From Prevotella sp. (GTDB lineage: Bacteria; Bacteroidota; Bacteroidia; Bacteroidales; Bacteroidaceae), in contig JAFZCU010000170.1 in the NCBI GenBank assembly GCA_017556145.1, positions 1-37,772 of the forward strand: a DNA stretch of 37,772 nucleotides. The letters run 5' to 3'. Below, piece after piece: positions 1-37,772 of this stretch. Positions within the stretch are counted from its first letter, which is position 1. Every line of letters begins with the position of its first letter. The translations under genes and the position numbers were made by a program. Below the pieces are notes generated by a model, which worked only from the letters and a program-made list of their open reading frames with translations, had not been told where the DNA came from and did no database searches.

Positions 1-1
1 C

Positions 2-196
2 ACTCGCGAAGAGCGTCTGGCAAAAGCCAAAGCGATTATAAGCACGCATGGATACATGACGCTTACAGACTATGCTTTGGCAACGGGTCAGTCCAAAAGC
101 ACAGCCTCAGACGACCTCAAGAAAATGGTAGTCGATCCCGATTCTGGCATCACGACACGCGGACAGCACTCGCATAAAATATGGATAAAAAGATAA
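2..196 (+). CDS. C-terminal end of a winged-helix DNA-binding protein (partial, 5' cut by window)
   Basis: An open frame runs from the window edge to a TAA at 194-196 and encodes about 64 residues. The tail has a helix-turn-helix look: a helix ending in HGYMTLTDYA, a turn, a recognition-helix-like QSKSTASDDLKK, then a wing GITTRGQHSHKIWI. This fits the winged-helix tail fused to HU-like proteins in Bacteroidales (HU-HIG type), but the HU part would lie outside the window, so the family is an inference. It could also be the end of another small DNA-binding or mobile-element protein. The next gene has its own promoter just downstream, so this is the last gene of its unit. Confidence 0.5.
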   Translation, partial: TREERLAKAKAIISTHGYMTLTDYALATGQSKSTASDDLKKMVVDPDSGITTRGQHSHKIWIKR

Positions 197-215
197 TGAG
201 AAAAGCTCAAATAAA

Positions 216-247
216 TTTGGCTTTTCATTCGTTATTTCGTAACTTTG
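216..247 (+). promoter_or_regulatory. Bacteroidota-type promoter for the licD-like/GT4 operon
   Basis: A TTTG -33 box at 216-219 and a TAACTTTG -7 box at 240-247 are separated by 20 bp, matching the TTTG-N19-21-TAnnTTTG consensus. The predicted start lies about 30 bp before the ATG at 283. Confidence 0.8.
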
Positions 248-282
248 CAACCAAATAGCTTATATAGTAGATTACGATTGTT

Positions 283-1104
283 ATGGCAAACTATGATGTT
301 GAACGGCTCCATCAGCGTATTCTTCGCATTCTGCTGGCTGTAGACCAATGCTGTCGGGAGCATGGGCTGCGCTACTACATCTGGGCAGGTACTCAGTTGG
401 GGGCGGTACGTCACAAGGGCTTTATTCCTTGGGACGACGATATCGACATCGCTATGCCCCGTCCAGACTATGAACTGCTGATTGCCAACAGTCGCGAGTG
501 GTTGCCGCAGCCTTTCGAGTTTGTCTGTGCGGAGAACGATGCGGCTTATCCGCTACCCTTCGGTAAGGTGCAGGATGCTTCTACCACCCTCATCGAGCGG
601 TTACATCTGCGCTATCTCGGCGGACTATATATCGATGTGTTTCCCATCGACGGCGTGCCTGCCTCGGGTTTGCGCCGTAAGTTGCACTTTGCCCATTACG
701 AATATCTGAAGCGGGTGCTCTATCTGTTGCATCGCGATCCTTATAAGCACGGACACGGTCCTTCATCGTGGGTACCCCTGCTCTGTAGGCGATTCTATAC
801 ATTGGCAGGTGTTCAGCAGAAGATCCGTCGGTTGTTGCTTGCCTATGATTATGATTCTTCGGCATTGGTGGCCGACTACGACGATGGTCAGCGAGGAGCT
901 ATGAAACCAGAGATTCTGGGTACGCCTCAGCCTTATCCTTTCGAGGGAGAGCAGGTGATGGGTGTAGAACAGGCTGATACCTATCTCTCGCGGAAATACG
1001 GCGACTATATGGTGATTCCTGATGGTGACCACCAGCGACAGCACAATTTCCATGTGTTGGATTTCGATAAACCTTATAACTCTTATCAAGCGTCAGGCCA
1101 ATGA
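283..1104 (+). CDS. LicD family phosphotransferase (first paralogue)
   Basis: A 273-residue cytoplasmic protein of the LicD/FKRP-like nucleotidyltransferase-fold family, whose members transfer phosphocholine or another phosphodiester substituent to surface glycans. The family signature is clear near residues 30-60: YYIWAGTQLGAVRHKGFIPW followed by DDDIDIAMPRPDY, with the metal-binding acidic cluster intact. YIDVFPIDGVP and GDYMVIP occur further on, as in full-length members. A closely similar paralogue is encoded at 3167-4006 on the other strand. The stop overlaps the start of the following glycosyltransferase gene (ATGA), so the two are translationally coupled. No licA/B/C-type choline uptake or activation genes are in the window, so the donated group cannot be assigned. 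Confidence 0.88.
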   Translation: MANYDVERLHQRILRILLAVDQCCREHGLRYYIWAGTQLGAVRHKGFIPWDDDIDIAMPRPDYELLIANSREWLPQPFEFVCAENDAAYPLPFGKVQDASTTLIERLHLRYLGGLYIDVFPIDGVPASGLRRKLHFAHYEYLKRVLYLLHRDPYKHGHGPSSWVPLLCRRFYTLAGVQQKIRRLLLAYDYDSSALVADYDDGQRGAMKPEILGTPQPYPFEGEQVMGVEQADTYLSRKYGDYMVIPDGDHQRQHNFHVLDFDKPYNSYQASGQ

Positions 1105-2189
1105 AAAATGTAGTGGTTGACTTTTCGCATCTGGCGGATATGAACGGTTTCGGTGAGATTGCCCGGAACTATGCGCCATTGTTGGCTGAGGCTCAGTTGG
1201 ACGACATACACCTGATTTTTATCGTACCTGATCAGCTTGTGGGGTCGTTTGGCTCTCATATCGACTATATCCGTCGTAGCCGGAAACGCGAAGACCTGAA
1301 ACGGTTGACGTGTCATATCGACCTGTGGCATGCCACAGACCAGCAGTTTCATCTGCGTGGTGGCGATAAGCAGACCATACAGCTGTTGACGGTTCACGAC
1401 CTGAACTTCCTGCGTGAGAAAAGCGGTCTGCATCGTTGGCGGCATATCATACAACTGAACTGGCGCATGCGGCGTAGTGACCATCTGACGTGTATCTCAC
1501 AGTATGTGAAGGATGATATTCTGGCTCATTACCATATAGGTGGGAAAGCGCTCGATGTGATCTATAATGGGATAGGGAGTCAGGAGACAGGAGTCAGGAG
1601 TCAGGAGACAGGAGACAGGAGTCAGGAGCAACGCCCATCGTTTGTCTCAGATGACAAACCCTTCTTCTTCACTATCGGACAGATTCGGGAGAAGAAAAAT
1701 TTCCAGACGCTGGTGCCGATGATGAAGTATTTGCCCGATTACAGGCTTTATATCAGCGGTGATGATCACTTTGCCTTTGCCCAGGAATTGCGGAAACTGA
1801 TAGAAACGGAGGGCGAGGGACGTGTGATGATGACAGGAAAGATCAGTGATGCGGAGAAACGCTGGCTATACAGTCATGCTGAGGCCTTCCTCTTCCCGAG
1901 TCGGCTGGAGGGTTTTGGCATCCCTGTGCTTGAGGCGATGCGTTACCGCTGCAAGGTCTTCTCTTCACGTTTCAGCAGTCTGCCGGAGGTTTGTGGCAAT
2001 CATGCCACCTATTGGGATGATTACGAGCCTCAGGCAATGGCTGAAGTAGTGCGCAAAGGGTTGGCCGCCTGGAAGAAGGAAGGTCCAGAGGCTACGGCAG
2101 CCTTGGAGCATTCGTTGGGATTTAACTATGAATCTTACACGGAATCCTATATCCGACTATATCGCCAGCTTCTTGCAGAAGGCAAGTAG
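1101..2189 (+). CDS. Glycosyltransferase family 4-like (GT-B fold)
   Basis: A 362-residue retaining-type GT-B glycosyltransferase, probably adding a sugar to an envelope glycan. The N-terminal Rossmann half contains HDLNFLREKSG and YNGIG. The C-terminal donor-binding half has FTIGQIREKKNFQTLV, then FLFPSRLEGFGIPVLEAM, the E-x7-E region typical of GT4, and SSLPEV. Between the two halves (residues about 159-176) sits a low-complexity insert coded by an array of 7-nt units, which keeps the frame and falls in the interdomain linker. It starts inside the licD-like gene (4-bp overlap), and its last 33 bp overlap, tail to tail, the end of the opposing GT9 gene. Confidence 0.87.
   Translation: MKNVVVDFSHLADMNGFGEIARNYAPLLAEAQLDDIHLIFIVPDQLVGSFGSHIDYIRRSRKREDLKRLTCHIDLWHATDQQFHLRGGDKQTIQLLTVHDLNFLREKSGLHRWRHIIQLNWRMRRSDHLTCISQYVKDDILAHYHIGGKALDVIYNGIGSQETGVRSQETGDRSQEQRPSFVSDDKPFFFTIGQIREKKNFQTLVPMMKYLPDYRLYISGDDHFAFAQELRKLIETEGEGRVMMTGKISDAEKRWLYSHAEAFLFPSRLEGFGIPVLEAMRYRCKVFSSRFSSLPEVCGNHATYWDDYEPQAMAEVVRKGLAAWKKEGPEATAALEHSLGFNYESYTESYIRLYRQLLAEGK
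1576..1628 (+). repeat. Array of 7-nt units GGAG(T/A)CA inside the GT4 gene
   Basis: Seven and a half tandem copies of GGAGTCA or GGAGACA follow each other without spacing. Three units make seven codons, so the product is a repeating R-S-Q-E-(T)-G type peptide. The same unit in the same sense and reading frame recurs in miaB at 13574-13608. Confidence 0.95.
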
Positions 2190-3140
2190 CTGATTCCATA
2201 CTTTTTCTATCGTCGCGTCGTTGGCATCGATGCCCCAAGCCAGGACATCTGTGTCTTGTGGTAGCCATGTGGTCTTGCTGGCGAGGGGGGAGCAGACGAC
2301 AAGTGAGGGCTTGCCCATCGCGTGAACGATGTGACGACCGCCTCCCTCATTGCCGAAGTAGGCGGTGCAGTTGGCAGCCATCGCTGCTAACTCTCGTGGC
2401 GACTTGGCCTGGATCTGGAGGAAGATATGCGGGTTGGCCCCCAGATGCTCATAGATGCGACGGGCATTCTCGGCCTCACGTCCTGGGGCATAGTTGAAGA
2501 TGAGTTGCAGATGGGGGAAGGTGTCGAGCAGACGACGCAGGGTTTCTGTCATACGGTCTTCTGCCCATGTCTTGTTTTCGAGTTTCGCTGTGACGCCCAC
2601 GAGCATGACGGGACGATTGAAGTCGATGCCCTCATGTTGCATGTAGGTTCGGAAAACAGTCTTTTCTTTTTCCGTGATGCTGAGTGTGAGGTTTCGGTCA
2701 GTAACCGCAGGCTTTAGGGGTTCCGCCAACTTCAGGTTGTGGGTAATCATGCTCTCAGCGTCCTCGCAGCCTTCTATGCGGTAGTTGTAGATGCCGAAGG
2801 TATAAGGTTTGCGGATGCCGATACGGTTTTTGCTTCTCAGCGAGAAGAGGGCAAAGGGCATCGTGTTCAACGTAGAACGCATGTCGATGATGGCATCGTA
2901 ATGCGTCTGGTGTACCGTTTGCCATACCTTCCTGAGATAGGTCAGCGGGGCATGGCGCTCGGCCTCGCTGAAGGTGATGATGCGACTGATGGCAGGATGG
3001 CCTTCGAAGAGGGGGGCTATCCGCTCGTTGAGCACAAAGTGGAGCTCTGCATCGGGGAAACTGCGGTGCAGGGTACTGAGCAGGGGAGTAGCCAGAATGG
3101 CGTCACCCATCTGACGGAAGCGGATCACGAGGATTCTCAT
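2157..3140 (-). CDS. Glycosyltransferase family 9 (heptosyltransferase-like)
   Basis: A 327-residue GT-B protein of the ADP-heptose:LPS heptosyltransferase family. It opens with MRILVIRFRQMGDAILATPL, the typical N-terminal strand-loop-helix, followed by FPDAELHFVLNE. The C-terminal half has the conserved GNEGGGRHIVHAMGKPSLVV stretch that in this family precedes the nucleotide-sugar contact region. It is the last gene of the long minus-strand envelope operon. Its 3' end overlaps the converging GT4 gene by 33 bp with no terminator visible between them. The sugar donor in Bacteroidales need not be heptose, so only the family is firm. Confidence 0.87.
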   Translation of the reverse strand: MRILVIRFRQMGDAILATPLLSTLHRSFPDAELHFVLNERIAPLFEGHPAISRIITFSEAERHAPLTYLRKVWQTVHQTHYDAIIDMRSTLNTMPFALFSLRSKNRIGIRKPYTFGIYNYRIEGCEDAESMITHNLKLAEPLKPAVTDRNLTLSITEKEKTVFRTYMQHEGIDFNRPVMLVGVTAKLENKTWAEDRMTETLRRLLDTFPHLQLIFNYAPGREAENARRIYEHLGANPHIFLQIQAKSPRELAAMAANCTAYFGNEGGGRHIVHAMGKPSLVVCSPLASKTTWLPQDTDVLAWGIDANDATIEKVWNQLLAFCKKLAI

Positions 3141-3142
3141 AT

Positions 3143-3172
3143 AGTTTACAGTTTATAGTTTACAGTTTACAG
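3143..3172. repeat. Array of 7-nt units AGTTTA(C/T) at an operon junction
   Basis: Four tandem heptamers (AGTTTAC or AGTTTAT) plus a partial copy fill the gap between the GT9 start and the end of the second licD-like gene. The stop codon of that gene (3167-3169) lies inside the array. Most other junctions in this operon are 4-bp overlaps. Confidence 0.9.
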
Positions 3173-4006
3173 AATATCCTCGATGGTAGTCTGTTTATAT
3201 GGACGGTTCAGGTCCAGCCGGAAGAAATGGTGCTGGATCTGCTTCTCTACGGGTGGCAACTGCATATAGTCGCCGTATTTGTTGGAGAGGTAGGCGTCAT
3301 AGTGTTCAACGCCAAGGAACTGCTTGTCCTCGAATGGGTAGGTTTGCGGTGTGCCGAGGATACGCTTTTCGATGACACCCCGCAGGCCATCGTCATAGTC
3401 GCAGACGTAGTCGGACTCGTCATAGGGGTATTTCGTCATATAGCTCTTTACCTTGTTCTGTAGGTCTTCAAGGGAATAGACCTTATGCAGCAGCCAAGGG
3501 AACCACGAGCGGGGACCTTTGCCGTGTTTGAAGGGGTCGCGTCCACGGAGGAACAGCAGATGTCGCCAGAACTTGTAACGCTTGAAGTGTGACTTCCGTT
3601 TTTGCTCATCAGCAGGGGCTCCGTCGATTGGGAAGACATCGATGTAGACACCTTCGAGGAACTTGAAGTCAGGTCGCTCGAGTACCGTTGTCGAGGCATC
3701 CTCAATCTTGGCAAAGGGGTACGGATAGGTAGGGTCGGTCTCTGGGGCAATCACCTCGTAGGGCTGGGGCAGCCATTCGCGCCAGTGGCTGATGAGCTGC
3801 TCGTAGTCGGGACGTGGCATGCAAATGTCCATATCGTCGTCCCAGGGAATAAATCCCTTGTGACGTATGGCACCGAGCATCGTACCTGCCCAGAGGTAGT
3901 AGCGCAGACCATGTTCTCGGCAGACGGCATCGATAGCTTCCAGATTGCCGATGATCTTCCGTTGCAGGATGCGGATGTCGTAGTTGGTTTCGTGATGAAG
4001 TCTCAT
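3167..4006 (-). CDS. LicD family phosphotransferase (second paralogue)
   Basis: A 279-residue paralogue of the protein at 283-1104, similar along nearly its whole length: HGLRYYLWAGTMLGAIRHKG, then WDDDMDICMPRPDYEQL, YIDVFPIDGAP, the CDYDDGLRGV region and SNKYGDYMQLP. The acidic metal-binding cluster is intact. LicD proteins attach phosphodiester-linked groups to surface glycans. The start overlaps the upstream kinase-like gene by 4 bp. Two intact paralogues on opposite strands around two glycosyltransferases suggest duplication followed by specialisation for two acceptors or positions, which is inference. Confidence 0.88.
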   Translation of the reverse strand: MRLHHETNYDIRILQRKIIGNLEAIDAVCREHGLRYYLWAGTMLGAIRHKGFIPWDDDMDICMPRPDYEQLISHWREWLPQPYEVIAPETDPTYPYPFAKIEDASTTVLERPDFKFLEGVYIDVFPIDGAPADEQKRKSHFKRYKFWRHLLFLRGRDPFKHGKGPRSWFPWLLHKVYSLEDLQNKVKSYMTKYPYDESDYVCDYDDGLRGVIEKRILGTPQTYPFEDKQFLGVEHYDAYLSNKYGDYMQLPPVEKQIQHHFFRLDLNRPYKQTTIEDIL

Positions 4007-4767
4007 AATTCCAATTTGAATTCTATCTTACGCTTTTTCATATAGCTTCGCCAGAAGTCGGCACGGGCCTTCATTGTGATGTCGACACAGGTCTCAGGGT
4101 CGAAGTTCCGCTGACGGGCATAGGCCTCTACAAGCAGACGGATGAATCTTTTGGGTCCCCAGAGACGACTAAAACTTTTACAGCCACTCTCTATATCTAC
4201 GGCTCCAAAACGCATGCGGTTGATGTCGACGATAGAAAAGTGATACTGTCCGTCAGGGGTCTGTTCCCATAGGATATTGCCTGGCGAGAAGTCAAGGTGG
4301 AGCACTTCCTGATCGTGCATGTAGGCCGCATAGCGGGCTAACGCTTCTGCCAAGGGTTCGTAGAGTTCGGGAGTAGCATCGCCCAGTTCGTATAGCAGAT
4401 GGCTGTAGGGACATTGCAAACTGATGAACCAGCTCTGCTGCAGCAGTCCTACGGCATTGCGGTCTTCGATATAGGCCACCGCCTCAGGGGTTTCAATACC
4501 CTTGGCGAGCAGACGCTCCGGATAGGTGAAGGCACGAATGCCTTTGGGTTGACGGATGCCTGAGGAATAAATCAGATTATTCAGCAGACGGGGCTTGCGG
4601 AAACGTTTGACATTTAACAATGTGCCGTCATCGGCTTTAAAGAGCTTGATGAGGTTCCTGCGTCCGCCATAGATATAGGTGCCGCCATCGTCCATGATGG
4701 AGGGCAGCTGACTGATATAGTCGCGCAAATGCTCGTATTTGGGATTGATACTGATACGTCGGCTCAT
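4003..4767 (-). CDS. Lipopolysaccharide kinase (WaaP/Kdo kinase/InaA-like)
   Basis: A 254-residue protein-kinase-fold enzyme of the LPS kinase family, expected to phosphorylate Kdo or a core sugar at the inner face of the inner membrane. Visible kinase landmarks are a lysine in LLNVKRF (about residue 54), the catalytic loop VLHLDFSPGNILWE with Asp159 and Asn163, and a metal-binding VDINRMRFG with Asp181 replacing the usual DFG. Length and motif order fit the family. It overlaps its neighbours by 4 bp on both sides, in the middle of the lipid A/glycolipid operon. A phosphorylated Kdo is known in some Bacteroidales and other Gram-negatives with a single Kdo, which suits this context. Confidence 0.82.
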   Translation of the reverse strand: MSRRISINPKYEHLRDYISQLPSIMDDGGTYIYGGRRNLIKLFKADDGTLLNVKRFRKPRLLNNLIYSSGIRQPKGIRAFTYPERLLAKGIETPEAVAYIEDRNAVGLLQQSWFISLQCPYSHLLYELGDATPELYEPLAEALARYAAYMHDQEVLHLDFSPGNILWEQTPDGQYHFSIVDINRMRFGAVDIESGCKSFSRLWGPKRFIRLLVEAYARQRNFDPETCVDITMKARADFWRSYMKKRKIEFKLEL

Positions 4768-5717
4768 GATTCCTTGAATTCTTCTCTTGGGATGGCTTTA
4801 CCGTTGACCATTACGTACTGGCGGTCGAATTCCTCATGGGTGCGCTTCCAGCGGTTGTGCGTCCAGAGGTAATAGGAAGGTGCGCGCCGGATAGTCTCTT
4901 CCAACATTTGGAAGAAGCGGCGGGTGATCTCATCGTCAGGCCCCTGAGAGGCGTGGGGGGAGATCAGTTTGAAGGTGCAAGTATAATGTCCGCGATGCTG
5001 ACGCTCCATCTCAACGTAAAAGACGGCATCGTCCATCTTCCGCATGATGCGCTCACCGCCGGTGAATACAGGTGTGTCGTGGTTCAGGAACGGTAGCCAC
5101 AGGTGGATATTGTGCCAGCGGGGAGCCTGATCGCTGATATAGCCGAAGAGTGAGCGGCGGTTGTCGCGCTTGAAGGTAATGAGATGGCGCAAGATATCCT
5201 GTTTGGGGATGCAGTCGCCGCCATGGGCCTTGCGGATATCGATAAACAGCTGGTCGAATGCGTCATTATAGAGCGGGTGGTAGATGAGTCCCATCACAGC
5301 CTCGGGGTACCGCTTGAAAGCCAGTCCTGTGGCAGAGAGCCACTCCCAGTTGCAGTAGTGGCCGAGGATGGCGGCACAGTCCTGCCCGTTGTCGAAACAT
5401 TGTTCCAACTGTTCCACACCTCTGAACTCGATATGGCGGAGCAACTTTCCGTTACTGATGCTGAGCAGTTTGATAGTCTCAACAAAGTAGTCGCAGAGCC
5501 AGTGGTAGAACTGTCGGCTGATCTGTCGCAGTTCAGCTTCGTCCTTTTCTGGGAATGAGGTGGCGAGATTGTTCCTGACAATCCTACGTCTGTATCTTAC
5601 AACATAATAGATCAGCAGAAAGAACCCGTCGGATAGCAGGTAGAGCAGCCAGAACGGCAGCAGCGAAATGGCATAGGTGAAGCCATAGAGCAGGCGGTAG
5701 GAGAGTTGCTTTATCAT
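4764..5717 (-). CDS. Lipid A biosynthesis acyltransferase (LpxL/HtrB family)
   Basis: A 317-residue membrane-anchored acyltransferase of the LpxL/LpxM family, which adds a secondary acyl chain to lipid A precursors. An N-terminal hydrophobic anchor spans residues about 8-40 and is followed by basic RYRRRIVRNNL. The catalytic HX4E pair is His120 and Glu125 in GHYCNWEW. The later block IRKAHGGDCIPK and the C-terminal APSYYLWTHNRWKR (family YxWxHRRWK motif) are also present. It is coupled by ATGA overlaps to the upstream phosphotransferase gene and the downstream kinase gene. The position beside an MsbA-like exporter supports a lipid A role. Confidence 0.9.
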   Translation of the reverse strand: MIKQLSYRLLYGFTYAISLLPFWLLYLLSDGFFLLIYYVVRYRRRIVRNNLATSFPEKDEAELRQISRQFYHWLCDYFVETIKLLSISNGKLLRHIEFRGVEQLEQCFDNGQDCAAILGHYCNWEWLSATGLAFKRYPEAVMGLIYHPLYNDAFDQLFIDIRKAHGGDCIPKQDILRHLITFKRDNRRSLFGYISDQAPRWHNIHLWLPFLNHDTPVFTGGERIMRKMDDAVFYVEMERQHRGHYTCTFKLISPHASQGPDDEITRRFFQMLEETIRRAPSYYLWTHNRWKRTHEEFDRQYVMVNGKAIPREEFKES

Positions 5718-7558
5718 CTGTGGATTAAATCGTCGGTGGTGGTCTGCAGAATCGCTTTGTTGAGGCGCAGCAACTGTTCCTGGTCCGTGCTTTTGCTGAC
5801 GGTGAAACGGCTGGCGTCGAAGTCGTAGAGGATATACCCTGTTGAATCGATGAGCAACTGGGCGTTATTATAGTTATGAACGGCAGTGGGATGCAGATAG
5901 CTCTCTGAGAGCACGTCGCGACTGAAACGGAAATCGTCGTGTGGCAGTGAGAGCTGACCCAGTAGCGTGGCACAGATATCCGTCTGGTTACATAGTGTCG
6001 TGATGCTGCGGGGTTCCTTCACAGCACCACCCACCATCAGCAGGGGGATATGGTTGCGCAACAGGGGCTGCTGTTCGTCGACTTGCTGATAGTTGATGCC
6101 ATGATCTGCCACAAGCACGATGAGCAGGTTCTGCCATTGGGGCGTCTGCTTCAGTTCCCCGATGAAGTCGCCGAGACAGTCATCCAGATAGCTGAAGGCG
6201 TTGAGTACCTCGTCATCGAGATGCTTCGTGGGTACGTCCCACGGCTCGTGGCTGCTGAGGGTGGAGTAGCCGATGAGGAAACGCTGGGTAGTGTCGGCGG
6301 CGCATATCTGGTTGAAGAGCGTTTGGAAGGTGATATCGTCTCTGACGCCCCATTCCGATGTATTCTGTTCTTCGCGTGAGAAATCATTCTTCCATGTCAG
6401 TTTCTCCCAGCCTGTGGCGATAAGATAACTGCGCATGTTCGTGAAGTTGATGTCGCCGCCATAGAGAAAAGCGGTCTGGTAGCCTTCCTTCTGAAGGGTG
6501 CTGGCGATGCTGGGTAGCGAACGGCTCTTCTCTGGTATTTTCATGACTGACAAGGAGGGGAACGAGGGATAGCCACTCAGCGTGCAGACGGTGCCGCGGT
6601 CCGTACGCCAGCTGTTGCCATAGCATCGGCTGAACCAGATGCCTTCCTGCTTTAGCTGTTGGAATCTGGGCATGGCTTGTGCAAACTGTTCGCCGCAGCT
6701 TTCCAAAAGAATGATGACGATGTCGGGTCTCTTGGTATTAAGTAGCGAGTCGGTGCCGATACTTTCCGTCGTATAGACGCCCTTCAGCAACTCTTCGCAT
6801 TCTGATGGTTCCATGAACTGGTATTCGTTGTCGTTGCTCAGCTGGTGACTCAGCGAATAAATGAAATTGAACACAGGATTGACGGCCGAATGGTTCAGAA
6901 ACTGGTTTTGCGAAAAGTACACCTGTCCGATGTTCGTCGTCGATTCGTCGATGCCGCCACGAATACCGATCACTATCAACGGAATGAATAGTGAAAAGAG
7001 AATCGTGAATAGTAAGCGCCGGCCTTTATGGACAGGTTTGAAATACATCTTGGGATAGCCTAGCCAGACTAACCCGGCTAATATGACCAGTATCACTAGT
7101 CTGACAAGCAGATAGCCTGTAGAAACGCTGGCGGCTGCTTCGTTGGGCGTAGAGAGGTATTGCAAACAGGAGGCATCGAGTTTGAAGCCCCAGAAGGGGT
7201 AGAGACTGGTGTCGGCCACGAAAGCGAGGGCAAAGGCGAGGGCAATGATACCAAAATAGACATAGAGTATCCGTAGGATCACGGGGACAGGTCCATGATT
7301 CATGCTCTGCATAGAATCACGCGACCTGTCCCCGTGATCTGTCCATACACTGACGATTGTCAATAAAAACGGAATAATGAGGAAATAGAGTGCCGTAGAG
7401 AGATCCAGCGACAGACCGTGAGCGATGACCTGAAAGACATCTGTTAAGGAAAAGTCGTGTCCCTCGCGACAGCAGAGCATGAATCCTATCTTGGCGATGA
7501 TGAACACCACCACCGTCCACAAATATGTCCTTATCAGATAGATCACCCTTTCTCTCAT
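5714..7558 (-). CDS. LTA synthase/EptA-like membrane phosphotransferase, alkaline phosphatase superfamily (first)
   Basis: A 614-residue inner-membrane protein with about five N-terminal transmembrane segments (residues about 10-200) and a periplasmic sulfatase-fold domain from about residue 278. Members transfer phosphoglycerol or phosphoethanolamine from phospholipids to glycans or lipid A. The metal-binding Glu is in IVIILLESCGEQ (Glu286), the likely nucleophile is Thr319 in WRTDRGT, and VADHGINYQ supplies the later metal ligands. Residues about 73-93, between membrane segments, are encoded by a 63-bp palindromic insert that has no counterpart in the paralogue at 9403-11388. It starts 18 bp after the MsbA-like gene. 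The group transferred cannot be read from sequence. Confidence 0.85.
   Translation of the reverse strand: MRERVIYLIRTYLWTVVVFIIAKIGFMLCCREGHDFSLTDVFQVIAHGLSLDLSTALYFLIIPFLLTIVSVWTDHGDRSRDSMQSMNHGPVPVILRILYVYFGIIALAFALAFVADTSLYPFWGFKLDASCLQYLSTPNEAAASVSTGYLLVRLVILVILAGLVWLGYPKMYFKPVHKGRRLLFTILFSLFIPLIVIGIRGGIDESTTNIGQVYFSQNQFLNHSAVNPVFNFIYSLSHQLSNDNEYQFMEPSECEELLKGVYTTESIGTDSLLNTKRPDIVIILLESCGEQFAQAMPRFQQLKQEGIWFSRCYGNSWRTDRGTVCTLSGYPSFPSLSVMKIPEKSRSLPSIASTLQKEGYQTAFLYGGDINFTNMRSYLIATGWEKLTWKNDFSREEQNTSEWGVRDDITFQTLFNQICAADTTQRFLIGYSTLSSHEPWDVPTKHLDDEVLNAFSYLDDCLGDFIGELKQTPQWQNLLIVLVADHGINYQQVDEQQPLLRNHIPLLMVGGAVKEPRSITTLCNQTDICATLLGQLSLPHDDFRFSRDVLSESYLHPTAVHNYNNAQLLIDSTGYILYDFDASRFTVSKSTDQEQLLRLNKAILQTTTDDLIHR
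7277..7339. repeat. 63-bp palindromic element inserted in frame in a coding region
   Basis: Two perfect 17-bp inverted arms, GATCACGGGGACAGGTC at 7277-7293 and its exact complement at 7323-7339, enclose 29 nt that also fold (GATTCATGC against GCATAGAATC). The length is 21 codons. Comparison with the paralogous protein shows extra residues exactly here. It resembles REP-type hairpins carrying GGGGACAGGTC, but no matching second copy was found in the window. Confidence 0.9.
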
Positions 7559-7578
7559 CTCCTTACTCCTTCTCTCCT
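7551..7578. repeat. Degenerate 7-nt-period repeat at an operon junction
   Basis: The 18-bp gap between the MsbA-like gene and the next gene, plus a few flanking codons, reads as four imperfect heptamers (TCTCTCA, TCTCCTT, ACTCCTT, CTCTCCT on the plus strand). It includes the A/G-rich ribosome-binding region and the MsbA stop codon. It is more degenerate than the other arrays, so it may simply be purine-rich leader sequence. Confidence 0.4.
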
Positions 7579-9406
7579 ACACCTGTTGCATATCGTGGAG
7601 TTTCTTGTAATAACCATCAATGTTGAGCAGGTCGTCGTGCGTGCCTCTTTCCACGATGCGACCCTCATGGATGACACAGATCTCGTCGGCATTCTTGATA
7701 GTCGAGAGACGGTGGGCGATGGCTACCGTCGTACGCGTCTTCATCAACCGCTCCAGCGCATCCTGTACCAGACGTTCACTCTCCGTATCCAAAGCCGAGG
7801 TAGCTTCGTCGAGAATCAGTATCGGTGGATTCTTCAGAATGGCGCGGGCGATGCTCACTCGCTGACGCTGACCACCAGAGAGCCTGCCGCCACGATCGCC
7901 GATATTGGTGTCGAACTCAGCCTCGGAGGCCATGATGAAGTCGTAGGCGTTGGCGATACGGGCAGCCTCCTCAATCTCATCGTCTGTGGCATTGTCCACA
8001 CCGAAAGAGATGTTGTTGCGGAAGGAGTCATTGAAGAGAATGGCCTCCTGGTTCACATTGCCTATCAGCTGTCGCAGGTCATGGATGCCGAGATCCTTCA
8101 CATTGATGCCGTCGATCAGCACCTCACCCTCCTGCACATCGTAGTAACGGGGAATGAGGTCGACGAGTGTAGACTTACCGCTACCGCTTTGTCCCACGAG
8201 GGCAATGGTCTTGCCTTTGGGGATGGTAAGATTGATATCTTTCAACACCCATTGCTCAGCATATTTGAATGACACATTACGGAACTCTATCTGGTGTTCG
8301 AAACTTGCAAGGCGTTTGGGATGGGCAGGCTCTTTGATAGTGTTTTCTGCCTTTAGGATCTTGTCTATACGTTCCATCGAAGCCAGACCCTTAGGGATGT
8401 TATAACCTGCTTTCGAGAATTCTTTCAGTGGCTGTATGATACTGTAGAGAATCACCATGTAATAGATGAAAGTCGGACCTGTGATGGCTTTGTTGTTCAG
8501 TACGAGGATGCCTCCGAACCACAATACGATGATGATCATCACCGTCCCTAAGAATTCCGACATGGGGTGCGCCATCGACTGGCGGATGTTGACACGCATG
8601 ATATCGTTGCGGTAGGCTGAATTGATGGTGTCGAATCGTTTGTTCATCTTGTCTTCGGCGCAGAAGGCCTTGATGATGCGCAGACCACCCAGTGTTTCTT
8701 CCACCTGACTCATCGTATCGCTCCACAAGGCTTGCGCCTTGATACTCTTCTGCTTTAATCGTCGTCCCACGATGCCCATGAACCAGCCGAAAACGGGTAC
8801 GAAGATGATGGTGAACAAGGTAAGCTGCCACGAGACGAAGAGCAGTGTTGCGAAATAGACAATGATGAGGATCGGATTCTTGAATAGCATATCGAGGCTC
8901 GACATGATGCTCGATTCCACTTCCTGTACGTCGCCGCTCATTCGGGCAATGATGTCACCCTTACGTTCTTCGCTGAAGAAGCCCAACGGCAGAGAAGTGA
9001 TTTTCTGATAGAGCTGGTTACGGATATCACGAACCACACCGGTACGTATCGGGATGATGGTGGCCGATGAGAGGAAGTACGCGCCTGTCTTCAAGGCAGT
9101 GGTCGCTGCCAGAAACAAGCCAATGAACAATAGCGTCGTCGTCTGACCATATTGCTCAATCAGCTGACTGACGTAGAAGTTCAGGTTGTTCATCAGTACA
9201 TCTTGCACGTTTCCCCAGTCCCATGCCATCAGAGTGGTCGCCGCTTTGGCCTCACCTGTCTGGAACAGGATCTGCAGGATGGGTATCAGTGCTGCAAACG
9301 AGAAGATGTTGAGCACTGCCGACAAGATGTTGAAGATGATCGACAACACCAGGTATTTCTTATAGGGCGGCACGAACCGCCTCAGCACATTCAGGAATTC
9401 TTTCAT
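7577..9406 (-). CDS. msbA: MsbA-like ABC exporter (fused membrane and ATPase domains)
   Basis: A 609-residue half-transporter that works as a homodimer in the inner membrane, very likely flipping lipid A or a related glycolipid. The N-terminal type-IV exporter domain (residues about 15-320, six hydrophobic segments) includes GFFSEERKGDIIARMSGDVQ, the usual coupling-helix area. The nucleotide-binding domain has Walker A GQSGSGKST at about residue 405, signature LSGGQRQR at about 512, Walker B LILDEATSALD at about 535 and the switch histidine in AIAHRLST. The gene overlaps the upstream phosphotransferase gene by 4 bp and is followed by lipid A acyltransferase and kinase genes. Another B-subfamily exporter role is possible but less likely here. 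Confidence 0.85.
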   Translation of the reverse strand: MKEFLNVLRRFVPPYKKYLVLSIIFNILSAVLNIFSFAALIPILQILFQTGEAKAATTLMAWDWGNVQDVLMNNLNFYVSQLIEQYGQTTTLLFIGLFLAATTALKTGAYFLSSATIIPIRTGVVRDIRNQLYQKITSLPLGFFSEERKGDIIARMSGDVQEVESSIMSSLDMLFKNPILIIVYFATLLFVSWQLTLFTIIFVPVFGWFMGIVGRRLKQKSIKAQALWSDTMSQVEETLGGLRIIKAFCAEDKMNKRFDTINSAYRNDIMRVNIRQSMAHPMSEFLGTVMIIIVLWFGGILVLNNKAITGPTFIYYMVILYSIIQPLKEFSKAGYNIPKGLASMERIDKILKAENTIKEPAHPKRLASFEHQIEFRNVSFKYAEQWVLKDINLTIPKGKTIALVGQSGSGKSTLVDLIPRYYDVQEGEVLIDGINVKDLGIHDLRQLIGNVNQEAILFNDSFRNNISFGVDNATDDEIEEAARIANAYDFIMASEAEFDTNIGDRGGRLSGGQRQRVSIARAILKNPPILILDEATSALDTESERLVQDALERLMKTRTTVAIAHRLSTIKNADEICVIHEGRIVERGTHDDLLNIDGYYKKLHDMQQV

Positions 9407-11388
9407 TCTATTACTAACTTGTCATTATTCATGCGTTGCATGTATTGCTGTATGATGGATTGCATCTGTCGTGTCATCTGTCTCAAGGTGTCCTGAGGCA
9501 TGGTTTTCATCACATTGTGGGTGAGCAGCGAGTCGGTGCGGTAACGATAGACGGCTGTCACATCCTGACCGTCGAACTCAACGGCATAGTTGCCTTTTAC
9601 GAACTCATAGCCGTTGGAACTGGTTACCCAGTGCAGGGCATAGGAGTCTTCGGGTGACGAGCTGAGCATATCTTTTCCGAATGCCAGATAAGGACGGTCG
9701 TAATGCAGGTAAGAGAGAACGGTTGGCATGATGTCCACCTGTTCTACGATACGCTGCTGGTCGTAGCCGCACAGGGTGCTGTCGCCTGGCGCATAAAGGA
9801 TGATAGGTACGCAGAAGTTGCCCAATGTCGTAGTGTAATACGGATCAACAGGTCCACTGGTGTGGTCGGCTGTGATGACGAAGAGGGTGTTCCTGAACCA
9901 AGGCTGCTTACTGGCCGTCTCGAAGAACAGTCGCAGGGCGTTGTCGGAATAGGCGACACATTCCTGTACAGGGTTCTCGCCTTTAGGGAAGACACCTTTA
10001 TAGCGGTCAGGGACGATACAGGGTGTATGCGAGGAAGCGGTAAAGACGGCCGTCATGAAGGGTTGTTTCATACCGCTCATGGTCAGTGCGTAATACTGCA
10101 GAAACTCTTCATCCCAGATGGCCCAGGTGCCGTCGTAGTCGTCATCGCCATGGAAACGTTTGTCGGCATTATACTCCGTACGGCCGTAATACTGTGCGAA
10201 GCCTGTTGCCCGCGCAAAGGCCTGAAAGCCCATGGAACCGTTCTGTGCACCATGGAAGAAAGCGGTCGTATAGCCTTTCTGCTCGCCGAGTTCCCGGGCA
10301 AGGCCTGACATTTTGTTTAAGGATGCCGGTGTCAGGAATAGGGGTTCTACGAAGTTGGGAAGGGCTGACAACACCGATGGCATGCCTTCGATGCTTTTCC
10401 GTCCGTTGGCATAGGAATATTGCCAAGTCATCGCCCCGTGGGTAATCAATGAATCGAGGAAAGGGGTAAAGCCTTTGTAGGTTCCGCCATGCAGCGTCTG
10501 GTTATAGAAACCGAAATGCTGCTTGCCGAAACTCTCCAGAATCAGGACCACCACATTCTTGGATTGGAAAGCCAATGAATCCGTAGGTATGTGGATGGGT
10601 GTAAACAGAGCTTCTGCCTCCTGATCGCTCATGTAGTCAGGAATCACCATCGGCTTCTTGCTGAGGGTACGGTAGATGGAGAAGGGGGTATTCAGCACGA
10701 TGCCTGTCTCTGCAGGTCGGTTGACATATTGGTTGGCATTGCTGATGGTGATGGGACGTACGGCATGGGTAAAACCGCCTCGCATGCCTCCAATACAGAG
10801 GGGTACCGCTACCGCCAGCGAAACCGCCTGAATGGCATAATAGCTTGACAGATGGCGGATGGGCAGGCTTTTGCGTATGTCTGAAGGCCTGGGCCGGAAA
10901 AGCTTCCATAGCAGCCATGTGAACACGCCTGCCAGGATGACCAGATACCAGTTGACCAGAAACTGCTCGGCGAAGATCTTCGTCATATTACCTGCACCCT
11001 CATGACTGAATTCGGCGAATACAGTGGTTGTCGTCCGTTTACCGGTAAAGGGAAAATAGACACAGTCGATGAGGTTGGCATAGACTGCGACGGAATTGCA
11101 GATGACATAGATCCATCGTATGATTTGATAGTAGGCCGGACACTCTTTCCAATGTAAAGGCAACAGGAAACCCAGGATGACCAGTGCATTGGTATAGAGG
11201 ATGGCCGAGGTATCGAAAATCAGACCGGCAGAGAACAGGCTGAGGGCGTGACTCCAGCTGAGGGTGTCTGTGTATAAGTTCCAATTGGTCAGCAGGAAAA
11301 CCAGCCGACAAATGGTGAACAGCACGTAGACAACAAGCAGGTTGTTCAATAGTGCAAAGATGGGATATCTGTTGAAGGAAAACTTCAT
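9403..11388 (-). CDS. LTA synthase/EptA-like membrane phosphotransferase, alkaline phosphatase superfamily (second)
   Basis: A 661-residue protein and first gene of the long minus-strand operon. Five N-terminal membrane segments precede a periplasmic sulfatase-fold domain starting near VVVLILESFGKQHFG, whose Glu binds metal. The position matching the nucleophile is a serine in NGRKSIEGMP, where the paralogue at 5714-7558 has threonine. VITADHTSGP provides the later metal site. The family transfers phosphoglycerol or phosphoethanolamine from phospholipid heads, and some members prefer other polyol phosphates. Its stop overlaps the MsbA-like start. The Ser/Thr difference between the two paralogues may mark different donors or rates, which is inference. 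Confidence 0.85.
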   Translation of the reverse strand: MKFSFNRYPIFALLNNLLVVYVLFTICRLVFLLTNWNLYTDTLSWSHALSLFSAGLIFDTSAILYTNALVILGFLLPLHWKECPAYYQIIRWIYVICNSVAVYANLIDCVYFPFTGKRTTTTVFAEFSHEGAGNMTKIFAEQFLVNWYLVILAGVFTWLLWKLFRPRPSDIRKSLPIRHLSSYYAIQAVSLAVAVPLCIGGMRGGFTHAVRPITISNANQYVNRPAETGIVLNTPFSIYRTLSKKPMVIPDYMSDQEAEALFTPIHIPTDSLAFQSKNVVVLILESFGKQHFGFYNQTLHGGTYKGFTPFLDSLITHGAMTWQYSYANGRKSIEGMPSVLSALPNFVEPLFLTPASLNKMSGLARELGEQKGYTTAFFHGAQNGSMGFQAFARATGFAQYYGRTEYNADKRFHGDDDYDGTWAIWDEEFLQYYALTMSGMKQPFMTAVFTASSHTPCIVPDRYKGVFPKGENPVQECVAYSDNALRLFFETASKQPWFRNTLFVITADHTSGPVDPYYTTTLGNFCVPIILYAPGDSTLCGYDQQRIVEQVDIMPTVLSYLHYDRPYLAFGKDMLSSSPEDSYALHWVTSSNGYEFVKGNYAVEFDGQDVTAVYRYRTDSLLTHNVMKTMPQDTLRQMTRQMQSIIQQYMQRMNNDKLVIE

Positions 11389-11408
11389 CGTCTGCTCCTT
11401 TGAATGTG

Positions 11409-11441
11409 CAAAGATACTGATTTTTTAGACAAAAGAACAAA
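11409..11441 (-). promoter_or_regulatory. Promoter of the 11388-2157 envelope operon
   Basis: Read on the minus strand, TATCTTTG (11409-11416) is the -7 box, and TTTG (11438-11441) lies 21 bp upstream. The ATG at 11388 follows about 15 nt after the predicted start. No other good promoter was seen before the following six genes. Confidence 0.75.
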
Positions 11442-11490
11442 AGAAACAAAAAAATTATATGTTCTTATGTACTTATGTCTGAAAAATATG

Positions 11491-11498
11491 TATTTTTG
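11491..11498 (+). promoter_or_regulatory. Probable -7 box for the phosphoesterase gene
   Basis: TATTTTTG matches TAnnTTTG. The -33 region is only TTATG-like, so the promoter is weaker than its divergent partner. It argues for the ATG at 11534 rather than an upstream TTG at 11507, which would sit almost on the transcription start. Confidence 0.5.
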
Positions 11499-11533
11499 CA
11501 TTTGAATTGAGCATTTTAGATAGTTTTTGGACT

Positions 11534-12898
11534 ATGAAACGGTTGAAAATAAGCGTGATGGCTCTGCTTGTGAGTCTGTTGGTTATCTGGGTGTGGTCAC
11601 GCTGGGATGTCTGGTTCCATAATTCCGAGGAGCAGGCTTATGTCCCATCGGATTTGCCAGCGCATGTGCTGCTGACGTTTGGTGGTAAGGACGGCTTGTC
11701 GCGTAATGTCAGCTGGCAGTGCGACACCGTTGTCAGACCATCCTGTGTGGAACTGGTGTGCCTGGCCGACAGCGATACGTTGCAGATTGCAGCCTCTGGT
11801 GAGGTGTTCCGTTCACGATGCGGACAGGCAGCCTATTATCGGGCGCGGTTGACAGAACTCAAGCCTGATCGTTCCTATGCTTATCGGACCGTGACAGATG
11901 GCAACGCCTCGCCGTGGTATCATTTCCAGACCTATGCCGAAAATCGACAGAAGTTGTCATTTCTCTATGTGGGTGACGTGCAGGATACCATAGGCGGCCA
12001 GGCAAACCGAATACTCCGCGAGGCACTCAATCGTCATCCTGAGAGTGAGTTCCTGGTTTGTGGCGGCGATCTGACAGAGCGTCCTACGCATCAACATTGG
12101 GAGGAGGCCTTCCGCGATATCGACAGTGTGGCACAGACTATGCCGATACTGGCGGTGACAGGCAATCACGATTATCTCAAAGGGGTTATCATGCGTCTGG
12201 AACGGCGTTTCTCGCTGGTGTTCTCCTATTTCCTCGATTCCAAGGTAGCCGATAATCAGGTCTTTACGTTTTGTTATGGTCCTGTCCAGTTCTTCCTGTT
12301 GGACAGCAACCGCGAACTGCCATACCTGTACACCCAACGGCAATGGCTGAAGGAACAATTGCAGGAGAGCCGTTCGCGGTGGAAGATTGTCGTGCTTCAC
12401 CATCCGTTGTATTCCATCAAGGGCAACAATAACCTCATTCAGCGGTGGATGTTCAACGACCTGATAGAGGACTTCGGTGTCGATTTGGTGCTACAGGGTC
12501 ACGAACATGCCTATGCCCGTATGACGCGCCATGATGACAAAGGTCAGGCTGTGACACCGGTCTATACCGTCAGCCATTGTTCGCCGAAGAATTACCGCAT
12601 AAAGTTTGACGACCGCTTCGACAAGTTCGGTATCTCCAGCCGTTACTATCAGATGGTTGAAATCTCTGGCGATACCTTGTCCTTATCGGCCTTTGAGGTC
12701 AGTGGGCATACGCTCTATGACTTCCTCCAGATTATCAAGTCTCCAACCAATCATGTATGTATCAGAGACTTTGGTAAAGCCATTCCTGAATACATGGATT
12801 ATGAGCCTGATCCTGACAGCAAGAAAGACCGTGCTTTTGCTGAGCGGATAGCCGACTATAAACGTCGTCATCCGGAAAGACAAAGGCTAATTGATTAA
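11534..12898 (+). CDS. Purple acid phosphatase-like metallophosphoesterase
   Basis: A 454-residue exported or membrane-anchored phosphoesterase. An N-terminal hydrophobic helix (residues about 5-22) is followed by a fibronectin-III-like domain (about 40-133, ending in SYAYRTV...WYHFQT) and then a calcineurin-like domain. All metal motifs are visible: VGDVQD (Asp148, Asp151), GGDLTE (Asp179), GNHD (Asn211, His212), a histidine in VVLHHPLYS, and QGHEHAYAR. I start at 11534 because the next in-frame upstream start is a TTG and the ATG begins a normal membrane anchor. Its stop codon overlaps that of the converging miaB. The substrate is unknown. The divergent position next to the phosphotransferase operon is suggestive only. 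Confidence 0.85.
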   Translation: MKRLKISVMALLVSLLVIWVWSRWDVWFHNSEEQAYVPSDLPAHVLLTFGGKDGLSRNVSWQCDTVVRPSCVELVCLADSDTLQIAASGEVFRSRCGQAAYYRARLTELKPDRSYAYRTVTDGNASPWYHFQTYAENRQKLSFLYVGDVQDTIGGQANRILREALNRHPESEFLVCGGDLTERPTHQHWEEAFRDIDSVAQTMPILAVTGNHDYLKGVIMRLERRFSLVFSYFLDSKVADNQVFTFCYGPVQFFLLDSNRELPYLYTQRQWLKEQLQESRSRWKIVVLHHPLYSIKGNNNLIQRWMFNDLIEDFGVDLVLQGHEHAYARMTRHDDKGQAVTPVYTVSHCSPKNYRIKFDDRFDKFGISSRYYQMVEISGDTLSLSAFEVSGHTLYDFLQIIKSPTNHVCIRDFGKAIPEYMDYEPDPDSKKDRAFAERIADYKRRHPERQRLID

Positions 12899-14220
12899 AG
12901 GGCTTTGCCAAGCAATGTGGCACTGGTAGAACCCGTAATTTTCACCTTCACAGTCTCGCCGATATGGTGGCCGTTCTTGTCGAATACCACCATCTTATTC
13001 TGCTCCGTACGTCCGCAGAGTTGCTCGTGGCTTCGCTTTGAAAATCCCTCCACAAGCACATCAAACACCTTGCCTTCGTCTTTTTTGTTCTGCTGGGCAG
13101 AAATCTCTGTCTGTAGGGCGATGAGCTCGTTCAACCGGCGGATCTTCTCCTCCTCAGGCACATCGTCGGGCAGATGCTTAGAGGCATAAGTACCAGGCCG
13201 CTCCGAGTATTTGAACATAAAGGCAGAGTCGTAGCCCACCTCGCGCATCAGGTCTAACGAGAGTTGGTGGTCTTCCTCCGTCTCTGAGTGATAGCCCACG
13301 AAAATGTCCGTCGACAAGCCACAGTCTGGGATGATGCGGCGGATGGCATTCACACGGTCCATATACCATTCACGGGTGTATTTGCGGTTCATCAGTTTCA
13401 GTATCCGGTCAGAACCGCTCTGCACAGGCAGGTGGATATGTTTGCAGACATTGGGCATTTCTGCAATCACCCGCAGCGTTTCATCACTCATATCCTTCGG
13501 GTGACTCGTCGTAAATCTCACTCTCATTTCCGGTACTTCCTCCGCCATTCGCCGCAACAGGGCAGGGAAGTCCGTCTCCAGACTCCTGTCTCCAGACTCC
13601 TGACTCCTATAGGAATTCACATTCTGTCCCAGCAGCGTCACCTCCTTGAATCCACGGTCTCTCAGGTCTCTCACCTCTTTGAGAATGCTCTCCACGTCGC
13701 GGCTCCGCTCCCGTCCTCTGGTATAGGGCACGATGCAGTAGTGGCAGAAATTGTTGCAACCGCGCATGATACTCACAAAGCCGCCAATCTTATGACCCAG
13801 CCCGATGCGCTGGGGTACGATGTCCTTATAGGTTTCTGTCGTCGACAGTTCAATGTTCATGGCCTTGTGGCCCGTCTCAGCCTGTGCTATCAGGTCTGGT
13901 AGGGAAAGGTAGGCATCGGGGCCTGCAACGAGGTCGCAGTGATGGTTGTCCAACAGATCCTGCTGTGCCCTTTCTGCCATGCACCCCAATACGCCGATAA
14001 TCAAAGGACGCTTGCGACGGATGGCCGCGAGCGCTTCTAATCGATGATAAATCTTCTGTTCGGCATTGTCTCTCACCGAACAGGTGTTCAGGAATACGGC
14101 GTTGGCCTCGTCGATACTCTCAGTGGTCTCATAGCCTGCCATCTGCATGACCGAGGCCACAACCTCTGAGTCTGCCACATTCATCTGACAGCCGTATGTC
14201 TCAATATATAATTTCTTCAT
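12895..14220 (-). CDS. miaB: MiaB, tRNA-2-methylthio-N6-dimethylallyladenosine synthase
   Basis: A 441-residue radical-SAM methylthiotransferase that adds a methylthio group to i6A37 in tRNA. The N-terminal UPF0004 domain carries the cluster cysteines Cys11 (ETYGCQMN), Cys47 (NTCSVR) and Cys80 (GVLGCMAER). The radical-SAM CX3CX2C is Cys155, Cys159 and Cys162 in RGCNNFCHYC, and a TRAM domain ends the protein. Right after the conserved GQNVNSY (residues about 205-217) there is an unusual RSQESGDRSLE insert coded by 7-nt repeats. It lies between the radical-SAM core elements and keeps the frame. All catalytic residues remain, so the gene looks functional. Confidence 0.95.
   Translation of the reverse strand: MKKLYIETYGCQMNVADSEVVASVMQMAGYETTESIDEANAVFLNTCSVRDNAEQKIYHRLEALAAIRRKRPLIIGVLGCMAERAQQDLLDNHHCDLVAGPDAYLSLPDLIAQAETGHKAMNIELSTTETYKDIVPQRIGLGHKIGGFVSIMRGCNNFCHYCIVPYTRGRERSRDVESILKEVRDLRDRGFKEVTLLGQNVNSYRSQESGDRSLETDFPALLRRMAEEVPEMRVRFTTSHPKDMSDETLRVIAEMPNVCKHIHLPVQSGSDRILKLMNRKYTREWYMDRVNAIRRIIPDCGLSTDIFVGYHSETEEDHQLSLDLMREVGYDSAFMFKYSERPGTYASKHLPDDVPEEEKIRRLNELIALQTEISAQQNKKDEGKVFDVLVEGFSKRSHEQLCGRTEQNKMVVFDKNGHHIGETVKVKITGSTSATLLGKAL
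13574..13608 (-). repeat. Array of 7-nt units inside miaB, same family as in the GT4 gene
   Basis: On the coding strand it reads as five tandem heptamers alternating AGGAGTC and TGGAGAC. It has the same sense and reading phase as the array at 1576-1628, so both give an R-S-Q-E-x-G-D-R-S peptide in unrelated proteins. Confidence 0.93.
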
Positions 14221-14227
14221 ATTTTGC

Positions 14228-15388
14228 TTATTTTATGTTTTTGATTCTAATCAGTGCTTCTTGCAGTCGGGCGCGGGGACAGGCGATGTTTAGGCGGATA
14301 TAGCCCTCGCCGGAGACAGGACCGTACATCGTGCCAGGGTTCACCCAGACTTTCGCCTCGCTAAACAGACAGTCGCAATAGGCTTGTGACGTCATGCCGG
14401 TAGCGGTGATGTCGATCCAGGTGAGATAGGTGCCTTCCAACTTGCAGATTTTCCATTGGGGCAGGTGGTGTGCGGCAAAGTCACACAGGGTTTGATAGTT
14501 GTCCCAAAGATAGAGATTGAGGGCATCGAGCCAATCCTCGCTCTCGTTATAGGCTGCAATGAGTGCCACGGGACCGAAAGGATTCACGTCGCACACCTCG
14601 TTGATGTTGATGGCCCGATCCAGCAGGTAACGCCAATCAGGTCTGGAACAGATGATATTGGCGGCCTGTAGCCCTGCGATGTTAAACGATTTCGAGGGGG
14701 AATTGAGAATGACGCTGTTCTGACGGCATTGTTCGCTGACGGCTGCGAAAGGCTGGTACTGATAGCCGGGCATGACGAGTTCGCAGTGGATCTCATCACT
14801 CACCACCTTCACACCGTGTTTCATGCAGATATCGTTCATTCGCTCCAATTCGGCCCGCGTCCACACACGACCGCAGGGGTTGTGGGGGTTGCAAAGCAGA
14901 AAGACGGTGGTCTTCTCATCAGCACATTTCGTCTCGAAATCGGTCCAATCCACTTCGAAGGTGTCGTCTGTACGGTGTAGGATTGTTTCAAGCACCTCAC
15001 AGCCGTTGTTGCGGATGGAGGAGAAGAAACAGTTGTAGTCGGGTGAGAGGATGAGCACCTTCTCGCCTGGCGTAGTGAGGGCTTTGATGGCGACGCTCAT
15101 TGCCGGCACGACCCCTGTGGTATAGAGAATCTCCTCGCGACGGATGGTCCAGTCATGACGGCGCTGGAACCATGAGATGATAGCCTCGTAATACGTGTCT
15201 CCCACAAACGTGTAACCGAATATGCCATGTTCGGCACGCTGACGGATAGCCTTCTGGATGGCAGGTGCAGCCTTGAAGTCCATGTCGGCCACCCAAAGGG
15301 GAATGACATCGGGATCATTCATTTCATCCCATTTCACACATCCCGTTCCCCTGCGTTCTACCAATTCATCAAAATCGTATTCACTCAT
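14228..15388 (-). CDS. MalY/PatB family PLP-dependent aminotransferase (C-S lyase type)
   Basis: A fold-type-I PLP enzyme of 386 residues, in the MalY/PatB group that often acts as cystathionine beta-lyase or cysteine desulfhydrase. The typical start DFDELVERRGTGCVKWD is present, then PLWVADMDF, the cofactor-contact stretch LCNPHNPCGRVW, VVSDEIHCEL with the pyridine-binding Asp, and the Schiff-base lysine in NSPSKSFNIAGL. A GTG six codons upstream (15406) could also start translation. I prefer the ATG at 15388 because it has GAAAGGGA about 9 nt upstream and starts directly with the family's N-terminus. It lies 24 bp after the DUF3737 gene and is probably in its operon. Confidence 0.85.
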   Translation of the reverse strand: MSEYDFDELVERRGTGCVKWDEMNDPDVIPLWVADMDFKAAPAIQKAIRQRAEHGIFGYTFVGDTYYEAIISWFQRRHDWTIRREEILYTTGVVPAMSVAIKALTTPGEKVLILSPDYNCFFSSIRNNGCEVLETILHRTDDTFEVDWTDFETKCADEKTTVFLLCNPHNPCGRVWTRAELERMNDICMKHGVKVVSDEIHCELVMPGYQYQPFAAVSEQCRQNSVILNSPSKSFNIAGLQAANIICSRPDWRYLLDRAININEVCDVNPFGPVALIAAYNESEDWLDALNLYLWDNYQTLCDFAAHHLPQWKICKLEGTYLTWIDITATGMTSQAYCDCLFSEAKVWVNPGTMYGPVSGEGYIRLNIACPRARLQEALIRIKNIK

Positions 15389-15412
15389 AACTGTTGTCCC
15401 TTTCACTTCCCT

Positions 15413-16279
15413 TTAGCTTCTTGTTTCTATCACACAATCATTCGGTTTCCGCACATGTTCGTCAATGGTGATGCTGCCGATGCTGTCGGCGACAATATGC
15501 CCGGATGTCGGATTCTTGATATGCTCGATATGTCCGTGGATGTCGGCCTTGACGGTGGAATACTCAAACATCCGGTCGCACATGGGGTCGATGGTACAGT
15601 TTTCGAGCACCAGCTTGTCGGTATAACAGAGCAGCTGCTCTCCGGCGAGGTGACAGTTCACCAGACGGACGTTCTTTGAGTGCCAGGCCAGATACTCACC
15701 ATCGAGGGTGGAGTCGTAGATTGTGATGTTCTCGCATTCCCAAAAAGAGTCTTTTGTCAGGATGTTGGCATGGTGTATCTCCACGTTCTTGCAGTATTGG
15801 AATACGTATTTCGAGTCGCTCTCGAGACCGTCGACATAGATGTTCTGCGAGAACATGAAGGGATAGGTGCCCCCGTGCAGCTTCACATTCCTGATACGGA
15901 TGCCGTCCACCTTCCAGAAGGTTTCGTCGGCATCGGTAATCTCCACGTTCTCCAACGTCAGGTTCTTCATCTCGCGGAAGAACTTCGGTCCGTCAATGCG
16001 CGAGTTCGTCATCACCAGGTCGTTGGTATACCAGATGGCGGAGCGGGAGCCTTCGGCAAAGTAGCAATTGTCGATCCTAGCACCGTCGACATGCCACAAA
16101 GGATATTTACCATAGAATTTGCAGTCGTAAGCCTCGATGTTCTGACATTGTTTAATGGCCGATTCACCATCGGTAATGGTTACATTTTCCAATCTTAGGT
16201 CGTGGGTGGCAAACAGGGGACGCTCGCCACCGAATTTCTCATTGATGATCTTTGTGTTGGGTTTTTGTCCGTTCGTCAT
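15413..16279 (-). CDS. DUF3737 family right-handed beta-helix protein
   Basis: A 288-residue protein without signal peptide. It consists largely of short repeating strands of the type LENVEITDADETFWKVDGIRI, WECENITIYDSTLDGEYLAW and LVLENCTI, which is the pattern of a right-handed beta-helix. Sequence and length match DUF3737, whose biochemical role is unknown. It is the first gene of a two-gene unit with the MalY-type enzyme 24 bp downstream and has a promoter at 16308-16339. A link to sulphur amino-acid metabolism rests only on that neighbour. Confidence 0.8.
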   Translation of the reverse strand: MTNGQKPNTKIINEKFGGERPLFATHDLRLENVTITDGESAIKQCQNIEAYDCKFYGKYPLWHVDGARIDNCYFAEGSRSAIWYTNDLVMTNSRIDGPKFFREMKNLTLENVEITDADETFWKVDGIRIRNVKLHGGTYPFMFSQNIYVDGLESDSKYVFQYCKNVEIHHANILTKDSFWECENITIYDSTLDGEYLAWHSKNVRLVNCHLAGEQLLCYTDKLVLENCTIDPMCDRMFEYSTVKADIHGHIEHIKNPTSGHIVADSIGSITIDEHVRKPNDCVIETRS

Positions 16280-16307
16280 GCTTTTATCTGTTCATTGATT
16301 TGGGTTG

Positions 16308-16339
16308 CGAAGTTACGAAAAAAAAGGCAGAATCCCAAA
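16308..16339 (-). promoter_or_regulatory. Promoter of the DUF3737-MalY unit
   Basis: On the minus strand TTTG (16336-16339) is followed after 20 bp by TAACTTCG (16308-16315), one mismatch from TAnnTTTG. It runs divergently from the sensor-gene promoter. Confidence 0.6.
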
Positions 16340-16364
16340 AATCCATCACAAAATTACACTTTTT

Positions 16365-16396
16365 CTTGGATTTTTCAGATATTTTCCCTACCTTTG
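16365..16396 (+). promoter_or_regulatory. Promoter of the tandem Cache sensor operon
   Basis: CTTG (16365-16368) is followed after 20 bp by TACCTTTG (16389-16396), a perfect -7 box. The ATG is at 16466, giving a leader of about 60 nt. Confidence 0.7.
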
Positions 16397-16465
16397 CCCC
16401 GATAAGTCAGTATTCATCGCCTTTAAAGCAACCCTGCCGATGCCATTATCATCAGGCCCGTACCC

Positions 16466-17947
16466 ATGAAGAGTTTGAAAGACTATCGCAGGTCTTTATC
16501 GGCCCGTCTGAGTGTGTGGACGGTGCTCGTGGTGACCGCCATCTTTCTGGCGGCACTCACCATCATGTTCACGGAGTCGCGGGATCATGTGCGTACGGAC
16601 ACCTTGGGTGTAGCCCGTCAGACGCTCGACGGCACGGTGTTGCATATCGACAATACCCTGCGTGCTGTGGAGGTGGCTGCCAACAATATGCTGAGGGTCA
16701 TTGAAGACAATCTTGACAAGCCCGACAAGATGTTTGACTATAGTCGTCGGGTCTTGGAGGTCAATCCGGATATAGATGGCTGCAGTATCTCGTTCGAACC
16801 CTTCTATTACAAGGAGAAAGGCCAGTATTTCTCGGCCTATTCCTATAACAACGGCGACAGCATCCTGACCGAGAACGAGGGAGCTGACTCTTACCAGTAT
16901 CATGAGAAGGACTGGTATAAGAAACCCAAGGCGCTCAACCGTCCCTACTGGACAGAACCCTATCAGGAAGACGCCACCGAGGGCATCATCGTGCAGGACA
17001 TCTTCTCATCCTACAGCCAGCCCATCCACGACAAGAAGGGAAGGCTGGTAGGTGTCTTTTCCGTAGACATCAGCCTCGACTGGTTCTCCGACACCGTTTC
17101 TGCCACCAAGCCCTTCCCCAACTCCTTTACCATCCTGTTAGGCAAGGGCGGTACTTTCCTTGTGCCTACCGACAGCACCCGACACGCCAACGAGACCATT
17201 TTAACCGGTTCGCAGAACAATGCCGACCCTGCCCTCCAGAGCCTGCGTGAGGCGATGACAGCCGGCGAGAGCGGCTATCGTGAGATGACCTTCAATGGTG
17301 TGTTGTCGCATGTGTTCTTCAAACCTTTCAGGAACACAGGCTGGAGTGTGGCCATGGTCTGTCCTGAGAGCGATATCTACGCGGCTTTCCATCAGCTGAA
17401 ACGTACCGTGCAGCTGGTGACGGCCATCGGACTGCTGTTGCTGCTGCTGAGCACGTGGTATATCGTGTCACGCAGTGTCCGTCCGCTGCAGAGGTTAGTC
17501 GACTCCACCCACCTGATGACACAGCATAAGTTTACGGGCGAGATACCCGACAGTAAACGGGAAGACGAGATCGGCCAGCTGCAGCGCCGCTTCAAGGCCA
17601 TGCAGGAGTCGCTGGGCAAATATGTGACGAAGGTGCGCCAGCAGTCGGCCGTGCTTGAGGCGCGTCATGCTGAACTGCAACAGGCATACGACCATGCGAA
17701 GGAAGAGGCGCACGTCAGGAATGCGGTGCTCCACAAGATGACGAAAAACATGTTGGGCCCTGTGGCCGATATTACAACCGTCACCCGTACCCTCTGTGAG
17801 GAATATCAGAATATGACCTACGACTATATGGACGCCATGGTCGATAAGATCGACAATGATGCCCATCAGGTCGGTGAACTGTTGAACGAACTCCTGCGTG
17901 CTGCCGAGGAGGATACCCGTCACCCCCAAACCGACGAAGCCTCATGA
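16466..17947 (+). CDS. Cache-HAMP sensor with a histidine-less dimerisation domain (no ATPase domain)
   Basis: A 493-residue inner-membrane protein. TM1 lies at about residues 18-36, a dCache-type periplasmic ligand domain at about 40-310, TM2 (TAIGLLLLLLSTWYIVS) at about 315-332, HAMP at about 335-390, then a coiled coil and a DHp-like helix pair. Where kinases have the H-box, this protein reads KMTKNMLGP. Aligned with SHQIRTP in the next gene, the histidine position is lysine, and no N-, G1- or G2-box follows before the stop. It is therefore neither a kinase nor a phospho-acceptor. Its Cache domain is clearly paralogous to that of the next gene, which overlaps it by ATGA. A regulatory or heterodimer-forming partner of that kinase is the simplest reading. 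Confidence 0.82.
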   Translation: MKSLKDYRRSLSARLSVWTVLVVTAIFLAALTIMFTESRDHVRTDTLGVARQTLDGTVLHIDNTLRAVEVAANNMLRVIEDNLDKPDKMFDYSRRVLEVNPDIDGCSISFEPFYYKEKGQYFSAYSYNNGDSILTENEGADSYQYHEKDWYKKPKALNRPYWTEPYQEDATEGIIVQDIFSSYSQPIHDKKGRLVGVFSVDISLDWFSDTVSATKPFPNSFTILLGKGGTFLVPTDSTRHANETILTGSQNNADPALQSLREAMTAGESGYREMTFNGVLSHVFFKPFRNTGWSVAMVCPESDIYAAFHQLKRTVQLVTAIGLLLLLLSTWYIVSRSVRPLQRLVDSTHLMTQHKFTGEIPDSKREDEIGQLQRRFKAMQESLGKYVTKVRQQSAVLEARHAELQQAYDHAKEEAHVRNAVLHKMTKNMLGPVADITTVTRTLCEEYQNMTYDYMDAMVDKIDNDAHQVGELLNELLRAAEEDTRHPQTDEAS

Positions 17948-19767
17948 ACATCATTGCCAAACAGATACGCCGTTCGTTTGCGCTACGTCTCAGTCTGAGC
18001 ATCGTGGTGATTGCCACCATCGTCTTTGTGGTGGCTATCGGTGAACTGTTCTACCGTTCGCGTACTGCCACCAGAGAGGCTGCCGTTGCACAGGCTACGC
18101 AGGTTCTCAGCAATGTCACGCAGCGCATGACGGTTTTGCTCGGTGAGGTGGAGGTGGCCTCGCATAATACCGAGTGGCAGGTCCTTGAGAATCTCCAACC
18201 CGATGCCTTGCTGCAACTCTCGCGCAACATCGTAGAGCTGAACCCCATGCTCGACGGTTGCAGCATCGCCCTCATACCTTATTTCTTTAAGGACCAGGGC
18301 AGGTTCTTCTCCGCTTATTCATCGAGGGGCGACGAGGGCCGGATAGAGACAGAACAAGAAGGCAACGAGAGCTATTTCTATTTCGGCATGGACTGGTATA
18401 GCCTCCCCATGCTGCGTGGCAAGGCCCTTTGGATCGACCCCTTCTCCGACAGTAATGACATCACGGGCAACGACCGTGGACTGATCATCTCCTATTGCAA
18501 GCCTCTGGTGACAGCTGATGGTAATAGCATCGGTGTCATTTCGACCGACCTCCCGTTGCAGAAACTTATACAGGAACTGTCTGAGGAACGGCTCTATCCC
18601 GAAAGTTACTTTATCCTTTCCGACAGCCGTGGTAAACCCATTGCCTCTACCAAGGCGGATGCCGGGGAAAAGGAGGAACCTATCGATTACCGCCGCAACC
18701 TGGTGATCAGTAACCAGGTGCCGCATACCGACTGGACACTCACCATCGTCTGTCCCAAAAGCGATATCTTCAAGGGCTATTACCAGCTTATCTATATCGT
18801 TGTCACCATTGTCATCTTGGGACTGCTGTTGCTGTGGACTTTCTGCTATTTCGTGGTGAGGCGCAATGTCACCCGCCTGCAGTTGCTTGCCACCAAGACA
18901 CAGGATATGGCCAAGGGTCGCTTCGATACCCCCGTCTTGAAAACCCGTCGCAAGGATGATATCGGCCAGTTGCAGAACAGCTTCTCTGCCATGCAGGCCT
19001 CATTGTCCGACTATGTGGCTAACCTGGAGCGGATGAAGGCGGAGTCGAAGCAGCGCAACCAGGAGCTGATGGAGGCTAAGGGCTTGGCGGAGGCATCCGA
19101 CAAGCGTAAGTCTGCCTTTATCCAGGATATGTCGCACCAGATCCGCACCCCGCTGAATATCATCAATGGTTTTGCCCAGATCTTGCGTGAGAACCACCTT
19201 GAAATGAGCGAGGAGGAGCAGCTGCAGCTGTTGAGGGACATGCAGCGCAACAGCTATATCATCTCCACCATCATCGATAACTGGTCGATGACCTCTGCCC
19301 TCGACAAGGTGAAGGATCTTCCGCGCGAGGATATGGTCACCGCCAATACGCTCTGTCACGAGGCGGTGGGCAATGTGCTGTTTAGGCAGCGCGACGATGT
19401 GATGGTGCGCATCGAGACCGTAGAGCGCGACATCCATCTGACGACCGACAAGAAGAGTGTGCTGAAAATCCTGAGCGAACTGCTTCACAATGCCGATAAG
19501 TTCACCCAACAGGGTTCCATTACCATTGGCTGTCAGTTACTCAATAGCCGCTTCATGGCATTCTATGTTGCGGATACGGGCTGCGGCATCTCGCCCGACA
19601 ATCAGGAGCGTGTGTTCGAGCCGTTTATGAAGGTCGACGAGTTCATCGAGGGCTTAGGTCTTGGCTTGCCGCTCTGTCGCCGTCTGGCCAACCTCCTAAA
19701 AGGAGAAATCGTGCTCGACACGCAATATAGCGGCGGAGCACGATTCCTTCTGAAACTACCGATTTAG
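17944..19767 (+). CDS. Cache-HAMP sensor histidine kinase (orphan)
   Basis: A 607-residue membrane kinase: TM1 at about 18-36, dCache periplasmic domain to about 275, TM2 (IVVTIVILGLLLLWTFCYFV) at about 282-303, HAMP, HisKA with the phospho-acceptor in QDMSHQIRTPLNIINGF, and HATPase_c with N-box LLHNADKF, G1 DTGCGISPD and G2 GLGLGLPLCRRL. It has no receiver domain, and no response regulator gene is adjacent, so its target lies elsewhere. It is translationally coupled to the truncated paralogue upstream, and the two share the DGCSI...FSAYS Cache signature. The ligand is unknown. Confidence 0.9.
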   Translation: MNIIAKQIRRSFALRLSLSIVVIATIVFVVAIGELFYRSRTATREAAVAQATQVLSNVTQRMTVLLGEVEVASHNTEWQVLENLQPDALLQLSRNIVELNPMLDGCSIALIPYFFKDQGRFFSAYSSRGDEGRIETEQEGNESYFYFGMDWYSLPMLRGKALWIDPFSDSNDITGNDRGLIISYCKPLVTADGNSIGVISTDLPLQKLIQELSEERLYPESYFILSDSRGKPIASTKADAGEKEEPIDYRRNLVISNQVPHTDWTLTIVCPKSDIFKGYYQLIYIVVTIVILGLLLLWTFCYFVVRRNVTRLQLLATKTQDMAKGRFDTPVLKTRRKDDIGQLQNSFSAMQASLSDYVANLERMKAESKQRNQELMEAKGLAEASDKRKSAFIQDMSHQIRTPLNIINGFAQILRENHLEMSEEEQLQLLRDMQRNSYIISTIIDNWSMTSALDKVKDLPREDMVTANTLCHEAVGNVLFRQRDDVMVRIETVERDIHLTTDKKSVLKILSELLHNADKFTQQGSITIGCQLLNSRFMAFYVADTGCGISPDNQERVFEPFMKVDEFIEGLGLGLPLCRRLANLLKGEIVLDTQYSGGARFLLKLPI

Positions 19768-19803
19768 TCTGATTACTCTGATTACTCCGAGTATTCTGAA
19801 TTA
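19768..19803. repeat. Array of 9-nt units between kinase and M16 genes
   Basis: Four tandem nonamers (TCTGATTAC twice, then TCCGAGTAT and TCTGAATTA) fill the whole gap between the two converging genes. They include the M16 stop codon at 19801-19803. No hairpin terminator is present here. Confidence 0.75.
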
Positions 19804-22620
19804 CTTCTCGGGCATCATGACGATCGAGGCATGGTTGCCAGCGTTGATCATGTCGGCAATGAACTTCTGCACCTTCTGGTTGGTCACGGCCTTTACGGTC
19901 TCTGCGTAGTTCGTCTGCAGGTCCACACCCTCAGCCGTCCACTCAGTGAGCACATTCATCCAGTGACCGTTCTCGCGGTTGTTGTCCTCAGCCTGCTTCA
20001 GCAGAATCTCCTTCACCGTGTTCAGGTCGGTGTCGCTGATCTTCTGCGTCGATTCCGTGATATACTTCAGCATCAGGTCGCGGGCAATCTTCTGCTTGTC
20101 AGGATTGGTGGGAGCCGCAGCTGAGAGCATATAGACGGGCTTGTCGCCATTCAGGCTGATCGAGCCTCTTGCACCGACGTTGTAGGCAGCACTCTCCTCT
20201 TCACGGATGGTACGGTCGTAGATACGCGTCAGGATCTGCTTGGCAATATTCAGCAGAATTACATTCTCCTGAGTGTAAGGCAGCTTGTCGTTGAGCCAGA
20301 TCTCAGTGGTCTGGGCCTGAGGTGTCTCCATCTTACGGGTGAAGTTGCACACGGGGTTGCCCTTGAAGAAGGTGCGGATGTCCTTGGCCTTGACGGGCGT
20401 GCCCTGAGGCATTGAGGCGATATACTGCTCCAGCAGCTCACGCACCTGCTGCTCGTCGAAGTTGCCGATGATGGTATAGATGAACTGTCCGCCATTGCCA
20501 TACAGCTGCTTGATCATCTGCAGCGTACGTTCGTAGTCGAAGCGCTGGAGATCATCCACGCTGGGGGTGAGATACAGGAAATTGCCGCAGTTCTGAACAC
20601 TGTTCACAGAGTCGTTATAGGCCATCTCGTGGTTCAGGTCCTTGTTCTTCAAGGCCGTCTGCATCAGGTTGGCAAACGAGGCCATTGACTTTTCGTCTTT
20701 CTTCATGTTGGTCATCGTCAGGTAGAACAGCTGGAAGAGGGTCTCCAGGTCCTTCGGTGTCGACTGTCCGGAGATATACTGACGGTCCTCAGCCACTTTG
20801 ATGCTCACCGATGCCATCTTGCCGGCAAGGGCCTTGTCGAGTTCCGACTTCAGGAAGTTGCCCAGTCCGCTATAAGCAGGCACGATCGAGATCAGCTGCA
20901 GGTTCATGTCGTCGGCCTTGCCGAAGAGCGACATACCGCCCTTGGCCTCAGCCTGCATCATCACCTGGTCATCCTTGAAGTCGGTCTTCTTCAGAATCAC
21001 GCGGGCACCGTTCGAGAGTGTCAGTTCCTTATAGCCGAGGGTCTTGTTCTCCGTTTCCTTCACAATCTTTCCCTTGGCGGGCATCTGTGCAATCAGGGGT
21101 TCTTCCTTCACATTGTCCACCCAGGCGGTGAGTGTCTCCGTGCGCACGGCCTCGGTACCTTTCTTCATGGCATCGGTGGTGACGTAGGTCTTACCGTCCT
21201 TCTCCTGTTCCATATAGAAAGCCACAAGGTTCTTGTCGTCGGTGCTGATAATCTGTTGGGCATACTGATTCACCAGCTCCACGGGCAGCTGTCCTGCCAG
21301 AGCTGTCATCGTCTGGTAGAGAGTCTCAACCGAGGGGATTGGATCGCTCTCGAGGAAGTTCTCCACATATTCGTCGGCATAGGCCTCGTTCTTACGCTTG
21401 TCGCGGTTGGTATAGAGCTTCTCCAGACCGCTCAGGTAGTCGGCCTTCGCACGGGCATACTCCGTGGCGGTGAAACCGAAGTCGTGGGCACGCTTGGCTT
21501 CGCGGACGATGGCCTGCAGGGTTTCGATATCCTTGCCTTCCTTGGCCACGCCGATGAGCATCAGCGCATCCTTCGTACGGGCCAGCTGCATGAAGTTGCC
21601 ATCCTGCACTTGTGCCTGGATAAACGGACAGTCAGGCTGCTCGGTAATCTCCGAGAAGCGGCTGTTCAGCATGGCGCACACCATCGCGTTCAGGTATTCC
21701 TGCACCAGATAGGCAGCAGTCTTCTTCAGCTCATTGGGAACGGGGTCGCGCTTCATCGAGAGCATCAGGATGGGATACTGCTGCTCCTTGTCCTTCTCAG
21801 CCACGTAGATGGCCTTCTCATTGTCGGGCACAGGCTCGTCGATTACCTTCGGGGCATTCGGATCCACCTTGATGTCACCGAACATTTTCTTGATCAGCGC
21901 CTCGGTATAGTCCATGTTGATGTCGCCCACGATGATGATGGCCTGGTTGTCCGGACGGTACCATTTCTTATAATAAGCCACGAGCTCTTCGGGCTTGAAG
22001 TTGTCGATGATCTCCATCTTACCGATCGGCATGCGGAAACCATACTTCGATCCCTGGAACAGAGTGGGCAGGGCGCGCTCGATCATACGCTGGTTGGGAC
22101 TATTGCGCATGCGGTATTCATTATGAATCACGTCGCGCTCCTTCTCAATCTCTTGGGGCGTGACGGTGATGCCGCTCGACCAGTCGCGCAGCACCAGCAT
22201 ACACGAGTCGAGGGCACTCTGGCGCTCCGTACTCACGTCAGCGATGTAGTACACCGTACGGTCAATACTGGTGTAGGCATTCAGGCTGCGGCCATACTGC
22301 ACACCAATCGACTGCAGGTACTCGGTCATCGTACCGGTGGGGAAGTGCTCCGAACCGTTGAAGGCCATGTGCTCAAGGAAGTGGGCCAGACCCTGCTGCG
22401 AGTCATCCTCCTGGATGGAACCCACGCGCTGGGCAATGTAGAAGTTGGCCTTCTTCTCAGGGGTGTTGTTGTGACGCAGGTAGTAGGTCAGGCCATTGTC
22501 GAGTTTGCCGATACGTACACTGTCGTCTACGGGGATCTCGGGCATCTGCATCTGCTGCTGGGCCGATGCCAGTCCTGCTGAAATCAGGGCTACTGCCACA
22601 AAAAGTCTTCTCAGTTTCAT
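19801..22620 (-). CDS. M16 family zinc peptidase (secreted)
   Basis: A 939-residue two-lobed insulinase/pitrilysin-type metalloprotease. A signal peptide (MKLRRLFVAVALISAGLASA) directs it to the periplasm or envelope. The inverted zinc motif HFLEH is at His80-Glu83-His84, with a downstream Glu ligand in the EKERDVIHNEYRMR region. A second M16 half, lacking the zinc motif, follows after about residue 500, as expected. I use the ATG at 22620 because the longer frame from 22686 would begin upstream of the -7 box. Its promoter carries the shared GTTA-N7-GTTA element at 22693-22715, linking it to the neighbouring two-component system. Confidence 0.9.
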   Translation of the reverse strand: MKLRRLFVAVALISAGLASAQQQMQMPEIPVDDSVRIGKLDNGLTYYLRHNNTPEKKANFYIAQRVGSIQEDDSQQGLAHFLEHMAFNGSEHFPTGTMTEYLQSIGVQYGRSLNAYTSIDRTVYYIADVSTERQSALDSCMLVLRDWSSGITVTPQEIEKERDVIHNEYRMRNSPNQRMIERALPTLFQGSKYGFRMPIGKMEIIDNFKPEELVAYYKKWYRPDNQAIIIVGDINMDYTEALIKKMFGDIKVDPNAPKVIDEPVPDNEKAIYVAEKDKEQQYPILMLSMKRDPVPNELKKTAAYLVQEYLNAMVCAMLNSRFSEITEQPDCPFIQAQVQDGNFMQLARTKDALMLIGVAKEGKDIETLQAIVREAKRAHDFGFTATEYARAKADYLSGLEKLYTNRDKRKNEAYADEYVENFLESDPIPSVETLYQTMTALAGQLPVELVNQYAQQIISTDDKNLVAFYMEQEKDGKTYVTTDAMKKGTEAVRTETLTAWVDNVKEEPLIAQMPAKGKIVKETENKTLGYKELTLSNGARVILKKTDFKDDQVMMQAEAKGGMSLFGKADDMNLQLISIVPAYSGLGNFLKSELDKALAGKMASVSIKVAEDRQYISGQSTPKDLETLFQLFYLTMTNMKKDEKSMASFANLMQTALKNKDLNHEMAYNDSVNSVQNCGNFLYLTPSVDDLQRFDYERTLQMIKQLYGNGGQFIYTIIGNFDEQQVRELLEQYIASMPQGTPVKAKDIRTFFKGNPVCNFTRKMETPQAQTTEIWLNDKLPYTQENVILLNIAKQILTRIYDRTIREEESAAYNVGARGSISLNGDKPVYMLSAAAPTNPDKQKIARDLMLKYITESTQKISDTDLNTVKEILLKQAEDNNRENGHWMNVLTEWTAEGVDLQTNYAETVKAVTNQKVQKFIADMINAGNHASIVMMPEK

Positions 22621-22656
22621 TTTGCTATAATTTTGTTGATTAAACGTTTTCGTTTG

Positions 22657-22664
22657 CAAAGGTA
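22657..22664 (-). promoter_or_regulatory. -7 box of the M16 peptidase promoter
   Basis: TACCTTTG on the minus strand is a perfect -7 box. At the right distance (19-21 bp) there is no TTTG, which suggests dependence on an activator. The shared element starts 29 positions further upstream. Confidence 0.75.
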
Positions 22665-22692
22665 CGGACTTTTTTCCTAACAACATGAAAAA

Positions 22693-22715
22693 TGTATGTT
22701 ATCTTTATGTTAAAT
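22693..22715 (-). promoter_or_regulatory. Shared regulatory element, copy 1 (M16 promoter)
   Basis: The plus strand contains GTTATCTTTATGTTAAA, with GTTA half-sites at 22698-22701 and 22709-22712, 11 bp apart. It differs from copy 2 at one of 23 positions. It starts 29 positions from the end of the -7 box, as do the other two copies. Confidence 0.7.
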
Positions 22716-22718
22716 CCG

Positions 22719-22756
22719 AAAAAAGACCGCCCGGTTCATGGTAACAGGGACGGCCT
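22719..22756 (-). terminator. Intrinsic terminator after the DUF3836 gene
   Basis: Read on the minus strand, AGGCCGTCCC (22747-22756) pairs with GGGCGGTCT (22724-22732), with one bulged base and one G-U pair, followed by a run of six T. It ends the DUF3836 transcript and lies next to the regulatory element of the M16 promoter. Confidence 0.75.
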
Positions 22757-22792
22757 CAGGAAATATATGAGAGAGAGTTATTAAGGAATCAA

Positions 22793-23278
22793 TTACTTCA
22801 CGGCGAGCAGACGGCTGTCCAAGGGCTCCATCACCACCATGCTGCTGGTCAGGAACATGTTGTCCTGTGTCTCGTTCATCTTGTAGGTCTTCACCGTGGT
22901 CAGGTTGGGAGCCTGCGAACGGTAGAGTGTCACCTCGGCAGGCAGGTCGTACTGCTGCTGCTCGGCATTCCAGTAGCTCACCTCCACGTTGTAGCCGTTC
23001 TTATAATATTTATAGGTCAGACGGCTGCTCTTCTTCCACTGCTGAGTGGCCTCGTCCCAATTCAGTATTTCCTTGTCCTGCAGACGGCCCTGCTCGTCGT
23101 AGGCGTAGCAGTATTCCATCTTCTGCTCCATCTGCTTCTGGTCGTTCTGGGCATACACTTCGATCTTATTGACGACACCGTCCTCCATGTCACCGTTGTA
23201 CATATAGTTGGCGTCATTGCTGTTAATGGCGTTGAAGTACATTGTCAGTACTGTTGCTGCTGTGATGATTGATTCCAT
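22793..23278 (-). CDS. DUF3836 family protein
   Basis: A 161-residue protein with a short hydrophobic N-terminus (MESIITAATVLTMYFNAINS) that may be a weak signal peptide. Beta-rich repeats such as YDEQGRLQDKEILNWDEATQ and YKYYKNGYNVEVSYWNAEQQ recall YD-type or toast-rack secreted proteins. The pattern matches DUF3836, found mainly in Bacteroides and Prevotella, with no known function. It is monocistronic, with a terminator at 22719-22756 and a promoter at 23339-23346. It carries the shared GTTA element, so it probably belongs to the same regulon as the M16 peptidase and CPBP-like genes. Confidence 0.75.
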   Translation of the reverse strand: MESIITAATVLTMYFNAINSNDANYMYNGDMEDGVVNKIEVYAQNDQKQMEQKMEYCYAYDEQGRLQDKEILNWDEATQQWKKSSRLTYKYYKNGYNVEVSYWNAEQQQYDLPAEVTLYRSQAPNLTTVKTYKMNETQDNMFLTSSMVVMEPLDSRLLAVK

Positions 23279-23338
23279 AACTCTTATTTTTTAATTGTTC
23301 AACATTTAATTTCAATTCTTTTTGTCCTTTAGACGCTG

Positions 23339-23346
23339 CAAAGGTA
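23339..23346 (-). promoter_or_regulatory. -7 box of the DUF3836 promoter
   Basis: TACCTTTG on the minus strand. No TTTG lies at -33. The shared element begins 29 positions further upstream. Confidence 0.75.
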
Positions 23347-23374
23347 TGGAAAACTACAAAAACTTTAAGTTATT

Positions 23375-23397
23375 TGTATGTTATCTTTAGGTTAAAT
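23375..23397 (-). promoter_or_regulatory. Shared regulatory element, copy 2 (between DUF3836 and the kinase gene)
   Basis: The core is GTTATCTTTAGGTTAAA with GTTA half-sites at 23380-23383 and 23391-23394. It has the standard spacing to the DUF3836 -7 box. It also lies about 44 bp before the -7 box of the rprX-like kinase gene, so it could give autoregulation. Confidence 0.7.
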
Positions 23398-23440
23398 GTA
23401 TAAAACAGCCAAAAATCATGGCTTTCTCAGGGGTTTTTCT

Positions 23441-23448
23441 TATCTTTG
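23441..23448 (+). promoter_or_regulatory. -7 box of the rprX-like promoter
   Basis: TATCTTTG followed by CA, a perfect -7 box. The -33 region lacks TTTG. It shows that the ATG at 23396 is upstream of transcription and cannot be the start. Confidence 0.65.
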
Positions 23449-23464
23449 CACACGAAATCATAAG

Positions 23465-24778
23465 ATGATGCCCATGCATAAGAATAAATATAAATATGTG
23501 TCGATTGTGAGTGCGGTGATGGTATTGCTGCTATTGGGCATCTATATGTGGATGACCTACCGCTCGGCGTCGCGTGATATTGCCGAAAGGGCAGGCAACC
23601 AGCTGATGTGGGCGATGTTCTACGAGAGCTATACCCGTGCCGACCTCGTGACGAAGGACGATACGCTGAGTCTGCCGCAGTCGCGCGGCAACCTGTCGCT
23701 GGCCTCGTCGGTAGAGGGCATGAACGACGCGCTGAGCCAGAAATACCATTCGGAGTTGTCGCTCGACACGGTGGCGATGTATGTCGACTCCTTGCTGAGC
23801 GTGGCGAAGATCACCCGTGACGTGACCGTACAGGAGGTGGACCCCTCGACCGGTGAGGGGACCTACGAGGTGGTGAGGCAGAATAACGACAGGTGTTCGA
23901 GTTGGTCGCTGTTGACGAAGCCGGTGAGCATCCGTCGCGACCAGTCGAGGGCCATCCGGCTGGCTCTGAACAATCCCTATCCTGAACTGATCCGACGGCT
24001 CAGCCCGCTGTTCCTGATCAGCGCCATCATCCTGGGCTTCTTCGCCGTGATCATCGTCCAGCTGCTGCGCTTCATCACCGAGCAGGAGCAGATGGCGGAA
24101 CTCCGCAACGACTTCTCCTATGCGATGGTTCACGACATGAAGTCGCCGCTGTCGAGCATCATCATGGGGGCGCACTTCCTGCATAGCGGCAAGGTGGACG
24201 ACAAACCGCAGATCAAGGAGAAATACTACAGCATCATCGAGGACGAGGCGGAGCACCTGTTGGCTCTCGTCAACAAGTTGCTCACCATCTCGAAGCTCGA
24301 GAACAGGAAACTGATCCTGAACAAGCACGAGACGGAATTGGCACCGATCATCGACGACCTGGTGGAGAAGGCAAAGGCAAAGGCCACGAAGCCCATCAGG
24401 GTGACGACGAGTCTGGAGGTGGCTCAGGTAATGGCCGATGAGCAGTATCTGACGGAGGCCATCGCCAACCTGATCGACAATGCGGTAAAATACTCGAAGG
24501 ATGAGATCGAACTGTCGATTAAGACCTTCGATACCGACAAGTATGCGCTGCTGAAGGTGCGTGACAACGGCATCGGCATGACGAAGGAGGAGCAGCAGGT
24601 GATATTCGACAAGTTCGGGCGTGCTGCCATCCATGAGAAGAACCGTAAGGGTGGTGTCTCGGGCTTCGGCCTCGGACTGAACTACGTGGATCAGGTGATG
24701 CAGGCGCATGGCGGCAAGGTCACCGTCGCCAGCGAGAAAGATAAATTCGCTGAATTCACCCTATATATACCGAAATAG
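23465..24778 (+). CDS. rprX: RprX-like sensor histidine kinase
   Basis: A 437-residue inner-membrane kinase. TM1 (residues about 11-30), a periplasmic domain of about 140 residues, TM2 (LFLISAIILGFFAVIIVQLL), then HisKA with the phospho-acceptor His223 in YAMVHDMKSPLSSII and HATPase_c with N-box LIDNAVKYS, G1 RDNGIGM and G2 GFGLGLNYV. There is no HAMP, as in RprX. Starts at 23465, 23468 and 23474 are all possible. The response regulator gene follows 79 bp later. RprXY is conserved in Bacteroidales and linked to envelope or stress responses, so the naming rests on architecture and pairing. Confidence 0.82.
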   Translation: MMPMHKNKYKYVSIVSAVMVLLLLGIYMWMTYRSASRDIAERAGNQLMWAMFYESYTRADLVTKDDTLSLPQSRGNLSLASSVEGMNDALSQKYHSELSLDTVAMYVDSLLSVAKITRDVTVQEVDPSTGEGTYEVVRQNNDRCSSWSLLTKPVSIRRDQSRAIRLALNNPYPELIRRLSPLFLISAIILGFFAVIIVQLLRFITEQEQMAELRNDFSYAMVHDMKSPLSSIIMGAHFLHSGKVDDKPQIKEKYYSIIEDEAEHLLALVNKLLTISKLENRKLILNKHETELAPIIDDLVEKAKAKATKPIRVTTSLEVAQVMADEQYLTEAIANLIDNAVKYSKDEIELSIKTFDTDKYALLKVRDNGIGMTKEEQQVIFDKFGRAAIHEKNRKGGVSGFGLGLNYVDQVMQAHGGKVTVASEKDKFAEFTLYIPK

Positions 24779-24782
24779 AATC

Positions 24783-24836
24783 AACTAATGACACTGATTT
24801 CACTGATTATTAATTCGTTTAATTCGCGAAATTCGT
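24783..24836. repeat. Array of 9-nt units between rprX- and rprY-like genes
   Basis: Six tandem nonamers: AACTAATGA, CACTGATTT, CACTGATTA, TTAATTCGT, TTAATTCGC, GAAATTCGT. They fill most of the 79-bp gap inside an otherwise compact two-gene unit. Neighbouring units resemble each other and drift stepwise along the array. Confidence 0.85.
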
Positions 24837-24857
24837 AGTTATAATAAAAATAGAAGT

Positions 24858-25559
24858 ATGATTAAATTGCTTTTAGTGGAAGACGATGCGTCGCTGGCCT
24901 ATATCGAGAAGACGGGGCTGGAGGATATTATTGGTGGGTATGAGGTGACGACCGCCGCCAACGGTAAGGAAGGTGTGAAGGCTTGGGAGGAGACGCACCC
25001 CGACGTGATCATCTCCGACATCGACATGCCGGTGATGAACGGCTTTGAGATGGTGGAGCGCATCCGTGAAACCGACGGCGATGTGATCATCATCTTCACC
25101 TCGGCGCTGACGTCGCCCAACGATGTGAAGGCGGGCTATCGTCTCGGCATCAACAACTATGTGAAGAAGCCCTTCGTGCCTGAGGAGCTCGATGCGCATA
25201 TCCAGGCATTGATGAAGATGCGGGGTGGGGCGAAGACGCAGAAGGAGACGAGTCACTACAAGCTGGGCAAGTACACCCTCGATGCCAATCACGCCACGTT
25301 GCGCAACGATGAGACGAACGAATCACAGACCATCACCCAGCGCGAGGCGCAGATTCTGGCGATTCTCGCGGATAATAAGAATAATGTGGTGCGCCGTGAG
25401 GCCATCCTCAGCCGTTTCTGGAATACGGAGGATGACTATTTCGCCTCGCGCTCGCTCGATGTCTTCGTCAACAAGCTCCGCAAGCTCCTCGCCGATGAGC
25501 CTCGCATCAACCTCAAAACAGTCAGAGGAATTGGTCTGCAATTAATCGTAACGAAATGA
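24858..25559 (+). CDS. rprY: RprY-like OmpR-family response regulator
   Basis: A 233-residue DNA-binding response regulator. The receiver domain (residues about 2-118) has the acidic pocket EDD, the phospho-acceptor Asp54 in ISDIDMPVMNGF, and the conserved lysine in YVKKPF. The OmpR/PhoB-type winged helix (about 130-230) ends LDVFVNKLRKLLADEPRI then VRGIGLQL. Such regulators bind direct repeats spaced 10-11 bp, which matches the GTTA elements found in three promoters around this gene. Its stop directly abuts the stop of the converging CPBP-like gene. Confidence 0.85.
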   Translation: MIKLLLVEDDASLAYIEKTGLEDIIGGYEVTTAANGKEGVKAWEETHPDVIISDIDMPVMNGFEMVERIRETDGDVIIIFTSALTSPNDVKAGYRLGINNYVKKPFVPEELDAHIQALMKMRGGAKTQKETSHYKLGKYTLDANHATLRNDETNESQTITQREAQILAILADNKNNVVRREAILSRFWNTEDDYFASRSLDVFVNKLRKLLADEPRINLKTVRGIGLQLIVTK

Positions 25560-26351
25560 TTAGTCTATTGGTTTGAAGGGTTCCATCGTCTTGAGGGCGG
25601 AGTAGAAGCCGAGGACGATGAGGGGGATGGCAATAATGGCACACCAGCCAGGTATAGCCACGCCGATAAGGAAAACCAGGATGATCCAATAGAATATGTC
25701 GCCCATGATGATGGGGATGACGCTACGGGTGTATTCATAGACATAACCCTCGACCATACCCACCATCATGGCAGGAATGGCCAATGTTGGTTCGCTGAAA
25801 GACACTGTTAGCAGACACATGATGGCGGCGAAGACCGTAATGACTATCTGTGGACGGTGCTTCCACTCAAGAATCTCGCGCATCATGCCGCCGAAGATAA
25901 TCAGATCGACTGTGGCCTCAATGAAACCCATGCCCAGAATGCTGGGCAGGGGGTGCCTGCTGATCCATCCGAATGAATCGCGCATGGTCTCATCGAGACT
26001 CGTTAAAGGATCCGACATGGTGCAGTAGAGCAGGGCCAGCCCACCTAACGCCACCATCGTCCAAAAGATGACTGGCCAGCGCTTTTCCCTGGGGATGCGG
26101 CCCATCGTGTAGCTGGCCAAACGCATACGGAGGAAGACAATCTGCAGGATGGCACAGGCCACACAGAAAATGGCCATGCCCATGACGAAATAGAGGTCTG
26201 ATGGTTTCGAGGGGGCATAGTCGTTACCGTTGAGGCCGTCGATAAAGCCGACGAGGAAGGGTCCCATGAAGCCCAGAAAGGCCCCACTGACAAGCATCAC
26301 GGCAACGAGAATGCCAAGTGCCAACAACAGATATAATAATGCTTTTCTCAT
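25560..26351 (-). CDS. CPBP-like integral membrane protein lacking catalytic residues
   Basis: A 263-residue protein with about seven to eight hydrophobic segments. The C-terminal half looks like a diverged CPBP (CAAX-protease/bacteriocin-processing) domain. VDLIIFGGMMREIL sits where EExxxFRG is expected, and SVIPIIMGDIFYW sits where the SxxxSIxxH motif is expected. The key Glu pair, Arg and His are all replaced, so peptidase activity is unlikely if the alignment is right. I start at 26351 because the -7 box lies inside the longer frame from 26396. Its promoter carries copy 3 of the shared element, placing it in the presumed RprY-linked regulon. Confidence 0.6.
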   Translation of the reverse strand: MRKALLYLLLALGILVAVMLVSGAFLGFMGPFLVGFIDGLNGNDYAPSKPSDLYFVMGMAIFCVACAILQIVFLRMRLASYTMGRIPREKRWPVIFWTMVALGGLALLYCTMSDPLTSLDETMRDSFGWISRHPLPSILGMGFIEATVDLIIFGGMMREILEWKHRPQIVITVFAAIMCLLTVSFSEPTLAIPAMMVGMVEGYVYEYTRSVIPIIMGDIFYWIILVFLIGVAIPGWCAIIAIPLIVLGFYSALKTMEPFKPID

Positions 26352-26373
26352 CTGTTTCGTCTCTTTCTGGGTG

Positions 26374-26381
26374 CAAAGGTA
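26374..26381 (-). promoter_or_regulatory. -7 box of the CPBP-like gene promoter
   Basis: TACCTTTG on the minus strand, about 25 nt before the ATG at 26351. No TTTG stands 19-21 bp upstream. The shared element begins 29 positions away. Confidence 0.75.
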
Positions 26382-26409
26382 CGCATAATTCGCCAAAAGT
26401 GTCGCAAAA

Positions 26410-26432
26410 TGAATGTTATCTTTAGGTTAAAG
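26410..26432 (-). promoter_or_regulatory. Shared regulatory element, copy 3 (CPBP-like promoter)
   Basis: The core GTTATCTTTAGGTTAAA is identical to copy 2. Half-sites are at 26415-26418 and 26426-26429. It differs from copy 2 at two of 23 outer positions, with the same orientation and spacing to -7. Confidence 0.7.
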
Positions 26433-26444
26433 TTTGCAGCGTGA

Positions 26445-26474
26445 AAAAAGTGCTCCCGGCTGGGAGCACTTTTT
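26445..26474. terminator. Strong intrinsic terminator after the GH43 gene (symmetric)
   Basis: A perfect 13-bp stem, AAAAAGTGCTCCC with GGGAGCACTTTTT, and a 4-nt loop. With U tracts on both strands it can stop transcription from either side. It separates the GH43 gene from the regulated promoter at 26374-26432. Confidence 0.93.
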
Positions 26475-26476
26475 AT

Positions 26477-28531
26477 TTAGTTGATCAGGAAAATCTTGGT
26501 CTTGCCATTGTAGGTGGCCTTGATGGTGGCGCGACCCTCGACAATCGGACTGATGTCGAACTTCACGCCTGGCACGTCAGACGTCGCCTTCAGCTTCACA
26601 CCGGCCTCGACAGGACCATAGAGCTGATAGCGAATCTGGTCGGGATAGCCGTTCTGGTTGGTGAAGCGGACGGGTGTCTGAGGAATCGTCAGCGCCTTAC
26701 CGTTGGCAGTGATGGTCACCTTAGGCACAGCGGGAACAAATGCGGAAAGGTTGACTTTTCCCTTGGAGAAGCCGATGCCGTGGAGGTCGAAGAGACCCTG
26801 CGGACGCTGCGGCTGCTGGGGACCACGACGGCCACCAAACTGGAAGCCCTGCTGTTGCTGAGGCTGCTGGATATCAGGACCCTCTACCACGAGGTAGATG
26901 GCATGCTTGCCGGTGAGACCCTCAACGGCAGGAACGGGGATGCCGATCATACCGGTCTTGTTGTGACCGCCAGCAATCGTTTCAACGGCAATTTCCTGAC
27001 CCTTCCAAGGATCATCGAGCAATACGTGAATCTTAAAGTCACCCTTGCCGCTTGGTGTCAGGTTCAGGTTCAAAACCACGTTGTCGCCCTTCTTCGCACC
27101 CTCGAAGGCCTTACAGCCCTTGGTGTCCTGAGCCAGACCACCGAAGCCGAAGTACTTGAAGCCGATAATACCACCATTCTGGATACCGGCGAGATCCATT
27201 GAGTTGTTCCATACATCGTGGTTGTCCTGCATCCAGTCGTTGGAACCTGGGCCATACACGAAGCAGGCCAGACCGGCAGAGTAGTAGGCATAGGGGGGCA
27301 AACCGAATATCTGGAAGCCCTCGCTGGTCACCTCAGCACCCGTATAATCGTTGCCGTCGCTGGCCTTTGCCGTCCAGACATTATCCTTGGTATAGGGGTC
27401 GTAGCCCGTAATCTTCACGATACCGCCTTTGGCTACGGGTTTCTTGTCCCATGTAATCTTCACGGGTGCTACCATTGCCTGACGGGCGTTGCCGAAGCCA
27501 CGAGGCGGACGGTGATAGAACACATACCACTGGCCGTTGATCTCCTGTATTGAGCCGTGGGTGTTGTGGCCGAAGTTGGTGGTGATGAGCTTGGAACCGT
27601 CCTCATTCAGAACGACACCACGCGAGTCGACCAATACGCCACCAGAGCGCCAAGGACCGAGGGGAGAGTCGCCAAAGGCATAGCGCAGGGCGGAGTTGGT
27701 ATTGCCCAGACCGTATTCCTTGCCGCTGTAGCCGCTGAACACCATCACATACTTATTACCCACCTGACGGATTGAGGAAGCCTCGAAGAAGTTGAAGTCC
27801 AGCGGGTTCTGTCCTTTGTAGAGGGCCTTATACTCGCTGCCGGCCTTATCCAACAGACGGCCATCGGCACTGCTGGCAGGGATGAAGGGATCGATGGGCT
27901 CCGTGCCCTCACGCTTCGAATACATCGTCTTCTGGTCGAGCTCAACAGCTGTAGAGTGCTGGAAACCGTAGAAGACATAGGCGCGGTAGCCGATGTCATA
28001 GTCCTTATCCTTCTTGTCGGTGATGGTCTCGATGAAGACAGAGGGATCGAAGTCGATCAGTGAGCCAGGGAGGCACTGACGACCATCCTCCGTGAGGTTG
28101 ACGGGGGTGAAGGGGCCATTGGGACGGTCGCCCTTACACACCATCGGCGTACGGCGCCAGCCACGTGAGTGGGGATAGAGCCAGTAGGTCTTCTGACCGG
28201 TCTTGCGGTCGGTGGTGCAGACTAGGTCGGGGGCATACATTGTGTCCCACTGTCCGTCGACAAACCACGAGAAGATGGGGCCTTCGTCGCGCCACTGCGA
28301 GAGGTCCTCAACGGGTGCCGACCACATGCGGATATCGGGACCGCAGTAGGCGGAGTAGTTCACGTCGTGCGAGCCGATGATATAGGCGCGGAGCTTGCCG
28401 GGGTTGTCGGGATCCTCAAACACACGGGGCTCGCCATCGGGCACATGTTCCCACAGGGGGAGATAGGGGTTCTGGGCGTTGACAGCCAATGCTGTGCACG
28501 CCAGGAAGCAGAATAAAAGCAGTCTTTTCAT
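26477..28531 (-). CDS. Glycoside hydrolase family 43 enzyme with C-terminal beta-sandwich
   Basis: A 684-residue secreted glycosidase. Signal peptide MKRLLLFCFLACTALAVNAQ is followed by a five-bladed GH43 propeller (about residues 22-340). It contains PRVFEDPDNPG and YIIGSHD, APDLVCTTD, a probable acid-base region in FFEASSIRQVG, and GHNTHGSIQEINGQWYVFYH near the metal site. A beta-sandwich domain (CBM6-like) follows, interrupted at about residues 567-592 by a Gln/Pro-rich stretch. GH43 enzymes act on arabinan, xylan or galactan side chains, and the subfamily is not certain. It is divergent from a GH28-GH43 fusion, suggesting joint use on pectin side chains. Confidence 0.85.
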   Translation of the reverse strand: MKRLLLFCFLACTALAVNAQNPYLPLWEHVPDGEPRVFEDPDNPGKLRAYIIGSHDVNYSAYCGPDIRMWSAPVEDLSQWRDEGPIFSWFVDGQWDTMYAPDLVCTTDRKTGQKTYWLYPHSRGWRRTPMVCKGDRPNGPFTPVNLTEDGRQCLPGSLIDFDPSVFIETITDKKDKDYDIGYRAYVFYGFQHSTAVELDQKTMYSKREGTEPIDPFIPASSADGRLLDKAGSEYKALYKGQNPLDFNFFEASSIRQVGNKYVMVFSGYSGKEYGLGNTNSALRYAFGDSPLGPWRSGGVLVDSRGVVLNEDGSKLITTNFGHNTHGSIQEINGQWYVFYHRPPRGFGNARQAMVAPVKITWDKKPVAKGGIVKITGYDPYTKDNVWTAKASDGNDYTGAEVTSEGFQIFGLPPYAYYSAGLACFVYGPGSNDWMQDNHDVWNNSMDLAGIQNGGIIGFKYFGFGGLAQDTKGCKAFEGAKKGDNVVLNLNLTPSGKGDFKIHVLLDDPWKGQEIAVETIAGGHNKTGMIGIPVPAVEGLTGKHAIYLVVEGPDIQQPQQQQGFQFGGRRGPQQPQRPQGLFDLHGIGFSKGKVNLSAFVPAVPKVTITANGKALTIPQTPVRFTNQNGYPDQIRYQLYGPVEAGVKLKATSDVPGVKFDISPIVEGRATIKATYNGKTKIFLIN

Positions 28532-28568
28532 ACTTGGTAGTTTTTAAGTTGATAAACGAAATATTGGG

Positions 28569-28576
28569 CAAATATA
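28569..28576 (-). promoter_or_regulatory. Probable -7 box of the GH43 gene
   Basis: TATATTTG on the minus strand, about 38 nt before the ATG. The -33 region overlaps the 7-nt array at 28582-28616 and has only ATTG. Confidence 0.5.
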
Positions 28577-28581
28577 CAAAA

Positions 28582-28616
28582 AAACAATAAACAATAAACA
28601 ATAAACTATAAACTTT
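28582..28616. repeat. Array of 7-nt units AAAC(A/T)AT in a divergent promoter
   Basis: Three AAACAAT units, one AAACTAT and a partial copy stand exactly where the -33 regions of both divergent genes should be. Related AGTTTAC/AGTTTAT units occur at 3143-3172. Confidence 0.9.
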
Positions 28617-28619
28617 TTG

Positions 28620-28627
28620 TACCTTTG
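28620..28627 (+). promoter_or_regulatory. -7 box of the GH28-GH43 gene
   Basis: TACCTTTG followed by CA, 29 nt before the ATG. The expected -33 position is occupied by the AAACAAT array rather than TTTG. Confidence 0.65.
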
Positions 28628-28656
28628 CAACATAAACGAATAAAAGTGTTACAAAT

Positions 28657-31632
28657 ATGAAGTTTCTCCGTCCAATCTCACTTCTCACTTTTCACTTCTC
28701 GCTTCTCTTTTCTGCAGCAGTTTCTGCGGCAGACTATAATATCGTGACGTATGGCGCCAAGTCAGACACCACCGTGCTGAGTACGACAGCCATCCAACGC
28801 GCCATCGACGACTGCTCGAAGGCGTGCGGCGGTAGGGTGGTGGTGCCTGCGGGCAACTATAAGACGGGTACCATCGTGCTGAAGAGCGATGTGCATCTCT
28901 ATCTCGAGAAAGGGGCGACGCTCTATGGCAGCACCGACCTGAACGAATACCGGCCTATGAAGTCGGACTTCGTGTCGCTGCGCACACAGGTTCCCACCAT
29001 CCAACTCATCTATGCCGACAAGGTGAAGAATGTGACAATCGATGGCGAGGGCACCATCGACGGACAAGGCTGGGCGTTTAAAAAGCTGACGTGGAACGAT
29101 GAGGGTATCACCCGGCCACATCTCATCCGTTTTATCCAAAGCGAGGAGATCACTGTGAAGGATATCACCCTGAAGAATTCGGGCTGCTGGATGCAGCATT
29201 ATCTGGCCTGTCTCCGTGTGAGGATCGAGAACCTCAAGATTTACAACCGCAATAACTACAACAACGACGGTCTCGATATTGACGGCTGCAGCGGGGTCAT
29301 CGTCAAGGGTCTGATGGTGGATTCCGATGATGATGGCATCACACTGAAAAGCACCTCGCCCAGATTCTGTGAAAACGTCCTTATTTCCGATTGCGTGGTA
29401 TCGAGCCATTGCAATGCTGTGAAGCTGGGTACAGAAACGAATGGCGGCTTCTTGAATATTCATATCAAAGGCATCGTGGTCAGACCCAGCAGCGACCAGT
29501 CGGGCCAGTTCTTCGGGGCGCCTTCGAAGATAGGCACGTCGGCCCTCTCGTTAGAGATTGTCGATGGCGGGCAGATGCTGAATGTACATGTCTCCGACTT
29601 TACCGTCGAGGGCACCGAGTCGCCCATCTTCATCCGCTTGGGCAATCGTGGGCGTGGCTATAAGCTGCGGGAAGCGGTGAAAGGCTTGAGCGGTACGGGC
29701 AATGACGATACCATTACTGAACTGATTCCCATCAACCATGTGGGGCGCATCAACGGCGTGCATGTGTCGCATTTCCGGGTCCGTAACGCTGGCTCTGTGG
29801 GGTGCTCAATCACGGGATTGCCCAGCTACCCTGTCGAGAATGTGTGGCTGTCGGATATCTCCATCCATCACAAGGGTGGGGTGAAGGCTGCTGACCTTGC
29901 CGCTATCAACGACACCATCAGGGATGAGAAGGAGAAGGCCTATCCTGAGGCGACAATGTGGGGCAACCTGCCTGCCAAAGGCTTTTTCGTCCGCCATGCC
30001 CGTAACGTGGTGTTCAACGACGTTCAGATACAAACGGAGCAGCCCGATGTGCGGCTTGACTTCGTTCAGGACGACTACGACCTTGAGCCTTCTTCTCTAT
30101 CCTTTTCCTGGGGCGACCTGGGCAATGGCTTCTACAAGAATCCTGTGCTGAATGCCGATTTCTCCGACCCCGATGTCATTCGCGTGGGTGCGAAATATTA
30201 TATGGTGGCGTCCGACTTCCACTTCTTAGGCATGCAGGTGTTGGAGTCGGAGGATATGGTCAACTGGCGCTATATCAGTCAGATCTACCGTCGCTTCGAT
30301 GAGCCGGGCTGGGACAGTAACCAACATTATGCTGGTGGTTCGTGGGCGCCTGCCATCCGTTATCATAACGGTCTCTACTATGTCTATTTCTGCACCCCCG
30401 ACGAGGGCCTCTATATGACGACGGCGAAAGATCCCCATGGCCCTTGGGCACCCTTGCATCTGGTGAAGCGCGTGCCGAAATGGGAAGACCCGTGTCCTTT
30501 TTGGGAAGACGATGGTGAGGACCAATCGTCCGACGGACAGGCCTATTTAGGGCGTAGCAAGCATGGCGCAGGGCCGATAATTGTACATAAGATGTCGCCC
30601 GATGGCAAAACCTTGCTCGATGATGGCGTGACAGTCTATGAAGGGCCGGTGGCAGAGGGCACGAAATTCCTGAAGCGCAATGGCTGGTATTATCTGATTA
30701 TTCCGGAAGGCGGTGTGGGGACTGGCTGGCAGACGGTGCTGCGTTCGAAAAACATCTATGGTCCCTACGAGCGCAAGATTGTGCTTGAGAAAGGCTCTAC
30801 CAACGTGAACGGCCCTCATCAGGGGGCACTGGTTGATACGCCTGATGGCCAGTGGTGGTTCTATCATTTCCAGGAGACGCCCGTACTGGGACGCGTGGTG
30901 CATCTACAGCCTGTCCGTTGGCAAGACGACTGGCCCCTGATGGGTGTCGATTATGATGGCAACGGTGTGGGTGAGCCCGTGGACGTTTGGCAAATGCCGG
31001 AGATAGAGGTGAAGGTAAGAGAGAAGCAAGAAGTAAGAGAATACCAATACGTCTCCTCAGACTTTCGTGATGATTTCAATGACATGAACATTTCTCTTAC
31101 CTCTCACCTCTCACCTCTTACCTCTTTAAATCCCGTCTGGCAATGGAATCACAACCCCGTCGATACCCACTGGAACCTCACCGATCGCAAAGGTTGGCTC
31201 ACATTGAAAGCCCTGCCTGCCGACAGTCTGAAGCTGGCGCGGAATATGCTGACGCAGAAGGTCATCGGCTATCAGAGTGAGAGCACCACATTGGTATCGG
31301 TATCAGGCAATAGCTATGGGGGGCTGTTTTGTTCTGGCAAGCTGTTTCGTGGCATCGGCCTCTGCAAGGATGGCATCTTTGTCGAGGCACATGGCCAGCG
31401 GGAGATTGTGAGTCGTGGGAAGTTTGATAAGGTGTGGCTGCGCATCGAAAACGATTGCAGAGAAAATCACCATCAGTTCTATTTCAGTACCGATGGCGAG
31501 CATTATGAGCCTGCAGGTGAGGAATTCCCTATGCGGGCAGGCTATTGGAAAGGCATCCGTGTAGGCTTATTCTGTTACGGCCCCAGCGGTGAGGCGGCTT
31601 TCGATTTCTTCGAGCAGCGCGTCGCCCCTTAA
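28657..31632 (+). CDS. GH28-GH43 fusion: polygalacturonase-like plus arabinosidase/xylosidase-like
   Basis: A 991-residue secreted two-enzyme protein. After a signal peptide (to about residue 24), a GH28 beta-helix (about 25-480) shows NNDGLDI (202-208) and DSDDDGI (222-228) with the catalytic Asp residues. The usual GHG is replaced by SSHCN. A GH43 propeller (about 493-780) has DFSDPDVIRVG, SWAPAIRYHNGLYYVYF, WEDPCPFW and PVAEGTKF. A C-terminal concanavalin-like domain begins near residue 825. The linker at about 783-824 is partly coded by 7-nt repeats on both sides, and so is part of the signal peptide. The protein should cut pectin backbone and side chains. Its last 66 bp overlap the opposing thioredoxin gene. 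Confidence 0.88.
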   Translation: MKFLRPISLLTFHFSLLFSAAVSAADYNIVTYGAKSDTTVLSTTAIQRAIDDCSKACGGRVVVPAGNYKTGTIVLKSDVHLYLEKGATLYGSTDLNEYRPMKSDFVSLRTQVPTIQLIYADKVKNVTIDGEGTIDGQGWAFKKLTWNDEGITRPHLIRFIQSEEITVKDITLKNSGCWMQHYLACLRVRIENLKIYNRNNYNNDGLDIDGCSGVIVKGLMVDSDDDGITLKSTSPRFCENVLISDCVVSSHCNAVKLGTETNGGFLNIHIKGIVVRPSSDQSGQFFGAPSKIGTSALSLEIVDGGQMLNVHVSDFTVEGTESPIFIRLGNRGRGYKLREAVKGLSGTGNDDTITELIPINHVGRINGVHVSHFRVRNAGSVGCSITGLPSYPVENVWLSDISIHHKGGVKAADLAAINDTIRDEKEKAYPEATMWGNLPAKGFFVRHARNVVFNDVQIQTEQPDVRLDFVQDDYDLEPSSLSFSWGDLGNGFYKNPVLNADFSDPDVIRVGAKYYMVASDFHFLGMQVLESEDMVNWRYISQIYRRFDEPGWDSNQHYAGGSWAPAIRYHNGLYYVYFCTPDEGLYMTTAKDPHGPWAPLHLVKRVPKWEDPCPFWEDDGEDQSSDGQAYLGRSKHGAGPIIVHKMSPDGKTLLDDGVTVYEGPVAEGTKFLKRNGWYYLIIPEGGVGTGWQTVLRSKNIYGPYERKIVLEKGSTNVNGPHQGALVDTPDGQWWFYHFQETPVLGRVVHLQPVRWQDDWPLMGVDYDGNGVGEPVDVWQMPEIEVKVREKQEVREYQYVSSDFRDDFNDMNISLTSHLSPLTSLNPVWQWNHNPVDTHWNLTDRKGWLTLKALPADSLKLARNMLTQKVIGYQSESTTLVSVSGNSYGGLFCSGKLFRGIGLCKDGIFVEAHGQREIVSRGKFDKVWLRIENDCRENHHQFYFSTDGEHYEPAGEEFPMRAGYWKGIRVGLFCYGPSGEAAFDFFEQRVAP
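28676..28710 (+). repeat. Array of 7-nt units TCTCACT coding the signal peptide core
   Basis: Five tandem heptamers (TCTCACT twice, TTTCACT, TCTCGCT, TCTCTTT) encode the hydrophobic centre of the GH28-GH43 signal peptide, around SLLTFHFSLLFS. Confidence 0.85.
31006..31041 (+). repeat. Purine-rich 7-nt-type repeat in the GH28-GH43 linker (left)
   Basis: An imperfect array of units like GGTAAGA and AAGTAAGA. It is the approximate reverse complement of the array at 31091-31127, so the two form an inverted pair around about 50 bp of coding sequence. Confidence 0.65.
31091..31127 (+). repeat. Array of 7-nt units CTCT(T/C)AC in the GH28-GH43 linker (right)
   Basis: Units CTCTTAC, CTCTCAC, CTCTCAC, CTCTTAC and a partial copy encode the linker peptide ISLTSHLSPLTSLN just before the C-terminal domain. 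Confidence 0.9.
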
Positions 31633-32142
31633 GTCTCTGGCCACAATCTTGCCATGCTCATCGATGAGCACATTGGCGGGGATCGACTGGATACCGTAGA
31701 ACTGCGCACCCAGGCAGTCCCAGCCTTTCAGGTCGCTCATCTGCGGCCATTTCTGACCAGTCTGCTCGATGGCTGCTAACCAGCTGGCCTTGTCCTTGTC
31801 GAGCGAGACACCGACAATCTCCAAACCCTTGGCGTGAAAGCGTTCGTAGGCTTTCACCACCGTCGGCATCTCTCTCATGCAGGGTCCGCACCATGAGGCC
31901 CAGAAGTCGATGAGCACCAGTTTGTTCTGGCCTACATAGTCTCCCACCCACACCGTCTGCCCCTGAGGACCAGGCAGGGCGATGTCGACAAACGTGTTGC
32001 CTGGCTCCGTCGCAGACGCCACATCTACTGGCGCCCCCGTCTCTGAATCCACCACTTGTATCTTCTCAGCCACTTGTGTCTTCTGTCTGCAACCCGTTGC
32101 CAATAGTAGACAGGCTGCGAGCATTAAAAAACCTTTTCTCAT
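31567..32142 (-). CDS. TlpA/ResA-like thioredoxin lipoprotein
   Basis: A 191-residue envelope thiol-disulfide protein. The N-terminus is a lipoprotein signal with lipobox LLATGC (Cys18), so it is probably membrane-anchored on the periplasmic side. The thioredoxin-like domain has the redox centre WASWCGPCMREMP, VSLDKDKASW and the cis-proline region SIPANVLID. Bacteroidales have many such proteins, acting in reduction of envelope or cytochrome thiols. The gene converges with the GH28-GH43 gene and overlaps its last 66 bp, an unusually long antiparallel coding overlap. No clear promoter was seen upstream. Confidence 0.88.
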   Translation of the reverse strand: MRKGFLMLAACLLLATGCRQKTQVAEKIQVVDSETGAPVDVASATEPGNTFVDIALPGPQGQTVWVGDYVGQNKLVLIDFWASWCGPCMREMPTVVKAYERFHAKGLEIVGVSLDKDKASWLAAIEQTGQKWPQMSDLKGWDCLGAQFYGIQSIPANVLIDEHGKIVARDLRGDALLEEIESRLTAGAVTE

Positions 32143-32170
32143 TGTCTTTATGTTATTTTCTTAAATAAAA

Positions 32171-32202
32171 TTTGGTTATTTACTTGCTTATTCGTACCTT
32201 TG
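32171..32202 (+). promoter_or_regulatory. Promoter of tRNA-Arg(CCU)
   Basis: TTTG at 32171-32174 and TACCTTTG at 32195-32202 with exactly 20 bp between. It ends 16 bp before the tRNA. Confidence 0.85.
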
Positions 32203-32218
32203 CACCGCATTTAGACGG

Positions 32219-32293
32219 GCCCTGATAGTTAAATGGATATAACAAGGCTCTCCTAAAGCTTAGTTCCGAGTTCGATTCTCGGTCGGGGTACCA
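32219..32293 (+). tRNA. tRNA-Arg (anticodon CCU), CCA encoded
   Basis: A 75-nt cloverleaf. The acceptor GCCCTGA pairs with TCGGGGT (two G-U pairs). The D stem is GTTA/TAAC, and the anticodon stem AGGCT/AGCTT encloses the loop CTCCTAA with anticodon CCT. The T stem is CCGAG/CTCGG with loop TTCGATT, the discriminator is A, and CCA is encoded at 32291-32293. It reads the rare AGG codon. The sequence right after the CCA belongs to a cut-off nuclease gene, so this tRNA has probably served as an integration site. Confidence 0.95.
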
Positions 32294-32716
32294 TCTGTAA
32301 TGCGTCATTTCAACTGCCGGATTGGTTGGCATTTTGTCAGTCCGAACTGCCAATTCCGTGTTAATTTCTGTAAATTCGGCAGTTTCACCTGCCGAATTAT
32401 AGTTTTCAAGCATTCTCCATTCTTCAAAGAACGTGCGCATATTTTTCAAGTTACGTTCCGAAAAACCTTTTAATCCTGGCAGATCCTTCCTCAATTGTTC
32501 ACTGATGGCAGCCAAAGCACCCTTACCCCAATTCTTCTTTCTGGTGTTGGTCGAAACATAGCGTCCAATACCATAGTAGAGGGCAAGCTGTTCTTGGTTA
32601 ATTGCCTTCAGTGCTCTCTGCTGGCTCTGCAATATGGCAGCCTTAATCACCTGCACGGCATTTGCTGTAGCATCAGTTGTAATCAACTCTTTCTTATCTT
32701 TATTTTCTTCCTTCAT
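32294..32716 (-). pseudogene. Truncated DUF1016/YhcG family nuclease gene (N-terminal domain only)
   Basis: About 140 residues of a DUF1016 N-terminal helical domain remain: a helical start, then QEQLALYYGIGRYVSTNTRK, WGKGALAAISEQLRKDLPG and GFSERNLKNMRTFFEEW. Full proteins of this family are roughly 330-380 residues with a C-terminal PDDEXK nuclease domain, which is missing. The frame instead runs into the complement of tRNA-Arg and ends at 32180. The break coincides with the tRNA 3' end, as expected when a mobile element using that tRNA as attachment site was lost or rearranged. A TATCTTTG box (32727-32734, minus strand) may still drive it. Confidence 0.75.
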
Positions 32717-32726
32717 ATTTCGTTTG

Positions 32727-32734
32727 CAAAGATA
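32727..32734 (-). promoter_or_regulatory. Probable -7 box of the truncated DUF1016 gene
   Basis: TATCTTTG on the minus strand, about 10 nt before the ATG. The -33 box is poor. Confidence 0.5.
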
Positions 32735-32933
32735 CTATATTTCTCTGTAAAAGATATAATCCTGCTGTGATTTTATCAAATATCGTCGTGATTTGAATAA
32801 ATCCTGTCAGGTTTTTACGAATACAGACGGGATTCTAACTTTACTTAGTACCTTCCAACCTTTATGTTAGGCACTTTATGCCTTTTTGTAGGCATGAAAG
32901 TAACGTTTCTTTTTAGGACTACTTTATACGCCT

Positions 32934-32969
32934 CAGTCCGTAGGGACGAACTGCCAGTCCGTAGGGACG
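32934..32969. repeat. 15-bp direct repeat
   Basis: CAGTCCGTAGGGACG at 32934-32948 and again at 32955-32969, with 6 bp between. Each copy is itself a small hairpin (GTCC with GGAC). Confidence 0.9.
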
Positions 32970-33006
32970 GATTAGTGATGGTAAGCGCTCGGATTTTTTC
33001 CCGCAC

Positions 33007-33056
33007 TGGGAATAATATATTCCCACCTTGGGAACATAAATTTCCCAGCCTGGGAA
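33007..33056. repeat. Alternating GGGAA/TTCCC palindromic array
   Basis: Five blocks in alternating direction at 33007-33012, 33020-33025, 33028-33034, 33041-33047 and 33051-33056, separated by 2-7 A/T-rich or short bases. They can form several competing hairpins. Confidence 0.85.
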
Positions 33057-33067
33057 TCATTGGGTAG

Positions 33068-33163
33068 CTACTTTACGAGAATCTCGAAGCTTCTATTCTT
33101 AAAAACGATGTGCTTATTATTCAAGAAGAGGCTTCTGACAAGCAATTAGCGCGTTTTATGTAA
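33068..33163 (+). pseudogene. Possible C-terminal gene remnant (31 codons)
   Basis: Downstream of an in-frame stop, a frame without ATG encodes a plausible helical peptide (NLEASILKNDVLIIQEEASD, then KQLARFM and a stop). The composition looks protein-like but the family is not recognised. It may be the tail of a deleted gene or chance. Confidence 0.25.
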
Positions 33164-33171
33164 AACATATC

Positions 33172-33419
33172 TATCCCTCCCGTCAAAGTGCCAGAAGTCC
33201 TTTGGCTAAAGGGGTTTCAGATTTTTTATCCCTCCCTTGAACCCTCCCGTCATCTCTCCCATATCCCTCCCTTCGTCACTCCTATCGCTAAATCATGTAA
33301 CTGAACTTGGTTGGTGAGGCTGACGGGAGAGGTATGGGAGAGATATGGGAGGGATCAGAAACATCTCTCCCGTGCCGGAACCCCTTTGTAGAAAGGCTTT
33401 CCAAGAGATTTAGGGAGGA
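33172..33419. repeat. Large imperfect inverted repeat with CCCTCCC/GGGAGGG tracts
   Basis: The left half (33172-33276) and the reverse complement of the right half (33322-33419) share the same order of blocks: CCTTT, then AAAGGGGTT, then ATCCCTCCC, then CTCCCATA-type tracts. The minus strand of the left half has at least four G3 runs close together, so it could form a G-quadruplex. Confidence 0.65.
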
Positions 33420-33476
33420 ATGATAGATTTTTAGCTGTTCATTTCGCTGAAAGAAACGGGCAATTCGTTGAACAGA

Positions 33477-33508
33477 TTTGCCAAGCTATAAATATATCCT
33501 TACCTTTG
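33477..33508 (+). promoter_or_regulatory. Promoter of a small RNA transcript
   Basis: TTTG at 33477-33480 and TACCTTTG at 33501-33508 with 20 bp between, a perfect consensus promoter with no ordinary gene behind it. Confidence 0.8.
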
Positions 33509-33521
33509 CACCATCAAAACA

Positions 33522-33596
33522 ATGAAAGTTTTTGTTTCATACATTGGTTATTGGTTAGTTAGTAGTAGTAATGATAGTATTTTTAAAGTTGGTTAA
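33522..33596 (+). CDS. Possible 24-residue peptide in the small transcript
   Basis: It starts about 9 nt after the predicted transcription start, so it is almost leaderless. The peptide begins MKVFVSYIGYWLVSS and ends SIFKVG before TAA. It is hydrophobic in the first half. Whether it is translated is unknown. The A/T-rich frame could be open by chance. Confidence 0.3.
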   Translation: MKVFVSYIGYWLVSSSNDSIFKVG

Positions 33597-33601
33597 TTAG
33601 G

Positions 33602-33636
33602 CAGAAGGCTCGCAGTGATGCGGGCCTTCTGTTATT
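33602..33636 (+). terminator. Intrinsic terminator of the small transcript
   Basis: CAGAAGGC pairs with GCCTTCTG, the stem continuing inward through a T-G pair and CGC/GCG to a 6-nt loop (12 pairs in all). It is followed by TTATTATT. Confidence 0.85.
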
Positions 33637-33744
33637 ATTCCAAATCATCTGGAGAGTCGAATTTCAAAAGAACTCTCCCTCTGGTACAAACTAGGAAATA
33701 GTGAAAAAAACATAAAGAAATGTAGAACTATTGGGAATAATGCG

Positions 33745-33752
33745 TATTTTTG
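33745..33752 (+). promoter_or_regulatory. Probable -7 box of the WG-repeat gene pair
   Basis: TATTTTTG fits TAnnTTTG and lies about 65 nt before the ATG at 33817. No good TTTG at -33 was seen. Confidence 0.45.
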
Positions 33753-33816
33753 TAGTCACTAACAATCTAATTGCTCAGTGAGTGGTATAATAATAAGACC
33801 TAAAATAGATAAGATT

Positions 33817-34779
33817 ATGCTGATAAGAAAGTTCATAATTGCATTTGTCTTCCTGTTCGCTGCAATTGTTGGAGTGAATGCGCAGAGCATGGAAGCCTAT
33901 AGCGCATACAAATTCTTTGGCATCAATGCTGAGGACACGACAAGTTTTCCCACATTCCTAATTCTGCCGGCTGAGTATGCGCATAGCCGAGAATTGTTGG
34001 AACTTGAGCGTCGCGCAGAACCTAACATTATTGAAAATACCACCATATACAACGCAGGGGCCAAAAGAATGGAAGAAAACCTCAAGAAGGCCAAAGCATC
34101 GGGCGAGATGGACCCGGAAACGATAAAGATGTTGGAAGAGGAAATTGCAGAGATTAGGGGTATGGGGGCAGAAGCAGAAACCAGTGACTTTCGCGTCAGT
34201 CAGGATAAGCTGAACTCTATGAGGGAGGAAGTGTTCAGCCACGCCCTTTTCAAGAAGTACTTCTGGGCTGCAGAGACGATGTACGGCAATATCATTGCCA
34301 TACAAGACAGAAAGATGCCTGAAGCCTATAACAATACTCATAAAGTATGGGGCATTATAAACGACAAGGGTGAAATGGTCATTCCCTGCAACATATACCG
34401 TCAGGGTGAAGAGTTCTCATGGTGGAACGAGAAGATTGATGTCATCCTGCTGAGAGACCTGCAGATTAAACTTTTCCGAAGCGATGGCTCACGGGTGAAT
34501 CAGAATGATTATCCTGAAGCCCATTTTGTGGAGGCTTCGGACTATACGGCAGTGGCGGTGATGCTCGATGTGATTGACCCACAAACAGGTTTCCACCTTT
34601 GGGGATTAGTAGATGGTAAGACTGGACGCGAGATTCAGAAGTACAACTATGAGGATATACGTAGTGATGGAAATGTTGTCATTGGCTGGCGCAACCACGA
34701 CGGAAAGAAATACATCATTGACAAGGATGGTCGCGAGATAGGTGAATATCTGAACCGTCAGGCAACGTATTATAAATAG
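33817..34779 (+). CDS. Secreted WG-repeat protein (first of a tandem pair)
   Basis: A 320-residue exported protein. The ATG at 33817 starts a clear signal peptide (MLIRKFIIAFVFLFAAIVGVNAQ), and an in-frame GTG at 33778 would only add a polar extension. A helical region with coiled-coil character (about residues 60-140, with RMEENLKKAKASGEMDPETI) precedes WG-type beta repeats: VWGIINDKGEMVIP, LWGLVDGKTGREI and YIIDKDGREIG. WG repeats are common in Bacteroidales envelope proteins and have no defined general function. The next gene, 10 bp downstream, has the same architecture and is a probable duplicate. Confidence 0.75.
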   Translation: MLIRKFIIAFVFLFAAIVGVNAQSMEAYSAYKFFGINAEDTTSFPTFLILPAEYAHSRELLELERRAEPNIIENTTIYNAGAKRMEENLKKAKASGEMDPETIKMLEEEIAEIRGMGAEAETSDFRVSQDKLNSMREEVFSHALFKKYFWAAETMYGNIIAIQDRKMPEAYNNTHKVWGIINDKGEMVIPCNIYRQGEEFSWWNEKIDVILLRDLQIKLFRSDGSRVNQNDYPEAHFVEASDYTAVAVMLDVIDPQTGFHLWGLVDGKTGREIQKYNYEDIRSDGNVVIGWRNHDGKKYIIDKDGREIGEYLNRQATYYK

Positions 34780-34789
34780 TATAAAGCGT

Positions 34790-35878
34790 ATGAAGAAACT
34801 TATAGGATTAGTATTGCTCCTGATAAGCCTCCATGTTGGAGCGCAGGAGGAAAGGGAAATGCACTGGGAGAATGTAACTACCCTGAATTTTGTGGCTACA
34901 GGGGGTACTGACAAGGAGAATGCCTTGCAGCAGTATCTGCTGTTCGATGAAAGTGTAATGGATAGCAATCGGGAATTGTTGGAACAGTATAAGACCTTTG
35001 CTGAAGAATATGTGCAGATGAGCCTCAACAAGGAGGCTCCGCAGATGAACAAGGAGATAGACGAGATGATTGCCAATGCGAAGCAGTTGATGAAGGAACA
35101 CCCTGAATTGGCAGCCGAACTGAAGGAGCAACTCAAGGAGGTGGAGAAGATGCGTGGCGAGTATAACAGCCATGCAGACAACGAGGTGAAGGAATACACC
35201 TACAACCCCAAGGAGATTCTCCGCAAACTGACTGCCATTGCCGTTGGCAAGCGTACTTTTACGGATCACAGGGACATCGGCAACGGTTTGTTTGCTGTGA
35301 AGACGGGTGCCTGCTATGGTTCTTTGGAGCCTGATGCCTTCACGCCCGTCAAGACGGACGAGAAGTACAGGCACACATGGGGAGCCATCGACTACAACGG
35401 CAAGTTCGTCATCGAGCCGAAGTACGGCACTTTCCGTGACAGCTGGGCGGATGCGGACTTCATCTATTTGGAGGCAAAGGACAAGAACGGCATAAACCGT
35501 ACAGGTGCTCTCGGCTATGACGGGCGCGTGCGCCTTCCGTTCATCTACGACTATGATGCGGGTATTGACATCAAGACAGGCAGATGTATCATGTGCAAGG
35601 ATGGTAAGATTGGCATTGTCACGATGGACAACAAGCCTGGCCTTCCCTTCAAGTACGCGAAAATCGAAGCCTGGGATAACCAGTTGTGGGAGGTTAAAGA
35701 GGGGAATAACTATGGTGCACTGGACAATGACATGAAGATCGTGATTCCCATCAAGTATGCAAGCGTTTGGGACGGTGATGGCAAGACAATCCAGATGTTG
35801 CGCCACGACAATCTGATAGACGTCTATGACGTGACGACGTTGAAGGTGTTACGCACTGTGCCGAGACCACATGATTGA
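34790..35878 (+). CDS. Secreted WG-repeat protein (second of a tandem pair)
   Basis: A 362-residue exported protein with signal peptide MKKLIGLVLLLISLHVGAQ. A helical, probably coiled-coil section (about residues 50-125, ELLEQYKTFAEEYVQ and AAELKEQLKEVEKMR) is followed by WG-like repeats TWGAIDYNGKFVIEPKYG, TGALGYDGRVRLPFIYD, KIGIVTMDNKPGLPFKYA and NYGALDNDMKIVIPIKYA. It has more and clearer repeats than its upstream partner. The order of domains is the same, so the two are likely an old tandem duplication working together at the envelope. A hairpin of 10 bp stands just after the stop. Confidence 0.78.
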   Translation: MKKLIGLVLLLISLHVGAQEEREMHWENVTTLNFVATGGTDKENALQQYLLFDESVMDSNRELLEQYKTFAEEYVQMSLNKEAPQMNKEIDEMIANAKQLMKEHPELAAELKEQLKEVEKMRGEYNSHADNEVKEYTYNPKEILRKLTAIAVGKRTFTDHRDIGNGLFAVKTGACYGSLEPDAFTPVKTDEKYRHTWGAIDYNGKFVIEPKYGTFRDSWADADFIYLEAKDKNGINRTGALGYDGRVRLPFIYDYDAGIDIKTGRCIMCKDGKIGIVTMDNKPGLPFKYAKIEAWDNQLWEVKEGNNYGALDNDMKIVIPIKYASVWDGDGKTIQMLRHDNLIDVYDVTTLKVLRTVPRPHD

Positions 35879-35879
35879 A

Positions 35880-35915
35880 TGTATCAGAGCGCAAAATTAG
35901 AGCCCCTCTGATACA
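35880..35915. other. Hairpin between converging genes
   Basis: TGTATCAGAG (35880-35889) pairs perfectly with CTCTGATACA (35906-35915) across a 16-nt loop. The loop contains the stop codon of the CapA-like gene. No U tract follows on either strand, so it is not a standard terminator. Confidence 0.6.
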
Positions 35916-36820
35916 CGGGGTACGCAGTTTCGGATGTCGATGGGGATGGTTTCCACTTGGAGACCATCTTTTTCGTTGGTGATGGTGAGGCGCACGATGC
36001 AGGCCTTGGCATTGAGAGGTTTCGTGGGGTCGAAGATGAAGTTACCGATGCTATAATAGATTTTGTGGCCGTGATAATCCTCGATGGTCTGCAGGGTGTG
36101 GGTGTGATGGCAGATGAGCACATCAGCTCCAGCGTGTATCAGCATGTGGGCATCGTGACGCTGACGGGGCACGGGCTCCAGCGTATGCTCGCCTCCCCAA
36201 TGGAGGGAGACAATGATGACAGCGGTGGAGTCGGCCTGTCGTAGGCGGTAGACACGCTGCAGCAGCGAGTCCATTGGCTCCTGACTGACGCTGGGCTTGT
36301 CGGGCAGGTAGGCGTAGTTCTCAAGAGCAAGGCGCAGGGAGGGCACGAGCCATACCTTGCGAGGTTCTGAGGCCAGCAGTATGGGTTTGGCAGCTTCCTG
36401 CATGTTCCCGCCTGCTCCTAAAGGCATCATACCGGCTGCGAGGATATTCTTCTGCGTATCCATGAGTCCCTCGCGCCCCTGGTCTATTGAGTGGTTGTTG
36501 GCGAGGTTCAGGTGGGTGATGCCATGTTTCCTGAGCGTTTCCAGCCATTCGGGTTCAGCCCGGAAGATGTATTGCTTGAAGACGGGTGCCTCGATCTTCG
36601 TGGCAGGGCACTCGAGATTGCCTACCACGATTTGAGCGGTACTAAAGACGGAGTCGATGCCATCCGAGAACAGATGGTCGACTCCGTGATGGTTGATCAC
36701 CCGGCGCACTCCGCGGTCGAGCAGGATGTCGCCTGTAAAGACGATGTTAAGGGTATCGGCGTAGCAAGCCGATATGCTCAACAGGAAACTAACAGCCAGA
36801 GCTGTAGTGGTATTCCTCAT
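35897..36820 (-). CDS. CapA/PgsA-like metallophosphatase-fold protein
   Basis: A 307-residue exported protein with signal peptide MRNTTTALAVSFLLSISACYA. The CapA domain shows LNIVFTGDILLDRGV, VVGNLECPAT, LNLANNHSIDQG, VSLHWGGEHT, DVLICHHTHTLQ and YYSIGNFIFDP, the complete set of family motifs. CapA proteins are linked to poly-gamma-glutamate capsule synthesis in Bacillus, but most Bacteroidales homologues have no tested role, and no other capsule-polyglutamate genes are here. Its start lies 32 bp inside the end of the DUF3160 gene, in another frame, so the two are co-transcribed and probably coupled. Confidence 0.87.
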   Translation of the reverse strand: MRNTTTALAVSFLLSISACYADTLNIVFTGDILLDRGVRRVINHHGVDHLFSDGIDSVFSTAQIVVGNLECPATKIEAPVFKQYIFRAEPEWLETLRKHGITHLNLANNHSIDQGREGLMDTQKNILAAGMMPLGAGGNMQEAAKPILLASEPRKVWLVPSLRLALENYAYLPDKPSVSQEPMDSLLQRVYRLRQADSTAVIIVSLHWGGEHTLEPVPRQRHDAHMLIHAGADVLICHHTHTLQTIEDYHGHKIYYSIGNFIFDPTKPLNAKACIVRLTITNEKDGLQVETIPIDIRNCVPRVSEGL

Positions 36821-37772
36821 TCACCTCGGGTTCTTTTTCCAGGGGTACGATGATGCGCTTCATCCACTCAGGCACACCCTTGCGGGGATTCTTCTCCAGT
36901 TGCTCCTGCCATTCCTCATCCGTCAGGCGAGGCTCATTGATGGGCTGGATGAACTCACGATAGCTCAGTACGGCTCCACGCGTGAGATACAGATAACCGT
37001 CGATCTCGACTACGACGTAGATCTCGTCGGCATCGCCTACGGCTTCGAAAAGAATGGACTTTTCGGGGTTGTTGTCGGCATTGGCAGTGTAGACGTCAGC
37101 CACGAGGGCCACTTTCTTGTCGGCACCCTGCACATCGTCCCAGCCCATCAGATACTGGTCGGGCTGGCGCACAAGGTCGAGGCTGATGTTCTCGAAGGTA
37201 GCGCCGATGCACTCCAACTGTCCGTATTCCTCATCGGAAAGGGCCTTGCCTGCAAGTTCTTTCTCGCTGACGGCCAGCAGGAACTCGGCCTCCTCCTTCA
37301 TGCGGTCGGTGATACCGCCGATTTTCTCAGTCAGCATATTCTGCTCCTTCAGGAGGCGCGCGGTGTTGTCGAGCAGGGTGATGGCTTTCTTCCAGAAACC
37401 GACGTTCGGCTCCACGTAGCCCTTAACGACCGGCTCTGGGGGACCACCGCCGCCACATTCGGCACCTGCGGGTTGTTTGGCGTAGAGGATGGCGTCGTGC
37501 TTCAGTTCTGCCCACGAGGCAAGCATGGCGTTAAGGTCTTTCAAGTCCCACTCTTTAGTCATCATGAAGTAGGGGAGATTCAACTGCGGGTCGCGGTCGC
37601 ACAGCGATCGGAGGGTGCTCATCCATTCGGTGGCGATGGTCTCGCTCCAGTTGATTTCCTGCATGCGCATCTTCATCTTCTCGAGCATGGGGGCAAAGTC
37701 TTTCCACTGGTTCTTCTCGTTGATGAGGATCCGCTCGGCAGCAGAGACCTGCATGGCGGCGAAGAAATCGAG
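36789..37772 (-). CDS. DUF3160 family protein (C-terminal part, 5' cut by window)
   Basis: The frame stays open to the window edge, so the visible 328 residues are only the C-terminal portion of what is usually a protein of over 700 residues. DUF3160 traits visible here are WDLKDLNAMLASWAELKHDA, ILYAKQ, GYVEPNVGFWKKAI, ALVADVYTA and VEIDGYLYLTRGAVLSYREF. The family is typically exported and of unknown function. It ends overlapping the CapA-like gene by 32 bp. The N-terminus and any lipoprotein signal cannot be seen. Confidence 0.8.
   Translation of the reverse strand, partial: LDFFAAMQVSAAERILINEKNQWKDFAPMLEKMKMRMQEINWSETIATEWMSTLRSLCDRDPQLNLPYFMMTKEWDLKDLNAMLASWAELKHDAILYAKQPAGAECGGGGPPEPVVKGYVEPNVGFWKKAITLLDNTARLLKEQNMLTEKIGGITDRMKEEAEFLLAVSEKELAGKALSDEEYGQLECIGATFENISLDLVRQPDQYLMGWDDVQGADKKVALVADVYTANADNNPEKSILFEAVGDADEIYVVVEIDGYLYLTRGAVLSYREFIQPINEPRLTDEEWQEQLEKNPRKGVPEWMKRIIVPLEKEPEVNEEYHYSSGC

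Follow-up and report, generated by a model that had tools for sequence, protein, structure and literature searches.

Several described kinase–regulator systems bear on the locus analysed here. In Bacteroidales, RprXY is encoded by an OmpR/PhoB-type regulator gene beside a kinase gene. The keywords motif, consensus and binding site are not found in two P. gingivalis RprY papers, and its sites are thus not comparable. For PhoP of Riemerella anatipestifer, a two-component regulator of the Bacteroidota, DAP-seq gave a motif whose most conserved letters are TTTAACA (PMC9603813). PhoP of Mycobacterium tuberculosis (Mtb) recognises 7-bp motifs separated by a 4-bp spacer and binds as a tandem dimer, and also as a trimer and tetramer; its Arg237 is the wing arginine that enters the minor groove (PMC4832192). 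In the Cpx systems of V. cholerae, E. coli and S. enterica, a small gene lies divergent from the kinase–regulator pair (PMC6737893). The -7 consensus of sigma-ABfr promoters is TAnnTTTG (PMC7366714). These descriptions are taken from excerpts of the cited papers.

A repeated site at a fixed distance from the -7 box

The window, a Prevotella DNA stretch of 37,772 nucleotides, contains a kinase–regulator pair surrounded by three genes whose promoters share one element. The relevant features are as follows.

19801..22620, minus strand: M16 peptidase, 939 aa (PF00675, PF05193)
22657..22664, minus strand: -7 box of the M16 peptidase gene, TACCTTTG, which follows the element after 33 nt
22698..22714, minus strand: M16 peptidase promoter element, transcribed-strand sequence TTTAACATAAAGATAAC, with two TAAC half-sites 11 bp apart
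22793..23278, minus strand: DUF3836 protein, 161 aa (PF12930), model beta-rich
23339..23346, minus strand: -7 box of the DUF3836 gene, TACCTTTG
23369..23372, minus strand: third TAAC half-site of the DUF3836 promoter, 11 bp beyond the element and 22 nt before the -7 box
23380..23396, minus strand: element of the DUF3836 promoter, TTTAACCTAAAGATAAC
23441..23448, plus strand: -7-like box TATCTTTG of the kinase gene
23465..24778, plus strand: sensor histidine kinase, 437 aa (HisKA, HATPase_c)
24858..25559, plus strand: OmpR/PhoB-type response regulator, 233 aa (Response_reg, Trans_reg_C), presumed binder of the element
25560..26351, minus strand: CPBP/Rce1-like membrane protein, 263 aa
26374..26381, minus strand: -7 box of the CPBP-like gene, TACCTTTG, with TTTG at gap positions 6-9
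26415..26431, minus strand: element in front of the CPBP-like gene, TTTAACCTAAAGATAAC

An earlier note on this DNA had named these genes, and the Pfam domain matches agree with it, barely so for the CPBP-like protein (22.5 bits, cut-off 22.4). It had also reported 23-bp copies agreeing at 21-22 of 23 positions with the second one. Measured against that reference (23375-23397), the copies at 22693-22715 and 26410-26432 are indeed identical at 22/23 and 21/23 positions. The 17-mer core has three exact matches in the window; dinucleotide shuffles predict 0.06 matches even at up to 3 mismatches, and none of 100 shuffles reached three. The constant phasing described in the note was likewise recovered: TTTAACnTAAAGATAAC is followed after exactly 33 nt by TACCTTTG in all three promoters. 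On the opposite strand, the end of CAAAGGTA, the reverse complement of TACCTTTG, precedes the G of GTTATC by exactly 34 nt in each case, which corresponds to the 33-nt gap on the transcribed strand. The box TACCTTTG conforms to the sigma-ABfr consensus TAnnTTTG, and since TAnnTTTG occurs just 21 times in 75,544 positions (window, both strands), one gap common to three promoters is not attributable to chance.

All three promoters have the arrangement TAAC-N7-TAAC, head-to-tail with an 11-bp period, and that of the DUF3836 gene alone has a third repeat. From its sequence, the core of the element would be better read as TAAC repeats every 11 bp. The note had also stated that a TTTG -33 box is missing. 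This appears not to hold for the CPBP promoter, where TTTG occupies gap positions 6-9, about the place expected of a -33 box; the same positions read TTTT in the M16 promoter and are overlapped by the third TAAC in the DUF3836 promoter.

Scattering of the element through the genome is ruled out for the host assembly (3.46 Mb, 82.7% complete), an outcome that the earlier note had asked to be checked. At 0 mismatches the core occurs at the three window sites only. With up to 3 mismatches 23 places are found, namely these three, none at 1-2 mismatches and 20 at 3, while the reversed control pattern gives 30.

Identity of the kinase–regulator pair

The regulator exceeds the cut-offs of PF00072 and PF00486 and thus has a receiver and a winged-helix effector domain; 11-bp tandem repeats would suit a member of the OmpR/PhoB family. 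RprY (NF051850) is its best-scoring NCBIfam model, so that the label "RprXY-like" is loosely apt. Strictly it fails: the score of 182.4-182.9 bits is far under the cut-off of 370. As a separate, true RprY scoring 441 bits lies on another contig (C212) of the same genome, identity of the pair with RprXY is ruled out. A third OmpR-type regulator is encoded on contig C17.

The kinase has an apparent N-terminal membrane helix, a helix and beta region at about residues 79-178, an apparent second membrane helix, HisKA and HATPase_c, the membrane helices being called from sequence and model by inspection. Its translation may begin at the ATG nine bases downstream, as in most relatives. A fold search of the kinase returned matches to kinase cores, none of which identified the sensor. 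Conserved phasing of the kinase's own promoter was considered and rejected. Among the sites having a kinase-like divergent frame, the -7-like boxes on the kinase strand lie at distances of 45, 28, 28, 27, 16, 56, 41, 35, 35, 29 and 28, as against the near-constant 33 on the target strand.

The site is conserved on the same targets and co-occurs with the neighbouring regulator

Among 398 genomes of the genus, exact gap-33 sites are present in 32 of 39 with the regulator and in one of 359 without it (Fisher p ~3e-39, a descriptive value given that the genomes are related). In G135, the lone exception, the site adjoins the kinase gene, which is located at the end of a contig. Five regulator-positive genomes (G042, G045, G152, G198, G343) have no site with gap 33 even when 2 mismatches are allowed, and matches with 1-2 mismatches occur in six genomes with no regulator detected (G150, G155, G204, G211, G292, G317). 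In the family set (349 genomes), the site is found in 21/21 genomes with a best regulator of 65% identity or more, in 0/9 with one of 62% identity or less, and in 1/319 lacking a detected regulator (G424, with an exact site). The reversed control pattern is absent from all 398 and all 349 genomes. Common ancestry and the linkage of site and regulator inflate this co-occurrence.

A search free of spacing constraints returned 31 places in 14 regulator-positive genomes, with TAnnTTTG at gap 33 in 22, at 32 in one, at 44 in one and none in seven. In regulator-negative genomes it returned 12 places; 11 of these were inspected (all except G053:C53), and one, in G135, has TAnnTTTG at gap 33. "Local", as the note had called the regulon, is correct for the window and mostly for its relatives: in the genus set, 62 of 76 sites are no more than 20 kb from the regulator, the other 14 being farther away or on another contig, as are 15 of 54 family sites.

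It is improbable that the element is bound by another regulator, such as the true RprY or a global factor, with the neighbouring pair as bystander or target. The genome does encode RprY and the regulator on C17, and position 206, in the recognition helix, is Lys in RprY too. Against this stands the tracking of the neighbouring regulator by the element across both genome sets. A global factor would also have many more sites, and a relaxed triple-repeat search of the 39 regulator-positive genus genomes gave 42 places, of which 41 were already known and one is chance-like.

Orthologues of the DUF3836, M16 and CPBP-like genes carry the element in relatives, which answers the question of conservation raised earlier; these target classes were set by protein start and length, and the CPBP class drops one paralogue and includes short frames. 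Two M16 relatives in genomes lacking the regulator, G009 (68% identity) and G025 (80%), show no copy of the element within 1,500 nt upstream, although each gene follows another coding sequence and for G025 the promoter may lie further off. At gap-33 sites the element has a mean pairwise identity of 0.96-0.98, a value inflated by the sites having been found through the element, whereas for the preceding 29 nt of orthologous promoters it is 0.31-0.38. Three near-identical copies within 4 kb could also stem from duplication of a short repeat or sit in a transcribed leader, in which case the element would not be a protein site. This is hardly credible given the divergence of the upstream 29-mers. 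In addition, the element precedes the -7 box, which places it ahead of the expected transcript, and other genera have the 11-bp repeats, at an identical gap, in front of different genes.

The third half-site, absent from every pattern used for finding sites, reads ATAAC in 29 and GTAAC in 1 of 30 genus DUF3836 promoters. TTTG stands at the -33-like position in 8/11 M16 and 8/24 CPBP-class promoters of relatives. In the window, as in several relatives, the DUF3836 gene has the site and runs divergently from the pair; in others further genes intervene before the kinase gene. A signal peptide, judged by eye, is plausible in some DUF3836 proteins of relatives and weak in the window protein.

Very probably, on these comparisons of genomes, the element is a tandem binding site for the regulator encoded at 24858-25559, with two or three TAAC repeats and presumed activation of sigma-ABfr promoters in a small, mostly local envelope regulon. 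The proposal of the earlier note that the neighbouring OmpR-class regulator is the binder has passed the computational tests made, and we infer its binding, the activation and the physiological role. The recognition core would be TAAC, repeated head-to-tail every 11 bp. One class of promoters (DUF3836 and several others in relatives) carries three, the last of them 22 nt ahead of the -7 box at the would-be -33 position. The other (M16, CPBP) has two at the same distance, with TTTG replacing the third in some relatives. The kinase presumably phosphorylates the regulator on an envelope signal, and the regulator would recruit sigma-ABfr RNA polymerase to a few, mostly adjoining, envelope genes.

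Repression by the same regulator, or a dual role, appears unlikely, if less so than binding by another factor. A third half-site at about -33 could occlude polymerase. Moreover, the elements of G042 and G045 have no standard promoter, and one lies in reverse orientation upstream of each regulator gene. In G042 that element follows a TATCTTTG oriented like the regulator gene. Autorepression would fit such an arrangement. However, the sites are upstream of the -7 box rather than over it, and the gap is 33 in 73 of 85 elements from genus loci (of 95 sites, those with at most 1 mismatch in regulator-positive genomes and G135, including two gap-44 register duplicates of G027). Three-repeat promoters also lack TTTG at -33, as expected if the regulator substitutes for it.

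Possible role and comparison with known systems

Absence of any site near regulators at most 62% identical proved too strong a reading. In the 9 such family genomes the letters TAAAGA are gone, but in 7 of them TAAC-11-TAAC-11-TAAC-22-TAnnTTTG (at most 1 mismatch) still adjoins the regulator, with different inter-repeat letters; this pattern occurs in 0/5 control genomes, and its reversed control once. Regulators with Lys223 adjoin sites such as TAACgTAACaTTAAC, and that of G621 keeps Arg223 beside the site TAACGTAAAACTAAC. In the regulator tree, the motif-positive regulators do not form one clean clade and need 3 changes. A supported clade (99/97) unites all 22 motif-positive rows with four genus rows and the motif-negative G621, the motif labels being coarse, as two of the four genus rows, G080 and G027, do carry sites.

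A tentative wider reading is that of a Bacteroidales envelope-stress system of Cpx-like build and separate origin. DUF3836 might act as a CpxP-like exported feedback protein, the regulon (M16, CPBP/Rce1-like, Band_7, YbjQ) might serve membrane-protein quality control, and regulator and site may be co-evolving. Under co-evolution, the TAAC core and the 22-nt phasing would be kept across genera, and the inter-repeat letters would change with residues 223 (wing) and 206 (helix). In the open-licence PubMed Central literature, no regulon, site or target set was found for the pair, nothing on the system appeared under Prevotella/M16 regulons, TAAC repeats or Bacteroides envelope stress, and no DUF3836 paper was found under the family name or structure loci. 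If the main explanation, a tandem site for this regulator, is true, it offers a binding code of fixed promoter geometry that is directly legible in genomes of Prevotella, Phocaeicola and Bacteroides, and DUF3836, which has solved structures and no known function, would gain a testable regulatory context.

With CpxRA-CpxP, the locus shares a kinase–regulator pair and a divergent small gene, and Cpx targets include envelope proteolysis (PMC6737893, in the portion available). It differs in the regulator, which scores 76.3 bits against CpxR (NF008199, cut-off 341), and in DUF3836, whose beta-rich model best matches the structures of BF3112 and two DUF3836 proteins. The TTTAACA of Riemerella anatipestifer PhoP matches the half-site described here, a likeness at the level of the motif. 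That regulator has 583 genome-wide peaks as against three sites in the present genome, and section 5 of the paper makes no mention of a fixed distance to the -7 box (PMC9603813). Mtb PhoP, as described in the excerpt, has the 11-bp direct repeat in common, and its position 237 aligns with Arg223 of the regulator, whereas the half-site letters and the phylum differ (PMC4832192).

The three promoters and their locus

The sensor histidine kinase and the OmpR/PhoB-type response regulator are encoded in the window, flanked by three genes on the opposite strand:

19801-22620, reverse strand, M16 peptidase gene
22793-23278, reverse strand, DUF3836 protein gene
23465-24778, forward strand, kinase gene
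24858-25559, forward strand, response regulator gene
25560-26351, reverse strand, CPBP/Rce1-like membrane protein gene

Read in the direction of the target gene, all three flanking promoters carry TTTAACnTAAAGATAAC, followed after a gap of exactly 33 nt by the -7 box TACCTTTG, which bears out the earlier claim of a shared element at a fixed distance. Three matches were observed in the window versus 0.06 expected, and in the whole assembly they are the sole copies at up to two mismatches, so the element is not scattered genome-wide. At three mismatches, the 20 further places in this assembly do not exceed the reversed control (30).

The CPBP-like protein has a Pfam score barely above the cut-off. 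By eye, it seems to lack the EExxxR motif; site-bearing paralogues in genomes G090 and G266 read SEEIGFR. The window protein may be a non-catalytic relative. Elsewhere in the window, two neighbouring genes (16466-19767) encode dCache/PDC and HAMP domains, one with and the other without kinase domains, and no regulator gene was seen directly beside them; a 991-aa protein (28657-31632) fuses GH28 and GH43 domains.

Co-occurrence with the regulator and spacing of the repeats

With the spacing left free and at most one mismatch, the element was found in all 14 regulator-positive genomes of a set of 150 from the genus, and in 11 of the 136 others. Among all 398 genus genomes, the element with a 33-nt gap and the -7 box, at up to two mismatches, occurs in 41, and its reversed control in none. 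The regulator (E ≤1e-50) is present in 39 of the 398, 34 of which carry this site. As for the other five, G198 has the site at gap 32, G042 and G045 have elements that lack the standard promoter, and the available sequence of G152, whose regulator gene starts 1.1 kb from the contig start, and of G343, whose contig ends inside the regulator gene, contains no site. Genomes without a detected regulator match in 7 of 359 cases, six at one to two mismatches and one exactly (G135, with the kinase adjoining at a contig end); exact sites occur in 32/39 regulator-positive versus 1/359 regulator-negative genomes. In the family set (349 genomes), 22 have the site at up to one mismatch: every one of the 21 with a best regulator of 65% identity or more, none of the nine at 62% or less, and one of the 319 with no regulator at E ≤1e-80 (G424, 56% complete). 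Fisher values for these comparisons are descriptive only, because genome relatedness and physical linkage inflate all co-occurrence numbers.

The constant phasing recognised in the window extends to relatives. The spacing-free search of the 14 regulator-positive genomes returned 31 places, 22 with gap 33, one with gap 32, one with gap 44 and seven boxless; in the other genomes, 11 of 12 places were examined, and only G135 had a box at 33. A larger set of 85 elements (at most one mismatch) comprises 73 at gap 33, three at gap 32, two at gap 44, each of which is a register duplicate within a longer G027 repeat, and seven without a box, but only the 31-place count is unbiased, since most of the 85 came from the gap-33 pattern. 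A constant distance between element and -7 box on the kinase strand was looked for in relatives and none was found; the fixed phasing is therefore a property of the target side.

The DUF3836 promoters contain a third TAAC 11 bp further on (ATAAC in 29/30, GTAAC in 1/30), which lies outside the patterns that found them. At this position, M16 promoters have TTTGC (8/11), and CPBP-class promoters vary, 8/24 having TTTG. If the -7 box is centred at -7, as in PMC7366714, the third repeat or TTTG falls at about -33 to -37, so the CPBP promoter contradicts the earlier statement that no TTTG -33 box is present.

Targets, locality and variation

The element is conserved upstream of orthologues, which passes one of the refutation tests set in the earlier note: the recurrent targets are DUF3836 orthologues (30 promoters in 30 genomes), CPBP-class genes (24 in 23) and M16 genes (11 in 11). 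Others in relatives are a Band_7/SPFH protein (six sites), a 97-aa protein (four sites, one of them in G204, which has no detected regulator) and single genes. The 97-aa protein (loci L148, L151, L170 and L182 in G337, G334, G275 and G204) belongs to no Pfam family and looks membrane-like by eye; its site has three repeats, is conserved and lies far from the regulator. The M16 gene closely follows the DUF3836 gene in G013, and in the Bacteroides locus L260 an M16 gene comes after a DUF3836 gene with a site. M16 relatives (E ≤1e-200) occur in 127 of the 150 genus genomes, most of which lack regulator or site. The two closest among regulator-negative genomes, in G009 (68%) and G025 (80%), are free of the element for 1,500 nt upstream, though each gene stands behind another coding sequence.

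The regulon is compact and for the most part, though not always, local, which qualifies its earlier description as a local regulon. In regulator-positive genus genomes, 62 of 76 sites are no more than 20 kb from the regulator, five are further along its contig and nine on other contigs, some at assembly breaks; outside the genus (leaving out G424), 39 of 54 are that close to a regulator, one is more distant and 14 stand on different contigs. When the triple repeat was searched for under relaxed conditions in the 39 genus genomes with the regulator, 42 places came up, 41 of them known sites; the single new one, on contig C21 of G352, looks like chance (reversed control, one).

Of 80 named loci, 63 come from records labelled Prevotella, Prevotellaceae or Xylanibacter, many of which have titles pointing to ruminants. 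The remaining 17 (66-71% identity) come from Bacteroides, Phocaeicola, Parabacteroides, Mediterranea and other Bacteroidaceae, and 12 of them carry the element (up to two mismatches, gap 33). In the nine family genomes with regulators at most 62% identical, the triple TAAC geometry (at most one mismatch) stands beside the regulator in seven, with TAACAT-like letters between the repeats; four more places were found elsewhere in these genomes, none in five controls and one in the reversed control. The gene behind the site has, by eye, an outer-membrane-receptor-like start in six of the seven, and the one of these six that was scanned has CarboxypepD_reg domains. In the regulator alignment, wing position 223 is Arg in 22/22 motif-positive and Lys in 8/9 motif-negative rows, and helix position 206 is Lys (20) or Asn (2) in the former and Arg in 8/9 of the latter. 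These changes fit the altered spacer letters, as a correlation across few lineages. Arg223 aligns to position 237 of Mycobacterium tuberculosis PhoP, an Arg that inserts into the minor groove according to PMC4832192.

Proposed mechanism and known systems

The membrane kinase may sense a signal with the region that, judging by a structure model, separates its apparent membrane helices and, as is usual in this family, would phosphorylate the regulator. The kinase of G086 (L080, 5151-6080) reads as only 309 aa and misses most of this region. By analogy to PhoP, two or three regulator subunits would occupy the 11-bp repeats in head-to-tail order. The geometry suggests that the subunit near -33, or the pair directly above it, aids the sigma-ABfr polymerase at TAnnTTTG, the output being a small envelope gene set. 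The main rival explanation is that the regulator represses these promoters. The regulator gene is preceded in G042 (L081, 9067-9082) and G045 (L082, 10181-10196) by an element in inverted orientation that lacks a -7 box at gap 33. Upstream of the L081 element, on the regulator strand, stands TATCTTTG, an arrangement that would suit autorepression.

The pair was called RprXY-like, which holds as the name of the nearest named model and fails as membership: the RprY model (cut-off 370) gives the window regulator 182 bits, and a separate regulator on contig C212 of the same genome scores 441. RprXY was rejected as its identity.

The mechanism is of the OmpR/PhoB class. The gene order resembles that of cpxP and cpxRA (PMC6737893), with no sequence membership in the Cpx family. 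Among published motifs, the closest found belongs to Riemerella anatipestifer PhoP, in which the letters TTTAACA are best conserved; that regulator differs in having 583 peaks genome-wide (PMC9603813).
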